A DNA stretch of 64,000 bases. It comes from Halomonas binhaiensis (lineage in GTDB: Bacteria > Pseudomonadota > Gammaproteobacteria > Pseudomonadales > Halomonadaceae). The position numbers and the translations under genes are program-made. The notes under the pieces are model-generated. The model did not search any database and was not told the DNA's origin. It saw only the letters and a program-made list of their open reading frames with translations. The stretch spans positions 4,464,001 through 4,528,000 of the forward strand of contig NZ_CP038437.2 of the NCBI RefSeq assembly GCF_008329985.2, read 5' to 3'. Shown piece after piece: positions 1 through 64,000 of this stretch (its first letter is position 1; every line of letters begins with the position of its first letter).

Positions 1-17
1 ATCTGTAGTGACAGAGG

Positions 18-1757
18 CTATTTACTGACTTCGCGACGGCGCTGAATCCAGATGGTTGCCGTAACGAAATAAAGCAGTGTCAAGGGCACCAACAGCCATT
101 TGTAAGTTTCTACATACTGCAGTGCAGCAGCTGACTCTCCCAGCCATGCCCAGAAACTGGCCAGGACCATGACCAGCAGGCAGGCAAATGCAGTCCAGTA
201 GAGAGGGTCACGGCGATTAACCGGAGGATGTGGCTGTGGTGTTTCCCCGGGCAGTTCCGGGGGATCTACCGGGCCATAGGCTTCTGCATAGTGATCAATA
301 TCAGCCTCAACCCTGGCAACAGACCTGCGACACAGCAACGGATAGAGAAAGAAACTGATACCCCATACGGGGATGAACACGGTGAATAGATGGACCTGCG
401 GAATGGCAATAAGCAACGCGCCAAGGATTGCACCAACAACCCAAGTCTGAATGGCAGGCTTGTTGTCGGTCTCCCCTTGATGCTCGCGCCACAACGGACG
501 GATCCCCGCCCTGGGCAAGGCAAAGTGCTCAGCCGCGATGATGGCGCCAACCGGAGCCATGGCAATCACGAACCAAGACAACACGTTCAGCAATGAACTG
601 AAAGCAAAGGGAAAACAGGCAAGCATGGTGGTAACGACGCCCACAGCCACGTTGACGGCATAGGGTTTGTGACGATGAAAGACTGATTGGAAAGCCAGAC
701 CAGAGCGATACAGGCTGGGAATCGAGGTCGTCCAACCCGCTATCACCACCGCGATCAAGCCCATGCCCCCCAACAGTCGGAAGGCAATCGCACCGGGATC
801 AAGGTCCACCAGGCTCTCCTTGAGTAACATGGCGGAAGTGGCACCAAGGATACCGGCACAGACCCAGGCCATGAAGTGGCCGATGTACATGCCTGCAGCA
901 GAGAAGAAGCCATAGGAGCTCTTGCGTGCAAAGCGCAGGATGCTCATGTCACTCATGCCCAGATGCATTGGCAGGTTGATTCCCCATGCCCAGGCGGCAA
1001 TCACCCACATATTGATGCCTGGCTCACCATCAGGAGTCGATCCTGTCCAGACCAGACCATCAAGCACAGCACCGAGCCCGGTCATGCCTTGCTCAGCACC
1101 GAGGTGGGTAACGATGGGTACCGACAGAATACCGCTGACCAGGAACATGATCGCCATCCACGGCGCACAGACCGTTGAAAAGTTGGCGATGCGCTTGAAG
1201 CCCTTGAGGGTCAACCATACGGTAAAGGCGCCCACGAACAATGCCAATACCACAAAGCTAATGCTGGTGGGGTAAAGCCCCGTTTGCGGAGGAATGTCGG
1301 TCAGCACACGGAAGGCCGAGGCCGAGACCGTGATCATGGCACCCGCAATCACCGCGTAGAACAGGCCATTGATCAGGTTATAGATCAGGGAAACCTTCTT
1401 GCCTGCAAGGCGTGCCAGATACCAGTACACGGTCATGCGGGCGCGGGTCGCTACCGGAGCGCAGATCAGTGCCCAGGACAGTACCGCCATGAAATTACCG
1501 AGGATAAGCCCCCAGATCAGGTCACTGGTGGAAACCCCCAGCGAAACCAGGGCCGCACCGATGACAAACTCGGTGCCGGCAACATGTTCACCGGAATAGG
1601 AACCAAGGAAGTACTTGCCGCTCAACTGCCGGCTGGGGGGAATACGCTGATACTCGAGCTCTTCACTCTGGGCGCTGTCGTCCGTCTCCACGGAAGCGAC
1701 CGCCTCTGCCGATTGTGCATTCATAGCCATTGTCCACTTATTCTTGAATGTCGGCAC
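18..1757 (-). CDS. NCS1-family nucleobase:cation symporter-like permease
   Basis: A membrane protein of about 570-579 residues with roughly 12 hydrophobic segments, a hydrophilic N-terminus of about 50 residues, and a proline-rich loop (about 480-525) before the last two helices. The pattern matches the purine/cytosine/allantoin NCS1 family, which imports nucleobases, hydantoins or vitamins with Na+ or H+. The substrate cannot be read from sequence. The listed start is GTG at 1757; an ATG at 1730 with a weak AAGTGG ribosome site is equally plausible. Two IolR-type operators lie just upstream, so despite its family it is probably expressed with the inositol genes. It is separated from iolA by a terminator and has its own promoter region. 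Confidence 0.8.
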   Translation of the reverse strand: MPTFKNKWTMAMNAQSAEAVASVETDDSAQSEELEYQRIPPSRQLSGKYFLGSYSGEHVAGTEFVIGAALVSLGVSTSDLIWGLILGNFMAVLSWALICAPVATRARMTVYWYLARLAGKKVSLIYNLINGLFYAVIAGAMITVSASAFRVLTDIPPQTGLYPTSISFVVLALFVGAFTVWLTLKGFKRIANFSTVCAPWMAIMFLVSGILSVPIVTHLGAEQGMTGLGAVLDGLVWTGSTPDGEPGINMWVIAAWAWGINLPMHLGMSDMSILRFARKSSYGFFSAAGMYIGHFMAWVCAGILGATSAMLLKESLVDLDPGAIAFRLLGGMGLIAVVIAGWTTSIPSLYRSGLAFQSVFHRHKPYAVNVAVGVVTTMLACFPFAFSSLLNVLSWFVIAMAPVGAIIAAEHFALPRAGIRPLWREHQGETDNKPAIQTWVVGAILGALLIAIPQVHLFTVFIPVWGISFFLYPLLCRRSVARVEADIDHYAEAYGPVDPPELPGETPQPHPPVNRRDPLYWTAFACLLVMVLASFWAWLGESAAALQYVETYKWLLVPLTLLYFVTATIWIQRRREVSK

Positions 1758-1857
1758 AGAACAGCCATGCCTCTGGACTGCGACCCGGGCACCACTACTT
1801 TCAGATACGCCAATTCAGGGAAATGACCGTAGATAGCTGTTACCCACACCGCTGACT

Positions 1858-1871
1858 AGAACATACATTCC
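1858..1871 (-). promoter_or_regulatory. IolR-type operator, copy 1 (NCS1 permease promoter)
   Basis: AGAACATACATTCC on the plus strand fits (A/G)GAA-N6-TTCC, the half-site arrangement known for RpiR-type IolR of Sinorhizobium. Read on the minus strand it is followed at once by TAGTCA, a possible -10. About 25 bp around it match the site at 11711-11724 with only two differences. Confidence 0.65.
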
Positions 1872-1900
1872 ACAACTTAACTAAATCAAATATATTATTC

Positions 1901-1914
1901 TATACTTTGGTATA
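1901..1914. promoter_or_regulatory. TATAC-N4-GTATA palindrome
   Basis: TATACTTTGGTATA is the exact reverse complement of the sequence at 15000-15013. In both places it lies 3-4 bp from an IolR-type operator at a fixed distance. It may be a second recognition element or contain -10 sequences; its function is unknown. Confidence 0.5.
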
Positions 1915-1917
1915 TAT

Positions 1918-1931
1918 AGAACATTTATTCC
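1918..1931 (-). promoter_or_regulatory. IolR-type operator, copy 2 (NCS1 permease promoter)
   Basis: AGAACATTTATTCC fits (A/G)GAA-N6-TTCC and lies exactly 60 bp upstream of copy 1 in the same orientation. Together with the adjacent TATAC palindrome it forms a module of about 37 bp that recurs at 14983-15017. Confidence 0.65.
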
Positions 1932-1980
1932 ATTGCAATATCGCTGCTCTGCCTTGCCCAGGCAGCATATGCAAAACAAC

Positions 1981-2018
1981 GACGGCAGCACCGGGCATCC
2001 TGGCCCGGTACTGCCGTC
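1981..2018 (-). terminator. Intrinsic terminator after iolA
   Basis: A long hairpin pairs GACGGCAG...CTGCCGTC and ACCGGG...CCCGGT around a short loop. On the minus strand it is followed by a T-rich stretch (GTTGTTTTG). It lies 19 bp after the iolA stop, closing the iolC-D-E-A operon. Confidence 0.8.
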
Positions 2019-2036
2019 ATCTACCTGCTACCAGCC

Positions 2037-3539
2037 TTAGTGAGTCGGCATAGTGAACTGGTTGCCGCCGTCACGTACATCGCTTGGCCAACGCTGGGTA
2101 ATGGTCTTCATGCGGGTGTAGAAACGCACTCCATCCGGGCCATGCATATGCAGCGGGCCAAACAGGGAGCGTTTCCAGCCGCCGAAGCTATGGAACGCCA
2201 TAGGTACGGGGATGGGTACGTTGACCCCGACCATGCCCACCTGGATGCGCTCGCAGTACTGGCGGGCAGCATTGCCATCGCGGGTGAAGATGGCGGTGCC
2301 GTTGCCGTATTCATGGGCATTGACCATGGCCACGGCGGCTTCCAGCGTGTCTACGCGGGAAATGGCCAGCACCGGACCAAAGATCTCTTCGCTATGGATA
2401 CGCATGCCCGGCTTGACGTGGTCGAACAGGGTGCCTCCGACAAAGAAACCATCACCGGCTCCCTCGATGACACTCTCCCGGCCATCAACGACCAGCTCGG
2501 CACCTTCATCAATCCCGGTCTGGATATAGCCGACCACTTTCTCCAGGTGCTCACGAGTGACCAGCGGGCCCATGTCGTTTTCCTGGCCGTCGACTATGCC
2601 GGGCCCCACGCGCAGCGTGGACAGACGCTCGACCAGCTTGGCTCGCAGGCGCTCGGCTGTCTCCTCGCCCACCGGCACAGCCACGGAAATGGCCATGCAG
2701 CGCTCGCCGGCAGAGCCATAGGCGGCTCCCATCAGCGCATCGACCGCCTGGTCCATATCCGCATCCGGCATCACGACCATGTGGTTCTTGGCACCCCCCA
2801 GCGCCTGGACACGCTTGCCATGGGCCGAGGCAGTGGCATAGATGTACTGGGCGATGGGCGTGGAGCCGACAAAGCTGACCGCCTGGACACGCTCATCGGT
2901 GAGTAGCACATCCACGCTTTCCTTGTCGCCATTGACCACGTTGAAGACGCCATCCGGCAGGCCGGCTTCCTTGAGTAGTTCGGCCAGACGCAACGGCGTC
3001 GACGGATCCTTCTCGGAAGGCTTCATGACGAAGGTATTACCGCAGGCCAGCGCAACCGGGAACATCCACATCGGCACCATGGCCGGGAAATTGAACGGCG
3101 AAATACCCGCGCAGACGCCCAAGGGCTGCATCAGCGAGAAGCTGTCCACACCAGTGCCCACATTCAGCGAGTGCTCGCCCTTCTGCAGATGCGGAATGCC
3201 ACAGGCAAACTCGACCACTTCCAGCCCACGTGTCAGCTCGCCCTTGGCATCGGAAAAGACCTTGCCATGCTCGGAGGAAATCAGTCGGGCCAGCTCATCG
3301 GCATGCTCTTCGACCAGGGCCTTGAACTTGAACAGGATGCGCGCGCGGCGTAGCGGGGTGACCCGTGACCAGCCGGCAAAGGCTTCGTCGGCAATGCGAA
3401 TGGCTTCACGGGTTTCATCGGCACTGGAAAGCACCACCTGCCTGCTCACTTCACCGCTCGCCGGGTTGTACACGGGAGCCGTGCGCCCACTGTTGCTGGC
3501 GGCGACCTGGCCGTTGATGAAATTCTCTACTGTGGTCAT
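2037..3539 (-). CDS. iolA: Methylmalonate/malonate-semialdehyde dehydrogenase (CoA-acylating)
   Basis: A 500-residue aldehyde dehydrogenase of the MmsA/IolA type. It converts malonic semialdehyde to acetyl-CoA and CO2 with NAD+ and CoA, the last step of inositol breakdown, and may also act on methylmalonate semialdehyde from valine. The NAD-binding FVGSTPIA segment is at about 223-230 and the catalytic cysteine is Cys281 in GSAGERCMA. It is the last gene of the minus-strand operon iolC-iolD-iolE-iolA, 85 bp after iolE, followed by a strong terminator. The family assignment is secure; the iolA rather than mmsA role is from context. Confidence 0.95.
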   Translation of the reverse strand: MTTVENFINGQVAASNSGRTAPVYNPASGEVSRQVVLSSADETREAIRIADEAFAGWSRVTPLRRARILFKFKALVEEHADELARLISSEHGKVFSDAKGELTRGLEVVEFACGIPHLQKGEHSLNVGTGVDSFSLMQPLGVCAGISPFNFPAMVPMWMFPVALACGNTFVMKPSEKDPSTPLRLAELLKEAGLPDGVFNVVNGDKESVDVLLTDERVQAVSFVGSTPIAQYIYATASAHGKRVQALGGAKNHMVVMPDADMDQAVDALMGAAYGSAGERCMAISVAVPVGEETAERLRAKLVERLSTLRVGPGIVDGQENDMGPLVTREHLEKVVGYIQTGIDEGAELVVDGRESVIEGAGDGFFVGGTLFDHVKPGMRIHSEEIFGPVLAISRVDTLEAAVAMVNAHEYGNGTAIFTRDGNAARQYCERIQVGMVGVNVPIPVPMAFHSFGGWKRSLFGPLHMHGPDGVRFYTRMKTITQRWPSDVRDGGNQFTMPTH

Positions 3540-3624
3540 GTATGGCTACTCTTCGAAATCTGTTGCTGAATGGGTCCAGGCTCAGCCTGACAGGTGCTTG
3601 TGTCCAAAAAGCGCCTGTGCTCCA

Positions 3625-4524
3625 TCATCCATTGATGGTCAGGCCTGCCTCGGCGCAGAAACGCTTGAGGTTGTCGCATCCCATACGGGCGTAGGTCAGA
3701 GGGTGGGCCACGGAAGGATCCTGCTCGGCCTCGACCACCAGCCAACCTTCATAACCGACCTTGACCAGTCCCTTGAGCAACCGGGTGTAATCGATGAAGC
3801 CATCTCCCGGCACGGTGAACATGCCGTCGAGCACGCCTTGCACGAAGCTGCGGTTGCGGTTGCGTACATCGGCAAGGACTTCGGCACGAATGTCCTTGCA
3901 ATGCACGTGGTTGATGCGGGCCGAGTGGCGCTCGAGCACGGCAAGCGGGTCACCACCGGCGCCGACCATATGTCCGGAATCCAGCAGCAGACCCAGCGCC
4001 GGTCCTGTCTCGGCCATCAGCCGGTCCACATCGGCTTCGGACTCGATGACGGTGCCCAAATGGTGGTGATAGGCAATCTGCACGCCTTGAGCCTGGCAGT
4101 GTTCAGCGACCTGATTGAGACGCTCAGCCAACAGAGCCCACTGCGCGTCGCTGAGGGTTGGGCGATGGGACATCGGCGTATCCATCTGACCATGCACACA
4201 GTCCGTCACCTCACAGAACACCATGACCTTGGCGCCCAGCGCTTTGAGCAGCTCCAGGTGCGGCGTCAGGTTGGCGATTTCCTCCTCGGCCGTACGCGTC
4301 AGCAACTCAGCGCTGTACCAGCCGGACACCAGGGAAAGATCGTGGTTATCCAGAATCGGGCCCAGTACTGCGGGATCACGAGGGAACTTGTGTCCCAGCT
4401 CGAAACCTGCAAAGCCAGCCTCGTGCCCTTCACTCAAGCACACTTCCAGAGGAGTATCTCCCCCCAGGGAAGGCAGATCATCGTTGGTCCAGGTCAGTGG
4501 ATTGATGCCCAGTCGTACGCTCAT
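3625..4524 (-). CDS. iolE: Inosose dehydratase
   Basis: A 299-residue TIM-barrel protein of the xylose-isomerase-like fold. IolE dehydrates scyllo-inosose (2-keto-myo-inositol) to 3D-trihydroxycyclohexane-1,2-dione, the second step of the pathway. The N-terminal GINPLTWTNDDLP and the metal-site segments YHHHLGTVIE, LLLDSGHM and HVHCKDIR are typical of the family, and the length is usual. An AGGAG ribosome site precedes the ATG at 4524. It lies 38 bp after iolD and 85 bp before iolA. Confidence 0.95.
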   Translation of the reverse strand: MSVRLGINPLTWTNDDLPSLGGDTPLEVCLSEGHEAGFAGFELGHKFPRDPAVLGPILDNHDLSLVSGWYSAELLTRTAEEEIANLTPHLELLKALGAKVMVFCEVTDCVHGQMDTPMSHRPTLSDAQWALLAERLNQVAEHCQAQGVQIAYHHHLGTVIESEADVDRLMAETGPALGLLLDSGHMVGAGGDPLAVLERHSARINHVHCKDIRAEVLADVRNRNRSFVQGVLDGMFTVPGDGFIDYTRLLKGLVKVGYEGWLVVEAEQDPSVAHPLTYARMGCDNLKRFCAEAGLTING

Positions 4525-4562
4525 GGCATGCTCCTGAAGAAATAAATATTTATCGATCTAGT

Positions 4563-6413
4563 TCAGAGGTTCTTCGCCTGACGCGCCTTGTACGACTCAT
4601 ACCGCTCACGGGCCTGGCGCACTTCCTCGCGGGGCGAAACTTCAGGCACCGCGACATCCCACCAGGCGCCACCCTCCTGGGTGTCATTGAGTCCGTCGGT
4701 GTCGATGGCGATGACATAGCTGATATCGGAAACCTTGGCCCGCTCCAGCGCTTGCTCCAGCTCCTGGATATTGGCGACCTGCTCGGAGCGTGCACCAAGC
4801 GCCGCAGCATGGGCGGCAAAGTCGGTCTTGGGCGCTCCCGCCTCAACACTGAGGCAGTCTTCAAGCCGGTTGTTGAAGCCAGGCCCGCCACAGAACTGCT
4901 GCAGGCGATGAATGCAGCCATAGCCTCGGTTATCCAGCACGACTGCGATGATCTTGTAGCCCAGCATCACCGAAGTGGCGATTTCCGAGTTCATCATCAG
5001 ATAGGAGCCGTCACCGACCATGACGAACACTTCGGAATCCGGCATGGCCATCTTGGTCCCCAGGCCGCCGGCCAGCTCATAGCCCATGCAGGAATAGCCG
5101 TATTCCATGTGATAGCCACGATGAAAGCGGGTCCGCCACAGCTTCTGCAGCTCGCCAGGCAGGCCGCCGGCAGCGCACACCACAATGTCGCGCTCGCCGG
5201 CGGCACGGTTGACCGCCCCTACCACCTCGGCATCACAGGGCAGGTCGGTCCCCCGATCAGCAGTGACCCGATCCACGGTGGCATTCCACTCGTCACGCAG
5301 GTTTGCAGCGAGTTCGACCCATGCAGCTTCCGGCTGCCAGCCATCGAGCCCGGCCGTCAGCTCCGGCAAGGTCAGCCTGGCATCGCCTACCAGCGGCTGG
5401 CCGCGATGCTTGACCGCATCGAACGAGGCCACATTGAGGCACACAATCTTCGCCTGCGGGTGCATCAGCGTCCGGGAGCCGGAGGCGAAGTCACCAAGGC
5501 GAGTGCCTATGGCAATGACCAGGTCGGTTTCGGCGGCCAGAGCGTTGGCAGAAGTGCTGCCGGTGACACCCAGGGTGCCAACGTTGTGGGCATGGTCCCA
5601 GGGCAGCGCGCCCTTGCCTGCCTGGGTCTCGGTGACCGGCAGGCGATAGGCGCTGGCAAAGGCATCCAGTTCCTGCAGCGCCTCGGCGTAATGTACCCCG
5701 CCACCGGCGACCACCAATGGACGTTTGGCCTGGCGAATCAAGGCAATGGCATCGGCCAGCTCGTCCCGATCGGCAGCCTGACGGCGCAGGCGATGAACCT
5801 TTTCGGCAAAGAAATGCTCGGGGTAGTCGTAAGCCTCGGTCTGGATATCCTGGGGCAACGCCAGGGTCACCGGGCCACACTCCACCGGGTCCGTCAGCAC
5901 ACGCATGGCCTGAGGCAATGAAGTCAACAACTGCTCTGGGCGGGTGATGCGGTCAAAGAAACGACTCACCGGCTTGAAGCAGTCGTTGGAGGTCAGTGTG
6001 TGGTCGTGGAAATTCTCCACCTGCTGCAACACGGGGTCAGGCTTGCGCGTGGCGAAGGTGTCGCCCGGCAACAGCAACAACGGCAGGCGATTGACATGGG
6101 CCACGGCCGCCGCAGTGACCATGTTGACCGAGCCCGGCCCTGCCGAGGCAGTGCACGCCATGATCTGACGCCGATTGAGCGTCTTGGTGTAGGCAATGGC
6201 GGCATGCGCCATGGCCTGTTCATTATGGGCGCGATATGTCGGCAGGGTCTCTCGGGCCTGATACAGCGCCTCACCGATGCCCGCCACATTGCCATGCCCA
6301 AAGATCGCCCATACGCCCGGGAACAGCGGCTTGATCTCTCCGGCGATCTCGACCTTCTGAGCCTGCATGTAACGAATGACGGCCTGTGCCATGGTCAGTC
6401 GAATGGTGCTCAT
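4563..6413 (-). CDS. iolD: 3D-(3,5/4)-trihydroxycyclohexane-1,2-dione acylhydrolase
   Basis: A 616-residue thiamine-diphosphate-dependent enzyme that opens the cyclohexanedione ring to 5-deoxy-glucuronate. The ThDP-binding segment begins VMVGDGSYLMMN in the C-terminal third; the N-terminal Pyr domain and central domain are intact. I place the start at the ATG at 6413, preceded by GAGG at 9 bp, rather than further upstream, where the frame would run into iolC. The gene lies 25 bp after iolC and 38 bp before iolE. Confidence 0.95.
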   Translation of the reverse strand: MSTIRLTMAQAVIRYMQAQKVEIAGEIKPLFPGVWAIFGHGNVAGIGEALYQARETLPTYRAHNEQAMAHAAIAYTKTLNRRQIMACTASAGPGSVNMVTAAAVAHVNRLPLLLLPGDTFATRKPDPVLQQVENFHDHTLTSNDCFKPVSRFFDRITRPEQLLTSLPQAMRVLTDPVECGPVTLALPQDIQTEAYDYPEHFFAEKVHRLRRQAADRDELADAIALIRQAKRPLVVAGGGVHYAEALQELDAFASAYRLPVTETQAGKGALPWDHAHNVGTLGVTGSTSANALAAETDLVIAIGTRLGDFASGSRTLMHPQAKIVCLNVASFDAVKHRGQPLVGDARLTLPELTAGLDGWQPEAAWVELAANLRDEWNATVDRVTADRGTDLPCDAEVVGAVNRAAGERDIVVCAAGGLPGELQKLWRTRFHRGYHMEYGYSCMGYELAGGLGTKMAMPDSEVFVMVGDGSYLMMNSEIATSVMLGYKIIAVVLDNRGYGCIHRLQQFCGGPGFNNRLEDCLSVEAGAPKTDFAAHAAALGARSEQVANIQELEQALERAKVSDISYVIAIDTDGLNDTQEGGAWWDVAVPEVSPREEVRQARERYESYKARQAKNL

Positions 6414-6438
6414 AACCTGATTCCTCACATCATTTCTC

Positions 6439-8367
6439 TCATGCGCCCTTGGCAGCGTTCTGGCGCGCCTTCCAGCTCGCCACCAACTGCAGATAGTTCT
6501 CGACCACGGCATCGATCAATTGCTGATCATCGTAGTCACCGGCCAACCACTTGCGGCTTGGCTCGGCGAAGATGCTGCGGCCTACGGCGAAGCCTTTGCA
6601 GACATCGACACCCGCGCTGTCCATGAACCCCTTGCTGAGCGTTTCGATGGGCGCATCCAGGCCCAGCATCACCACGCCCCGGCAATGGGGAGCACGTACG
6701 GCCAGCAGCTCGGAGATACGTCGCCAGGCAGCCGGTGTCTGGGGCGGCAGCTTCCACCAGTCCGGGTAGACGCCCAGGTTGTAGAACCGCTGCATGGCAT
6801 TGAGGAAAGTGTCGTCGTTGCTGTTCAGGTCCTTGGGGGGAATGATTTCCAGCAACAACTCATGGCCGGTCTGCAGACAGGCGTCGTACAGTTCCATGAC
6901 CTGGCGCTCCTGGGTACGGCGCAGGCTGACCTGGTCTTCCGGGTGATAGAACACCAGGCACTTGACGATATGTTCCCGCGGCCAGGTCGCCAGGCGCGCA
7001 CCGATATTGCGCCCGCCTTCCAGCTCGATGGGACGCGAACTGGGCAGCTCCACGGGGCGTCCGATCCACCATCCACGCCCAGTGACATCATTGAGTGCCG
7101 CCTGGCCATAGGTATCATCGATCAGCACCCCGACCTGGCTGTCACCAATCTGCCTGGCGCCTTCCTCCGTCGCCCTGACCAGCAAGCGCTTGAGCGGCCT
7201 GATCTGCTCAGGCGATGCACCTGCCTCGCGGGCAATATCGAACAACTGCTTGCGATGATCGAAGGCCAGGATGCACAAGTCATTCCATTCGACATTGCTC
7301 CGCTGGGTCGTCACCCGGTGCAAGTGATTGAGGCGCACATCCAGGTCCGGACGCGGAATGCTCTCAGCCCGAGCCAGGTAATCGTCGAGTTCCTCAGCAC
7401 TGGGAATGGCGGGTGCACAACCGTGGCGGGACACCACCAGCGCACCGCAGGCATTGGCGTATGCGCAGCTCTCGGCATGCGTGCGCTCGTTCAGCCAACC
7501 GCGCAGGAAGCCACTCATGAAGGCATCGCCGGCACCCAGCACATTGAGCACTTCGACACGCACACCGGTATGCAATTCGAAGTCATCCTCGCTATCAGGA
7601 ATCTCAGCGTCGAGAACGGTGCAGCCCTGGGCACCCAGCTTGAGCACGATGGTGGCATCGGTCAGCTCACGAATATGCTTGAGTGCCGTGATGGTGTCCG
7701 TGCTGCCACCAGCGATGTGCACTTCTTCTTCCGTACCGACCACCAGGTCCAGATCCGGCAGAATGGTCTGCAGGTGACGACTGACACCGTCGTCGGAAAT
7801 GAAACGAGTTTCGCCATCCCCCAGGGAAGTCAGCCCCCAAAGCACCGGGCGGTAGTCGATATCGAGAATGACCTTGGTCCCCGCCGCCTTGGCGTATTCG
7901 ATTGCCGTCTTGCTGGCCTGATACGTGCCTGGCGTCGAAAAATGAGTGCCTGTGATCAACAGCGCCTTGCTCGAAGCGATGAAATCCGGGTCGATATCCT
8001 CGGCACTGATCGCCATGTCCGCACAGTCATGGCGGTAGAAGATCAACGGAAAGGTGTCCTGGTCCTTGATGCCCAGAATGACCAGACCTGTCAGGCGCTC
8101 CTTGTCGGTATGCACCTGGCTGACATCGACGCCGACCCGTGCCAGCTCTTCACGCACGAAACGACCCATGTGTTCGTCGCCGACCCGAGTCAGCATGGCC
8201 GACTTGAGCCCCATGCGTGCGGTGCCATAGGCGATGTTCGCCGAAGAGCCACCGAGGTACTTGTTGAAACTGGACATGTCCTCGAGGCGGCTGCCGACCT
8301 GCTCGCCATAGAGATCGACGGCAGCTCGGCCCAGACAGATCAGATCCAGTGGTTTGTTGGTATTCAT
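6439..8367 (-). CDS. iolC: Bifunctional 5-dehydro-2-deoxygluconokinase / phosphate aldolase-like fusion
   Basis: A 642-residue two-domain protein. Residues 1 to about 325 are a PfkB-family sugar kinase with the signature NVLGAGDAFMSGF and its catalytic Asp; this is IolC, which phosphorylates 2-deoxy-5-keto-gluconate. Residues from about 330 to the end match DUF2090, a TIM-barrel aldolase-like domain thought to replace the separate aldolase IolJ by cleaving the product to DHAP and malonic semialdehyde. No separate iolJ is present in the window, which fits. It is the first gene of the operon, with an IolR operator upstream and a leader of about 220 nt. Confidence 0.93.
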   Translation of the reverse strand: MNTNKPLDLICLGRAAVDLYGEQVGSRLEDMSSFNKYLGGSSANIAYGTARMGLKSAMLTRVGDEHMGRFVREELARVGVDVSQVHTDKERLTGLVILGIKDQDTFPLIFYRHDCADMAISAEDIDPDFIASSKALLITGTHFSTPGTYQASKTAIEYAKAAGTKVILDIDYRPVLWGLTSLGDGETRFISDDGVSRHLQTILPDLDLVVGTEEEVHIAGGSTDTITALKHIRELTDATIVLKLGAQGCTVLDAEIPDSEDDFELHTGVRVEVLNVLGAGDAFMSGFLRGWLNERTHAESCAYANACGALVVSRHGCAPAIPSAEELDDYLARAESIPRPDLDVRLNHLHRVTTQRSNVEWNDLCILAFDHRKQLFDIAREAGASPEQIRPLKRLLVRATEEGARQIGDSQVGVLIDDTYGQAALNDVTGRGWWIGRPVELPSSRPIELEGGRNIGARLATWPREHIVKCLVFYHPEDQVSLRRTQERQVMELYDACLQTGHELLLEIIPPKDLNSNDDTFLNAMQRFYNLGVYPDWWKLPPQTPAAWRRISELLAVRAPHCRGVVMLGLDAPIETLSKGFMDSAGVDVCKGFAVGRSIFAEPSRKWLAGDYDDQQLIDAVVENYLQLVASWKARQNAAKGA

Positions 8368-8478
8368 GCGAGCACCCTGGCTGTGAGGAAACGCTGATTT
8401 GTGGTTCTGGCGACACGCTCTTGGAACATACGTTCTGGGAGATACGCCCTGCGATCAACCGGATGTCCATTGGGCGCT

Positions 8479-8523
8479 CTTTTTATGCACAAGCTTTTAT
8501 TCACACGCTTTTATGCACATATG
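8479..8523 (-). repeat. Three tandem 14-16 bp repeats in the iolC leader
   Basis: On the minus strand three units in a row read TGTGCATAAAAG, TGTGAATAAAAG and TGTGCATAAAAA, with 2-4 bp linkers. They lie between the predicted iolC promoter and the iolC start, so they would be transcribed. They may bind a regulator or act in RNA; the function is unknown. Confidence 0.55.
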
Positions 8524-8592
8524 CTCATCGCACAAATCGCCGTTTCCTGGCTTGTGTTGGAAGATTCAGTCCAATCATTTCATCTTTAGATC

Positions 8593-8621
8593 ATACTAGA
8601 ATCTTTATTCCATTCGTTCAA
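8593..8621 (-). promoter_or_regulatory. Predicted iolC promoter with operator in the spacer
   Basis: On the minus strand, -35 TTGAAC (8616-8621), a 17-bp spacer and -10 TAGTAT (8593-8598). The spacer contains the IolR-type operator. The 408-bp gap from 8368 to 8775 holds this promoter, the leader repeats and the iolG terminator; nothing else is evident there. Confidence 0.55.
8598..8611 (-). promoter_or_regulatory. IolR-type operator, copy 3 (iolCDEA promoter)
   Basis: AGAATCTTTATTCC fits (A/G)GAA-N6-TTCC and overlaps the spacer and -10 of the predicted iolC promoter, a position where binding would block RNA polymerase. Confidence 0.65.
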
Positions 8622-8723
8622 TCTTCGGAATGCATGATTCATTACTTCTTTGGTCGCATGCCGATGACCACATGCAAACGGGGCTATCCATGCCCCTCCA
8701 GGCAGCACTGGATGGATAGAAAA

Positions 8724-8755
8724 ACGCCCCGTCAACAGCACGGCTGACGGGGCGT
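8724..8755 (-). terminator. Intrinsic terminator after iolG
   Basis: Hairpin ACGCCCCGTCA...TGACGGGGCGT followed on the minus strand by TTTTC. It lies 20 bp after the iolG stop and closes the iolI-H-G operon before the iolC promoter. Confidence 0.85.
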
Positions 8756-8775
8756 CATTTCCCAGGATCGACCGA

Positions 8776-9786
8776 TTATGCGTAGAACGCCGGACGTTCA
8801 GGCAATTCAATACGTTCGATCTGTCCACTCTGCTGTGCCTTCACGCAGGCATCACTGGCTACGGCAGCGGCAAGGCCATCCCAGGATGAAGGCCCCTGGA
8901 TATCGCCACTGGCAGTGCCATCGATGAAGGCTTGCAGCTCGACACTGAATGCATCGGCAAAACGATCCTTCCAGTCCTGCAGAATGTCGGTGGACAGCCT
9001 GCCCGCCTGGCGATATTCCAGGCTCTCGGGTTGAGGCAGGCTGGCGATGCCCTCCTCACCCACCAGTTGGCACTGAATATCGTAGCCATAGCGGCAGTTG
9101 ACGAAGACTTCTACATCGATACGCACGCCCTTGGCGGTTTCCAGCAGTACGATCTGCGGATCTGCCACCTTGTCATGCGCGTAGCGGGTCTTGCGCGGAA
9201 ATACGACCTGGGCACTGACAAAGTCGTCGTCCAGTAGCCAGCGCAACACGTCCAGCTCATGCACCAGCGTGTCTTCAATGGCCATGGGAGTGATGTAGCG
9301 CTCCGGCACTTCCGCATTGCGGTGCGCCGCATGAATCATCAACGCCTCACCCAGCTTGCCGGCATCCAGCACTGCCTTGAGCTTGCGATAGCCAGTATCG
9401 AAGCGACGCATGTAGCCGACCTGGACAAGCCGGCGTCCGGCCGCGATCTCGGCTTCGATGATGCGCTGGCAACCTTCGGCGGTAGTGGCCAACGGCTTCT
9501 CGCAGAATACCGGCTTGCCAGCCTGGATAGCGGCAATCACATAGTCTTCATGCGTCGGTCCCCAGGAGGTGACCAGAATGGCATCGACATCCGTGCCTGC
9601 GATCAGCGCCTCACCACTTTCATACACATGGGCTTCGCCACCAAGGCGTTCGACCAGATGATGGGCATTGGCCTCATCGACGTCGGCGACAGCGCTGATC
9701 CGCGCCCCGGTCAATTCTTGTGTGATACGCAACGCATGAGCCTCGCCGATCATGCCGGCGCCGATGATACCGATATTGACGGTCAT
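8776..9786 (-). CDS. iolG: myo-Inositol 2-dehydrogenase
   Basis: A 336-residue Gfo/Idh/MocA-family oxidoreductase. IolG oxidises myo-inositol to scyllo-inosose with NAD+, the first catabolic step. The Rossmann motif GAGMIG is at residues 9-14. Lys97 (in CEKPLA), Asp172 and His176 fall at the same positions as the catalytic residues of Bacillus subtilis inositol dehydrogenase, which supports the specific assignment. A GAGGAG ribosome site lies 6 bp before the ATG. It is the last gene of the iolI-iolH-iolG operon. Confidence 0.93.
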
Positions 9787-9813
9787 GGAAGTCTCCTCAA
9801 AATGTGTCGTGGC

Positions 9814-10713
9814 TCAGCTATTCCAGTACTTGTCGATATACCGCTGGATCTCCTCGCGCATGAAGCGCGAGGAGTCCTCGGCACGTTCTTCCCAGGCAAA
9901 TACGCAGCTGGAAAAGACGCCATCGAATCCGATTTCATGCAGAGTCTTGAAGAAAACATCCCAGTCGATCTCGCCTTCACCGATATCCAGGTGCTGGTGC
10001 ACGCGGGCCGCGGAGCCTGGCGGGTTGACGATGTAACGCAGTTGCGACGAAGCCTTGTGATTAAAGGTATCAGCCACTCGCGCATGCACCAGCACATCCC
10101 TGGTCATGCGGATGGTCTCGGCAAGATCATCGCCATAGAAGAAGGAGTGCGGCGCAATATAGGAGCACTTCACTGACGGGGAGTTGATGGTCTTGATGAT
10201 GTCCACCGCCGGTTCCATGGTTTCGATCCAGTCTTCCGGGTGCGGTTCGATGCTCAGCGTCAGCCCTTCTCGCTCCAGCATGGGTACCAGCACCTCCATG
10301 GAACGCCAGAAGGCATTCTCGCAGGCCTCGGGGGTATGAATGCCATCCCGGTCGACAGTGGAACGCTCCGGCGAGCCGCCACGACCGAACTCGGAAACCA
10401 GCAGATCACATTCCATCTCGACAGCGATTTCGATGGTGCGCTTCCAGTTGTCCATGGCCATCTCCCACTCATCACGGTAGGGGCTGGACCAGCGATACAT
10501 GGGCTGCAGCGTGGCCAGGCCAACGCCATGATCCTTCATTGCCTTCTTGAAGGAACGCACACGCTCGGGATATACCCGCGGCCGCGTCCACCAGGCGAGG
10601 AAATCCGGGCGAGGCGAAAGCTCGATGTATTCATAGCCCAGCTCGGCTGTCAGACGGCACGTTTCCTCGAGCGAGAGGTGCCGGTGCATATGGGGGTCGA
10701 GAGCGATTTTCAT
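9814..10713 (-). CDS. iolH: IolH-family sugar-phosphate isomerase/epimerase-like protein
   Basis: A 299-residue TIM-barrel protein starting MKIALDPHMHRHLSLEE, which closely resembles the start of IolH proteins, followed by the YEYIELSPR motif. IolH is found in inositol operons of Gram-positive and Gram-negative bacteria, but its reaction is not firmly established. Metal-binding-type residues are present in SIEPHPED and VHARVADTFNH. It lies between iolI and iolG, 27 bp before iolG, with a GAGGAG ribosome site. Confidence 0.82.
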   Translation of the reverse strand: MKIALDPHMHRHLSLEETCRLTAELGYEYIELSPRPDFLAWWTRPRVYPERVRSFKKAMKDHGVGLATLQPMYRWSSPYRDEWEMAMDNWKRTIEIAVEMECDLLVSEFGRGGSPERSTVDRDGIHTPEACENAFWRSMEVLVPMLEREGLTLSIEPHPEDWIETMEPAVDIIKTINSPSVKCSYIAPHSFFYGDDLAETIRMTRDVLVHARVADTFNHKASSQLRYIVNPPGSAARVHQHLDIGEGEIDWDVFFKTLHEIGFDGVFSSCVFAWEERAEDSSRFMREEIQRYIDKYWNS

Positions 10714-10806
10714 GGCGCAGCTCCTCTATGAATGGCGCGTCGATAAGCGCACGTCCTGCCAATCAGGGCGATTGCATATCGCGTCGTCGGTTTTCTCGGG
10801 TTGGCA

Positions 10807-11622
10807 TCAGGCGCCAACGTGCTCTCGCAGGAACGCGATGCTGTCCTTGAGCGCGGCAATGGGATCGTCAGCCGCATGTACACTGTCGGCAAAAGGCTCG
10901 AAAGAGACATGGCCGTGATAGCCGCCTTGCAGCAATTGAATCAGCTGGCCTGCGTTATCCAGGCGGTCAGCCTCACCCACCAGCAGGCGGTCACCATCGA
11001 GCATGGCTGCGAAATCCAGCCCTGGATCTTCGATACCGGAAACATGCACAAGCCCGGTACGCTGAGGATACAGTTCGGTCTCTCCTGCGCCTTGATGATG
11101 GAAGGTGTCATGAACCAGCGAGAAGCGCTCACCCAGCCCCAACTCATCAATGACAGCAATGGCCTCGCGCTTGAAACGCAATGTGGAGAACGGAAAGCCC
11201 AGTGGTTCCACGAAACCTTTAAGGCCCTGCCGGCCAAGAATGCCATCCAGTGCCACCAGGGCCTTGCGCATGTCCGTGGGGGCCCCGCTGCCATCGCTAT
11301 CCACCAAGGGACACAGCACCAGCCCTTGACCACCGGCCGCAGCAGTCAGCGCAGCCAGGCGTTCCGCCTGATCTGCACGCTCGGCATTCCACACATTGAA
11401 GGGATAGAGCGCATTGAGACTGAGCACGGTCAGCCCCAGCTCCTTGGCCCGAGCACCTACGGTGCAGGCCTGGTCCAGGCTAGTCAGGCTGTTGTCACCC
11501 ACGTCATTGCGCAGCTCGATGGCATCGATATCGAGTGCAATCGCAGCCTGCATCAGCTCTTCAATGGAAAAACGCGGGTAAATCATATGATTGAGAGCAA
11601 AACGAAGCGAAGAGCTGGCCAT
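10807..11622 (-). CDS. iolI: IolI-like inosose isomerase (TIM barrel)
   Basis: A 271-residue xylose-isomerase-like TIM-barrel protein, similar in length and motif layout to IolI (2-keto-myo-inositol isomerase), which interconverts inososes so that D-chiro-inositol can enter the pathway. Likely metal ligands are Glu in FVEPLGFPF, the Asp/His pair in VHDTFHH, His in VHVSG and Glu in SFEPF. It is the first gene of the iolI-H-G operon and has an IolR-type operator about 90 bp upstream. The exact substrate is inferred. Confidence 0.75.
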   Translation of the reverse strand: MASSSLRFALNHMIYPRFSIEELMQAAIALDIDAIELRNDVGDNSLTSLDQACTVGARAKELGLTVLSLNALYPFNVWNAERADQAERLAALTAAAGGQGLVLCPLVDSDGSGAPTDMRKALVALDGILGRQGLKGFVEPLGFPFSTLRFKREAIAVIDELGLGERFSLVHDTFHHQGAGETELYPQRTGLVHVSGIEDPGLDFAAMLDGDRLLVGEADRLDNAGQLIQLLQGGYHGHVSFEPFADSVHAADDPIAALKDSIAFLREHVGA

Positions 11623-11705
11623 GGTGTTCGTCCTGTAAAGAGATACGCTGGGGAAACGGCGTGGCTACCGACAACTACGGATCTGTCGTGCCGTGAATGC
11701 ACCGC

Positions 11706-11734
11706 AGACTAGAACACACATTCCAAACAATCAA
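11706..11734 (-). promoter_or_regulatory. Predicted iolI-H-G promoter
   Basis: On the minus strand, -35 TTGATT (11729-11734), 17-bp spacer, -10 TAGTCT (11706-11711), with the operator inside the spacer. The layout is the same as at the iolC promoter. The 433-bp gap from 11623 to 12055 also holds the iolR control region. Confidence 0.5.
11711..11724 (-). promoter_or_regulatory. IolR-type operator, copy 4 (iolI-H-G promoter)
   Basis: AGAACACACATTCC fits (A/G)GAA-N6-TTCC. The surrounding 25 bp nearly match copy 1 at 1858-1871, including the TAGTC that follows on the minus strand. Confidence 0.65.
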
Positions 11735-11891
11735 TAAAAAGAATTTTTCATTCTCGACATTTCAGACAGTCAGAGAAAATCAATTAATTTCATTATTAAT
11801 CAATATGATAAACAAGAAATGCTTGTACCGAACAAGGCATTACATCGCTCCAGAATCGACTAAAGGACAAGACGCAGAGGCCCAATTACCT

Positions 11892-11924
11892 TCACAATGC
11901 TCTCAAATCGTCACAATGCTCTCA
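11892..11924 (+). repeat. Two 14-bp direct repeats upstream of iolR
   Basis: TCACAATGCTCTCA occurs at 11892-11905 and again at 11911-11924, a 19-bp period, just upstream of the putative iolR promoter. It may be a paired binding site for an activator. Confidence 0.6.
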
Positions 11925-11970
11925 GGAATGGATGAAACGTTTTATTTTCGTTCTATACTAAAGCATCAAT

Positions 11971-11984
11971 GGAATTTTTATTCC
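11971..11984 (+). promoter_or_regulatory. IolR-type operator, copy 5 (iolR promoter)
   Basis: GGAATTTTTATTCC is a full match to GGAA-N6-TTCC. A TATACT at 11954-11959 could be the -10, placing the operator at the start of transcription, as expected for autorepression of iolR. Confidence 0.7.
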
Positions 11985-12055
11985 GGATCAATCAGGATGA
12001 GTGGAACCGCAGCATCCGGCGCCCTCCGGAATGACCGCAGACAGAGGGGTACTCC

Positions 12056-12946
12056 ATGTCCCAGCCAGTGTCTCAACTACCGCAGGATTTTGCTGCGCTG
12101 GAAGCGCAGATCACAGAGCAATACCCGAGGTTGAGCCGGCGGCTGCAACAAACCGCACGCTTCATGCTCGATCATCCTCAGGAAGTGGCCTTCGCCACTG
12201 TCGCGAAACTGGCCGAACAGGCAGGCGTCACGCCTTCAACGCTGATTCGTTTTGCCAACAGCTTCGGTTTCAAGGGCTTCTCCGATATGCAGAAGCTGTT
12301 TCGCTCACGCCTGGTGGAAGAACTGCCGAACTATACCGAGCGCATTCATGCGGTACGCACTGCGACGGGCGAGACCCCCAGCGGCGCTCAACTGTTGTGG
12401 GAGTTCGCCGAAGCCAACCGGGAAGTGCTGGAACAGTTGCCCGGGCGCATCGATCCGCGCCTGCTGGAATCCGCTCTGGATATTCTCGAGCGTGCAGAAG
12501 CGATCCATGTCATGGGCACCCGGCGCAGCTTCGTGGCCGCCAGCTACATCAACTATGCGCTCAACCATATCGATAAGCGCAGTCATCTGGTCAGCGGGCT
12601 GGGCGGCATGCATGCCGAGCAGATCAAGTCCATCAGTCCCAAGGATGCTCTGCTGGTGGTGAGTTTCTCGCCCTATGCCCAGGAAACCCGCGATGCGGCA
12701 GACCAGGCCCACGAACGTGGCGTACCGCTGATCGCCATCACCGACTCCAGCCTCAGCCCGTTGGCGCGAGTGGCCGATGTCACTCTGGTGGTTCAAGAGG
12801 CAGAGGTGAAGAGCTTTCGTGGACTGACGGCAACTCTGTGCCTGGCGCAATCCATGGCCATTGCACTGGGCATGCGCAGTGACAGCGCCGCTGAATCCAC
12901 ACGCAATGCATCCGTCAATCATGACAGCGCCCCGGCATCGGGATGA
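12056..12946 (+). CDS. iolR: RpiR/MurR-family regulator of inositol catabolism
   Basis: A 296-residue regulator: an N-terminal RpiR-type helix-turn-helix (about 25-85, with VAKLAEQAGVTPSTLIRFA) and a C-terminal SIS sugar-phosphate-binding domain (about 130-260, including IHVMGTRRSF). RpiR-type IolR proteins repress iol genes and are released by a phosphorylated intermediate. The ATG follows AGAGGGG at 6 bp. It lies divergent from iolI-H-G and 33 bp before iolB. Palindromes matching the known GGAA-N6-TTCC type precede it and the other inositol units. Confidence 0.88.
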   Translation: MSQPVSQLPQDFAALEAQITEQYPRLSRRLQQTARFMLDHPQEVAFATVAKLAEQAGVTPSTLIRFANSFGFKGFSDMQKLFRSRLVEELPNYTERIHAVRTATGETPSGAQLLWEFAEANREVLEQLPGRIDPRLLESALDILERAEAIHVMGTRRSFVAASYINYALNHIDKRSHLVSGLGGMHAEQIKSISPKDALLVVSFSPYAQETRDAADQAHERGVPLIAITDSSLSPLARVADVTLVVQEAEVKSFRGLTATLCLAQSMAIALGMRSDSAAESTRNASVNHDSAPASG

Positions 12947-12979
12947 TGCCGGGCCAGACCACACCTTGAGGAGATATCC

Positions 12980-13783
12980 ATGAGCTCGCTTCTCGTACGT
13001 CCCCACGCGCCCGACAACGATGGCCGAGTGCTCGAAGTCACCCCTGAATCCGCGGGCTGGGAGCATGTCGGCTTCCGTGTCCACAAGCTCGCCAAGGGAC
13101 AGACCCTCACCGGCGAGACGGGTGATCGGGAGCATTGCCTGGTGCTGCTGAGCGGACGCGCCAACATCGCCGGTGGCGGTGAGCGCTGGGACAACATCGG
13201 CGAGCGCATGGATGTCTTCGAGAAGATACCGCCCTATTCGGTATACCTGCCCAATGGTGTGGACTTTGCGATTGAAGCCCTGACCGACATAGAACTGGCG
13301 GTATGCAGTGCGCCAGGCAAGGGCAACCATGGGCCGCGACTGATCGCGCCAGAACAGGTCAAGTGCTCGACCCGTGGTGGCGGCAGCAATACCCGTCATA
13401 TTCAGGATATCCTGCCGGAGACAGAAGCGGCCGACAGCCTGCTGGTGGTTGAGGTCTACACACCGGAGGGCAACTGGTCGAGCTATCCGCCACACAAGCA
13501 CGATGTGGATAACCTGCCTGAAGAGTCGGTGCTGGAAGAAACCTACTACCACCGCCTCAACCCTTCCCAGGGCTTCGCCTTCCAGCGCGTCTATACCGAT
13601 GACCGCTCGCTGGACGAGACCATGGCCGTGGAAAACGGTTGTTGCGTGATGGTACCACGGGGTTACCACCCCGCCGGCACTCCCCACGGCTACGAACTGT
13701 ACTACCTCAACGTCATGGCCGGGCCCAAACGCGAGTGGAAGTTCAAGAATGACCCTGAGCACGAGTGGATCGTGCAGCGCTGA
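12980..13783 (+). CDS. iolB: 5-deoxy-glucuronate isomerase
   Basis: A 267-residue IolB-family cupin enzyme that isomerises 5-deoxy-glucuronate to 2-deoxy-5-keto-gluconate, between the IolD and IolC steps. The metal-binding segment YPPHKHDVDNLPEES and the C-terminal GYHPAGTPHGYELYYLN are characteristic, and the length is usual. A GGAG ribosome site is 6 bp before the ATG. It is co-transcribed with iolR and ends at a strong terminator. Confidence 0.95.
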   Translation: MSSLLVRPHAPDNDGRVLEVTPESAGWEHVGFRVHKLAKGQTLTGETGDREHCLVLLSGRANIAGGGERWDNIGERMDVFEKIPPYSVYLPNGVDFAIEALTDIELAVCSAPGKGNHGPRLIAPEQVKCSTRGGGSNTRHIQDILPETEAADSLLVVEVYTPEGNWSSYPPHKHDVDNLPEESVLEETYYHRLNPSQGFAFQRVYTDDRSLDETMAVENGCCVMVPRGYHPAGTPHGYELYYLNVMAGPKREWKFKNDPEHEWIVQR

Positions 13784-13825
13784 ACTCCACTACACAACTG
13801 AAGCCAGCACCGAACGTCTCTCTTT

Positions 13826-13851
13826 GCCCCGCATATCCGCGGGGCTTTTTT
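13826..13851 (+). terminator. Intrinsic terminator after iolB
   Basis: Hairpin GCCCCGC...GCGGGGC followed by six T residues, 42 bp after the iolB stop. Confidence 0.9.
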
Positions 13852-13894
13852 GTCTACGGGGTCCTTTGTGTCAGCGGAGTCCTTTCCAGCCGAA

Positions 13895-14881
13895 TCACGC
13901 AAAGCGAATGACGCATTCTTCTTCCAGGGAGCGTTGAGCAGCATCGGCCAGCCTGAGGGCTTCGACACCGTCATCGATGGTCGCACGGGGTACGCGCCCC
14001 TCCTTCCAGCTTCGATAGAAGTCATCGAGCTCACCGCGGTAGGCCTCGGCATAGCGCTCCAGGAAGAACCATTTGGGTGGCTCCTCAAGCTGCCCTTGCG
14101 TGCCGATAATCTTGAGCCTCGTATCGGTTTCGTTCTCGGCTTGCAACATGCCCCCGCTACCAAAGGCTTCGATGCGCTGGTCGTACCCGAAGCAAGCCCG
14201 GCGTGACACGCTGATGGTGCATAACCGGCCGGACACCGTTGTCATCACCACTACTGCGGTATCCACGTCCCCCACTTCAGCAATGGCGGGATCGACCAGA
14301 CAGCTGCCAGTCGCATGCAAGGTGGCGATGGGCTCATCCAACAGCCAGCGTGCCATATCGAAATCGTGGATCATCATGTCGCGGAAGATACCGCCAGAGC
14401 CCGCCAGGTAGTCAGCAGGAGGCGGCGCCGGGTCACGGCTGGTGAAGCTCAGCACTTCCAGGTTACCGATGCGCCCGGATGCCAGGGCCTGCTTGAGGGC
14501 CCCATACTGAGGGTCATGCCGACGATTGAAAGCCAGGGCACAATGCACACCAGAATCTGCGATGGTTTGGGCACTACGCTCGGATGCCGCCAGGTCAAGC
14601 GCGATAGGTTTCTCGCATAGTACGGCCTTGCCTGCGGCCGCAGCACGTTCCAGATAGTCGATATGCGTACTGGTGCTCGAGGCAATCAGTACGGCATCGA
14701 TCTCGGCATCGGCAAAGACGTCATCGACACGTCTCACCACACTGCTGTATTTACGGGCCAAAACCTCTGCGTTCTGCGCACAGGCATCCACGACAGCCGC
14801 CAACTCGATCTGCGGATGAGCGCAGATCGAATCAGCGTGGACCTTGCCAATCCGACCTGCCCCGATAAGTGCGAGTCTCAT
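13895..14881 (-). CDS. Inositol 2-dehydrogenase-like oxidoreductase (Gfo/Idh/MocA)
   Basis: A 328-residue Gfo/Idh/MocA dehydrogenase, the second in the island. It has Rossmann GAGRIG (7-12), Lys91 in CEKPIAL, and Asp168/His172 in FRDMMIHDFDMARW, the usual catalytic trio. It resembles proteobacterial IdhA/MocA-type inositol dehydrogenases and may act on myo-inositol or another isomer. It lies alone on the minus strand, divergent from the ABC permease and sharing the control region with the operator at 14983-14996. The AAGGGA ribosome site is 7 bp before the ATG. Confidence 0.85.
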   Translation of the reverse strand: MRLALIGAGRIGKVHADSICAHPQIELAAVVDACAQNAEVLARKYSSVVRRVDDVFADAEIDAVLIASSTSTHIDYLERAAAAGKAVLCEKPIALDLAASERSAQTIADSGVHCALAFNRRHDPQYGALKQALASGRIGNLEVLSFTSRDPAPPPADYLAGSGGIFRDMMIHDFDMARWLLDEPIATLHATGSCLVDPAIAEVGDVDTAVVVMTTVSGRLCTISVSRRACFGYDQRIEAFGSGGMLQAENETDTRLKIIGTQGQLEEPPKWFFLERYAEAYRGELDDFYRSWKEGRVPRATIDDGVEALRLADAAQRSLEEECVIRFA

Positions 14882-14982
14882 GTTGTTTCCCTTTGACTGA
14901 TGGGCCTTTCAAGCAGAGCGATACGCTCACGGAGTGATAAAGCCGCGCCTGCAGCACGGTTCCTGGAAAGGATGGATCAAAG

Positions 14983-14996
14983 GGAATAAAAATTCC
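14983..14996 (+). promoter_or_regulatory. IolR-type operator, copy 6 (divergent dehydrogenase/ABC promoter)
   Basis: GGAATAAAAATTCC fits GGAA-N6-TTCC and lies midway between the divergent dehydrogenase and ABC permease genes, so it could control both. Confidence 0.7.
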
Positions 14997-14999
14997 GAC

Positions 15000-15013
15000 T
15001 ATACCAAAGTATA
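15000..15013. promoter_or_regulatory. TATAC-N4-GTATA palindrome
   Basis: TATACCAAAGTATA, the reverse complement of the sequence at 1901-1914 and at nearly the same spacing from its operator. Read on the minus strand it supplies a TATACT -10 for the dehydrogenase gene. Confidence 0.5.
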
Positions 15014-15173
15014 GAATTTTTAGTTTGAAACAATACCACACGGAATCTACATTTCATTCAGCGCTTCAAAAGCGTGATTGCACTCAGCTGCAGCACACCG
15101 ACCACTGCATAGAGATCCACGACGCCGGACAACAACAATGACAGTCAGAACCGCGGACAGTGAGCACCACGCC

Positions 15174-16283
15174 ATGAACAGCACAACTTCCCAAGACACG
15201 TCAGACGAGCGCCTGCAACACATCAATCCCTTCAAGAAAGCCTTGCACCGTCCAGAATTCGGCGCTGTCGCCGGCACCATTCTGGTCGTTCTGTTCTTTG
15301 TTTTCGTTGCCTCGGGCACTGGCATGTTCTCCGGGGCCGGCGTGATCAACTTTCTTGAAGTATCCGCTCAACTGGGGATCATTGCCGTCGCGGCAGCCCT
15401 GTTGATGATCGGCGGAGAGTTCGATCTGTCGATCGGCTCCATGATCGGCTTTGCCGGCATGCTGATCGCCATTCCCGCCGTGCAGTACGGCTGGCCACTC
15501 TGGGCGGCGCTGGCATTTGCCTTCAGCTGTGCACTGGCCATTGGTGCGCTCAATGGCTGGCTGGTGGTACGCACCGGCCTGCCGTCCTTCATCGTTACCC
15601 TGGGTTTTCTGTTCATTCTGCGCGGCGTTGCCATCGGCGTACCGCGCCTGCTGGCCAACCGCACTCAGATAGGCGGAGTGCACAATGTCATCGGCGATGA
15701 CTGGTTCGCTGCCCTGTTCACGGGAGAAGTCGGCCAAGGCCTGTTCATCTGGCTGGCCAATATTGGCGTGATCGGGACCAATTTCGCAGGCAATCCGATC
15801 GTCAGTGGCATACCCGTTTCCATCGTCTGGTGGCTGGGGCTTACTGGACTGGCGACCTGGGTGTTGCTGTTCACCCGTTTCGGCAACTGGATCTTTGCCT
15901 GCGGCGGAGACAAGACGGCGGCCCGCAATGTCGGCGTACCGGTCAATACCGTCAAGATCGTGCTGTTCATGTTCACTGCCTTCTCCGCCTGCGTGTTCGC
16001 TGCCCTGCAGGTCATGGACACCGGCTCCGCCGATAGCGTGCGCGGCATCCTCAAGGAACTCGAGGCCATCATCGCGGTGGTCATTGGCGGTGCACTGCTG
16101 ACTGGAGGCTATGGCTCGGCCATTGGTGCCAGCTTTGGCGCGCTGATCTTCGGCATGGTGCAGATGGGCATCTTCTACACCGGGGTCAATACCGACTGGT
16201 TCCAGGTCTTTCTCGGCGCCATGTTGCTGATCGCTGTGCTGTTCAATAACTACGTGCGTCGCAAGGCGCTGGAGGCCAAGTGA
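15174..16283 (+). CDS. Inositol-type ABC transporter permease (RbsC-like)
   Basis: A permease of the ribose/inositol (CUT2) type, 369 residues from this start, with about 9-10 hydrophobic helices and the [16 protein letters not shown] segment typical of RbsC-like subunits. It would form the membrane channel for sugar or inositol import with the ATPase that follows. Starts at TTG 15078 or ATG 15138 would add 12-32 residues; I prefer ATG 15174, which precedes the conserved part, although its ribosome site is weak. Its stop overlaps the ATPase start as TGATG. Confidence 0.85.
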
Positions 16284-17113
16284 TGAACGCTCCCGCTCCC
16301 ATGATCGAAATGCGCAAGGTCGACAAGCACTTCGGCAGTGTCATCGCACTCAGTGATATCTCGATGAAAGTCCACTCAGGCGAAGTCATGTGTCTGCTCG
16401 GCGACAACGGTGCCGGCAAGTCGACCTTGATCAAGACCCTGTCTGGCGTACACCAGCCAACTCATGGCGAATTCCTGGTCGATTGCAGGGAGGCCCATTT
16501 CACGTCCCCTTCTGATGCGCTGGATGCCGGTATCGCCACGGTGTTCCAGGATCTGGCCATGATTCCGCTGATGTCGATCACACGTAACTTCTTCATGGGA
16601 CGTGAGCCCACCGTAGGTTGGGGACCACTACGTCGTGTCGACTGGAAGTTCGCCGACCGGGTGGCCCAGGAAGAGATGGCGAAAATCGGCATCGACGTAC
16701 GCGACCCTGGACAACCGGTAGGCACTCTCTCAGGCGGTGAGCGCCAGTGTGTGGCCATCGCCCGCGCGGTGTACTTCGGTGCCAAGGTGCTGATTCTCGA
16801 CGAGCCGACGTCGGCACTGGGCGTCAAGCAGGCATCCGTGGTGCTGCGCTATATCGCCAAGGCCCGTGCCGATGGCCTGGCAGTGATCTTCATCACTCAC
16901 AATGTCCATCACGCCTACCCCGTGGGGGATGCCTTCACCATTCTGAAACGTGGCACCAGCCTGGGGACATTCCGCAAGGAAGACGTCAGTCGCGAGGAAG
17001 TGCTCAACATGATGGCTGGAGGTGCCGAACTGGAGAGTCTCGACGCGGAGTTGGCCGAGTTCCAGCGAGCCGACGACCAGGCCCGCTCACCATCCGCCAG
17101 TGCCGTGGCCTGA
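16283..17113 (+). CDS. Inositol-type ABC transporter ATP-binding protein
   Basis: A 276-residue single-domain ATPase with Walker [10 protein letters not shown], signature LSGGERQ and Walker [12 protein letters not shown]. It is half the length of RbsA-type double ATPases, so the active unit is presumably a dimer. It energises import through the preceding permease. The ATG overlaps the permease stop, and GGAGG lies 7 bp upstream. The C-terminal 30 residues are hydrophilic and poorly conserved. An SDR gene follows after 13 bp. Confidence 0.9.
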
Positions 17114-17126
17114 GGGAGCGACCGCC

Positions 17127-18002
17127 ATGTTTTCCGATCACCAGGACAAACTCCATCAGCACAAGCCGCTGGCAGGACAGGTGGCCATCGTTACCGGATC
17201 GACCCAAGGGCTTGGTGAAGCCGTTGCCCGTCACCTGCTGGGCCTGGGTGTGTCAGGACTGGCGCTGTGCGGGCGCCAGCAGGAACGAGGGGAGCAACTA
17301 GCACAAATTCTGGATGAGCAGAGCCAATGCCGCGTGGTCTTCGTTGCCACGGACCTGACACAGGTCGCCGACTGCCGCCAGTTGGTAGCAACCGCCGATG
17401 ATGCCTTCGGCCGAATCGACATGCTGATCAATTGTGCCGGCAACACGGAGCGCGGCACGCTGCTGGACACTGACGAAGCCACCTATGATCGCCTGTTCAG
17501 CGTCAATACCAAGGCCCCATTCTTTCTCATGCAGGAAGTCGCCAGACGCATGATTCGCGATGGTATCGAGGGCCGTATCGTCAACATTCTCAGCATGTCC
17601 GGCCACGGTGGCCAGCCGTTCATCTGTGCCTATAGCGGCAGCAAGGGCGCCCTGGCCACTCTGACACGCAACGCCGCCTACTCGTTGCTGCGTAACCGCA
17701 TTCGAGTCAATGGGCTCAATATCGGCTGGATGAATACACCCGGCGAGCATCGCATTCAGACCGTCACCCATGGAGCTGAAGAGGACTGGCTCGAACGGGC
17801 CGCTCGCCAGCAACCTGCGGGACGCTTGCTGGAGCCTGAGGAAGTCGCCAGTTCCGTGGCTTTTCTGGTGACAGCAGCCTCTGGAATGATGACGGGTGCC
17901 ATCATCGACCTCGACCAGAGTGTGCGCGGCTGCTACGACAGCGCCCCTCAACCACAGGCCGCGATGACGGTTGCCGCCACTTCTGGGGAGGTGTCTTCAT
18001 GA
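17127..18002 (+). CDS. SDR-family oxidoreductase
   Basis: A 291-residue short-chain dehydrogenase/reductase with the cofactor motif TGSTQGLG, the structural motif INCAG, a catalytic Ser in LSMSGHGG and the active site YSGSK. The substrate is unknown; placement between the inositol ABC genes and the dioxygenase suggests a polyol or cyclitol. The start at ATG 17127 follows GAGGGAG; upstream frame extension would overlap the ATPase gene. Its TGA overlaps the ATG of the next gene, indicating translational coupling. Confidence 0.85.
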   Translation: MFSDHQDKLHQHKPLAGQVAIVTGSTQGLGEAVARHLLGLGVSGLALCGRQQERGEQLAQILDEQSQCRVVFVATDLTQVADCRQLVATADDAFGRIDMLINCAGNTERGTLLDTDEATYDRLFSVNTKAPFFLMQEVARRMIRDGIEGRIVNILSMSGHGGQPFICAYSGSKGALATLTRNAAYSLLRNRIRVNGLNIGWMNTPGEHRIQTVTHGAEEDWLERAARQQPAGRLLEPEEVASSVAFLVTAASGMMTGAIIDLDQSVRGCYDSAPQPQAAMTVAATSGEVSS

Positions 18003-19159
18003 CTCGGCAACCTCATTTGATCGAGCAAGACATGCTCGATGCCCAAGCCTTCGAACAACTGTGCATGACGTTGACGATCCCGGTGGACTATCCCCAGGCT
18101 GAACGCATCGAAGCCGGTATTCCGCTCTACTCTGCAGAAACAGCACGCCGATGCATATCTTCACCCCGGCAACGTCGTGCGTTACTCGATGAATGGCACC
18201 ACTGCCTGGCCGAAGGCCCTGGAGTACTGGCCATTACCGGCATGCTGGATACCGCCATCGTCGATCGTGCCACCGAGACCTTCCTCAAGTTGATCGAGCA
18301 GGAGCGAGATATCGGCAACCGTGGTGATCACTTCGCGACCCCCGGCAGCAATGACCGGTTGTGGAACGCCTTCCAGAAACATGGGGAAATGGACCCTGAG
18401 GGGTTTATCGATTACTACGCCAACCCTGTACTGGCCCTGGTCGCCGAAGCCTGGCTGGGCCCTGGCTACCAGGTTACCTCGCAAGTCAATGTGGTCAGGC
18501 CGGGAGGGCGCGCGCAACAGCCTCATCGTGATTACCACCTGGGGTTTCAGAGTGAAGCACAGGTCCTGCGTTACCCGCTCGGGATGCAGGTGGCTTCCCA
18601 GCACCTGACCCTGCAAGGCGCCGTGGCCCATGATGACATGCCACTGGAAAGCGGGCCGACCCAATTGCTGCCCTGGTCCCAGCGCTATGCACTCGGCTAT
18701 CTGGCCTATCGGGATACTGCCTTCCAGCAAGTTTTCGAACGCCATCACGTGCAGTTGCCACTCAACAAGGGTGATGGTCTGTTCTTCAATCCGGCCCTGT
18801 TCCATGCCGCCGGTGATAATGACAGCGACAACCTGCGTCGCATGGCCAATCTGCTGCAGATTTCCTCTGCATTCAGCCGTGCCATGGAAAGCGTCGACCA
18901 CGACCGGCTGATCCGCACCTGCTACCCATCGTTGCGCCAACGTTTTCAACGCGATGGCTGGAATGCCGAGATGCAGGCCTGTGCGGATGCGCTGGCCGAG
19001 GTCTATCCATTTCCCGCCAACCTTGACCGCACACCACCACAAGGTGGCATGGCGCCAGACAGCCAGCGCCAGCTGCTGGCCACGGCACTGGAGGAAGACT
19101 GGCAGGAAGCACGTCTGCATGATGCGCTTGCCCGCCTCGCTCAGGATCGCCAGGCCTGA
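17999..19159 (+). CDS. Phytanoyl-CoA dioxygenase (PhyH)-family protein
   Basis: A 386-residue protein with the Fe(II)/2-oxoglutarate oxygenase layout of the PhyH family: a first ligand pair in QQPHRDYHLGF (H-x-D), and a distal His in FFNPALFHAAGDN with a nearby Arg (NLRRM) for 2-oxoglutarate. Such enzymes hydroxylate, or demethylate by hydroxylation. The role here is not known; co-transcription with inositol transport and dehydrogenase genes makes an inositol derivative the likely substrate. It overlaps the SDR gene by ATGA and is the last gene of the operon. Confidence 0.8.
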   Translation: MTRQPHLIEQDMLDAQAFEQLCMTLTIPVDYPQAERIEAGIPLYSAETARRCISSPRQRRALLDEWHHCLAEGPGVLAITGMLDTAIVDRATETFLKLIEQERDIGNRGDHFATPGSNDRLWNAFQKHGEMDPEGFIDYYANPVLALVAEAWLGPGYQVTSQVNVVRPGGRAQQPHRDYHLGFQSEAQVLRYPLGMQVASQHLTLQGAVAHDDMPLESGPTQLLPWSQRYALGYLAYRDTAFQQVFERHHVQLPLNKGDGLFFNPALFHAAGDNDSDNLRRMANLLQISSAFSRAMESVDHDRLIRTCYPSLRQRFQRDGWNAEMQACADALAEVYPFPANLDRTPPQGGMAPDSQRQLLATALEEDWQEARLHDALARLAQDRQA

Positions 19160-19299
19160 CGATCCTTGTTCATTCACCTAGAAGCACAATCAACAGCCGC
19201 TCAGCATGAGCTTTTATCAACCACCGCCTTAACAACGGATTCTTTCAACTGACCCACCGACTGACTCTTTCAACCGACTCTACCAACAACAGCAATAAA

Positions 19300-19441
19300 G
19301 GAAGCGCTGAATAAATCGACGAGCATGCTCGATCACAAGGCACCCGGAGCACAGGAGCCGGAGCCTATGAGGTATAGGTGAGGATTCCGAGCACCGCGTA
19401 ACACAGTAATTGAGTAGCGCAGGCATTTATGCAGTGTTTCC
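19300..19441. mobile_element. MITE-like element, 142 bp
   Basis: Imperfect terminal inverted repeats: left GGAAGCGCTGAATAAAT, right (reverse complement) GGAAACACTGCATAAAT, with 13 of 17 matching or more by eye. TAAA flanks both ends (19296-19299 and 19442-19445), a possible target duplication. No coding capacity; a perfect 12-bp palindrome CGAGCATGCTCG lies at 19320-19331. It sits between the dioxygenase gene and the binding-protein gene, and its right end is 15 bp from the latter's start codon. Confidence 0.65.
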
Positions 19442-19456
19442 TAAAGGGAGCTTGCC

Positions 19457-20395
19457 ATGAAACTTACTTCTATCCTTGCCGCCGGCGCCATTGCCCTGAC
19501 TGCCAGCAGCCATGCCCTGGCCCAGCAGGATGATCAACTCAACTTCATTGCCGTCACCCATATCACCGCCGGAGACCCCTTCGGCAACGTACTCAAGCGC
19601 GGCTTTGAAGATGCCGCCGAAGAGCTGGGAGTGTCGTTACGCTATAACTCGCCGGCCCAATACGATACTTCACAGATGCTGCGCATGATCGAGCAGGCCA
19701 TAGCCACTCAACCCGATGGTCTGGCCGTGACCATCCCCGATGCCAGTGCCTTTGCCAAGCCGATCCGCAAGGCCATCGAGTCCGGAATTCCTGTCGTGGT
19801 CCTGAACACAGGCGAGGACATCAGTCATGAGCTCGGCGCCTTGAACTACGTCGGCCAGAGTGAATACCGTGCCGGCAAGCTGGCGGGAGAACGCATGCGC
19901 GAAGCAGGCGTGGAGCATCCTATCTGCATCAACTTCGCACCAGGACAATCCCAGCTGGACGCCCGTTGCCAGGGCTTTACCGATGCCTTCGAAGGTGCTG
20001 CGGAGCAACTTTCGACCACCCAGGATCCCACCGCCATCACCAATGCGGTGATGGCACACCTGAACAGCAACCCGGATACCGATGGCGTTCTCAGCCTTGG
20101 TTCCCTGGCAACCGTACCGCTGATCACGGAATTCCAGAAGCAGGGCGCCATGGGCAAGATCGCCTTTGCCACCTTCGACCTTGCCCCGGAAACGCTGGAA
20201 GCCGTGCGTGATGGCGAGATGCTGTTCGCCATGGACCAGCAGCAGTACCTACAAGGCTACCTGCCCGTGCAGATCCTTGCTCAGTACAACCGCTATGGTG
20301 TGGTGCCAACTACCGACATCCAGACCGGCCCCAACTTCATTACCCAGGACAATGCAGAGCAGGTGATCGAGTTGACCAAGCAGGGTTATCGCTGA
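19457..20395 (+). CDS. Periplasmic sugar/inositol-binding protein of ABC transporter
   Basis: A 312-residue type I periplasmic binding protein. The signal peptide (about residues 1-22) ends at a HALA-QQ cleavage site, followed by the ITAGDPFGNVLKRGFEDA segment of RbsB/IbpA-like proteins. It is the probable receptor for the permease and ATPase at 15174-17113, although three units intervene. The AAAGGGAG ribosome site lies between the MITE-like element and the ATG. A dehydrogenase gene follows after 70 bp. Confidence 0.88.
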   Translation: MKLTSILAAGAIALTASSHALAQQDDQLNFIAVTHITAGDPFGNVLKRGFEDAAEELGVSLRYNSPAQYDTSQMLRMIEQAIATQPDGLAVTIPDASAFAKPIRKAIESGIPVVVLNTGEDISHELGALNYVGQSEYRAGKLAGERMREAGVEHPICINFAPGQSQLDARCQGFTDAFEGAAEQLSTTQDPTAITNAVMAHLNSNPDTDGVLSLGSLATVPLITEFQKQGAMGKIAFATFDLAPETLEAVRDGEMLFAMDQQQYLQGYLPVQILAQYNRYGVVPTTDIQTGPNFITQDNAEQVIELTKQGYR

Positions 20396-20465
20396 AGAAG
20401 GGCTGAACTCCTGACACGGAAACAATGGACGGCCCAGACCTTGCTCCAACAGACCGGAACACACC

Positions 20466-21632
20466 ATGACAACGAGATTGAATATCGGCCTGATCGGCAG
20501 TGGCTTCATGGGACAGGCGCATGCCGATGCCTATCGCCGCGTACGTACGCTTTATCATGACTTGCCGCTGCGCCCTCACCTCTATGCCATTGCGGACCAG
20601 GGCCAGGAGGCAGCACAAGCCGCCGCTGCACGACTGGACTTCGAACATGCCTATGGCGACTGGCGCGATATGGTGGCAGATCCTAATGTCGACGTCGTCG
20701 ATGTGACCTCGCCCAACGCGCTGCACTTCGAGATGGTCATGGCCGCCATCGAACATGGCAAGCACGTCTACTGCGAGAAACCCTTGGCCATGGATGATCA
20801 TCAGGCCGAGGCCATGGCCTGCGCGGCCCAGGCTCGTGGCGTCAAGACCATGGTGGCGTTCAACAACACCAAGACACCGGCGGCGCTACTCGCCCGTCGC
20901 TTGATCGACGAAGGCGCCATCGGCACCCCGACACGTTTCCGTGGCACTTTCGACCAGGGCTTCTTCAATGATCCCGACCTGCCCTGGTCTTGGCGCTGCT
21001 CGCGCCAGCAGGCAGGCACCGGTTCGCTGGGTGATCTCGGCGCCCACACCATCAGCGTGGCGCAATTCCTGATGGGGGATGTTGCCGAGGTCTGCGCCCA
21101 AAGCCAGATCCTGTTTCCGGCTCGGCCCTATGCCGGCGACAACGTCGGCTATGCAAGCAAGGCAGTAGACACCAGCGAACAGCGCGAGGTCGAGAACGAT
21201 GACCAGACCCAGGCGCTGGTGCGCTTTGCTTCAGGTGCTGCGGGGGTGATCGAAAGCTCACGCATTGCCGCCGGCAAGGTGTTCGGTATCACCTGGGAGA
21301 TCAGCGGCACCGAGGGAACACTGATGATGGATGGTGAGCGTTTCAATGAGCTCAAGGTGTTTCGCTATAACGAGCCACGTGAGGAGCGCGGTTTCAAGAC
21401 CCTCCTGGCCGGCTCCCAGGTGCCTCAATTCAGGGCTTTCTTCCCTTTCGACTATGGCGGCGGCGGTATCGGCTATTTCGACGTCAAGGTCATCGAGGTG
21501 CATGACCTGATCCAGGGGCTGGCCAGCGATGACGGCTGTTTCCCGGACTTCGCCTTTGGCCGCCACAACCAGAACATCATCACCGCCATAGATACATCTT
21601 GCCTGGAGCGCTGTTGGGTGCCGGTTCGGTAA
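20466..21632 (+). CDS. Gfo/Idh/MocA-family oxidoreductase
   Basis: A 388-residue dehydrogenase, the third of this family in the island. Rossmann GSGFMG is at 11-16, with the lysine in CEKPLAM and Asp/His in LGDLGAHTIS. Its larger size resembles members acting on inositol isomers or glycosides, such as scyllo-inositol dehydrogenases, but specificity cannot be set from sequence. It lies 70 bp after the binding-protein gene, probably in one transcript, and ends before a terminator. Confidence 0.82.
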   Translation: MTTRLNIGLIGSGFMGQAHADAYRRVRTLYHDLPLRPHLYAIADQGQEAAQAAAARLDFEHAYGDWRDMVADPNVDVVDVTSPNALHFEMVMAAIEHGKHVYCEKPLAMDDHQAEAMACAAQARGVKTMVAFNNTKTPAALLARRLIDEGAIGTPTRFRGTFDQGFFNDPDLPWSWRCSRQQAGTGSLGDLGAHTISVAQFLMGDVAEVCAQSQILFPARPYAGDNVGYASKAVDTSEQREVENDDQTQALVRFASGAAGVIESSRIAAGKVFGITWEISGTEGTLMMDGERFNELKVFRYNEPREERGFKTLLAGSQVPQFRAFFPFDYGGGGIGYFDVKVIEVHDLIQGLASDDGCFPDFAFGRHNQNIITAIDTSCLERCWVPVR

Positions 21633-21674
21633 ACCGTCGAAATGAAGGCATAGCCAGAAAATCTCCGACCTTTC

Positions 21675-21709
21675 AGGGGCTCGACATCAGTGACAGCCCC
21701 TTCTTTTTT
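21675..21709 (+). terminator. Intrinsic terminator ending the inositol island
   Basis: Hairpin AGGGGCT...AGCCCCT with a 13-nt loop, then TCTTTTTT. Confidence 0.85.
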
Positions 21710-21801
21710 GTGCATGCCTTGAAGATGGTGAGGAGGAGTCCCCTGATTAGCCATACGATTAATTAGCACAGCTAATAAGTCCTATCGAATTATTGCGCGT
21801 T

Positions 21802-21998
21802 ATCTTCATGAGAGACATGGTTTAACGTGTCTTCTTCGCAGCAGGAAAGCGCTGCCTCCATCGCTCTGGCCCTACCCCTGAACGCAGCGTGATCCCGCCA
21901 TGACAGCCATGAGCCATCTGGCCATCCAGGAAAGTGAGGGTGATTCGGTCGTAGACTGGATGGAGCCGGTTGCCGATGCTCAGTATTTCTGCGAATAA
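21802..21998 (+). pseudogene. Decayed cupin gene remnant
   Basis: The last 32 codons (ATG 21900 to TAA 21996) read [14 protein letters not shown]... ...[13 protein letters not shown] and clearly match the C-terminus of the intact cupin next door (MSHIAIQE...[13 protein letters not shown]). In another frame upstream, FFAAGKRCLHRSGP aligns with [14 protein letters not shown] of the same protein, with an in-frame stop before it. So this is a 5'-truncated, frameshifted paralogue. The 437-bp gap from 21633 to 22069 contains this remnant and the preceding terminator. Confidence 0.7.
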
Positions 21999-22069
21999 CG
22001 AGCGAATGCCAGCGAGCAACTTCTCGGTAACGCTGCAAAATACATCACGTTGAAAGCAAGGAGTTCATC

Positions 22070-22471
22070 ATGAAAATTACGCGCGCAGGTACAAACCCAT
22101 CCGCCAAAGGCCCCGCAGACTGGTTCAGCGGTACGGTTCGGGTAGACCCGATGTTCAATCAGGCCGATCCGGACCGGGTGCAGGGCGCCCATGTCACCTT
22201 CGAGCCCGGTGCACGTACTGCCTGGCATACCCATCCGCTGGGTCAGACGCTGATCGTGACCTTCGGTCGTGGGCTGGTTCAGCGCTGGGGCGGCGCAATC
22301 GAGGAAATTCACCCCGGTGACGTGGTCTGGTTCGAGCCAGGCGAGAAGCATTGGCATGGTGCAGCCCCCGACGTCAGCATGAGCCATATTGCGATACAGG
22401 AGGTTCACAATGGTGAGGTCGTCACCTGGATGGAGCATGTGAGCGATGATCAATATACCGGCCGCTCCTGA
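22070..22471 (+). CDS. Small cupin-domain protein (mandelonitrile lyase-like)
   Basis: A 133-residue single cupin. Metal ligands are visible in WHTHPLGQ (two His), the adjacent Gln, and the second motif PGEKHWHG. The overall pattern resembles the manganese cupin hydroxynitrile lyases such as that of Granulicella, but most homologues have unknown roles, so enzyme activity is not claimed. An AGGAG ribosome site lies 6-7 bp before the ATG. It follows the remnant of a paralogue and is convergent with the TauE-type permease. Confidence 0.82.
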
Positions 22472-22511
22472 GCGCCGATGATGACCGGTGACATCCGCTC
22501 ACTGTCCCAGG

Positions 22512-23255
22512 CTAACCCAGCGCCTTGAAAATCAGCTGCACACCGACAATGGCCATGGCCAGGATCACCAGACGATAGAACAACCGTTCATTGACCCGGT
22601 GATGCAGCCACACACCACTGCGAATCCCGAGCCAGGCCACGGGTACCAGTGCCAGAGAGGCCCAGATACTGGTGGTGTTGATCTCGCCTAGCCACAGATA
22701 GGGCGGCAACTTCATCAGGTTGACGGCCGCGAACACCAGGGTGGTGGTCGCGATGAAGGCGGTCTTGTCCAGCCGCCGGGGCACCAGATAAAGGTTCATG
22801 GGTGGCGCACCGGCATGGGCAATGAAGCTGGTAATGCCGGTGGCAATGCCTGCTGGCCAGGCCCAGACAGTGGAAATCGGTCGGGATGCCGACGGCTTGA
22901 ATACCATGTAAGCGACGAACAGCAGCGATATGACGCCCAGCACCAGGCGCACATGGTCAGCATCGAGGCTGTCCGCTACCAGGGTAGCTACCACGACACC
23001 AATTGCCATTCCGGGTATCAAACGCTTTACCTCGGCCCAATTCTGTCGGCCCCACCAGGCCTTCACCGCTAGGCCATCCATGACAATCAAAAGCGGCAGC
23101 AGCAAGCCTGCGGCAGCAATCGGATCAATGGCCAGCGCCATCAACGGCACCGAGAGCGTACCAAATCCACCGGCAAAGCCCCCCTTGGACACCCCTGTCA
23201 GATATGTGGACAAGATGATCAGAAGCCAGGCAATCCATGAATAATCAGGCAGCAT
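22512..23255 (-). CDS. TauE/SafE-family membrane transporter
   Basis: A 247-residue membrane protein with about 8 helices. The start YLTGVSKGGFAGGFG and the later GIATGITSFIAHAGAPPMNLYL are the two repeated motifs of the TauE/SafE family, putative exporters of sulfite or sulfonate-related anions. The substrate is not deducible. A GAGGAG ribosome site is 6 bp before the ATG. It is transcribed alone and ends 40 bp from the cupin stop. Confidence 0.88.
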   Translation of the reverse strand: MLPDYSWIAWLLIILSTYLTGVSKGGFAGGFGTLSVPLMALAIDPIAAAGLLLPLLIVMDGLAVKAWWGRQNWAEVKRLIPGMAIGVVVATLVADSLDADHVRLVLGVISLLFVAYMVFKPSASRPISTVWAWPAGIATGITSFIAHAGAPPMNLYLVPRRLDKTAFIATTTLVFAAVNLMKLPPYLWLGEINTTSIWASLALVPVAWLGIRSGVWLHHRVNERLFYRLVILAMAIVGVQLIFKALG

Positions 23256-23276
23256 TGGTGCTCCTCAGGCGCAAAG

Positions 23277-23304
23277 ACGCCGGAGCCTGTAAAGGCGCCG
23301 GCGT
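23277..23304 (-). terminator. Probable terminator after gapA
   Basis: Hairpin ACGCCGG...CCGGCGT between gapA and the tauE-like gene. The T-tract on the minus strand is weak (CTTTG). Confidence 0.45.
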
Positions 23305-23375
23305 TTCTTTCTCGTATTTATTGTATTAGAGAATCACATTCTCACAGCAATAAACAACTGCGCTGGCTAATGATT

Positions 23376-24377
23376 TCAGCCTACGGCCTGCATGGCCAAG
23401 GCCGTATCCAGCATACGGTTGGAGAAGCCCCACTCGTTGTCGTACCAGGCCATGACCTTGATCAGGCGACCATTGACGCGAGTGTGGTTGGCATCGAAGG
23501 TCGAGGAATTCGCATCGTGATTGAAATCGATCGAGACCAGTGGCTGAGCGTTGATGGCCAGCACTGGCGATGCTTCAGCGGCCTTGGCCACAATGTCATT
23601 GATCTCTTCACGGGTGGTATCGCGGGAAGCGGTAAATACCAGGTCAACCAACGACACGTTGATGACCGGTACACGCACAGCCAGACCATCGAACTTGCCC
23701 TGCAGCTCCGGCAGTACCTTGCCTACCGCAGCGGCAGCGCCCGTCTTGGTCGGGATCATGGAATGCGTGGCACTACGTGCGCGGTACGGATCGGAGTGAT
23801 ACACATCGGACAGGTTCTGATCGTTAGTGTAAGCATGCACCGTGGTCATCAGACCATTCTCGATGCCTACTGCATCGTTCAATGCCTTGGCGACCGGCGC
23901 CAGGCAGTTGGTGGTGCAGGAAGCATTGGAGACAATCTTGTGTTCAGCGGTCAGCACCTGCTCGTTGACACCGAAGACGATGGTAGCGTCACAATTAGGG
24001 CTAGGGGCGGAAATCAGTACCTTTCCAGCGCCAGCCTCCAGGTGCTTGGCAGCCGCTTCGCGCTTGGTGAACAACCCGGTGCACTCCATGACCAGGTCAA
24101 TGCCAAGGGCAGCCCAGGGCAGGTTAGCCGGATCGCGCTCGGAAAGAATGGTGATGCGATCCCCATCGACGCTGAGACTTTCTTCGTCGTGCTCTACTTT
24201 GAAAGCAAAGTGGCCATGCACGGTGTCGTGGCGCAACAGATGGGCATTCAGAGAAGGATCACCTAAATCATTGATGGCAACGATCTCGACCTTCTCGCGA
24301 TAACCGTTTTCATACAAGGCACGCAGTACATTGCGTCCAATTCGACCAAACCCGTTGATGGCAACCTTGAGCGTCAT
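23376..24377 (-). CDS. gapA: Glyceraldehyde-3-phosphate dehydrogenase, type I
   Basis: A 333-residue enzyme with the N-terminal NAD-binding motif [10 protein letters not shown], Asp in AINDLGD (NAD preference) and the catalytic SNASCTTNC. It interconverts glyceraldehyde-3-phosphate and 1,3-bisphosphoglycerate. I start at ATG 24377, which has GGAGG 8 bp upstream; the frame is open further but without support. It is monocistronic here. Whether it works in glycolysis or gluconeogenesis cannot be told from sequence. Confidence 0.93.
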
Positions 24378-24829
24378 GGCGAGACCTCCATTGACTAGAA
24401 CTAGAAGCGATGAAAAGTGATGCAAGAACCATCCAGGATCTGTCTTGAAACCATCTACAGCGACTATCTGTACAGAGACTACCTATAGTTGGTAACTCTG
24501 CGCCTGGTGACAGGAGTATCACTGTCGCTCTACGAGCAGTGAGGCTTTCCATATCGCCACGCCTGACAATTTGTCGACCGGTATCGCTTTTCCTGACAGT
24601 ACTCAACGACTTTCAGACAAACCCTAGGACTCGACGGCAGACGGGCTCCTTCCATGAATCCCCACTGGGACGTCGTCATTAGCCAACACTTTGGTACATG
24701 CACCACAAGGACTCAAGTGTTTTTTGTTAAAATTACAACATAAAGTGGTACTACCTCATATGGAGCCAGACAAATACTGCGGAAAATCTGCGATTTATCG
24801 CTTTAATCACGATTCAGCTCATCCATATA

Positions 24830-24849
24830 GACCTTAGTCGACCTTAGTC
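24830..24849 (+). repeat. Tandem 10-bp repeat upstream of mgsA
   Basis: GACCTTAGTC twice in a row. It lies in the 556-bp non-coding gap from 24378 to 24933 between the divergent gapA and mgsA genes. The rest of the gap has an AT-rich stretch at about 24719-24765 that probably contains promoters, and no convincing gene. Confidence 0.6.
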
Positions 24850-24933
24850 GCCGTAGTAATATTACCTTCAAAGCACTATGGTGACATTTCGACAGGTGAC
24901 TCTTTTTCACTGCCCTGTTTCCGGAGGCTCGTC

Positions 24934-25410
24934 ATGACCCCAACCTTCCCTGCCAATCAGGCTCGCCGCACCCTTCCGGCACGTAAGCGCATTGCCCTTG
25001 TCGCCCACGATGGCAAGAAGGAAGAAATGCTGGCCTGGGCTGAACGCTGGAATGACACACTGAAGCAGCATGAGCTGATTGCCACTGGAACCACTGCAGC
25101 GCGCCTGAGCAAGGCCCTGGAGCTTCAGGTAGAAGGCCTGATGAGCGGCCCACTGGGTGGCGACCAACAGATTGGAGCGCGCATCACTGAACAGCGCCTC
25201 GACCTGCTGGTCTTCTTCTGGGACCCCTTCGCCCCTCAGCCTCACGACCCGGACGTCAAGGCGTTGCTGCGCCTGGCAGCCCTGTGGAACGTGCCCGTGG
25301 CCTGCAATCCATCCAGCGCTGACTTCATGATGAGCTCGCCCTGGTTGAACCAGGACTATGAGATGAACATTCCTGACGCTGGCGCCTGGATATCCGCGCG
25401 CAGCAAATAA
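24934..25410 (+). CDS. mgsA: Methylglyoxal synthase
   Basis: A 158-residue protein of usual length that converts DHAP to methylglyoxal and phosphate, a bypass used when sugar phosphates accumulate. ALVAHDGKK, the phosphate-binding ATGTT, and SGPLGGDQQIG with the catalytic Asp are present. The GGAGG ribosome site precedes the ATG. It lies 15 bp before pgi, so the two are probably co-transcribed. DHAP produced from inositol upstream is a potential substrate source. Confidence 0.95.
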   Translation: MTPTFPANQARRTLPARKRIALVAHDGKKEEMLAWAERWNDTLKQHELIATGTTAARLSKALELQVEGLMSGPLGGDQQIGARITEQRLDLLVFFWDPFAPQPHDPDVKALLRLAALWNVPVACNPSSADFMMSSPWLNQDYEMNIPDAGAWISARSK

Positions 25411-25425
25411 CAAGAGGAACAATCA

Positions 25426-27084
25426 GTGTTTCAGCTGACCCGTAGTGTGACCTGGCAATCCCTGCTGCGCCTGCACCAGGAAACCGCCAATGACCGTATT
25501 CGCGATTACTTTACCCAGGACCCTCAGCGCTTCGACAAGATGAGCCTGAAGGTTGGGGGCCTGTTTCTTGACTATTCCAAGCACCAGATCTCCGATGAGG
25601 TACTGGATAAACTGCTGGAACTGGCCCATCACTCGGCGCTGGTGCAGCGCCGGGCCCAGATGTTCTCCGGCGATATCATCAATGTCACTGAAGACCGCCC
25701 CGTTCTGCATACTGCCCTGCGCAACCTGGGCGATCAGCCGGTCATCGTCGATGGCAAGGATGTGATGCCAGAGATCCACGCGACCCGCGAGCAGATCAAG
25801 CGCTTCTCCGAAGCCGTACGCAGCGGGGAATGGAAAGGCTACAACGGCGAGCGCATCCGCGATGTGGTCAACATCGGCATCGGAGGTTCCGACCTGGGGC
25901 CCAACATGGCCTGCCGTGCTCTGCTCAAGTACCGCCATCCGGATCTCAACTTCCACTTCGTCTCCAACGTGGATGGTGCACATATTCAGAAGGTGCTGCG
26001 TGGTCTCAACCCGGCGACGACCCTGTTCATCGTCTCGACCAAGACCTTCTCCACCCAGGAGACTCTGCTCAATGCCCGCACCGCACGCCGCTGGTTCCTG
26101 GAGCAGGCAGGCGAAGACGCGGACATCGGGGCACATTTCGTGGCCGCGTCCACCAACCGCAAGGCCGCCATGGAATTCGGCATTCGCGAGGAAAATGTCT
26201 TTGAATTCTGGGCCTGGGTCGGTGGGCGCTACTCCATGTGGTCCTCTATCGGCCTGCCCATCGCATTGGCCATCGGCTTTGAAGGCTTCATCGAGATGCT
26301 GCAGGGTGCCTGGGAGATGGATCAGCACTTCCTGAATGCACCGCTGGAACAGAACATGCCTGTGCTGATGGCCTTGATTGGCATCTGGTACATCAACTTC
26401 GTGGGCGCGGAAACCCAGGCTATCGTGCCCTACGATCAGGCTCTGCATCAGCTGCCCGCCTTTCTCCAGCAGCTCGACATGGAGTCCAACGGCAAGTCAG
26501 TGGATATTTTCGGGCGTCCGGTGGATTACAAGACGGGTCCCATAGTCTGGGGGCAGACGGGTTCCAACGGTCAGCATGCCTTCTTCCAGTTGCTCCACCA
26601 GGGCACTCGCTATGTGCCCATCGACTTCATCGCCTCACTCAAGCCAGAGCCAGGCGTCGAAGAGCATCACTTCGCCCTGCTCACCAATATGCTGGCCCAG
26701 GCCAATGCCTTCATGGAAGGCAGCCTCCAGGGAGGAGATCTCGATCCCTATAGCTGCCCAGGAAACCGCCCCTCCAGCGTACTGCTGCTCGATGAGCTGA
26801 CTCCTGGCAACCTGGGCGCCTTGATCGCGCTCTATGAACACAAGGTATTTGTTCAGGGAGTCATCTGGAACATCAATTCCTTTGACCAATGGGGCGTCCA
26901 ATTGGGCAAGCGTATCGCCGGCGAGATCAGCGAACGCATCGACGAGCGCAGCCAGGACTTCGATGCCTCGACCCAAGGCCTGCTGGGACTGGTGCGTGCG
27001 CACTTCCCGCCCCAGAACAAGTCACCGGACAAGACTGCCGTAACGCCCAAGGGAAGCAGCAAGGCCAAGCGCAAGGCGTCCTGA
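25426..27084 (+). CDS. pgi: Glucose-6-phosphate isomerase
   Basis: A 552-residue enzyme interconverting glucose-6-phosphate and fructose-6-phosphate. Both family signatures are present: VGGRYSMWSSIGLP, and GQHAFFQLLHQGT with the active-site His. The start is GTG 25426 with AGAGG 8 bp upstream. The C-terminus carries an extra lysine-rich tail after LVRAHFPPQN. It is followed by a terminator. Confidence 0.96.
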   Translation: MFQLTRSVTWQSLLRLHQETANDRIRDYFTQDPQRFDKMSLKVGGLFLDYSKHQISDEVLDKLLELAHHSALVQRRAQMFSGDIINVTEDRPVLHTALRNLGDQPVIVDGKDVMPEIHATREQIKRFSEAVRSGEWKGYNGERIRDVVNIGIGGSDLGPNMACRALLKYRHPDLNFHFVSNVDGAHIQKVLRGLNPATTLFIVSTKTFSTQETLLNARTARRWFLEQAGEDADIGAHFVAASTNRKAAMEFGIREENVFEFWAWVGGRYSMWSSIGLPIALAIGFEGFIEMLQGAWEMDQHFLNAPLEQNMPVLMALIGIWYINFVGAETQAIVPYDQALHQLPAFLQQLDMESNGKSVDIFGRPVDYKTGPIVWGQTGSNGQHAFFQLLHQGTRYVPIDFIASLKPEPGVEEHHFALLTNMLAQANAFMEGSLQGGDLDPYSCPGNRPSSVLLLDELTPGNLGALIALYEHKVFVQGVIWNINSFDQWGVQLGKRIAGEISERIDERSQDFDASTQGLLGLVRAHFPPQNKSPDKTAVTPKGSSKAKRKAS

Positions 27085-27122
27085 TCCCTTCCTGCAGCCC
27101 AAACTCGAATCCCTTAAGGGTG

Positions 27123-27142
27123 AGGCTGCCTTCGGGCAGCCT
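27123..27142 (+). terminator. Intrinsic terminator after pgi
   Basis: Hairpin AGGCTGCC-TTCG-GGCAGCCT with a tetraloop, followed by TGTTGCTTT. Confidence 0.8.
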
Positions 27143-27215
27143 TGTTGCTTTAGCAAACTCTGTGACCTTTCAGCAGGGTGACTCTTTCAGTTGGATAAAT
27201 CATTCCGTCAAAAAG

Positions 27216-27611
27216 CTATTGCGCAGCAGCCCGCCGCGCGCTGCGGTCACCCAACCAGGCTGCTCCCAGCCAGGTTGGCACACTGATCCCGACATAGAGT
27301 GCAGCCCACCCGGCCCGGCCGTCACTGACCAGAGTCACCGCTTCAAGACTGAACAGAGAAAATGTCGTAAAGCCACCACAGAAGCCAGCGACTAGAAAGG
27401 GATGGAGGCGGGCCACTCGCCCATGTTCATGGAGACTGGCATGAGTGGCAAAACGCGCAATCAGCCAGGAACCTATCACATTGACCATCAGCGTCGCCCA
27501 GGGGAAAGATGTCGTGACGAAAGAGGCAACGGCCAGCCCCACCCACATGCGGCATACTGCACCAAGGGCACTGCCTGCACCTACCGCCAGATAGATTGGC
27601 CAGCTCTTCAT
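27216..27611 (-). CDS. crcB: Fluoride channel CrcB/Fluc, second copy
   Basis: A 131-residue protein with four hydrophobic helices and the CrcB motifs GAGSALGAVCR, FPWATLMVNVIGS and GFCGGFTTFSLFSLE. CrcB exports fluoride through a dual-topology dimer. Its ATG overlaps the stop of the other crcB gene (ATGA), so the two may form a heterodimer. No fluoride riboswitch is visible upstream of the pair. Confidence 0.92.
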   Translation of the reverse strand: MKSWPIYLAVGAGSALGAVCRMWVGLAVASFVTTSFPWATLMVNVIGSWLIARFATHASLHEHGRVARLHPFLVAGFCGGFTTFSLFSLEAVTLVSDGRAGWAALYVGISVPTWLGAAWLGDRSARRAAAQ

Positions 27612-27997
27612 GAGGCAGCCACCACATTCCAGCCCAAGGCTGCTGCGGCAAGCCCCAGCAGCAACGTCATGCCGACGTTGCTCAATGCTGCCAGAGAGCG
27701 GCGCTCACGTAACAGGTCCAGGGTCTGCAGGCTGAGTGACGAAACGGTGGTAAAGCCGCCGAGCACACCGGTCAGCAAAAACATGGCGGCAAGCGAGCCT
27801 TGTGCAACCAGCCCACCCAGCACCCCGATGACGAAGGCCCCTGCCAGGTTGACGATCAGGGTTCCCCAGGGAAAACGGCTGCCCAGATGGCTCGCCGACC
27901 AGCGACTGATGTAGAGCCGCCCCATGCCCCCCACGGCACCTCCGGCTGCGACCAGCAGTGATATCCCCAAGAACGCCCATCCCTGTCCCATTGTCAC
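27608..27997 (-). CDS. crcB: Fluoride channel CrcB/Fluc, first copy
   Basis: A 129-residue four-helix protein with GGAVGGMGRLY, FPWGTLIVNLAGAFVIG and GVLGGFTTVSSLSLQ, all typical of the fluoride channel family. It is translated first in the two-gene unit and overlaps the second gene. The divergence between the two copies is large, so they are not a recent duplication. Confidence 0.92.
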   Translation of the reverse strand: MTMGQGWAFLGISLLVAAGGAVGGMGRLYISRWSASHLGSRFPWGTLIVNLAGAFVIGVLGGLVAQGSLAAMFLLTGVLGGFTTVSSLSLQTLDLLRERRSLAALSNVGMTLLLGLAAAALGWNVVAAS

Positions 27998-28167
27998 TCC
28001 CGAAAAAAGTCACGAACCCCACACCCACATGCTTGTCACATGATTCATATGCCGATGCGGCACACGAAAGACAGAAGCGCTTACTGACGATATGTTAGCC
28101 TGCGCTCAACTTTCTCCCATACCACCATTATCGAACAGGCCCACCGATGAAAGGAGATCCTCGAGTG

Positions 28168-30522
28168 ATGCCCTCACGCATCTGCGCCCTATTACTGAGT
28201 GCTCTATTGCTGATCATGACGACAGCCATACCTGCACTCGCCCAGCCCGCTGAGGCTCCGCCAGCAGAGGACGGCGCCGGAGCACCGGCATATTCCACCC
28301 TTGCCGACATGCTGGAAAATGAACAGGCCCGAACCCAACTGATCGAACAACTGCGCCAACTTGCCGCAGAAGAAGTTCCGGAGGCAGCCCCCCCCGATAG
28401 CGCAGAGGTCGTTGGCGCCAATTTGCCTGCTCAGTTGGCTACTCTGACCAGCAAGACCGTGAGCGAATTCGGCGAACAATTCGACAATCTCGTCTCCTCT
28501 CTTGGTGCACTGTTCGATGGCTCCCTGACATCAAGCTCGCTGGATCTTGGTTTGCTGATGACGGCAGCGCTCAACCTGGGCCTGGTGATCATCGCCACCT
28601 TCGTTCTGTTCCTGGCCATTCGCCGCCTGGTGCGTCCATTGTTCGCCCACCTGAGCCAATGGTCGCTGAATGGGCAAAGCCTCTATCCCATCGTGCGGCA
28701 AGTCCTGTGCTCCGCGCTTGCACTGTTGATCGATGCCATGGCAGTGGGCCTGGCCTATGTCGGTGGCAACCTGGCAGCGACCTTCATCATTGGTGAGACC
28801 GGCAGCCTTTCCACCCAGGCATCGCTGTTCCTCAATGCCTTCCTGGTCATAGAACTGCTCAAGGCGGGGATGCGCATGCTGTTCGCTTCACGCTATGAAG
28901 GCATTCGCCTGCTGCCAATTGGCGCCAAGGACGCATCCTACTGGAATCGCTGGATCGCTCGCCTGATTGGTCTGGCCGGCTATGGCCTGATGGTCGTAGT
29001 GCCGTTGATCAGTCTCTACCTATCAGCGAGCCTCAGCAAGGGTGCTGGCGCCCTGATCATGTTGGGTGCCTGGTTCTATGCCATCATCGTGATTCTGATC
29101 AATCGGATCAAGGTACGAGATGGACTGCTCAGCGTAGCCCAGCGTGCGACCCTGCCTGCGTCGAGTGTGGCTATCGGGCTTCTGGCCCGTACCTGGCATC
29201 TGCTGGCCATCGTCTACTTCACCGTAGTGCTGATGCTGACGTTGACCCAGCCGGAAAAAGCACTGCCCTATGTCCTGATCGCAACGGCCAAGTCGCTTGC
29301 CATCGTGCTCGTTGCCAGCCTGGTATCCCGAGGTATTTCCCAGATCATCGGCCGGCGCATCACGCTGTCCGATGAGTTGCGCCAGAAACTACCGCTGCTC
29401 GAACCACGGCTCAATTCCTATATCCCCACGATGTTACGGGTCATCAACATCCTGATTCTGATCACCGCCGCCATGTGCCTGGCGAATGCTTGGGGGCTAT
29501 TCGACATTGCCTCGTGGTATGCATCGGAATCCGGACGCAACCTGGTCACCAAGACCTTTAATGTTGCCGTCATCCTGATCGTGGCAGCCATTGCCTGGAT
29601 TTCTCTGGCCAGCCTGATTGAACATAAGCTCAATCAGGCTACCAGCAACGGCCAATCTTCGGCTCGAGCCCACACCCTGCTGTCGCTATTCCGTAATGCA
29701 CTGGCCATCGCCCTGGTCACCATGACACTGATGATCGTGCTGTCAGAGATCGGCATCAACATTGGCCCGCTGATCGCGGGTGCTGGGGTATTGGGCCTTG
29801 CCATCGGTTTCGGTGCCCAGAAACTGGTGCAGGACATCATCACCGGCATCTTCATTCAGGTCGAAAATGCCATGAATACCGGAGACGTCGTTACCCTTGG
29901 CGGCATTACCGGTACTGCCGAAAAGCTGAGCATTCGCTCGGTGGGTGTGCGTGATGTCAACGGCACCTTCCACCTGATTCCCTTCTCCAGCGTAGATGTG
30001 GTGTCCAACTACATGCGCGGCTTTGCCTATCATGTGGGTGAGTACGGTATCGCCTACCGCGAGAGCATCGATGAAGCCATCATTGCCCTGCACAATGCCT
30101 TCGATGAGCTGACCACGGATCCGGAACTGAAGCTGGAGATTGTCGCCCCACTGGAGGTGCAAGGTGTCACGGCGCTGGCTGACAGCGCGGTTCACATCCG
30201 CGTGCGAATCAAGACCACTCCTGGTATGCAGTGGGCCATAGGCCGCGCGTACAACCGTCTAGTCAAATTGCACCTGGACGATGCTGGTATCGAGATCCCC
30301 TTCCCGCATACCACCGTGTACTTCGGCGAAGACAAGCAAGGCCAGGCCCCTGCCGCCAATCTACGTCTGGTGGACAAGAACGGCTACGCGTCTCCCGAGT
30401 CATCAGCTCCCCAGGCGGGCGAAGACGGCAGCGTCCAGGCTCCCGAAAGCCACGCCGCCCCCGAAGAGGCAGAGATCAAGTCCGCCTTCAAGGGTGACTA
30501 TCCCGATAGTCCAGAAACCTGA
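28168..30522 (+). CDS. YbiO-like MscS-family mechanosensitive channel
   Basis: A protein of 784 residues from this start: a signal peptide (about 1-25), a periplasmic region of about 100 residues, some 10 membrane helices, then the MscS pore and beta domain with GVLGLAIGFGAQKLVQD and the VENAMNTGDVV segment. Large members such as YbiO open under hypo-osmotic stress to release solutes, fitting a halophile. ATG 28147 and GTG 28165 are possible starts; AAGGAG at 28151-28156 favours 28165 or 28168. The C-terminal 70 residues are acidic and unconserved. Confidence 0.88.
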   Translation: MPSRICALLLSALLLIMTTAIPALAQPAEAPPAEDGAGAPAYSTLADMLENEQARTQLIEQLRQLAAEEVPEAAPPDSAEVVGANLPAQLATLTSKTVSEFGEQFDNLVSSLGALFDGSLTSSSLDLGLLMTAALNLGLVIIATFVLFLAIRRLVRPLFAHLSQWSLNGQSLYPIVRQVLCSALALLIDAMAVGLAYVGGNLAATFIIGETGSLSTQASLFLNAFLVIELLKAGMRMLFASRYEGIRLLPIGAKDASYWNRWIARLIGLAGYGLMVVVPLISLYLSASLSKGAGALIMLGAWFYAIIVILINRIKVRDGLLSVAQRATLPASSVAIGLLARTWHLLAIVYFTVVLMLTLTQPEKALPYVLIATAKSLAIVLVASLVSRGISQIIGRRITLSDELRQKLPLLEPRLNSYIPTMLRVINILILITAAMCLANAWGLFDIASWYASESGRNLVTKTFNVAVILIVAAIAWISLASLIEHKLNQATSNGQSSARAHTLLSLFRNALAIALVTMTLMIVLSEIGINIGPLIAGAGVLGLAIGFGAQKLVQDIITGIFIQVENAMNTGDVVTLGGITGTAEKLSIRSVGVRDVNGTFHLIPFSSVDVVSNYMRGFAYHVGEYGIAYRESIDEAIIALHNAFDELTTDPELKLEIVAPLEVQGVTALADSAVHIRVRIKTTPGMQWAIGRAYNRLVKLHLDDAGIEIPFPHTTVYFGEDKQGQAPAANLRLVDKNGYASPESSAPQAGEDGSVQAPESHAAPEEAEIKSAFKGDYPDSPET

Positions 30523-30550
30523 AGCACTTTCCATAACTTTGCCCTGAAAC

Positions 30551-30584
30551 AAAAAACCCACGGAATATATCCGTGGGTTTTTTT
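30551..30584. terminator. Bidirectional intrinsic terminator
   Basis: Hairpin ACCCACGGA...TCCGTGGGT flanked by A-rich and T-rich tracts, between the convergent MscS and DUF2167 genes; it can serve both strands. Confidence 0.88.
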
Positions 30585-31623
30585 ATAGAGACATCAAACG
30601 ATTGCGTTTTTTCACCCGCCTGCGCGCCCCAACAAGCCAGCACACCAGCAGCATGACGATCACCAGCGGCCCCCAGAGCCCAGCCAACCAGCTACCTGCT
30701 ACCATCAACGGCCTCGGCTCTCTGATCGCCCTGCCGACAATCAGCTCAGCAAGGCCGTATTCTGCAAGGCGGTCCGAGGCAGCATCAAAGTCCTGATAGC
30801 GTTTACCCTCCTTGAACTCGATCGCTGCTCCCAGCTCATCGATAGCGCGCTTGCCCTGTGCAAGGAATGCCCTGCTGGTCACCAGGCTCAGTGCGATATA
30901 GCCTTCACGGCCAAGCTCATGGCGGCTGTAGTTGATGATGCTTTCGTTGATGATGCTTTCGTTGATGATGCTTGCGTTGATGATACTTTCACGGCTCGAG
31001 GCGCTATCTCGCATGCTGGTCTGCATGCGGGCTTCGATAGCCCAAAGTAAGCGGTGGAGCTTTACATCATAGGCAGGCGTTTCCACCCAGCCGACCACTT
31101 GAACAGGAGGGATACCCAACTTCCCTCGCCGAGCATTATCCGCCTCGGTTCCCTGGCGCAGTCCTGCAAGCAGTTGTTCCGTGTCCCACGGCTGGTCATC
31201 GCTTCTTTTGATATACCCCGATGCCACATACTCGACATCGACATACCACTCCACCTCTTCCACAAGTGGAAAGATCACACCCAGCTCATCAGCCGAGGGC
31301 TGGTTGCCGACCTTTGCCATTATCTTCCTGGCCCAAGGCTGAGGCATGAAACCATATCCCGAAGGAAGGTCCAGGCTGGCCTGATCACTCAGGGCAATCG
31401 TCATCGGCCCCAGATTCATTGCTGACAATGCCTGTACCCAGACATCAGAAAGCTGTACCGCGGTATCTTCGGCCAGCGTCTCCTGATCAGAAGATACCGC
31501 TTGCTCCCGGCTCTCCTGATGGGCCTGCACCTGAGTAGACAGCAGCACAGCAGACAGCAACAAGGCGAGAATCGCACATGTACTCGCCCATTTCATGTGT
31601 GTCATCACCGTTATGCTTGCCAT
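30583..31623 (-). CDS. DUF2167 membrane protein with in-frame pentapeptide repeat
   Basis: A 346-residue protein with a signal peptide (MKWASTCAILALLLSAVLL region), a periplasmic domain including the LPSGYGFMP and WVETPAYD segments of DUF2167, and a C-terminal membrane helix with a basic tail. Function unknown. Between about residues 210 and 235 is a stretch of four SIIN-type units from a 15-bp DNA repeat. The start at ATG 31623 has GGGAG 7 bp upstream. It is convergent with the MscS gene. Confidence 0.75.
   Translation of the reverse strand: MASITVMTHMKWASTCAILALLLSAVLLSTQVQAHQESREQAVSSDQETLAEDTAVQLSDVWVQALSAMNLGPMTIALSDQASLDLPSGYGFMPQPWARKIMAKVGNQPSADELGVIFPLVEEVEWYVDVEYVASGYIKRSDDQPWDTEQLLAGLRQGTEADNARRGKLGIPPVQVVGWVETPAYDVKLHRLLWAIEARMQTSMRDSASSRESIINASIINESIINESIINYSRHELGREGYIALSLVTSRAFLAQGKRAIDELGAAIEFKEGKRYQDFDAASDRLAEYGLAELIVGRAIREPRPLMVAGSWLAGLWGPLVIVMLLVCWLVGARRRVKKRNRLMSL
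30931..30990 (-). repeat. 15-bp tandem repeat, four copies, inside the DUF2167 gene
   Basis: Four units of GTTGATGATGCTTTC with single substitutions in units 3 and 4. On the coding strand they encode repeats of the type ESIIN. The number could vary by slippage without breaking the frame. Confidence 0.85.
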
Positions 31624-31758
31624 CAACGCACTCCCTGCTCATCGGCCTCACTTGCACACAGCCACCAGCATAAGCAGCGCGTATCACCGGGGACAGGCGC
31701 TCCTGCCTAGGCATAGCGATAGAGCACAGGATCATGCATTTGGAGCCCGAAGCAGCCC

Positions 31759-31809
31759 ACCAAAAGACACACCCCATGGAGGGGCTCTCCATGGGGTGTG
31801 TCTTTTGGT
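31759..31809 (-). terminator. Very long perfect hairpin after hemY
   Basis: About 23 bp pair without mismatch around a 5-nt loop (31782-31786). On the minus strand the right arm ends GTGTCTTTTGG. It lies 29 bp after the hemY stop and probably ends the hem operon. Confidence 0.75.
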
Positions 31810-31837
31810 ACAGGTCTCGGGAGTTTTACCTGAGCAC

Positions 31838-33073
31838 TCAGGCTTGAGCAGCCTGTTGAGCATCGCTGGGCTGCGGGAGCGATGGCAGCGACTTGTCGAG
31901 AAGCTCGACGCTCTGACGATAATAGAGCTGGCTCTTGTTGTGCTCACCGAGGTTGGCGTATAGGCGCGCCAGTTCAGCACACGCCACACCACTGGAACGC
32001 TGACGCAAGCTGGCTTCGAAATATTCCTGAGCCTTGCCCCAGTATGCATTACGCAGTGCCAGGCGACCCAGGGTAAGCAGCAGGTCCGGATCGTTGGGGC
32101 GCTCTTGTAGCCACTTCTCTGCAGTTACCAGTTGGCGTGAGGCATCTACATCCAGCAGGCCATAGCGCAGAACCAAGCGGCTGTCCCAATGATCCTTGAG
32201 CGAATGACGCAGCAGGCGTTCAGCAATGACCTGCTGATCGCCACGCACCAGAGCCTCGGTGTAGAGCACGATCAAGTCGACATTGGAACGCAGGTGCTCA
32301 GGCATATCAGCCCACAGATTGCGCACCCGGTCGACGTCTTCCGGATTACGCGTCTCACGCATGATCAATTCGCTATAGGCCTGCAGCTCCAACGCCTCGC
32401 GTTCTTCACGGGCAATCAGTTGCTGGTCAGCCAGGCGTGGCAGCAAACGACGCAACCCTTCCCAGTCACTGACACTGATATAGGCCTGCTTGAGCTGCTT
32501 GAGCACCTGAGGGTGGCGCGGCAAGTGACGATCCAGCCGCGTCAGCACCGCCAGCGCCTCTTCATACTGTTGACGGTCCAGCATCAACTGCGCCTGCATC
32601 ATGCCTACGGCAGGATCGGCACCATCGGTGCTCAGGTGTGCACGCTTGAGCAGAGTGTCAGCCTGCTCATAGCGCCCCTGATAATGGGCTGCCAACGCAG
32701 CTGACAAGTAGTTGACCAGTGGCGTACTGGAATCATCCGCCGCCTTGACCAAGGCCTTCTCGGCACGCTTCCAGCGACCCTCGGCGAGCGCCACCAGGCC
32801 ACGCACAGTACGCTTCATGGCCTTGCGGTTGCGGGTCCGTGCATTCCAGACCTTGAAACGGCTGACTGGCCGGGTCATGCGCATCAGCACTCGCAGCGCG
32901 AAGTGCAGCACAATAAAGAGTGCCAGAAGGATCACCAGCCCAAACCAGAATGAGGTCTGGAAGGAAGTATCCCCCACCCGAACCAACCAGTAACCGGGCA
33001 CTGACATCATCAGCTGGCCAAACAGTGCGCCCACTGCCAAGCCAAGCACAATGAGCAGAATCAGCTTTCTCAT
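31838..33073 (-). CDS. hemY: HemY N-terminal domain protein (tetratricopeptide)
   Basis: A 411-residue inner-membrane protein: two N-terminal hydrophobic segments (about 5-25 and 40-62), then helical TPR-like repeats to the C-terminus. It is the proteobacterial HemY of the hemCDXY operon, unrelated to the protoporphyrinogen oxidase also called HemY; its biochemical role is unclear. Its start overlaps the hemX stop. Confidence 0.9.
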   Translation of the reverse strand: MRKLILLIVLGLAVGALFGQLMMSVPGYWLVRVGDTSFQTSFWFGLVILLALFIVLHFALRVLMRMTRPVSRFKVWNARTRNRKAMKRTVRGLVALAEGRWKRAEKALVKAADDSSTPLVNYLSAALAAHYQGRYEQADTLLKRAHLSTDGADPAVGMMQAQLMLDRQQYEEALAVLTRLDRHLPRHPQVLKQLKQAYISVSDWEGLRRLLPRLADQQLIAREEREALELQAYSELIMRETRNPEDVDRVRNLWADMPEHLRSNVDLIVLYTEALVRGDQQVIAERLLRHSLKDHWDSRLVLRYGLLDVDASRQLVTAEKWLQERPNDPDLLLTLGRLALRNAYWGKAQEYFEASLRQRSSGVACAELARLYANLGEHNKSQLYYRQSVELLDKSLPSLPQPSDAQQAAQA

Positions 33074-34614
33074 GCGTCATCCCCCTGGCCTTTGGCAGTC
33101 GCTTCAAAACGCTGTTCGATGAAACGGGCCAGTGCTTGCTGGGATGCACTGATATCGGGCAACTCAGGATGGATGGAAGCCCCCTTGAGTTCATCAAGCT
33201 TGCTCAGGACTGCCTGTACCTTCTGGTCATCCAGGTCATAGTAGGAATTGAGCAGGCCCTCTGCCTTCTTCAGGCTGGTCTCGTAAAGGTCCTGTTCTTC
33301 CTTCAGCAGAGCCAGTTGAGACTGTTCCAGAATCAGGCGCAGGCTCTGACGCAGATAAGTCTCCTGCTCTGGTGTGATCAGCGTTTCCATGGGTTGATCG
33401 TGATGCCGGACCACCACCAGGTCCTTCAGCTCTTCTCCGACTCGGGCCAGCTGCTTCTGCCAGGCTCCGGTAGGCGCTTCCGCAATGGTAGTGTCAGCAG
33501 TGAACTCTTTTATGTCCTGAGCCAGCGGCAGGCCAGCGACCTGCTCCTGCTGGGCATTCAGTGCCAGATACAGACCGGTACGATCGACACGTGGCACGGA
33601 CTGCAGCTCCGCCAACTCCTCGGCAATGGCACGGCGCACCGGAACCAGGGCAGGATTGTCGGCCTCTTCCAGACGATTATCGGCAGTACGCAACAGGGCA
33701 ACAGCACCTCCCACATCGCGCTCCAGTTGCAAGCGCTGGTTGGCCAGCCGCAGCAGATAGGCGGCTTCGGCGTGGAGCCAATCACGCTCGTCGGTTTTCT
33801 GTTTCTTGGCCAGCTCCATCAACACGCGGTCAAGCGTCTGGTTGACGTCGGCCTTGTAGTCGGCAAATTCACTCTGAATACCGCCGATGGTCTCGTTCAC
33901 GCTGGTCTTACGCTGTTCCAGGTTGCTGTGCAGTTCGTTGGACAGCTCCTGCACCTGGGCCACGCTGGGAGAGTTTTCCTTGAGCTGGTCAAGTCGCTCG
34001 GACATGGCCTGCTGCAGCTGCCAGCCCTTCCAACCAATGAACAGCACTCCAGCAATCAGGATCAGCACCAGAATCAGGGCAATGACCCCGGCCTTGCCAC
34101 CACCAGAGCCAGAGGACGTTGTCTTGCTGCTACCACCGGAACCACCACTGCCAGCGGAGGAAGACGACTTGCTCGATCCACCAGTCTTGCTCGAGTCAGC
34201 AGGCTTGCTGTCACTGGCCTTGCTGGCACTCGCCGTTGTATCACTCTTGGCAGGTTTCACGTTGGCAGGCTTGCTGGCTGACGAGTCCTTTTCGGAAGGC
34301 TTGCTCTCCTTGGCCGTGGACGATGGGCTATCGGCTGCCTTGGATGCTTCAGGCTTGGCATCATCCACAGCAGCTTTCGGGGACGGCTCCGCAGCAGTAG
34401 AAGTGGATGAGGGTATCGATGTGGTCGTGGACGACGATGTCGCAGTGGAAACATAGCGTTCACCACCACCTTTGGTACGTCGTCGCGAACGTCGCTGGCC
34501 ACTCCTCGTGGTACCGCTCGAGCCTTCCTTGCCCGCAGCCGAGTCGCCTGCTCCATTCGGGGCAGTTCCGGACGGGGTCTGCTGTTCGTCCTTATCGTGC
34601 TGTTGATTGCTCAT
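33070..34614 (-). CDS. hemX: HemX-family protein
   Basis: A 514-residue protein. The first 170 residues are a Ser/Thr/Lys/Ala-rich low-complexity region, followed by one membrane helix (VIALILVLILIAGVLFIGW) and a coiled-coil-rich periplasmic domain of the HemX family. Databases often label it uroporphyrinogen-III methyltransferase, but it lacks that catalytic fold. Located in hemC-hemD-hemX-hemY, 50 bp after hemD. The N-terminal extension is longer than in enterobacteria. Confidence 0.88.
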   Translation of the reverse strand: MSNQQHDKDEQQTPSGTAPNGAGDSAAGKEGSSGTTRSGQRRSRRRTKGGGERYVSTATSSSTTTSIPSSTSTAAEPSPKAAVDDAKPEASKAADSPSSTAKESKPSEKDSSASKPANVKPAKSDTTASASKASDSKPADSSKTGGSSKSSSSAGSGGSGGSSKTTSSGSGGGKAGVIALILVLILIAGVLFIGWKGWQLQQAMSERLDQLKENSPSVAQVQELSNELHSNLEQRKTSVNETIGGIQSEFADYKADVNQTLDRVLMELAKKQKTDERDWLHAEAAYLLRLANQRLQLERDVGGAVALLRTADNRLEEADNPALVPVRRAIAEELAELQSVPRVDRTGLYLALNAQQEQVAGLPLAQDIKEFTADTTIAEAPTGAWQKQLARVGEELKDLVVVRHHDQPMETLITPEQETYLRQSLRLILEQSQLALLKEEQDLYETSLKKAEGLLNSYYDLDDQKVQAVLSKLDELKGASIHPELPDISASQQALARFIEQRFEATAKGQGDDA

Positions 34615-34664
34615 CTGTCGCTAGCCCTTGTTCGAGATCTTCATTCGCCGTCCTAGACTCCCCA

Positions 34665-35417
34665 CTACCTGGGGTTGCAGGTTCCGGCTGCCGCCGCTGC
34701 CATTGCCGCAGGAGATGCGCCGGATGCCACTACCACGTCGCGAAACCCTAGTTGTTCGGCCAGTGTAGCCAACCGCTGGCTGGATACGATAAGCGGTTGG
34801 TACAACGCAGTCTTTGAACACCATCTTGCCAGATGTTCAAGAATTTCTCCGCTACTGACTACCAACGCCCTATATTGTGCCGAACTGAGGCGCCATTGCT
34901 CTGCCTTGGAAGGTTCCATCAACCGCCGTCGATAGACTTCCAGGCGAGTCACGCGCGCTCCCCGTTCGGCCAGGGTATCAGCCAGTAGTGTTCGGCCGCC
35001 TTGACCGGCGACCAGTAAAACCTTCTGTTCATCAAGCTGACGCAATGACCCCAGCGCCAACAACCCCTCGCTGGTTTCGTTTCCCACCGAGGGCATTCTG
35101 ATACGAACCCCCAGTGCCTGATACAACAAGGAGGCAGTTGCCTCACCCACTGCATATAGCGCCAGGCCCTGAGGCAGTTGCGGCCAGTAACGATCCAGGG
35201 CCTCTATCAGACACTCGGCGGCAGCGGGACTGATCACCACTACCTTATGAAACTGGTCAATATCGAGCCACACTGCGCGCATGCCCGCTGATTCCGGCAC
35301 AACTTCCTGTGTCATCACTTCTATCCGCTCCACTTCCAGGCCATAAGCCTGGATAGCCGCAGCCAATGGCTCGGCCCGGCTACCGGGTCGGGTGATGATG
35401 ACAGGGCAGTCAACCAT
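34665..35417 (-). CDS. hemD: Uroporphyrinogen-III synthase
   Basis: A 250-residue protein with the two-lobed HemD layout, starting [20 protein letters not shown] and containing YAVGEATASLL and LLVAGQGGRTLLAD. It closes hydroxymethylbilane to uroporphyrinogen III. HemD sequences are poorly conserved, so the operon position directly after hemC (ATGA overlap) adds to the call. Confidence 0.92.
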   Translation of the reverse strand: MVDCPVIITRPGSRAEPLAAAIQAYGLEVERIEVMTQEVVPESAGMRAVWLDIDQFHKVVVISPAAAECLIEALDRYWPQLPQGLALYAVGEATASLLYQALGVRIRMPSVGNETSEGLLALGSLRQLDEQKVLLVAGQGGRTLLADTLAERGARVTRLEVYRRRLMEPSKAEQWRLSSAQYRALVVSSGEILEHLARWCSKTALYQPLIVSSQRLATLAEQLGFRDVVVASGASPAAMAAAAAGTCNPR

Positions 35418-36355
35418 CAGTGCTGCCCATAGATATTGGCAAGAATCTCGCCAGCTCCCTGGTCGAGCAACTCCTCAGCGACGCGAATCCCCAATGCCTC
35501 TGGCTCTTCTGCCGAACCACGGCTTTCAGCACGCAGTACGCGGGTTCCATCGGGATTGCCCACCAGTGCCCGCAGCCACAGGGTCCGCTCGTCCTCGAGC
35601 ACAGCATAACCTGCTATCGGTACCTGACAACCACCTTCAAGGCGGGTATTCATTGCCCGCTCGGCACGTACCCGAGCAGACGTTTCCGGATCGTCCAATG
35701 GCACCAGCAGCGATACCAACTCAGCATCATGCATCCGGCACTCGATACCCAGGGCCCCTTGCCCACACGCAGGCAGGCAGACTTCCGGGGGCAGTTCCTG
35801 CGCAATGCGATCTCCCAGCCCCAGGCGCTTGAGCCCGGAGGTGGCCAATAGAATGGCATCGAAATCGCCTGCATCAAGCTTGCTCAATCGGGTTTGCACA
35901 TTACCGCGCAGGCTGAGAATTTCCAGGTCAGGGCGTGCTTCGCTCAACTGCAGGCCACGACGCAGGCTGGAGGTACCGACACGTGCACCTTCTGGCAGTT
36001 CGTCCAGGCAAGCGTAATGGTTGGAAACGAGGGCATCCGTAGGTTCCGCCCCCGCCAGGATGACTGACAACCCGAGACCTTCGGGAAACTGCATCGGCAC
36101 ATCCTTCATCGAATGTACGGCAATGTCAGCCCGGCCATCCAGCATGGCCTCTTCGAGCTCCTTGACGAACAATCCTTTACCACCGACTTTGGCCAAAGGA
36201 GTATCGAGAATCTTGTCGCCTCTGGTCGACATGGCAACCAGTTCAATTTCAAGCCCCGGATGAAGCGCCTTCAAGCGATCGCGCACATGCTCGGCTTGCC
36301 ACATGGCCAGCGGGCTTTTGCGGGTCGCGATACGCAGTGTCGACGTATATTGCAC
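35417..36355 (-). CDS. hemC: Porphobilinogen deaminase (hydroxymethylbilane synthase)
   Basis: A 312-residue enzyme that links four porphobilinogens into hydroxymethylbilane. It has [12 protein letters not shown] at the N-terminus and the cofactor-binding Cys in [14 protein letters not shown]. The start is GTG 36355 with AGGGAG 6 bp upstream. First gene of the hem operon and divergent from argH. Confidence 0.95.
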
Positions 36356-36636
36356 TTGTTTCTCCCTGACCGGACGGCCTGTCCACCGGCTTTGCTTTAT
36401 ATAGTGAAAGGAATGCCACCATCATAATGCACCACCGGTATCAGTAAAATCGAAGTCCCATTACTGGCAGGTATCCCGTCTGTCATTATCATCACCCTCC
36501 CCCTCGCCACAGGGTGCGACTCTGGTACACTTTCAGCATATCTCGACGCCGTTCCAAGGCACGCTGGCCACTCAGCCAGGTCGTCCCTGATGGACCCGAG
36601 CGTCGCTCGCGAACCCGATGCAGGAATTCCAGCCCA

Positions 36637-38067
36637 ATGAGCCAGACCACCAATCAGTCCTGGGGCGGCCGCTTCAGCGAACCTACCGATGCCTTTGTCG
36701 CCCGCTTCACTGCCTCGGTCGACTTCGATCAACGCATGGCACGTCACGATATCCAGGGCTCCATTGCCCATGCCACCATGCTGGCACGCGTCGGCGTGCT
36801 CAGTGAGGACGAGCGTGACGCCATCGTAGCAGGACTCAAGGAGATCCTGCAGGAAATCGAGGCAGGCACCTTCGAGTGGTCAGTCGCATTGGAAGACGTG
36901 CACATGAATATCGAAGCGCGTCTGACGCAAAAAATCGGCATTACCGGCAAGAAACTGCATACGGGCCGTTCTCGCAATGATCAGGTGGCAACGGATATCC
37001 GGCTGTACATGCGTGATGAAATCGATGCGGTGGCCGCCGAACTGGCCCGCTTGCGCGCCGGCCTGATCGAACTGGCCGATCGCGAGGCCGATACAATCAT
37101 GCCCGGCTTCACCCATCTGCAAACAGCTCAGCCAGTGACGTTCGGACATCACCTGCTGGCCTGGCAGGAAATGCTGGCCCGTGACCACGAGCGCCTGCTT
37201 GACTGCCGCAAGCGAGTCAATGTGATGCCATTGGGCGCTGCCGCCCTGGCCGGCACCACCTACCCCATCGACCGTCACCTGACGGCTGAACTACTGGGTT
37301 TCGAGCGTCCCGCTGAAAACAGCCTGGATGCGGTCAGTGACCGCGACTTCGGCATCGAGTTCGCGGCCTTCGCCAGCCTGCTCTTGATGCACTTGTCACG
37401 CATGAGCGAAGAGCTGGTGCTGTGGACCAGTGCCCAGTTCGACTTCATCAACCTGCCAGACCGCTTCTGCACCGGCTCCTCGATCATGCCGCAGAAGAAG
37501 AACCCTGACGTGCCGGAACTGGTGCGTGGCAAGACGGGGCGTGTGTACGGTCACCTGATCGGTCTGCTGACACTGATGAAGTCTCAGCCACTGGCCTACA
37601 ACAAGGACAACCAGGAAGACAAGGAGCCCTTGTTCGACACCCTGGACACTGTGCTTGGTTGTCTGCGCGCCTTTGCCGACATGATTCCGGCCATCGAGTC
37701 CAAGAAGGACTCCATGCGCGAAGCCGCTCGCCGCGGATTTTCCACGGCCACCGACCTGGCCGACTACCTGGTGCGCAAGGGAGTCGCATTCCGTGATGCC
37801 CATGAAATCGTCGGGCTGTCCGTGGCCTACGGTATCCAGAACCACAAGGACTTGTCCGAGATGAGCCTGGATGAATTGCGCCAGTTCTCTGACGTGATCG
37901 AAGCCGACGTTTTCGAGGTGCTGACCCTGGAAGGTTCCGTAGCCGCACGTAATCACATCGGTGGCACCGCACCCGATCAGGTTCGCGCTGCTGCCCAGCG
38001 TGCTCGCGACGCTCTGGCCCAGTACGTGACAACCCAGCAGGCAACGACAGAGGAGCATGACCAATGA
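36637..38067 (+). CDS. argH: Argininosuccinate lyase
   Basis: A 476-residue fumarase-superfamily enzyme that splits argininosuccinate to arginine and fumarate. The signature [12 protein letters not shown] with the catalytic Ser loop and the N-terminal [13 protein letters not shown] are present. I start at ATG 36637, where the family begins. Its TGA overlaps the ATG of lptM. Confidence 0.96.
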
Positions 38068-38303
38068 GACCGACTTCTGTTGTTGTTGCGCTGCTGTTGG
38101 GTGCTCTGCTGGGCCTGTCGGGATGCGGTCAGAAAGGACCTCTGTACCATCCTGATGACGAGGAAGCCGCCAAGCGCTACGACCCGGCCAGCCAGCTGGA
38201 GCAAGACCAGCAAGACGAGGAGGAGACTGAGCAGGACACCTCTGACGACGGCACTCAAGACAGCACGACTCAAGACAGCACTTCATCGGCGGGCGAGAAC
38301 TGA
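38064..38303 (+). CDS. lptM: Small lipoprotein LptM (YifL-like)
   Basis: A 79-residue protein: signal peptide, lipobox LSGC (Cys21), then [11 protein letters not shown], the conserved core of LptM. In E. coli, LptM promotes oxidative maturation of the LPS translocon LptD. The C-terminal half is Asp/Glu/Ser/Thr-rich and variable, suiting a halophile's acidic exported proteins. The position between argH and lysA is conserved in gammaproteobacteria. Confidence 0.85.
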
Positions 38304-38305
38304 GA

Positions 38306-39574
38306 ATGGATCATTTCGAATATCGTGACGGCCAGCTCCATGCCGAGCAGGTGCCCCTGGCACGTATTGCCGATGAAGTGGGAACCCCCTGCTATGTCTA
38401 TTCCCGGGCCACCCTGGAGCGTCACTTCAAGGCCTACCAGAATGCCCTGGGTGAACACCCGCACCTGATCTGCTATGCCGTCAAGGCCAACAGCAACCTG
38501 GCCGTGCTCAACGTGCTGGCACGCCTGGGCGCTGGCTTCGACATCGTCTCCGTAGGCGAGCTGGAACGCGTACTGGCAGCAGGCGGAGATCCTGCCAAGG
38601 TGGTGTTCTCCGGTGTCGCCAAGCAGGAAGACGAGATGGCCCGGGCCCTGCAAGTGGGCATCAAGTGCTTCAACGTGGAGTCGCGTCCTGAACTGGAACG
38701 ACTTGACGCAGTAGCTGGCCGTCTCGGCGTCATTGCTCCGGTTTCCCTGCGCGTCAACCCTGACGTGGACGCCGGCACTCATCCCTATATTTCTACCGGC
38801 CTCAAGGACAACAAGTTCGGTATCCCGGTGGAGCAGGCCTTCGAGGTCTATCAGCAGGCAGCTTCTCTGCCGAACCTGCGTGTCGCTGGCCTGGACTGTC
38901 ATATCGGCTCTCAGCTGACGGACACCGCGCCGTTCCTTGATGCTCTGGAACGCCTGTTGCTGCTTCTCGACCGCCTGCGTGAACAAGGTATCGAAGTCGA
39001 TCACCTGGATCTCGGTGGAGGCTTGGGTGTGCCTTATCGTGATGAAACGCCACCCGAACCCTTCGCTTACGCCTCTCAGTTGCTCGATCGCCTGGCTCGC
39101 TGGGAAGGTGGCAAGCAACTGACCCTGCTGTTCGAACCGGGGCGCTCCATTGCCGCCAATGCAGGCACAATGCTGACTCGGGTGACATACCTCAAGCCCG
39201 GTGAGACCAAGAACTTCGCCATCGTCGATGCAGCAATGAATGATCTGATTCGACCAGCGTTGTATCAGGCCTGGCAGGCCATTCTCCCCGTTGACACCCG
39301 CGAACCCCGCGACGCAGCCATCTATGATGTCGTTGGCCCCGTATGCGAAACGGGAGATTTTCTCGGTAAAGAACGTGAACTGGCCATCGCCCCGGGAGAT
39401 CTGCTGGCAGTGCGTTCCGCCGGAGCCTATGGTTTCGTCATGGCGTCGAATTACAACAGTCGCCCTCGGGCCGCTGAGGTCATGGTCGATGGCGATTGTT
39501 ATCAGGTCGTGCGCAAGCGCGAGACATTGAGTGATCTGTGGGCCGGCGAAACGTTGCTGGAGGATCCGCGCTGA
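38306..39574 (+). CDS. lysA: Diaminopimelate decarboxylase
   Basis: A 422-residue PLP enzyme making L-lysine from meso-diaminopimelate. The PLP lysine is in CYAVKANSN, with the glycine loop GGGLGVPY and the phosphate-binding FEPGRSI; the second-subunit Cys is in GPVCETGDF. It starts 2 bp after lptM and overlaps dapF by TGATG, coupling two lysine-pathway steps. Confidence 0.96.
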
Positions 39575-40407
39575 TGCTACTGCACTTCACCAAGATGCAT
39601 GGGCTCGGCAACGATTTCATGGTTGTCGACCTGGTCACCCAGCGGGCCCGACTGGATGCTGATGAAGTCCGGCGCCTGGCTGATCGCCGATTCGGGATTG
39701 GCTTCGACCAGCTGTTGATCGTCGAGCCCCCCCGGGATCCCGACATGGACTTCCGCTATCGTATCTACAACGCCGATGGCAGTGAGGTAGAAAACTGCGG
39801 CAACGGAGCGCGCTGCTTCGCTCGTTTCGTACTCGACAAGCGCTTGACCCATAAGCGCCAGATCAAGGTGGAAACCGCAGGTGGGCCTCTGGTGTTGAAT
39901 GTTCTCGACGATGATCAAGTCAGTGTCGATATGGGGACGCCACGCTTCACTCCTGAGTCGTTGCCTTTTGAGGCCGACGCAGACCTGCTGCGTCATGGAC
40001 TCGATGTAGACGGCGAGCATGTCGAAATTGGCGTAGTATCCATGGGCAACCCCCATGCGGTTCTGCGCGTCGATAATGTCGATAGCGCTCCCGTCGAACA
40101 TCTTGGGCCGGTCATCGAGGCACACCCCCGCTTCCCCAAGCGGGTCAATGTCGGGTTCATGCAGGTGGTATCCTCTCAGGAAATTCGCCTGCGGGTCTTC
40201 GAACGCGGTAGTGGCGAGACCCTGGCGTGTGGCACCGGGGCGTGCGCGGCAGTTGCCAGCGGCATTCGTCAAGGGTTGTTGACGAGTCCCGTCAAGGTGC
40301 GACTGCCTGGGGGCGACCTGAGCATTCGCTGGGACGACGATGGCTCACCGTTGATCATGACGGGCCCCGCAGAGCGGGTTTACGATGGTCGAGTGCTATT
40401 GAAATAG
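39574..40407 (+). CDS. dapF: Diaminopimelate epimerase
   Basis: A 277-residue PLP-independent epimerase converting LL- to meso-diaminopimelate. Both catalytic cysteines are visible: [12 protein letters not shown] and [23 protein letters not shown] opens the protein. The start overlaps the lysA stop. Confidence 0.96.
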
Positions 40408-40501
40408 GGATCGGGCACCGATTATCCATAAATAAAGACCCATCCATGAATAATAAGGTCTATCGATAAATAACAGGCCGTTTGCAAGGGAGAACAACCC
40501 C

Positions 40502-41221
40502 ATGTCTCAAGCTGCCCCCGAGCCGCGCAAGACCCTTGACCCGGATCGCGTGGCCGAATGGCTGGCTCGGCACCCGGATTTCTTCGTCGGGCGCGAGGGC
40601 CTGTTGCAGCAGCTCACGGTGCCCCATCCCGAAACCAAAGGCGCCACGTCTCTGCTTGAGCGTCTGGTACACGACCTGCGCCAGCGCTCTCAGAGTGCCG
40701 AACAACGTCTTGAGCAACTGCTGGATTCAGCACGCCATAACGAGGCCCAGTATCGACGTACGCGAGAGCTGATGCTGGCGTTGCTGGAAGCAGAGGACAA
40801 CGATGCACTCGGCCAGGCCCTGTCGACTCATTTGAGCGAACGCTTCCAGACTCCGGCCGTGTCGCTATGGTGTCCTGCCAGCCTGACTGACAATGCACCC
40901 ACGCCTCCTCAAGCACCGCGCCATGTGCTGGATGAACATACCGGCCAACGTCTGGCTGCCATGCTCGAAGGGCGCGTCAGTCGCTGTACTCGTATGACAC
41001 CTACGGATTGGAAGCGCCTGATTCCCCATGCCAAGGCACCTACCAAGACAGGCTCCTGCGCCATCGCCAAGTTGACCCTGGGCGAACCCCAGGGATACCT
41101 GGTACTGGCCAGCCCCGATCCGGAGCATTTCTGCGCCAGCATGGATACGCTATTCACCGAATATCTGGCGGATGTTCTCGTGCGCCTGTCGACAAGGCTC
41201 AATGGACACCCTCATGGCTGA
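40502..41221 (+). CDS. DUF484-family protein
   Basis: A 239-residue GAF-like domain protein of DUF484, almost always encoded between dapF and xerC in gammaproteobacteria. WLARHPDFFVGREGLL is the family's opening motif. No biochemical function is established. The last 8 bases overlap the xerC start. Confidence 0.9.
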   Translation: MSQAAPEPRKTLDPDRVAEWLARHPDFFVGREGLLQQLTVPHPETKGATSLLERLVHDLRQRSQSAEQRLEQLLDSARHNEAQYRRTRELMLALLEAEDNDALGQALSTHLSERFQTPAVSLWCPASLTDNAPTPPQAPRHVLDEHTGQRLAAMLEGRVSRCTRMTPTDWKRLIPHAKAPTKTGSCAIAKLTLGEPQGYLVLASPDPEHFCASMDTLFTEYLADVLVRLSTRLNGHPHG

Positions 41222-42131
41222 CCATCCGCCGACAGGCAAGCTGGAAGGAGAGGTAGCCGAATTTCTTGAAGAGCTCGGCCAAACAGCCTCTCCCGCAACT
41301 CTGGATGCCTATCGACGCGACCTTGGTGCATTGTTGGCCTATCGCGCAGAGCAAGGGCTGGAAGCTACGCCACTGGATAGCAACAGCATTCGCCGCTTCC
41401 TTGCCTCCGAGCGAGCACGAGGCCTGGCTCCGCGTAGTCTGCAACGTCGCCGGGCTGCCCTGTCACGTTTCTGTGAGCACCAGATCAAGCACCAGCGCCT
41501 CACACATAATCCCGTGACACTGAATCGTGGTCCACGAACCCCTCGAGATCTGCCCAAACCCGTTGACGTGGACCAACTGGCCCGTTTTCTCGATACGCCC
41601 CATGATGGCTCTCCGTTATCGGTGCGCGACCAGGCCATGCTGGAGCTGCTCTATTCCAGTGGCCTGCGCCTGGCGGAGCTGGCGGCGCTGGACCTCAGCG
41701 ATCTGCAATCCCAGCGTGTACGCGTGGTAGGAAAGGGCTCCAAACCACGCCAGGTCCCGGTAGGACGGCGTGCTCGAGAGGCCCTGCAAGTCTGGCTCGC
41801 ACTGCGCATTACTCTGGCAGCAGAAGGGGAAACGGCCTTGTTCGTCGGCCAGCAGGGCAAGCGCCTCGGCCATCGTGCGATTCAGAGCCGGTTGGTCACG
41901 CAGGCCAGGCGTCGTGGCCTGCCAGAACACCTGCATCCGCACCGGCTGCGTCATTCCTTTGCCAGCCATCTGCTGGAATCCAGCCAGGACCTGCGCGCCG
42001 TGCAAGAGTTGCTCGGCCACGCAAACCTTTCGACCACACAGGTCTATACTCGGCTCGACTGGCAACATCTGGCGCAGAGTTATGATCAAGCTCATCCTAG
42101 AGCCAAGCGCAAAGACCGAGACCTCTCATGA
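41214..42131 (+). CDS. xerC: Tyrosine recombinase XerC
   Basis: A recombinase of 305 residues from this start that acts with XerD at dif to resolve chromosome dimers. Catalytic residues are in SSGLRLAELAAL (Arg), GKGSKPRQVPV (Lys), HPHRLRHSFASHLL (His, Arg), LLGHANLSTTQ (His) and QVYTRLD (Tyr). ATG 41202 is an alternative start. Its TGA overlaps the next ATG. Confidence 0.94.
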   Translation: MADHPPTGKLEGEVAEFLEELGQTASPATLDAYRRDLGALLAYRAEQGLEATPLDSNSIRRFLASERARGLAPRSLQRRRAALSRFCEHQIKHQRLTHNPVTLNRGPRTPRDLPKPVDVDQLARFLDTPHDGSPLSVRDQAMLELLYSSGLRLAELAALDLSDLQSQRVRVVGKGSKPRQVPVGRRAREALQVWLALRITLAAEGETALFVGQQGKRLGHRAIQSRLVTQARRRGLPEHLHPHRLRHSFASHLLESSQDLRAVQELLGHANLSTTQVYTRLDWQHLAQSYDQAHPRAKRKDRDLS

Positions 42132-42862
42132 TCAAGGCTCTGACCTTCGACCTCGATGACACCCTGTGGGATAACGATGGTGTCATGCACCGCACCGAAC
42201 ACGGTCACTTCGAATGGCTGGTAAGCGAGCTGGCTGCCTGGCAACAGCGTCGGGGCGAACCACTGACACCCCCCATCTCGCTGCAGGATTACCAACGTGA
42301 GCGAGTGGCACTGGGTAAACGCTGCTGGACGCGACGCGGGGATTTTACCTGGTTGCGTGAACGAACCCTGGCCCATCTGCTGGAAGAAAATGGCCTGAAC
42401 AGAGCCAGCGCTCATCTCTGGGCGGCTCTCGCCATGGCTCACTTCCACACCTTGCGCGTAAAGGTTGCTCCTTTCCCTGGAGTCGACGACATGCTCGGCA
42501 GGCTCAGGCAGAGCTATCGCCTCGGCAGCATCACCAATGGCAACGTGGCTTTCCAGCGTATTCCTCTGTCACGCCACTTCCAGCACCGCATTGCCGCCGG
42601 AGAGCTGCTTGCTCCCAAGCCAGACCCTCGCCCATTCCTGGCCATGCTTGCGTTGCTTGGCGTGAAGCCCCATGAAACACTCCATATCGGAGACTCATGG
42701 GAAGAAGATGCCATACCTGCCCTGCGCCTGGGCATGCAGGCAGTGTGGATCGCTCCAACCGAACTTCTGGTCAACGATCCCCTGCCACTTGGCGTGGTGC
42801 GCTTGCCCCAGGTGACTGAGCTCGAGGCACTGCTTGCTGCCGACGGGGGCTGGCGCCACTAG
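42128..42862 (+). CDS. HAD-family hydrolase (YigB-like)
   Basis: A 244-residue haloacid-dehalogenase-type phosphatase: motif [11 protein letters not shown], motif II SITNGN, motif III lysine in PKPDPRPF, motif [15 protein letters not shown]. Its position after xerC matches E. coli yigB, a flavin mononucleotide phosphatase; the substrate here is inferred only by position. Its stop overlaps that of engB on the other strand by 4 bp (CTAG). Confidence 0.88.
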
Positions 42863-43479
42863 CCTGCGACACCTGTTTCATCTTCCATCCAGCTGTCCAG
42901 GCGCTGATGGACGTCTTCCACGCCCTGACGCTTGAGGGAAGAGAACAGCTGGATGCTGATCAGGTCCTCCCATTCACGCAGCCTTGAACGCACCTGTTGC
43001 AGAGCATTCTTGGCGGCCCCCTTCTTCAGCTTGTCAGCCTTGGTCAACAGGATATGCACTGGCAGATCACGATCATCTGCGACCTCGAGCAAGTCGAGAT
43101 CAAACTCGGTCAGGGGGTGCCGGACGTCCATGACCAGCACCAGTCCCTTGAGTGAAGCTCTCCGGTGCAGGTAATCCGACAGATGGCGCTGCCATTCCTG
43201 CTTGATATTCTCTGGCACCTTGGCGTAACCATAACCGGGGAGATCGACCAGACGCCGATCGACATCATCCCCCAGGGAGAAAATGTTGATCAGTTGGGTT
43301 CGGCCAGGGGTCTTGGAAGTTCGCGCCAGCGCCTTCTGCTGGGTGATGGCATTGATCGCACTGGACTTGCCCGCATTGGAACGTCCAGCAAAGGCGACTT
43401 CCACACCGCTGTCGACCGGACATTTGGCGAGCGTGGGTGCACTGGTCAGAAAACGAGCCGTGGAATACTTGAGCGGCAT
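42859..43479 (-). CDS. engB: Ribosome biogenesis GTPase EngB/YihA
   Basis: A 206-residue small GTPase needed for large ribosomal subunit assembly. G1 [10 protein letters not shown]2-region KTPGRTQ, G3 DLPGYGYA and G4 LTKADKL are all present. I start at ATG 43479, the family's usual N-terminus. It is divergent from the cytochrome c4 gene. Confidence 0.95.
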
Positions 43480-43666
43480 GGGAAGAGAACATCCTGCTGG
43501 TAAGAAGATAAGAAACCCGATGATGGAGACATTGTGTCTCATCGGCAGCGATTGATTATAGTGAAGCCATTGGCGTCAATGCTCGGGCACCCCATCATAC
43601 CATCGTGCCCTTATGGTCGCCGGCGAAAAGAGCACATAAAAACGACCACAGGTAAGTGAGCTAGCG

Positions 43667-44278
43667 ATGAGACGAATATTGGCAAGCCTGGCAATTCTCA
43701 TTGGTGCTACCAGCACCGCCCATGGCGACGCTCAGAGCGACGCCAATGCCGACGCCGGTCGCGACAAGGCCAAGGTATGTTCCGCCTGTCACGGCCCGAC
43801 TGGGCAGAGCCCTGCTCCATTGTTTCCCCATCTTGCAGGCCAGCATGAATCCTATCTCGCCCAGCAGATCATGGATATTCGGGACGGTAAGCGCCAGGTG
43901 CCGCAAATGGCTGCCATGGTGGCAGGATTCAGTGACCAGGATGCCTGGAATGTGGCAGCTTTCTTTGCCAGCCAGGAACTCCCGCAGGGTGAGGCTTCCC
44001 CGAACCCGGAGCAGCTCGAACGAGGACAGGAACTCTATCGTGCTGGCGATATCGAGCAAGGCATTCCTGCATGCTCCTCCTGCCATGGACCTAGCGGTAC
44101 AGGCATTGCCTCGGCTGGTTATCCGGCATTGTCCGGGCAGTACTCCGACTACATCGTGACCAGCCTCAAGGCCTATGCTGCCGGCACTCGGGACAATGAC
44201 ATCATGACCGATGTGGCCACCAAGCTGGGCGAGTCCGACATGCAGGCCGTAGCCAACTATATTCAGGGGCTACGCTAG
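43667..44278 (+). CDS. Dihaem cytochrome c4
   Basis: A 203-residue periplasmic protein: signal peptide (about 1-20), then two cytochrome c domains with CSACHG and CSSCHG haem-binding sites. Cytochrome c4 carries electrons to terminal oxidases such as cbb3. The engB / cytochrome c4 / dsbA order is common in pseudomonad-type genomes. Confidence 0.93.
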   Translation: MRRILASLAILIGATSTAHGDAQSDANADAGRDKAKVCSACHGPTGQSPAPLFPHLAGQHESYLAQQIMDIRDGKRQVPQMAAMVAGFSDQDAWNVAAFFASQELPQGEASPNPEQLERGQELYRAGDIEQGIPACSSCHGPSGTGIASAGYPALSGQYSDYIVTSLKAYAAGTRDNDIMTDVATKLGESDMQAVANYIQGLR

Positions 44279-44430
44279 ATCCAGGTGCCGCGCAGTGATC
44301 GAGGAAAAAACATGCAATGCCGAGTAGCAGGTGCGGGGAACCTTGGCGGCATTGTAGACTCAAAACAGCGTTCTTTTATCGACCCTCAGGAACTGGGGGT
44401 CAGATATTCCATACAAGGAGAGAAGGTCTC

Positions 44431-45102
44431 ATGTTGAAGTCTTTTTTGGTTGGTCTGGCTGGCCTTGGCTTGTCGACATTGGTTAGCGCGGCCCCGCTGA
44501 CCGAAGGTAAAGACTATACTGTATCCCCGAATCCGGTCGAATTGAGCACCGACAGCACCAAGATCAATGTGACCGAGATCTTCTGGTATGGCTGCCCGCA
44601 CTGCTACGACCTGGAAGAACCGCTCAATGCCTGGGTTGCAGAGCTTCCCGATGACGTCGATTTCGAGCGCATGCCTGCCACCCTGGGAGACACCTGGGTC
44701 AAGCATGCCACTGCCTTCTATGCCGCCAAGCAGTTGGGAATCCTCGATAAAGTCCACGCTGACTTCTTCGATGCTCTGCATCAGCAAGGCCAGAAGCTGA
44801 CCGAGCCGGACGATATTGCCGAATTCTTCAGCAACTACGGTGTCAGTAAGGAAGATGCCCTGAGCGCACTGAATGGCTTCGGTGTGAAGTCGGAGCTCAA
44901 CCGTGCCAGCGCCACTATGCGTAACCTCGAGCTGATGGGCGTTCCGGCACTGATCGTCGATAACCGCTACATCGTGTCCCCCAGCAGTGCTGGAAGCCTG
45001 GAAAACATGCCCAAGGTGGCCGAAGCTCTGATTGATCAGGTCCGTGAAGAGCGCGCAGCAGGGACCGACAATTCCGAACAGGAAGAGGCTAACCAAGAAT
45101 GA
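44431..45102 (+). CDS. dsbA: Thiol:disulfide interchange protein DsbA
   Basis: A 223-residue periplasmic oxidoreductase: signal peptide ending near LVSA-AP, active site WYGCPHCYDL and the cis-proline loop GVPALIVDN. It introduces disulfides into exported proteins. An AAGGAG ribosome site precedes the ATG. The acidic C-terminal tail overlaps the next gene by ATGA. Confidence 0.95.
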   Translation: MLKSFLVGLAGLGLSTLVSAAPLTEGKDYTVSPNPVELSTDSTKINVTEIFWYGCPHCYDLEEPLNAWVAELPDDVDFERMPATLGDTWVKHATAFYAAKQLGILDKVHADFFDALHQQGQKLTEPDDIAEFFSNYGVSKEDALSALNGFGVKSELNRASATMRNLELMGVPALIVDNRYIVSPSSAGSLENMPKVAEALIDQVREERAAGTDNSEQEEANQE

Positions 45103-45959
45103 CCTTCAAGGCCGGCGTGGCAATACCTGACACATCCTTGCCAGAGGAGCAGGATCACCTCAAGCTGGTGACCTTCAACCTCCAGGTGGGTATTCAGACG
45201 TCGGCCTACCATCATTACCTGACTCGCAGCTGGCAGCATCTGCTGCCACACCCTGAGCGCCAACAGCGTCTCGACATCATCGCCGAGACACTGTCCCGCT
45301 TCGATCTGGTCGGGTTGCAGGAAGTCGATGGTGGCAGCATTCGCTCGAACCAGGTTAACCAGGTGCATTACCTGGCCGAATCCGCTGGCTTTCCCCATCA
45401 CTACCAGCAGCTCAATCGCAACCTGGGTCGCCTGGGACAACACAGCAATGGCTTGTTATCCCGCCTCGCCCCCAGCCGGGTGGAGGAGCACCGTTTACCC
45501 GGCACACTGCCAGGACGTGGCGCCATTCATGCGCAATTTGGCGAAGGACCAGATGCGCTGCATCTGTTTATCGTCCATCTGGCCCTGGGGCAACGCTCGC
45601 AGACGCGCCAGCTCGACTATCTCAGCGAGTTGATCTCTCCCTTGAAGCATGTCGTGATGATGGGAGACATGAACTGCACTCCTGAGCGCATCCAGGCCCA
45701 CGACCGTTTCTGTGATGCCTTCCCGTTGCATCCTGTCGAGCCTGCACTGAGCTATCCTTCCTGGCGCCCTCGCCGTGCGCTGGACCACATCCTGCTGTCT
45801 TCTTCTCTGCAAGCAGACAAGATTGAAGTGCTCGATCACCTGTTTTCCGACCATCTTCCGGTGGCGATCGATGTTCATCTACCCTCGGCCTGCCGCCGGG
45901 CAATGCTCACCTGCAACAGCGCAAAGTCTGCCATCGCTGCTGCACACCCCGCTCTCTGA
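45099..45959 (+). CDS. Endonuclease/exonuclease/phosphatase-family protein
   Basis: A 286-residue protein with the metal-dependent phosphoesterase motifs VTFNLQVG, VGLQEVDGG, MMGDMNCTP and FSDHLPVAIDVHL. The substrate (nucleic acid, lipid or sugar phosphate) is unknown. No signal peptide. Coupled to dsbA by overlap, a pairing seen in related genomes. Confidence 0.85.
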   Translation: MTFKAGVAIPDTSLPEEQDHLKLVTFNLQVGIQTSAYHHYLTRSWQHLLPHPERQQRLDIIAETLSRFDLVGLQEVDGGSIRSNQVNQVHYLAESAGFPHHYQQLNRNLGRLGQHSNGLLSRLAPSRVEEHRLPGTLPGRGAIHAQFGEGPDALHLFIVHLALGQRSQTRQLDYLSELISPLKHVVMMGDMNCTPERIQAHDRFCDAFPLHPVEPALSYPSWRPRRALDHILLSSSLQADKIEVLDHLFSDHLPVAIDVHLPSACRRAMLTCNSAKSAIAAAHPAL

Positions 45960-46232
45960 GAAACGCTGAACGAATCAGCACCAGCAACCAGATGCCAGCC
46001 CTGCGCTTTCTCTGAACCTAGTATGCAGGACTGCGATCACTCGCGCGCCTAGAAAGCATCGACCTTCACTTTCATGACATCCTTCAGCGGCTTACCGTAT
46101 AGTCGGCACTTAGCCTGTGCAGGATGATCACGCCATCCAGCACAACGATAATAAAGGGCAACACCACGCCTCCATTCGCCTGCTTCATGTGCGCGGTGTT
46201 GTCCAAGCAATGGATACAGCAGCGAGTTCCCC

Positions 46233-46683
46233 ATGACCCACTTCCGCGGCTTACCGAGGCCTCTTGCCGCCCTCGACGCCTTTTCCGACTACTTGGGCAA
46301 GGCCTTGTCCTGACTACTGGATTGTCAAGGCCTTGTCCTGGCATGACGGCCATGTGCGCGTCGATATTTTCTATCGCGACATGTCGCCGCGCAAAAAGGC
46401 CTGGGTCGACCTGCTTGGCACTGTGTTCCTGCTATTGCCGGTAATGATCTTCACCATTGCAGCCAGCCTTGGCTATGTCGCCAAGTCCTGGGCCATTTTC
46501 GAAGGCTCACCGGATGCTGGAGGCATTCATGGGGTTTTCCTGCTCAAGACACTGATTCCCCTGTTTGCCGGATTGATGATCGTGCAGGGCCTGGTCGAGA
46601 TCCTGCGTAATGCATTGATCATCTCGGGGCGCCTCGATCCCAGTACGAAAGATCACGATGCTGCGGACGAGGAGCGCCTGTGA
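46233..46683 (+). pseudogene. TRAP transporter small permease (DctQ), disrupted
   Basis: From ATG 46233 the frame reads MTHFRGLPRPLAALDAFSDY, then LGKALS and a stop (TGA 46311). The rest continues in another frame as WHDGHVRVDIFYRDMSPRKK to 46683. The first two membrane helices expected between these parts (roughly 50-60 residues) are missing. A 15-bp direct repeat (46298-46312, 46326-46340) marks the junction. A product starting inside would lack half the membrane domain, so it is probably non-functional. No DctP gene lies next to it. The 273 bp before it (45960-46232) hold nothing recognisable. Confidence 0.75.
46298..46340 (+). repeat. 15-bp direct repeat at the dctQ deletion junction
   Basis: CAAGGCCTTGTCCTG at 46298-46312 and 46326-46340, 28 bp apart. 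The two copies fall exactly where the normal reading frame is lost. Confidence 0.8.
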
Positions 46684-48086
46684 TGATGGAATACATGCCC
46701 CTGGTGCTCTTCGCCGCCATCTGCATTGTCCTGATGTTCGGCTATCCCGTCGCCTTGTCGCTGGCCGGTACCGCGCTGGCCTTCACTGGACTCGGCTATG
46801 GCCTGGAAGCCATTGGTATCGATGCCAACTTCGATGCCAGCTACCTGAACGCCTTTCCCAATCGCCTCTACGGGATCATGACCAATGCGACCTTGCTGGC
46901 AGTGCCACTGTTCGTGTTGATGGGCGTGCTGCTGGAAAAGTCCAAGGTTGCTGAGACCTTGCTTGACGCCATGGCCTTGCTGTTCGGCTCGCTGCGCGGT
47001 GGGCTCGGCATCTCCGTGACTCTGGTCGGCATGCTGCTGGCGGCCTCTACAGGTATCGTCGGTGCGACGGTAGTGACCATGGGATTACTGTCACTACCGA
47101 CCATGCTCAAGCGCGGCTACAGCCCGTCCCTGGCCACCGGCACCATCTGTGCCACCGGAACGCTGGGACAGATCATCCCGCCGTCCATCGCTCTGGTGCT
47201 GCTTGGTGACGTACTGTCTTCTGCCTACCAGCAAGCTCAGCTGGCCATGGGCATCTTCAGCCCTAAAACGGTGTCCGTGGGAGACCTGTTCATGGGAGCC
47301 CTGGTTCCTGGCCTGATCCTGGTGGCGGTCTACATGCTCTATGTCAGCCTGGTCGCCTTTTTCAGACCCGATGCCGCTCCCCCCGCAGATCGTGAAGAGC
47401 TGATGAAGGAGCTTGGGCATGGCGATGGCCTTGGCCTGCTGTTGCTCAAGGGCCTGGTACCGCCCATCGTGCTGATCATTGCCGTTCTGGGCTCGATCCT
47501 TGCCGGCCTGGCCACTCCCACCGAGGCATCGGCCGTAGGCGCTTTTGGAGCCTTCGTTCTGGCTCTGGCCTATCGTCGCCTCGATCTGGAAACACTCAAG
47601 GATGTGCTGCGTACCACGACCCATGTGACCACCATGGTGTTCTTGATCTTGATCGGCGCAGCCCTGTTCTCGCTGGTCTTCCGCGCCTACGGTGGTGAAG
47701 AGCTTGTCACCCATGTCTTCGAAAGCATGCCCGGCGGAGTCGTCGGCGCAACCATCGTCGTCATGCTGGTGATCTTCCTGCTGGGCTTCATTCTCGACTT
47801 CATCGAGATCACCTTCGTGGTGGTACCCATCGTTGGCCCCATTCTACTGGCCATGGGCCTCGACCCGGTGTGGCTCGGCATCATGATCGCCATCAACCTG
47901 CAGACCTCCTTCCTCACCCCACCCTTTGGTTTTGCGCTGTTCTACCTGCGAGGCGTCGCACCAGCGTCATTACCGACTTCTGCCATCTATCGCGGTGTCG
48001 TGCCATTTATCGTGCTGCAGCTGGGCATGTTGGTGGCTCTGTCGTTCTTCCCGCAGTTGGCCACCTGGTTGCCCAGCAAGTTCTGA
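46683..48086 (+). CDS. TRAP transporter large permease (DctM)
   Basis: A 467-residue protein with about 12 helices and DctM motifs such as GQIIPPSIALVLLG and LATPTEASAVGAFGA. In an intact system it imports an organic acid with Na+. Its start overlaps the stop of the broken small subunit (TGATG). The gene itself is full length and shows no damage, but its partner subunits are defective or absent here. Confidence 0.88.
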   Translation: MMEYMPLVLFAAICIVLMFGYPVALSLAGTALAFTGLGYGLEAIGIDANFDASYLNAFPNRLYGIMTNATLLAVPLFVLMGVLLEKSKVAETLLDAMALLFGSLRGGLGISVTLVGMLLAASTGIVGATVVTMGLLSLPTMLKRGYSPSLATGTICATGTLGQIIPPSIALVLLGDVLSSAYQQAQLAMGIFSPKTVSVGDLFMGALVPGLILVAVYMLYVSLVAFFRPDAAPPADREELMKELGHGDGLGLLLLKGLVPPIVLIIAVLGSILAGLATPTEASAVGAFGAFVLALAYRRLDLETLKDVLRTTTHVTTMVFLILIGAALFSLVFRAYGGEELVTHVFESMPGGVVGATIVVMLVIFLLGFILDFIEITFVVVPIVGPILLAMGLDPVWLGIMIAINLQTSFLTPPFGFALFYLRGVAPASLPTSAIYRGVVPFIVLQLGMLVALSFFPQLATWLPSKF

Positions 48087-48182
48087 GTGAAAGCTCGCTG
48101 CAAGCCGCAACAGCCAGGAGCGGTGGAACCAATGGCATGATGGCTTCGGGGTTGAAGGTGCCCTCGGCCCATCAAGTGGGCA

Positions 48183-48217
48183 AAGGCACAGGGTCGCTTG
48201 ATGCGACCCTGTGCCTT
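48183..48217. terminator. Intrinsic terminator after dctM
   Basis: A 15-bp hairpin AAGGCACAGGGTCGC...GCGACCCTGTGCCTT with loop TTGAT, followed by CTTGG, between convergent genes. Confidence 0.75.
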
Positions 48218-48271
48218 CTTGGTGTCAGTGGAATGCGGGATGTGAGCCGAAAGAAGGCCTGCCCAAAGGCA

Positions 48272-48703
48272 TCATTCACAGTAACCGGCCAGAAAGCGCT
48301 CCGCCAGCCACAGCATCAGGGCATATCGGCCTCCCTTGGCCACGACAATCCATAGACAGGCACGCCACCAGGGCAGCCTGGCGATACCTGCCAGCACCGT
48401 CAGCGGATCCCCGATGACAGGCAGCCACGACAGTAACAGGCTGAGTTCGCCTCCGCGCAGGTACCATCCCTCGGCTCGCGCCAAAGCCTGCGATGAGACA
48501 GGGAACCAGCGCTTCCCTTCCCAATGGCGAGCATAGCGCCCCATGGCCACATTAATCAGGCTGCCAAGCGTATTCCCTGCCGTCGCGGTAAGCCACAGCC
48601 CTGATGGCGTTGCACCTTGACACCAGAGTGCCGCCAGCCAGGCCTCCGAGCCACCTGGAAGCAAGGTGGCTCCGGCCAGGGCGACCACGAACAGGCTCAA
48701 CAT
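48272..48703 (-). CDS. YqaA-family small membrane protein (VTT domain)
   Basis: A 143-residue protein with about 4 hydrophobic segments and the short VTT/DedA-like pattern LLPGGSEAWL, AGNTLGSLINVAMGRY and SWLPVIGDPLTVLAGIAR. Members of this group are thought to be membrane transporters or lipid scramblases, with no known substrate. Divergent from thiD, with a 71-bp gap holding both promoters. Confidence 0.82.
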   Translation of the reverse strand: MLSLFVVALAGATLLPGGSEAWLAALWCQGATPSGLWLTATAGNTLGSLINVAMGRYARHWEGKRWFPVSSQALARAEGWYLRGGELSLLLSWLPVIGDPLTVLAGIARLPWWRACLWIVVAKGGRYALMLWLAERFLAGYCE

Positions 48704-48774
48704 GTCGTATCAGGTCCAGGCAGAGAAAAGAAAAGGTGTATGCTGTGGCTCACGCTATGACTCGGGCTAGATTC

Positions 48775-49605
48775 ATGTCTGTACCTTCTCCCATTCCCCA
48801 CACTTTGACCATTGCCGGCTCTGACCCTTCCGGAGGCGCAGGCCTGCAAGGCGATATCAAGACGCTTTCCGCTCTCGGAACCTATGCAACCAATGTGATC
48901 ACGGCAGTGATCGCTCAGAACACCTGCGGAGTGCGCGAGGTCCATCCTGTGCCGGCCTCGGCGATTCGTACCCAGCTGGATAATCTGCTCGACGATGTCC
49001 GTATCGATGCCGTCAAGATCGGCATGGTGTCCAGCCGCGAAGTGGCCGAAACGCTGCGAGAAGCTCTGGAAGCCCGTCGCCCCCGCTGGATAGTACTCGA
49101 CCCGGTAATGGTAGCCAAAAGTGGCGACATCCTGGTCGATGCTGCTGGTATCGAGGCAGTCCGCGATATTCTCATTCCCTTGGCCGATGTCATTACCCCC
49201 AATCTTCCTGAAGCTGCCGTTTTGCTGGAAGTGACGCCACCCACCACCCCCGATGCCATGGAAGCCATGCTGCCAGGGCTGAAAACCCTCAAGTCACCTT
49301 ATGTGCTGCTCAAGGGGGGCCACCTGGCCGGCGATAGTTGTCCTGACCTGCTGGCCACACCGGAGGGCGATCATTGGTTGCCGGCACCTCGCATTGAAAC
49401 CGACAACCTGCATGGTACCGGGTGTGCTCTTTCGTCAGCTATCGCTGCGAAGCTCGCTCACCTGCCGGCCGATGCCGGCCATGAACGCATCGTTACCGCT
49501 ATCGGTGAGGCCAAACACTGGCTGCATGAAGCGCTGGACGCCAGCCGTCAACTGGCAGTGGGTCATGGGCGCGGACCAGTGCATCATTTCCATGCGCTAT
49601 GGTGA
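48775..49605 (+). CDS. thiD: Hydroxymethylpyrimidine/phosphomethylpyrimidine kinase
   Basis: A 276-residue ribokinase-like kinase that phosphorylates HMP and HMP-P in thiamine synthesis. TIAGSDPSGGAGLQ, DPVMVAKSGD and the C-terminal GTGCALSSAIAA with the anion hole are present. I start at ATG 48775, since the open frame upstream runs into the divergent gene. Confidence 0.94.
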   Translation: MSVPSPIPHTLTIAGSDPSGGAGLQGDIKTLSALGTYATNVITAVIAQNTCGVREVHPVPASAIRTQLDNLLDDVRIDAVKIGMVSSREVAETLREALEARRPRWIVLDPVMVAKSGDILVDAAGIEAVRDILIPLADVITPNLPEAAVLLEVTPPTTPDAMEAMLPGLKTLKSPYVLLKGGHLAGDSCPDLLATPEGDHWLPAPRIETDNLHGTGCALSSAIAAKLAHLPADAGHERIVTAIGEAKHWLHEALDASRQLAVGHGRGPVHHFHALW

Positions 49606-49768
49606 TCCTTCACCACATACGTTCATTGCATCGCAAGAACTCTCATTAGTATCCGCTCAGGGGCCCTCGAGGCCACTGAATATCATGGGCCAGAGCTTTA
49701 TCGTATCTTGCGTGATCCTGCATGGGCGCCCATGCTAAGAGCTCACCTGCTGGTGTGGGAGATGTGTC

Positions 49769-50614
49769 ATGGCTCGAACCCTGCTGTTTGCCTGCGATCT
49801 GTCTGCTGAAAATCGGTCGGCCTTCGGGCGCGCCATTCGCTTGGCCAGCGAGCAAGGTGCTCATCTGGACATCCTGCATGTCCTAGACCCTTATCTGCCT
49901 CACCGAGTCCTGCACGACCTGGAAAGTGCCGTGGTTGCTGACATCCAGTCGATCATGACCGACCTCCGCGAAGACTACGCATTCGAAGAACCCGCTCACC
50001 TGATCCAGACCGTCACCGGCGCGCCCTATGCGGAAATCATTCGCGAAGCCCATGAGCGCCAGGCCGATATGATCATCCTCGGTACCCATCGCAAGCGAGG
50101 ACACCCGGATCTGATCGGTGGGACAACCCTTGCACGAGTATTGCGTAGTGCCCCCTGCCCCGTTCTGATAATAAGCCAGCCCCCAGCAAGGGCATGGCAT
50201 GACATTCTGGTACCAGTAGACTTCTCCTTGGCCTGCCGACGCACCTTGCATGAGACTCTGTGTCGCTTTCCTGAAGCGCGCCTGAAGCTGCTGCATGCCT
50301 GGAATATTCCCGGTGAACGCGAATTGGGCTCTGACAGTGGCTTCGCACTGTGGAGAGACCAGGAAGTTTCGCGTCTTCGCCGACAACTGGAGCAGGACGT
50401 CGATCAGCTGATGAGCGAATTCGAACAAGTGCCAGAACTGGAACTCGTTCTCGAACAGGGGAATCCCCTGGAAGTGCTGATGTCCCACCTCAGACATCAA
50501 CCGCCGGACTTGCTGGCGTTGAGCAACCACAACCCATCCGAGCAGTGTGGTCAGATCATCCTGCACCTGCTGTCGGAACTGCATTACGACATCATGGTGT
50601 GCAGGGCTTGGTGA
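49769..50614 (+). CDS. Tandem universal stress protein
   Basis: A 281-residue protein with two Usp domains (about 1-140 and 150-281). The first keeps the nucleotide-binding-like stretch ILGTHRKRG...GGTT; the second is more divergent. No partner is evident nearby. GGGAG lies 7 bp before the ATG. Confidence 0.88.
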   Translation: MARTLLFACDLSAENRSAFGRAIRLASEQGAHLDILHVLDPYLPHRVLHDLESAVVADIQSIMTDLREDYAFEEPAHLIQTVTGAPYAEIIREAHERQADMIILGTHRKRGHPDLIGGTTLARVLRSAPCPVLIISQPPARAWHDILVPVDFSLACRRTLHETLCRFPEARLKLLHAWNIPGERELGSDSGFALWRDQEVSRLRRQLEQDVDQLMSEFEQVPELELVLEQGNPLEVLMSHLRHQPPDLLALSNHNPSEQCGQIILHLLSELHYDIMVCRAW

Positions 50615-50689
50615 GCGACAGGGGGCACCTGATCATCCATCCGTGGTAGGCTCCGGCGCGATATATGACAAGCACCAGGAACCTGCCCA

Positions 50690-51127
50690 ATGAAAGCTTT
50701 GATCCAACGCGTGCAGCGTGCCAGTGTGGAAGTGGACGCACGCATTGTCGGCGCCATCGACTCCGGTCTGCTGGCATTGATCGGTGTGGAGAAGGGAGAT
50801 GATGAGGCCGCTGCGGACCGTTTGCTGCACAAGCTGCTTCACTACCGCGTATTCAGCGATAGCGAAGGCAAGATGAACCTCAACCTGCAACAGGCTCAAG
50901 GCGGCCTGCTGCTGGTGTCCCAATTCACCCTTGCTGCCGATACTCGCAAGGGCCTGCGTCCCGGCTTTTCCAGCGCAGCGCCTCCTGCCGAGGGTGATCG
51001 GCTGTTTCATTATCTGTTGAACCAGGCTCAGCAATGCTGGCCCCATGTTGCCAGTGGAGAATTCGGCGCCAACATGCAGGTTTCATTGATCAACGATGGA
51101 CCTGTCACTTTCCTCCTGGAAAGCTGA
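50690..51127 (+). CDS. dtd: D-aminoacyl-tRNA deacylase
   Basis: A 145-residue protein that removes mischarged D-amino acids from tRNA. The [12 protein letters not shown] and C-terminal [11 protein letters not shown] motifs are intact. Length is usual. Confidence 0.96.
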
Positions 51128-51147
51128 CCAGCTTCATGTAAATCAAT

Positions 51148-51192
51148 CACATATATTGCCGTTGCGGTGTTATTCCACAACGGTGATATGTG
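51148..51192 (+). other. Imperfect hairpin upstream of purine-type permease
   Basis: Two stacked paired arms, CACATAT...ATATGTG and CCGTTG...CAACGG, with a 13-nt loop. No T-tract follows, so it is not an ordinary terminator. It lies about 116 bp before the permease start. It does not match the purine riboswitch core as far as I can see. Confidence 0.5.
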
Positions 51193-51253
51193 TCACTCTT
51201 CTTATCCCTTGGTCGTATTTTGCCGTTATGTGCTGGCCCCCGAGGCTGGTTTT

Positions 51254-51276
51254 TGGAAATATTTACCAAATATCCA
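51254..51276. promoter_or_regulatory. Imperfect palindrome upstream of the permease
   Basis: TGGAAATATTT and AAATATCCA form an interrupted inverted repeat 31 bp before the start codon. A possible operator; untested. Confidence 0.4.
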
Positions 51277-51307
51277 ATGTATACAATAACTGGCAAAGAG
51301 CGTATCC

Positions 51308-52732
51308 ATGACAACTCACCGCAGCAGGTCCGTCTTCGACTTCTACGGTCGCCCTCCCCTGACTCGAGCTCTGCCACTCTCACTCCAGCACATTCTTGCC
51401 ATGGTCATGGGCACCGTGACAGTGCCCATCATCGTGGCAGGCACCGTGGGAGCTTCCAGTGCAGAAACCCTGCTATTGATCCAGATTTCCCTGCTGGCAT
51501 CAGGTATTTCCACCCTGATCCAGCTATATGGTGTGTACCGTTTTGGTGCTCGACTGCCGACTATCTTCGGGGTCGGTTTCGCCTATGTGCCAACTCTCAC
51601 TGCCGTCGGATCGCAATTCGGTATCAGTGGCATTCTCGGCGCACAGCTGATCGGAGGCCTGGCAATGTTGCTGGTCGGCGTGGGCATTCGTCCATTGCGA
51701 CACCTGTTTCCCCCGGTCGTCGCTGGCGTGGTCGTCCTGGTGATCGGCCTGTCCCTGTATGACATTGCCATTCGCTACATGGCAGGCGGAATAGGGAATC
51801 CGCACTTCGGTGAACCTGCTCAATGGGCCGTGGCGCTGGCAACGCTATTCGTCGTGCTGTGCATCTCTCAGTTTGCACGCGGCTTCATGAAACTTTCGGC
51901 CATCGTCTGTGGCATTCTTGTCGGATACGGGTTGTCCCTGGCCCTGGGCATGGTGGACTTCAGCCCCATACATCAAGCGTCCTGGTTCAGTGCTCCACAG
52001 CTGATGCCCTTTGAACTGACGTTTCCCGCTGCCGCGGTCATCTCCATGGTGATCATCTGCGTGGTCAACTCGGTACAGACCATTGGCGATCTTTCCGCCA
52101 CTACCATCGGCGGCATGAACCGGGAGTTGGGAGAAAAGGAACTGTCCGGAGGTCTGCTGGGCAATGGCCTGTGCACTCTGGTGGGTTCCCTGTTCGGCGC
52201 CTTGCCCACATCCTCCTATAGCCAGAACGTCGGCATCATCGCCATGACCAAGGTCGTCAGCCGCACAGTGCTGGCCCTTGCTGCCGTGTTCATGCTACTG
52301 GCCGGGGTCATTCCCAAGTTCGGCGCTCTGATGACCACCATTCCCTATCCTGTGCTGGGTGGTGCCACTATCACCGTCTTTGGCATGATCACCATGACAG
52401 GCATCCAACTGCTGACTCGTGATGAACTGTCGTCACGCAACATGACTATCGCCAGCCTGGCCCTGGCCTTGAGCCTGGGCGTCTATGCTGCCCCCGAAGC
52501 CCTGGATGCCCTGCCACCCATGCTAAAGCTGGCGATCGGCGGCTCTCCCGTCGTCGTCGCAGCCATTACCGCCGTCACGCTCAACCTGCTCCTGCCCAAG
52601 CGCAGCCTGGACGATGAACACCAGGAACGTGAACGCATTGCAGCCAAGATGAATGCCTCCGATCATCAAGGCGCCAAGTCAAGTCGCAAAGCCAAGTCCG
52701 ATACCGGGGCCAAGTCGGTATCAGCCCGCTAA
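51308..52732 (+). CDS. NCS2-family nucleobase permease (xanthine/uracil type)
   Basis: A 474-residue protein with about 14 helices, starting with the NCS2 pattern LSLQHILAMVMGTVTVP and containing the NAT signature SQNVGIIAMTK. It imports a purine or pyrimidine base with H+; features resemble the xanthine/urate group, but the substrate is not certain. The lysine-rich C-terminal tail is unconserved. It overlaps the convergent ABC-F gene by 12 bp. Confidence 0.88.
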   Translation: MTTHRSRSVFDFYGRPPLTRALPLSLQHILAMVMGTVTVPIIVAGTVGASSAETLLLIQISLLASGISTLIQLYGVYRFGARLPTIFGVGFAYVPTLTAVGSQFGISGILGAQLIGGLAMLLVGVGIRPLRHLFPPVVAGVVVLVIGLSLYDIAIRYMAGGIGNPHFGEPAQWAVALATLFVVLCISQFARGFMKLSAIVCGILVGYGLSLALGMVDFSPIHQASWFSAPQLMPFELTFPAAAVISMVIICVVNSVQTIGDLSATTIGGMNRELGEKELSGGLLGNGLCTLVGSLFGALPTSSYSQNVGIIAMTKVVSRTVLALAAVFMLLAGVIPKFGALMTTIPYPVLGGATITVFGMITMTGIQLLTRDELSSRNMTIASLALALSLGVYAAPEALDALPPMLKLAIGGSPVVVAAITAVTLNLLLPKRSLDDEHQERERIAAKMNASDHQGAKSSRKAKSDTGAKSVSAR

Positions 52733-54652
52733 TTCCTGACTCATTTGCTCCAATGCCTCCTCGGCGGCCAGCCATTGCTGCTCCAGGTCGTCGAGGCGGC
52801 TCTTCAACTCTCCCTGGCGCGCCAAGCTGTCGGTAAGTTCGGTCTTGCGCTCCTCTGCCGTGTAGAGCTCAGGATCCGCTAGACGCCCCTCGACGGCAGC
52901 CAGTTCTTCCTGCACTTTTTCCATGGCCTGCTCAGCCTTGTCGCGTTCACGCTTCAACGGTCTCAGCTTCTCGCGCAGCTCTGCTGCCGCCCGGCGCGAG
53001 GCCTTGCGATCTTCCCTTGGCGCCTCGACTGCCTCGGCCTTTTCCTCCCGGGCCTCTCGGCGCGTCGCATCCAGCCGCTGCTTGAGCCACAGGCGATAGT
53101 CTTCCAGGTCGCCGTCAAAAGGCTCGACACGATGGTCGGCGACCCGCCAGAACTCATCCACGGTGGCCTTGAGCAGGTGCCGGTCGTGTGACACCACGAT
53201 AACCGTCCCCTCGAAAGCTGCCAGGGCCTCGGTCAGCGCCTCGCGCATCTCCAGGTCGAGGTGGTTGGTAGGTTCGTCGAGCAGCAACAGGTTGGGCTTC
53301 TGCCAAGCCACCAGGGCTAGCGCCAGGCGGGCCTTCTCTCCTCCGGAGAACTGGCCAACTTCGGCAAAGACATCATCACCTGGGAAGCCAAAACCTCCCA
53401 GGAAGCTACGAATTTCACTATCCGCCGCACGGGGAGACAAGCGCTGCACGTGCTGGAATGGCGTCGATGCCAGGTCCAGCCCTTCGAGCTGATGCTGGGC
53501 GAAGTAGCCGATGGCCAGATGTTCGCCGGGTATTCGTGTACCTGCCAGCAATGGCAGTGCCCCGGTAAGCGACTTGATCAAGGTCGACTTGCCCGCGCCA
53601 TTCGGGCCAAGCAAGCCAATGCGCTGCCCCGGCAAGAGGGTAAGGCGCACCTGCTCAAGCTGCACATGCTCGTTATCGGCAGTGCGATAACCGAGGGTGG
53701 CCTCATCCAGCACCAGCAGAGGATGAGACGTCTTTTCGGAAGAGGGCAAGGTGAAATGGAAGGGAGAATCCACATGAGCCAACGCGATGGTGCCCATGCG
53801 CTCGAGCATCTTCAAGCGACTCTGGGCCTGACGGGCCTTGGTGGCCTTGTAGCGGAAGCGTGCCACGAACTTCTCGATTTCCTCGCGTCGTGCCTGCTGC
53901 TTGGCAGCAACCGCCTGTTGCAGCGCCAGCTTCTCTGCGCGAGTGCGCTCGAAAGTCGTGTAATTGCCACGATACAGCACTAACTGTTGGCGATCGAAGT
54001 GCAGAATGTGGTCGCACACCGCATCGAGAAAGTCGCGATCGTGAGAGATGAGCAGCAAGGTCCCGGGATAACGGATCAGCCATTGTTCAAGCCACAGCAA
54101 TGCATCCAGGTCCAGGTGGTTGGTCGGCTCATCGAGCAGCAGGACGTCAGAAGGCATGAACAGGGTCCGTGCCAGATTGGCTCGCATGCGCCAACCACCG
54201 GAAAAGGCAGACAATGGCTGGCTCAGCTGCTGCTGGGAAAAACCCAGTCCGACCAGCAGCTGTGCTGCACGGGAAGGGGCACTATACCCATCCAGCGCCT
54301 CGATGGTGCCATGCAGCTCGGCTTCTCGCTGATGATCTCCACTGACCTGGGCATCGGCCAAAGCGGCCTCGGTACGGCGAAGCTCCGTGTCGCCATCGAG
54401 CACGTAATCGACGATGGGGCGCGACAGGGCCTCAACCTCCTGGGCCATATGCGCAATGCGCTGCCCGCCACTCATCTCGACGTTACCCTTGTCGGCGCTG
54501 ATCTGTCCTAGCACCAGGCTGAACAGGCTGGACTTGCCGGCGCCATTAGGCCCGACAATGCCCACCTTGTAGCCAGCGTGCAGGGTTACGTCGGCCCCTT
54601 CGAACAGTGGCTCGGCTCCACGTTGCAGAGTCACTTGGCGCAGTGCAATCAT
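52721..54652 (-). CDS. ABC-F ATPase (YheS-like)
   Basis: A 643-residue cytosolic protein with two ATPase domains (GPNGAGKSS/SGGWRMRANLA/LLLDEPTNHLD, and GPNGAGKST/SGGEKARLALA/LLLDEPTNHLD), the ABC-F linker between them, and a charged C-terminal coiled coil (about 520-643). ABC-F proteins act on ribosomes to relieve stalls. Start ATG 54652 has GGAG at 5 bp. Confidence 0.9.
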   Translation of the reverse strand: MIALRQVTLQRGAEPLFEGADVTLHAGYKVGIVGPNGAGKSSLFSLVLGQISADKGNVEMSGGQRIAHMAQEVEALSRPIVDYVLDGDTELRRTEAALADAQVSGDHQREAELHGTIEALDGYSAPSRAAQLLVGLGFSQQQLSQPLSAFSGGWRMRANLARTLFMPSDVLLLDEPTNHLDLDALLWLEQWLIRYPGTLLLISHDRDFLDAVCDHILHFDRQQLVLYRGNYTTFERTRAEKLALQQAVAAKQQARREEIEKFVARFRYKATKARQAQSRLKMLERMGTIALAHVDSPFHFTLPSSEKTSHPLLVLDEATLGYRTADNEHVQLEQVRLTLLPGQRIGLLGPNGAGKSTLIKSLTGALPLLAGTRIPGEHLAIGYFAQHQLEGLDLASTPFQHVQRLSPRAADSEIRSFLGGFGFPGDDVFAEVGQFSGGEKARLALALVAWQKPNLLLLDEPTNHLDLEMREALTEALAAFEGTVIVVSHDRHLLKATVDEFWRVADHRVEPFDGDLEDYRLWLKQRLDATRREAREEKAEAVEAPREDRKASRRAAAELREKLRPLKRERDKAEQAMEKVQEELAAVEGRLADPELYTAEERKTELTDSLARQGELKSRLDDLEQQWLAAEEALEQMSQELAG

Positions 54653-54690
54653 CAAGACTCCATAAGGCATCCACCGCAACACTCAGCAGC

Positions 54691-55260
54691 ATGGGCGGCG
54701 ATGCCACAATCAAGTATGTAAAGGTCGCTATCTTGGGCACCAATTCTACCCAATTCGGGACACAACTGCGTCAGCGCCTGACAGCACAGCCTTTATGGAC
54801 GTTTGCTGTCGACTTCTATGCCCGCTCGGGCGTCGAGCAGGCCTGCCTCAGCCTGCAGGATGAGCATGGCTGGGATGTGTGCGAACTGCTGTGGCGTTGC
54901 TGGCTTTTTCAGCATGGGGCACAAGCCGGCGAGCTGGCTCCAGAGATACATCGCTGGCAAGCCGACGTCACGCAGCCCCTGCGCAGGCTCCGTCGCAAGC
55001 TCAAGCCAGAGTCATGCCGCTCTACGGCTGTCTACAACCTGCGTGAGCAAATCAAGCAATCCGAGCTTGCGGCGGAGAGAGAGACCATGAACAGGCTCAT
55101 GAAAATCAGCCTCAAAGATAGCACGTTAACGCCTCTTCCCGAGCCTCTTCCAAGTCTGGAAAAAGTTCTACTTTCTGACCATGAATTAAAGAAAAAATCG
55201 CAAGTTAGACTGATTGCAACGCTGGAAACCCAGCTTGACCCTCTTTGCTACCCACGCTAG
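54691..55260 (+). CDS. TIGR02444-family protein
   Basis: A protein of about 189 residues with the conserved core LWTFAVDFYARSGVEQACL and LQDEHGWDVCELLWRCWL. Commonly found beside yheS-like genes; function unknown. The start is uncertain: ATG 54691 is the most likely in frame, with a poor ribosome site, and TTG 54735 is possible. Confidence 0.75.
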   Translation: MGGDATIKYVKVAILGTNSTQFGTQLRQRLTAQPLWTFAVDFYARSGVEQACLSLQDEHGWDVCELLWRCWLFQHGAQAGELAPEIHRWQADVTQPLRRLRRKLKPESCRSTAVYNLREQIKQSELAAERETMNRLMKISLKDSTLTPLPEPLPSLEKVLLSDHELKKKSQVRLIATLETQLDPLCYPR

Positions 55261-55353
55261 CCTGAAATACATCGCACGGGATATTTCTCTTGATTTTCAG
55301 TGTCCGCTGAACAGGCAGCGCTACTGCTTTGCTGCTGTATGCGCAACATGATT

Positions 55354-55380
55354 TTGACATTGAAGTGAAAGAATTTTCAC
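55354..55380 (+). promoter_or_regulatory. teaA upstream region: TTGACA and GTGAAA-N4-TTTCAC palindrome
   Basis: A consensus -35 TTGACA at 55354-55359 is followed by a perfect inverted repeat GTGAAA-GAAT-TTTCAC at 55365-55380, which would occupy the promoter spacer; the -10 is unclear. Start codon at 55420. Confidence 0.5.
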
Positions 55381-55419
55381 AAATTTCGCCCAGACAAGCC
55401 CTTAAATGGAGCCACAATA

Positions 55420-56439
55420 ATGAAGGCAAAACACCTTTTCACCAGTGCCGGCATCGGCGCTCTGATGCTTGGCCTGTCCTCCTTCGCCATGGCTGATACA
55501 TGGCGCTATGCCCACGAAGAATATGAGGGCGACGTACAGGACGTCTACGCTCAGGCATTCAAGAAGTACGTCGAAGAGAACTCGGATCACACTGTTCAGG
55601 TCTACCGTTTCGGTGAACTGGGCGAGTCCGATGACTTCATGGAGCAGGCCCAGAACGGCATCATCCAGTTCGTTGACCAGTCCCCCGGCTTCACCGGATC
55701 CCTTATCCCATCTGCCCAGATCTTCTTCATTCCCTATCTGCTGCCTACCGATGAAGAGACCGTGCTCAAGTTCTTCGACGAGAGCAAGGCCATCAACGAG
55801 ATGTTCCCCGAGCTTTACGCCGAGCACGGCCTGGAGCTGCTGAAGATGTTCCCCGAGGGCGAAATGGTGGTCACGGCAGACACCCCCGTCACCTCTCCGG
55901 AAGACTTCAAGAACAAGAAGATCCGCACCATGACCAACCCACTGCTGGCGGAAACCTACAGGGCTTTCGGAGCAACCCCGACCCCGCTTCCCTGGGGTGA
56001 GGTATACGGCGCCTTGCAGACAGGGGTCATCGATGGTCAGGAGAACCCCATCTTCTGGATCGAGTCCGGCGGCCTGTACGAAGTGTCTCCCAATCTGATC
56101 TTCACTGGTCACGGCTGGTTCACTACCGCGATGATGGCCAACAAGGACTTCTATGATGACCTGTCCGATGAGGACAAGCAGTTGGTGCAGGAAGCCTCCG
56201 ACTCTGCCTATGACACCACCATAGAGCACATCAAGGGCTTGGCAGAAGAATCCTTGACCAAGATCGAGGAAGCTTCTGACGACGTCACGGTGACCCGTCT
56301 CACCGATGAGCAGATTCAGGTCTTCAAGGAACGAGCTCCCCAGGTGGAAGAAAAATTCCTGGAAATGACGGGAGATACCGGCAAGAAGCTGCTTGACCAG
56401 TTCAAGGCCGATCTCAAGGCCGTAGAGGGAGAGGGCTAA
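55420..56439 (+). CDS. teaA: Ectoine/hydroxyectoine TRAP binding protein TeaA
   Basis: A 339-residue periplasmic receptor very like TeaA of Halomonas elongata, including the mature start DTWRYAHEEYEGDVQDV, the LYEVSPNL region and the DQFKADLKAV C-terminus. The signal peptide ends at AMA. The ligand-contact Glu9 of TeaA (mature numbering) is conserved, and the TRAP Arg lies in KKIRTMTNP. It recovers compatible solutes during salt stress. First gene of teaABCD. Confidence 0.96.
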   Translation: MKAKHLFTSAGIGALMLGLSSFAMADTWRYAHEEYEGDVQDVYAQAFKKYVEENSDHTVQVYRFGELGESDDFMEQAQNGIIQFVDQSPGFTGSLIPSAQIFFIPYLLPTDEETVLKFFDESKAINEMFPELYAEHGLELLKMFPEGEMVVTADTPVTSPEDFKNKKIRTMTNPLLAETYRAFGATPTPLPWGEVYGALQTGVIDGQENPIFWIESGGLYEVSPNLIFTGHGWFTTAMMANKDFYDDLSDEDKQLVQEASDSAYDTTIEHIKGLAEESLTKIEEASDDVTVTRLTDEQIQVFKERAPQVEEKFLEMTGDTGKKLLDQFKADLKAVEGEG

Positions 56440-56457
56440 TACCAGCCCCAGTCTTCC

Positions 56458-56482
56458 AAGGGGGCAGCTATGCTGCCCCCTT
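56458..56482 (+). terminator. Intercistronic hairpin between teaA and teaB
   Basis: An 11-bp perfect stem AAGGGGGCAGC/GCTGCCCCCTT with loop TAT, followed by GTTGTTT. It may end part of the transcripts and so raise binding protein over permease. Confidence 0.75.
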
Positions 56483-56538
56483 GTTGTTTCGGGAGGTCTC
56501 TTTTCCGGGCTATCTACCCATCAAGAGAGAAACACACC

Positions 56539-57117
56539 ATGACTGACGAAGAAGCCGAAAAGAATTACCACTCTGGGTTGCCTGGCATTCTAGGCACAAT
56601 CGATACCCTTATCAGCAAGGTCGAAGCGGTCATCCTCGCTGCTGGTGTGCTGCTGATGGCATTCAACACCATTGCCAATGTCATCGGCCGTTTTGTATTT
56701 GGCGAAAGCATCTTCTTCAGCGGGGAGGTCAATCGCATCCTGATCATCATGATCACTTTCGCGGGCATTGGTTATGCTGCTCGGCACGGTCGCCACATCC
56801 GCATGTCGGCAATCTATGACGCTCTACCAGTAGGTGGACGTAAGGCACTGATGATCTTCATCTCTCTATTCACTTCGCTGGTGATGTTCTTCCTGTTGTA
56901 TTACTCCGTCGTCTACGTTCTCGACCTTTACAGCAAGGGGCGCGTTCTTCCAGCACTCAGCATCCCGATTTTCATCATCTATATCTGGGTTCCTGTTGGC
57001 TTCCTGATCACGGGAATTCAGTATTTTCTCACTGCTATCAAGAACATGATGTCCAGAGACGTCTACCTCTCCACTGGGGTGATAGATGGTTACAAGGATA
57101 CGGAGACCGAGGTCTGA
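56539..57117 (+). CDS. teaB: Ectoine TRAP small permease TeaB
   Basis: A 192-residue DctQ-type protein with four helices. Identified by position and by IGRFVFGESIFFSGEVNRI and GYAARHGRHIRMSAIYD. It links TeaA to TeaC. Start ATG 56539 follows AAGAGAG. Confidence 0.93.
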   Translation: MTDEEAEKNYHSGLPGILGTIDTLISKVEAVILAAGVLLMAFNTIANVIGRFVFGESIFFSGEVNRILIIMITFAGIGYAARHGRHIRMSAIYDALPVGGRKALMIFISLFTSLVMFFLLYYSVVYVLDLYSKGRVLPALSIPIFIIYIWVPVGFLITGIQYFLTAIKNMMSRDVYLSTGVIDGYKDTETEV

Positions 57118-57222
57118 TCGAGCGATGTGCCGGAATTCATTGATTGCCTGCCCACAAGCTTTCCTCAAAAGGGCAGGGGCTGTTCTCGACTTTGAGACCA
57201 TGGTTTCAAGAGGAATGCGTCC

Positions 57223-58506
57223 ATGACAACAATAATGATCGTTACCATGATAGCCCTGTTGCTGCTGGGCTTTCCCATGATGATTCCGCTGATCACTGCG
57301 GCAATCATCGGTTTCTACATGATGTTCAATGGTCTGGGTCAGATGGATACCCTGATCCAGCAGATGATGGCCGGCATCAGGCCCGCTTCGCTGATCGCCG
57401 TACCCATGTTCATTCTGGCGGCGGATATCATGACACGCGGCCATTCCGCTGATCGTCTGATCAATATGGTCATGGCCTTCATCGGCCATATCAAAGGCGG
57501 CCTGGCGGTTTCCACCGCCGCGTCCTGCACCCTGTTTGGTGCCGTCTCTGGCTCCACCCAGGCAACCGTGGTAGCGGTGGGCTCACCCTTGCGCCCACGC
57601 ATGCTCAAGGCCGGCTACTCCGATTCCTTCACCCTGGCCCTGATCATTAACGCCAGTGACATTGCTTTCCTGATTCCTCCAAGCATTGGCATGATCATCT
57701 ACGGGGTCATCTCCGGAACCTCGATTGGTGAACTGTTCATTGCCGGGATTGGCCCAGGGCTGCTGATCTTGTTGATGTTTTCTATCTACTGCGTGTTATA
57801 CGCAGTGATTCGGGATGTCCCCACCGAGCCCAGGACCTCCTGGCCAGAGCGCATGAAAGCCGTCTACCAGGCACTCTGGCCGCTGGGTTTTCCTGTCATC
57901 ATCATCGGCGGGATCTATGGCGGCATCTTCAGCCCTACTGAAGCTGCTGCAGCCTGCGTGCTTTACGCCATATTCCTGGAATTCGTGGTATTTCGCTCGC
58001 TCAAGGCCTCCCAGATCTATGCTATCTCCAAGTCCACGGGCCTGATCACCGCTGTCGTGTTCATTCTGGTCGCCGTGGGGAACAGCTTCTCCTGGATCAT
58101 TTCCTTCGCTCAGATTCCTCAGGCCCTGCTCGAGGCCGCAGGTATCAATGAGGCGGGCCCCACCGGGGTGCTGATCGCGATCTGTGTGTCCTTCTTCATT
58201 GCCTGCATGTTCGTCGACCCCATCGTCGTCATTCTGGTACTGACGCCTATTTTTACGCCGGCTATCGAAGCTACCGGCCTGGATCCTGTACTCGTCGGTA
58301 TCCTGATCACGCTGCAGGTCGCGATAGGCTCGGCAACACCACCCTTCGGTTGCGATATCTTCACCGCGATTGCCATCTTCAAACGTCCTTACCTGGACGT
58401 GATCAAGGGCACACCTCCCTTCGTGCTATTGCTGATCCTTGCCGCTGCGCTGCTGATCATGTTCCCGCAGATATCTCTGTTCCTGCGCGATGTTGCCTTC
58501 CGCTAG
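57223..58506 (+). CDS. teaC: Ectoine TRAP large permease TeaC
   Basis: A 427-residue DctM-type membrane protein, the same length as H. elongata TeaC, carrying the Na+-coupled translocation path. AVSGSTQATVVAVG and LIPPSIGMIIYGVISGTS are typical. It lies 105 bp after teaB and 48 bp before teaD. Confidence 0.95.
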   Translation: MTTIMIVTMIALLLLGFPMMIPLITAAIIGFYMMFNGLGQMDTLIQQMMAGIRPASLIAVPMFILAADIMTRGHSADRLINMVMAFIGHIKGGLAVSTAASCTLFGAVSGSTQATVVAVGSPLRPRMLKAGYSDSFTLALIINASDIAFLIPPSIGMIIYGVISGTSIGELFIAGIGPGLLILLMFSIYCVLYAVIRDVPTEPRTSWPERMKAVYQALWPLGFPVIIIGGIYGGIFSPTEAAAACVLYAIFLEFVVFRSLKASQIYAISKSTGLITAVVFILVAVGNSFSWIISFAQIPQALLEAAGINEAGPTGVLIAICVSFFIACMFVDPIVVILVLTPIFTPAIEATGLDPVLVGILITLQVAIGSATPPFGCDIFTAIAIFKRPYLDVIKGTPPFVLLLILAAALLIMFPQISLFLRDVAFR

Positions 58507-58554
58507 CCATGAGCCGTTGTGTAGTTAGCCGTTGTGTAGATAGGAGGTCCTGCG

Positions 58555-58995
58555 ATGTTTCATCGAATTCTGGTAGCGGTAGATGGTTCCAAGGGTGCCT
58601 TGAAAGCTCTGGAAAAGGCGGTAGCTCTGCAACTGCTGACAGGCGCGGAGATATACATATTGTGCGTTTTCAAGCACCACAGCTTGCTGGAAGCATCACT
58701 TTCCATGGTCCGCCCTGATGAGGTTGATATACCCGACGATGCGCTCAAGGAGTACGCCACCGAAATCGCGGTACAGGCCAAGTCCAGGGCCGTTGACATG
58801 GGAGTTGCTGTCGAGAAGGTCCGCGCTTTCGTCAAAGGAGGGCGTCCATCGCGCACTATCGTGCGCTTTGCGCGCAAGCGAGAGTGCGACCTGGTCGTCA
58901 TTGGAGCACACGGCACAAACGGCGATAACATACTGCTGGGTAGTGTTTCCCAGCGTGTCGCCGGGTCGGCCAGTTGCCCGACACTTGTGGTTTAG
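58555..58995 (+). CDS. teaD: Universal stress protein TeaD
   Basis: A 146-residue ATP-binding Usp with the [13 protein letters not shown] start and [19 protein letters not shown] nucleotide-binding loop. TeaD of H. elongata down-regulates ectoine uptake by TeaABC in an ATP-dependent way. A strong AGGAGG ribosome site precedes it. Confidence 0.93.
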
Positions 58996-59072
58996 TGCGG
59001 AACCAATGGCCAACTGTTACAGTCTCATCACCGACATTCACTCGTAGTGCTTCACGAAGCTAAAGGATTTCC

Positions 59073-59852
59073 ATGAAGAGACTGCTGACTACCGCCTCCC
59101 TGATCGCCCTGCTGGGTGCAGCCCCACTGGCCTTCTCCGCTCCGGAAACCGATCAGGAGAAACTCAGCTATAGCCTTGGTGTAACTCTCGGCCAGAGCAT
59201 TCAGCAAGATGTTGAAGACCTCGACACCGAGGCTTTCACTGACGCTGTTAACGATGTGTTTGCAGGCGGCGAACTGCAGATGAGCGAAGACGAGATTGCG
59301 GCAGCACTGACCAAGTTCCAGCAGGAGGCCATGGCCAAGCGTGCCGAGGAGCAGAAGAAGCTGGCCGCAGAGCTCGAGAAAGAGGCCAAGGCCAATAAGG
59401 AAGAGGGCGACAAGTTCCTCGCTGAAAACGGCGAGAAGGAAGGCGTCACCACTACCGATTCCGGTCTGCAGTACAAGGAACTTGAGTCCGGCGACGGCGC
59501 AACCCCGGCCGATGGCGACACCGTCAAGGTCAACTACGAAGGCAAGCTGATCGATGGCAAAGTGTTCGACAGCTCCTATGAGCGCGGCGAGCCTGTGTCC
59601 TTCCAGGTCGGCCAGGTGATCGAAGGCTGGCAGGAAGCCCTGAAGATGATGAAAGTGGGCGATACTTGGGAAGTGGTCATCCCTGCCGAGCTAGCCTATG
59701 GCGCCCGTGGTCAAGGTCCGATTGGCCCGAACCAGACCTTGATCTTCAAGGTTGAACTGCTTGATGTGACACCTGCCGCAGAAGCGGAAGGTGCTGAAGA
59801 AGACAAGGCAGCAACCGAAGACAAGGCAGCAGAAGAGGAAAGCGAAGGTTAA
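59073..59852 (+). CDS. FKBP-type peptidyl-prolyl isomerase, periplasmic
   Basis: A 259-residue protein: signal peptide (about 1-22), N-terminal dimerisation helices (about 25-120), then the FKBP domain with VKVNYEGKLIDGKVFDSSY and AYGARGQGPIGPN. It speeds proline isomerisation in exported proteins. The acidic Ala/Glu-rich tail is unusual in length. Closest to FkpA/Mip-type enzymes. Confidence 0.92.
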   Translation: MKRLLTTASLIALLGAAPLAFSAPETDQEKLSYSLGVTLGQSIQQDVEDLDTEAFTDAVNDVFAGGELQMSEDEIAAALTKFQQEAMAKRAEEQKKLAAELEKEAKANKEEGDKFLAENGEKEGVTTTDSGLQYKELESGDGATPADGDTVKVNYEGKLIDGKVFDSSYERGEPVSFQVGQVIEGWQEALKMMKVGDTWEVVIPAELAYGARGQGPIGPNQTLIFKVELLDVTPAAEAEGAEEDKAATEDKAAEEESEG

Positions 59853-59888
59853 GCTAAGCGCTTGGTCTCCCCTCTGCTCGATCCTGCT

Positions 59889-59915
59889 CATCGCCAGCCT
59901 TTCAGGCTGGCGATG
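59889..59915 (+). terminator. Intrinsic terminator after FKBP gene
   Basis: A perfect 12-bp stem CATCGCCAGCCT/AGGCTGGCGATG with loop TTC, followed by TTCTTTTC. Confidence 0.88.
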
Positions 59916-59935
59916 TTCTTTTCGCCCAGGCTATT

Positions 59936-60532
59936 TCAGTCGCTGGCAAGCACATCAGCCAACGCTGCTTGCAAAGGAGCAGGAGTCGGCGAATGGAGCA
60001 CCCGCTGCAATACTCTTCCTTGCGGATCTACCAGATAGAGATATGCCGTATGGTCGATCGTGTATTCTCCTTCGGAGTCCTCCGCTTCGACCTTGCGCCA
60101 GACCACATCGTAACGTCCGGCAATATCCTCGAGCTGTGTTCGGTTTCCCGTAGCCCCGATAAATCCATCACCGAAGAACCCCAGATATTCTCGTAGCCGC
60201 TCAATGCTATCCCGCTCCGGATCCAGGGATATCAAGACAGGCACAACTCGCTTCTGCTGTTCATGAGGGAGGCTATCCAGGGTTTGGCGCATTACCGAAA
60301 GGCTCATGGGGCAGACATCGGGGCACCATGTATAGCCGAAGAACACGACAGCAACCTGATCATCGGCTAGCGATGCCAGCGAGAAGTCCCCTTCGGTCGA
60401 GGCCAGTTCAATTGGCCCACCGGCGATCAGCCCCTCAGGGGAACGGCTTTCCCAAGGCTTGAGCGTCCATAGCACCGCGGCAGCCAGAATGACAATGGCA
60501 CCAGCCCCCACCCCCAGGTAACGTCGATTCAT
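59936..60532 (-). CDS. SCO1/SenC-family copper protein
   Basis: A membrane-anchored thioredoxin-like protein of 198 residues (a start at 60544 adds four). Copper ligands CPDVCP and His in IDHTAYLYLVD are present. SCO proteins deliver copper to the CuA site of cytochrome c oxidase. GGAG lies 6 bp before ATG 60532. No oxidase genes are in the window; a small exported protein is encoded just upstream on the same strand. Confidence 0.9.
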   Translation of the reverse strand: MNRRYLGVGAGAIVILAAAVLWTLKPWESRSPEGLIAGGPIELASTEGDFSLASLADDQVAVVFFGYTWCPDVCPMSLSVMRQTLDSLPHEQQKRVVPVLISLDPERDSIERLREYLGFFGDGFIGATGNRTQLEDIAGRYDVVWRKVEAEDSEGEYTIDHTAYLYLVDPQGRVLQRVLHSPTPAPLQAALADVLASD

Positions 60533-60664
60533 GAACCTCTCCATGCCCTTGTCTGCTCGACTTCGGCTATTGTTCTGTTTTAGCTAATTGCTCTATTCCG
60601 GCTAATTGTTCTATTTCACTGGCTAACCTGTGATATCGCTTTTTTCCGGCACCCTTCACATCCG

Positions 60665-61186
60665 CTAACTCATGTTTCCGGGATATTGCACTTCAAGATC
60701 GAACCAGCTTCCCAGAGGGCCTCTCGGGGTGTCCAGTACCACAAGTACCCGCCACATCATACGGTCCCGGGTGCAGATGCCCACTTGGCCTTGGCCTTGA
60801 AAATGTCCAGACCCAGACGCTGTCAGAGGAAAACGATGTACTCCCATGTCCATGTCGACACCTTCGAATGAGACCACCGCTCCAGTGGCCTCGATACCGC
60901 TTATCTGAACATCCAATGGCAATGGCTCCAGCGGACGAATATCGCCGTCAACCGGGATGGATAGCGTAAGGCGAGCCCCATCCCCAAGGTCGGCACTACA
61001 AGAGCCACGGTGTAGATCACAGGATTCAACCTGTTCCGGCACATGCCACTCCACCGCCTCATGGCCAGCGATTTCATAGCGCAACAGGTACCATAGGGCC
61101 ATGCCCAACGCGATGAGTGTCAGCGTTATCAGCAACGTCAGCCGGGGCCTGCGTGTGGAACTGAACTTGCTCGGAAGCATGGGCAC
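60665..61186 (-). CDS. Membrane-anchored exported protein of unknown function
   Basis: A 173-residue protein with one N-terminal helix (about 16-36) and a periplasmic domain containing two Cys (SCDLHRGSCSADL), the Met/His-rich segment VDMDMGVHRFPL, and another Cys in VGICTRDRMMW. Similar small proteins with such segments occur beside SCO genes and resemble FixH/YtkA-like domains. A role in copper handling is only inferred. It lies 120 bp upstream of the SCO gene on the same strand. Confidence 0.65.
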   Translation of the reverse strand: MPMLPSKFSSTRRPRLTLLITLTLIALGMALWYLLRYEIAGHEAVEWHVPEQVESCDLHRGSCSADLGDGARLTLSIPVDGDIRPLEPLPLDVQISGIEATGAVVSFEGVDMDMGVHRFPLTASGSGHFQGQGQVGICTRDRMMWRVLVVLDTPRGPLGSWFDLEVQYPGNMS

Positions 61187-61327
61187 TAGAGCCTATCGAT
61201 ACAAAAGACGGAACGCATGCCAAGCGCAGGCATACGGTAAGCTTAACAATAAAGTGCCACTAAGCCTCATGGATGTCCTGCGCGTTGATGTCGCAGTGCC
61301 CGCACGAGGTTCACAAAGGGAGTCATC

Positions 61328-62245
61328 ATGGCAGGTATCGCCGAAGCATTAGGACCTTTGTTTCTTCTCATCTTGCTTGGTGCTGTGCTTGGGGCCCTGC
61401 GCATCCCCGGCGGGGATTTCTGGACGCGCATGGAGAAACTGATCTACTTCCTGCTATTCCCCGCCATGCTCATCGCCACCCTGGCGCGGGCAGACATTTC
61501 ACGAGTACCTGTCGTCAGCATTGCAATAACCCTGCTGGGTGCCATGGCCGTATTCAGCGCTCTGCTCTGGTGGGCCAGGCCTCGACTGGGTCTGACGGCT
61601 GCCGCCTTCACCTCTGTCTTCCAGGGGGCTGTTCGTTTCAACACCTACGTCGGTGTCGCTGGTGCCGCGGCCCTGCATGGCTCCCATGGCGCTACGGTTG
61701 CAGCTGTGGCATTGGCCTTGATGATTCCCGTCGTCAATGTGCTCTGCGTACTGACCTTCATTGCCGCAGGAACTCTCGGCCGCTCCGGCTTCTGGAAGAG
61801 CCTCGGCGCACTGGTTCAGAACCCTTTGATACTGGCCTGTCTTGCAGGTATCGGGTTAAACCTCTCAGGCATTGGCCTTCCTGGATGGAGTGCCGGTAGC
61901 CTGGAGCTTCTGGGAAGAGCCGCCTTGCCTTTGGGGCTAGTAGCAGTGGGTGTTGCACTCCGGCCTCACGCCTTGCTTCGCAGGGATCTAGGTCTATGGG
62001 TCTCGAGCTTGGTCAAGCTCGTCCTGATGCCTGTACTGGTCCTCATATTGGGTTGGGTGTTTGGCCTGGACAGAGTCAGCCAGGATGTGGCCTTGCTGTT
62101 CGCTGCCCTGCCTACAGCAACGTCGGCCTACATCCTGGCCCGACAGCTTGGTGGCGACGCCGATCTCATGGCAGGGTTGATCACCGCTCAAACACTGCTG
62201 GCCATGCTGACACTACCACTGTGGATGCGTCTGGTAGGAAGCTGA
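61328..62245 (+). CDS. AEC-family transporter
   Basis: A 305-residue protein with about 10 helices of the auxin efflux carrier/malonate permease type: LGPLFLLILLGAVLGALR at the start, the FQGAVRFNTYVGVAG segment, and LPTATSAYILARQLGGD near the end. Substrate unknown, possibly an organic acid. AAGGGAG lies before the ATG. Confidence 0.88.
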   Translation: MAGIAEALGPLFLLILLGAVLGALRIPGGDFWTRMEKLIYFLLFPAMLIATLARADISRVPVVSIAITLLGAMAVFSALLWWARPRLGLTAAAFTSVFQGAVRFNTYVGVAGAAALHGSHGATVAAVALALMIPVVNVLCVLTFIAAGTLGRSGFWKSLGALVQNPLILACLAGIGLNLSGIGLPGWSAGSLELLGRAALPLGLVAVGVALRPHALLRRDLGLWVSSLVKLVLMPVLVLILGWVFGLDRVSQDVALLFAALPTATSAYILARQLGGDADLMAGLITAQTLLAMLTLPLWMRLVGS

Positions 62246-62296
62246 AAAGCATTCTGGCCAGGCAGAGCTTGGCAAAAAAACCTGAATAAAAAAAAG

Positions 62297-62336
62297 TCTC
62301 ATTCATGTTGACGAGTAAATGAGAATGGTTTAGTTT
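62297..62336 (+). promoter_or_regulatory. Promoter with Fur-box-like spacer, sRNA copy 1
   Basis: -35 TTGACG (62308-62313), 17-bp spacer, -10 TAGTTT (62331-62336). The spacer contains AAATGAGAATGGTTTA with the Fur half-site TGAGAAT. TCTCATT (62297-62303) and AATGAGA (62318-62324) form an inverted repeat across the -35. Confidence 0.7.
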
Positions 62337-62342
62337 CAATTC

Positions 62343-62460
62343 ATCGGCGTTTAATGAGCCGCCGGTGCCAGACACAAGGCTTGCCAGTCGTTGTCTGGTT
62401 TCTCCTCCTCATTGCTAGTCACGGTCCTTTCGCCGCTCCTGAATCAGGAGCGGCTTTTCT
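62343..62460 (+). ncRNA. Predicted Fur-regulated small RNA, copy 1
   Basis: A non-coding unit of about 118 nt from the predicted start near 62343 to its terminator. Predicted fold: a 5' stem (ATCGGCG/CGCCGGT), a second stem CCAGACA...TGTCTGG, an unpaired stretch with TCTCCTCCTCATTGCTAGTC that could pair with Shine-Dalgarno regions, then the terminator. About 95% identical to copy 2. Layout resembles the iron-responsive PrrF and RyhB RNAs. Homology is by eye; no structure was computed. Confidence 0.72.
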
Positions 62461-62465
62461 TTTTT
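62432..62465 (+). terminator. Terminator of sRNA copy 1
   Basis: A perfect 10-bp stem GCCGCTCCTG/CAGGAGCGGC with loop AAT, then TTTTCTTTTTT. Confidence 0.92.
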
Positions 62466-62590
62466 CTTCCACCACTGCGTGATGGCTTAGCGACATGACG
62501 CAATCATCTTTCGATACGGCTCTTCATTGGCGAAACGGAAAGATGAAACAGACAGGTAAAACGGCACAGCAAACGCATAAATAAAAAATA

Positions 62591-62631
62591 TTCTCGTTTG
62601 CGTTGACGTCTAAATGAGAATGGTTTAACTT
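62591..62631 (+). promoter_or_regulatory. Promoter with Fur-box-like spacer, sRNA copy 2
   Basis: -35 TTGACG (62603-62608), 17-bp spacer, -10 TAACTT (62626-62631). The same AAATGAGAATGGTTTA sits in the spacer. ATTCTCGTTT upstream is an imperfect inverted copy of AAATGAGAAT. The region before it (62466-62590) shows no other feature. Confidence 0.7.
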
Positions 62632-62637
62632 CAATTC

Positions 62638-62754
62638 ATCGGCGTTTGATGAGCCGCCGGTGCCAGACACAAGGCTTGCCAGTCGCAGTCTGGTTTCTCC
62701 TCCTCATTGCTAGTCACGGTCCTTCGCCGCTCCTGAATTCAGGAGCGGCTTTTT
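62638..62754 (+). ncRNA. Predicted Fur-regulated small RNA, copy 2
   Basis: A second unit, 295 bp downstream of copy 1, differing from it at about five positions over 115 nt. The second stem loses one pair (CCAGAC...GTCTGG). The pyrimidine-rich unpaired region TCTCCTCCTCATTGCTAGTC is unchanged, indicating selection on it. No open reading frame or ribosome site is present. It lies between the AEC transporter and convergent trmB. Confidence 0.72.
62726..62754 (+). terminator. Terminator of sRNA copy 2
   Basis: Stem GCCGCTCCTGAA/TTCAGGAGCGGC forms a perfect palindrome, so a 10-bp stem with a 4-nt loop, followed by TTTTT. Confidence 0.92.
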
Positions 62755-62838
62755 AGTATCGACTACGAGAGAAATAGCGGTATCGCCTGGAGAAACACGC
62801 TTTTGCCTGGCTTGGCAGGGGGTCAATTGCTGCGTGGG

Positions 62839-63594
62839 CTAGTCGCGGCGATAAATCAGATCCCATACCCCATGTCCCAGACGTTCCCCACGAGCCTCAA
62901 ACTTGGTCAAGGGCCGAAAGTCCGGGCGAGGCACATAAGGGGAGGTTTCAGGCTCTGCTGTGTTGGTATAGCCGGGAGCAGCATCCATCACCTCCACCAT
63001 CCACTCTGCATAAGCCTCCCAGTCGGTTGCCATATGCAAGGTACCTCCCGCTTTCAAGCGGGTGCGAATCAACTCGACAAAGGCAGGCTGTACAATACGG
63101 CGTTTGTGATGTTTCTTCTTTGGCCAGGGGTCAGGAAAGAACAACTGGAATGTCGTCAGGCTGTCGGCAGGCAAGCATTGCTCAAGCACCGCCAAGGCAT
63201 CTTCACGGTACACACGGATATTGGTCAGCCCTCGCTTGTCCGCTTCATCCAACAGTTTGCCGACCCCCGGTGCATGAACTTCAATACCGATAAAGTCGAC
63301 TTCCGGATGCCGCTCGGCTTGTTCAATCAGCGACTTCCCCATGCCGAAGCCCACTTCCGCCACGCGAGGGGCAACACGGCCAAATAACGTATCCAGGTTT
63401 TGAGGACCATCAGCAATGGTGAGACCTAAACGCGGCCAAACTTCTTCCAGTCCACGGGTCTGCGCTTCCGTCATGCGTCCGGCGCGGATAACGTAGCTCT
63501 TGATACCTCGACGATGCAATGGAGCATCAGGAGATTCTGGGCCTGTTGTCTTGGACGCAGAAGAACCTTCGTCCTGGTGTTGGGGATCCGTCAT
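62839..63594 (-). CDS. trmB: tRNA (guanine-N7-)-methyltransferase
   Basis: A 251-residue SAM-dependent enzyme that forms m7G46 in tRNA. The SAM site [12 protein letters not shown] and the [15 protein letters not shown] motif are clear. The start at ATG 63594 fits the family; the N-terminal 30 residues are hydrophilic and variable. The thiG gene lies upstream on the same strand, 97 bp away, the usual order. Confidence 0.95.
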
Positions 63595-63691
63595 ACAGGG
63601 ACATACTCTATGAATCTTGAAAAAAGGACTCAACGGCGGACCTTCTGGCGTCCGCCACCAAGCTCAGCATGTAAATTGGACAGCCTTGTCA

Positions 63692-64000
63692 CTATTCGTT
63701 GATACGGCCAGCAGAGGGCGAGGAGGCTTCGGCACCATCACGACGCGGCATGCGCCCTGCGAGGAAGGCCTGACGACCGGCAACTACAGCGTGTTTCATT
63801 GCCTGTGCCATGAGCACAGGGGCACTGGCATGAGCAATGGCTGAATTCATCAGCACACCATCGCAACCCAGCTCCATCGCCATGGCGGCCTCGGACGCAG
63901 TACCAATTCCAGCATCAACCAATACCGGCACCTGGGCTTGCTCGATGATCAGGCGCACGTTGTAGGGGTTCTGGATTCCGTGACCAGAGCCGATCAAAGA
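63692..64000 (-). CDS. thiG: Thiazole synthase, 3' part (runs off the window)
   Basis: The last 102 codons of thiG; the frame is open to the window edge. [37 protein letters not shown] and [12 protein letters not shown] are ThiG motifs, the latter forming the phosphate-binding end of the barrel. ThiG makes the thiazole of thiamine. The active-site lysine lies beyond the window. Confidence 0.93.

Follow-up and report, generated by a model that had tools for sequence, protein, structure and literature searches.

Between the gene of an AEC-type membrane transport protein and trmB, the window (the whole analysed stretch of 64,000 nucleotides from Halomonas binhaiensis, position 1 being its first letter) contains an intergenic gap of 593 bp that holds two small RNA (sRNA)-like units. 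The units are direct copies (62276–62429 and 62571–62724) with a period of 295 bp and 89% identity across 154 nt, and their terminator pieces also match each other. The initial annotation had described a tandem pair with a shared architecture here, comprising near-identical TTGACG promoters, two stems, an unpaired core and terminators, and all of these elements are present in both units. Each unit would be transcribed from its predicted start site into an RNA of about 120 nt. The features of the locus are as follows.

61328–62245, plus strand: gene of the AEC-type membrane transport protein (PF03547), the upstream neighbour
62297–62324, no strand: inverted half-sites TCTCATT ... AATGAGA flanking the −35 element of unit 1 (from sequence), a possible extra Fur contact
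62308–62336, plus strand: promoter of unit 1; −35 TTGACG at 62308–62313, −10 TAGTTT at 62331–62336, spacer of 17
62317–62332, plus strand: Fur-box-like AAATGAGAATGGTTTA of unit 1, at the position where PrrF genes and other Halomonadaceae genera have stronger boxes
62340–62469, plus strand: sRNA body of unit 1, matched by model R2; PrrF model match at 62308–62462
62342–62367, plus strand: hairpin SL1 of unit 1; 6 of 7 pairs changed on both sides among 18 relatives
62368–62398, plus strand: hairpin SL2 of unit 1; forms in 40 of 40 units folded singly, 2 of 7 pairs changed on both sides
62399–62426, plus strand: pyrimidine-rich core of unit 1; 62408–62426 is CTCATTGCTAGTCACGGTC, invariant or nearly so across 40 relatives
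62432–62454, plus strand: intrinsic terminator stem of unit 1; 10 pairs and a T run, from terminator scan and covariation
62603–62631, plus strand: promoter of unit 2; −35 TTGACG at 62603–62608, −10 TAACTT at 62626–62631
62612–62627, plus strand: Fur-box-like AAATGAGAATGGTTTA of unit 2, from sequence and box scoring
62635–62764, plus strand: sRNA body of unit 2, matched by model R2; PrrF model match at 62603–62757
62703–62721, plus strand: core CTCATTGCTAGTCACGGTC of unit 2, from sequence
62726–62749, plus strand: intrinsic terminator stem of unit 2; 10 pairs and a T run, from terminator scan
62839–63633, minus strand: trmB (TIGR00091), the convergent downstream neighbour

Both bodies fold better than all 200 of their dinucleotide shuffles (z = −4.07 for unit 1 and −3.51 for unit 2). 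Unit 2 folds into two hairpins plus the terminator, while in the lowest-energy fold of unit 1 SL1 is opened and its loop is paired with the core. In 1.4 kb the terminator scan gave 3 terminator-like sites, and shuffles gave 1.7 (sd 1.4); the terminator count alone therefore says little. From 28 family loci, 40 of 42 distinct units were aligned, with L014 and L024 omitted, and 18 of these, well aligned in SL2, were used for covariation and for R2, a covariance model of Halomonadaceae bodies that excludes the promoter. The three helices are paired in 93.6% of the cells of the 18-row alignment, compared with 30 to 46% when the partners are slid by 1 to 3 columns. Both sides changed in 11 of 22 pairs, 3 of the 8 terminator pairs among them. 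Four of five covariation measures lie above nearly all shuffles, and the fifth, further pair types, shows no excess over shuffles in these 18 rows. SL1 and the terminator carry compensatory changes. SL2 is weaker in this alignment (83% paired, partly through out-of-register rows) and forms in each of the 40 units when folded alone. A middle stem drawn by RNAalifold was rejected, since MAFFT had placed SL2 out of register and SL2 forms in the single-row folds. Overall, the units have the PrrF architecture of two hairpins, an unpaired core and an intrinsic terminator, though the lowest-energy fold of unit 1 departs from it.

The absence of coding potential, also claimed at the outset, agrees with the homologues. 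A frame running from ATGAG through the core of unit 1 was rejected because of homologue stops and indels not in threes, as judged by eye; in L012, for example, an in-frame stop follows shortly after ATGAG (by eye). Additionally, the lengths of the homologue rows differ by non-multiples of three, which argues against coding.

To place the units, we turned to Rfam. A scan of the window at the gathering threshold gave no matches. In a permissive scan of 551 nt, the PrrF model (RF00444) covers both units over positions 1–150 of 150, with 41.4 bits (unit 1) and 39.1 bits (unit 2), which do not reach the gathering score of 90; the E-values are 1.2e-5 and 3.8e-5 in the 551 nt, and 2.5e-5 and 8.0e-5 in the whole own genome. 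The initial annotation had named PrrF and RyhB as the families to compare, and RyhB is absent from the permissive scan's 10 matches (E up to 10), as is NrrF. The other Rfam rows (ylbH, ar14, snoRNAs and others) were rejected, with E of 0.011 and above.

R2 provides an Rfam-independent test. It matched 24 of the 293 genomes of the order, 12 in Halomonadaceae and 12 outside. All 12 places outside the family overlap an RF00444 match, three of which lie above the gathering score (G491, G453 and G472), with modest R2 E-values of 1.8e-4 to 8.1e-4 under strict filters. Under these filters R2 missed 9 of the 12 order genomes whose PrrF exceeds the gathering score, and it matched all 10 over-gathering PrrF loci (L062–L071) when those were searched alone. 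RF00444 itself matched 47 of the 293 order genomes, 12 above the cut-off, and none of 14 control genomes; several further families of the order have RF00444 matches that stay below the threshold. In the class sample, 3 of 274 genomes gave a match, all three within the order. Judging from its PrrF scores, family f21 is presumably Pseudomonas-like. Furthermore, the core grades from CTCCTCATCAGGCTAATCACGGT in PrrF via CTCCTCATCAAGCTAGTCACGGT in other genera of the family (L038 and L042) to CTCCTCCTCATTGCTAGTCACGGT in the window. Full-length matches in both directions together with intermediate cores speak for homology rather than chance likeness, and the evidence favours both units being divergent homologues of PrrF that score below the Rfam threshold.

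R2 matched 239 of 250 Halomonadaceae genomes, covering 22 of 24 genera, with one to five matches each, and a DNA query matched 198 of the 250. Two or more R2 matches were found in 67 of 250 genomes (picked by eye), and G174 has the highest number, five; degenerate copies may account for some of the weak matches. R2 gave no match in 11 of the 250 family genomes, six of g5, three of g3, one of g19 and one of g1. A scan of named genomes for the 19-nt core returned at least 119 stretches, and the 80 matches listed carry the names Halomonas, Vreelandella, Billgrantia or Halovibrio. Among these 80 listed loci (up to 8 kb each), 72 contain a homologue of the transporter and 53 contain TrmB; many of them end before trmB, and a few share one contig. 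At L095 and L133, two copies lie about 1,330 bp apart, compared with 136–356 bp in other multi-copy loci, which suggests a possible insertion between these siblings.

We then examined the promoters. The 17-nt spacer of each unit contains AAATGAGAATGGTT. The −10 hexamers TAGTTT and TAACTT are poor, and a sigma-70 consensus scan found no promoter at the locus. After removal of 7 matches at places already counted, the 99 R2 matches in the loci left 92 units for promoter analysis; TTGAC followed by ATGA[GT]AA is located upstream of 70 of these 92 body matches, although R2 was built without the promoter. The consensus of 51 family promoters (loci L003–L043, window not counted) contains a TTCgcaTTT element upstream and AAATGAGAA where PrrF genes carry near-perfect boxes. 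Boxes were scored against what we take to be the E. coli 7-1-7 Fur consensus. The window boxes reach 8 of 14 by hand count, their right half being degenerate, and within the 75 nt preceding a window unit the highest-scoring stretch reaches 9 of 14, a score attained by 452 of 3000 random 75-mers. The boxes of other Halomonadaceae genera (L038–L043) score 10 to 12 of 14, and several PrrF genes above the gathering score carry AAATGATAATGATTATTATT, which scores 13 of 14. The window box thus occupies the PrrF location in the −35/−10 spacer with a conserved left half and a weak score of its own. The own box scores weakly and the boxes of relatives at this place strongly; Fur control of both units is therefore a prediction from box position and descent.

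Downstream units of PrrF-like arrays at L018:1716–2217, L077 (183-bp spacing) and L150 (136–140 bp spacing), all in Vreelandella-named or related loci, have no recognised TTGAC/Fur promoter; such units may depend on read-through or on another promoter.

Going beyond the homology, architecture, family-wide conservation, shared neighbourhood and covariation demonstrated above, we consider with good confidence that the two units are tandem sibling sRNA genes homologous to Pseudomonas PrrF1/PrrF2 with a predicted Fur-repressed, iron-sparing mode of working, and the pair probably acts as an iron-sparing regulator. When iron is plentiful, Fur-Fe would bind AAATGAGAAT between the −35 and −10 elements and block transcription. 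Under iron starvation, both RNAs would be made, ending at their terminators. The unpaired core UUUCUCCUCCUCAUUGCUAGUCACGGU would then pair with the ribosome-binding or start regions of target mRNAs, probably with Hfq. These mRNAs are predicted to encode iron-using or iron-storing proteins, so that pairing would spare iron.

Alternatively, the PrrF homologues could be set mainly by another regulator here, or could no longer be tightly Fur-controlled. The window box is no better than many random stretches, with its degenerate right half, and in relatives no such promoter precedes some of the downstream array copies; however, AAATGAGAA belongs to the consensus of the 51 family promoters and sits at the site of the near-perfect PrrF boxes, and we regard this alternative as unlikely. 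The initial annotation had left open whether the units belong to PrrF or to an independent Fur-controlled family that became PrrF-like by convergence on an anti-Shine-Dalgarno core. The sub-threshold Rfam score fits such convergence, as does the absence of an RF00444 match in 4 of the 12 R2-positive family genomes of the order sample (G010, G033, G047 and G058, all of g11). Yet the full-length model matches run in both directions, and the graded core intermediates, which include TCACGG, not an anti-Shine-Dalgarno motif, already point to a chain linking the loci. PrrF homology is favoured by the full-length match, the reciprocity of R2 and the intermediates, and an independent family is highly improbable.

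It is harder still to credit that the units act in cis, as a terminator or leader of the AEC transporter or trmB, or are an inert repeat, even though they follow immediately on the transporter gene and have strong terminators at their ends. Each copy has its own TTGAC promoter, a nearly invariant unpaired core and covarying hairpins, and trmB is convergent, so the units are not a trmB leader.

To identify putative targets of the PrrF-like pair, we compared the leaders of sdhC, SOD, aconitase-type, leuC and ferritin-family genes with 51 background leaders of the window, whose start codons were guessed by a simple rule. The proteins were searched with Pfam families, plus TIGR02333 for AcnD, and one AcnB locus was left out of the leader comparison. 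The names leuC, acnA, SodB-type and bacterioferritin are our presumptive assignments from length or N-terminus, an MxFELPALPY N-terminus being taken as the SodB-type mark. In the own genome, three of eight leaders have duplex energies below all 51 background leaders, namely leuC (−31.3), the SodB-type SOD (−29.9) and bacterioferritin (−28.7), and the SodB-type SOD leader also shows more ungapped complementarity to the 28-nt core than any of the 51. All three pairings overlap the Shine-Dalgarno region, so any anti-Shine-Dalgarno core would favour them. The sdhC, first SOD, acnA-like, AcnD and second ferritin leaders of the own genome are unremarkable against the 51 (energy percentiles: sdhC 22nd, acnA-like 69th, AcnD 84th and first SOD 69th). 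For the wider set, five second-SOD loci were scored together with nine ferritin-family loci. Three of six SodB-type leaders lie above all 51 background leaders in complementarity and three below all 51 in energy, while four of eight bacterioferritin-type leaders have energies below all 51. Strong core pairing is predicted for the bacterioferritin leaders L286 (G143, −37.0) and L282 (G177, −29.7), the latter with AAGCAATGAGGAG.

For sdhC, GCCGTGAATAGCAA spans the GTG start, and its score against the 19-nt core is above 51 of 51 background leaders in 10 of 12 genomes. In the own genome (G000, L195) and G240, a changed codon (GTGAAAAGC versus GTGAATAGC in the other 10 of 12) weakens the complementarity, and 3 of the 51 background leaders score as high as sdhC of the own genome. 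A simple Shine-Dalgarno search at the sdhC GTG start found none in the 12 genomes. CCGTGA occurs at or near the presumed GTG start in 30 of 30 genomes (L334–L362 and L195), one of them Pseudomonas-like. This site is also present in 7 of 7 genomes without an R2-detected sRNA; it is therefore old, and its conservation is no proof of pairing.

Among close relatives, 8 of 10 AcnD leaders pair well; in this group the paralogue row L262 had no site, and L272 and L273 were excluded for want of a recognisable start. In the family set (30 loci, given for 38 genomes above the cut-off), 2 of 30 AcnD leaders do so, and AcnD was rejected as a conserved target. For the targets suggested in the initial annotation the predictions are mixed: a SodB-type SOD and a bacterioferritin are favoured in the own genome, sdhC in most relatives and less here, and aconitase in some relatives only. 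The candidate targets here would be the SodB-type SOD, bacterioferritin and sdhC, with the predicted SOD pairing supported in the own genome. For comparison, acnB, m-acnA and sdhD are reported as de-repressed in P. aeruginosa prrF deletions (PMC2851614), and PrrF is reported to have a negative effect on sodB (PMC13104616).

The pair might also form a self-gated, dosage-tuned iron-sparing switch, in which the SL1 loop would hide the seed within the RNA or between siblings, a model that we consider unlikely. The SL1 loop UU[GA]AUGAG is invariant except at its third position across the 40 aligned units and is complementary to CUCAUU of its own core. With the real loops, CUCAUU stays unpaired at a mean probability of 0.68, versus 0.84 with permuted loops. 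The loop–core pairing has a probability of 0.59 for unit 1 and 0.21 for unit 2, exceeding 0.3 in 7 of 40 units, and the loop and core sides of this self-pairing hardly vary among units. If the model were true, a loop gained in the window's PrrF branch, together with tandem copies of which some lack a recognised promoter, would make this more than a plain PrrF pair.

PrrF is described as a Pseudomonas RNA with an Azotobacter homologue, and tandem prrF genes are reported as limited to P. aeruginosa plus a single strain from each of two other species (PMC4211561, PMC2851614). The Halomonas units resemble PrrF1/PrrF2 (RF00444) in the TTGAC promoter, the Fur-box-like element in the −35/−10 spacer, the two hairpins, the terminator, the sibling pair and the unpaired CTCCTC..GCTARTCACGG core; the tandem arrangement recalls P. 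aeruginosa (PMC2851614, PMC4211561). In contrast, the SL1 and SL2 sequences are not alignable by eye with those of PrrF, the core carries an additional CTC and reads TTGCTAG where PrrF has CAGGCTAA, the units score below the gathering threshold and have a 295-bp period with separate promoters, and relatives carry up to five matches. ArrF of Azotobacter vinelandii is described as an iron-repressed PrrF homologue (PMC2851614). RyhB of enterobacteria is alike in principle, being Fur-repressed and iron-sparing, and PrrF and RyhB are reported to have no sequence homology (PMC4211561). NrrF (Neisseria; PMC2851614) and BrrF (Burkholderia; PMC7377471) are functional analogues; BrrF is reported to occur only in Burkholderiales and to lack a Fur box of its own (PMC7377471).

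No description of a native Halomonadaceae PrrF turned up in the accessible portions of the open-access literature listed for Halomonas sRNA, Fur, iron, Hfq and PrrF. Halomonadaceae are used for industrial PHA production. The family would gain a native candidate for iron sparing, an sRNA whose core is nearly invariant and which occurs in a natural series of one to five copies. The P. aeruginosa PrrF1 scaffold is reported as a synthetic tool in H. bluephagenesis (PMC13414033, PMC12164125, PMC13101641); a native PrrF relative could interfere with this tool, or serve better. The family-wide relatives are also a reason for rebuilding the Rfam PrrF model.

At L059:1319–1422 and 1501–1620, and similarly in L060 and L061, a degenerate second PrrF-like element without the GCTAGTCACG core or a Fur box adjoins a weak match (E 0.004). 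The loop of this match, TTGATGAGGAG, is complementary to the PrrF-type core, a possible decoy or sponge arrangement.
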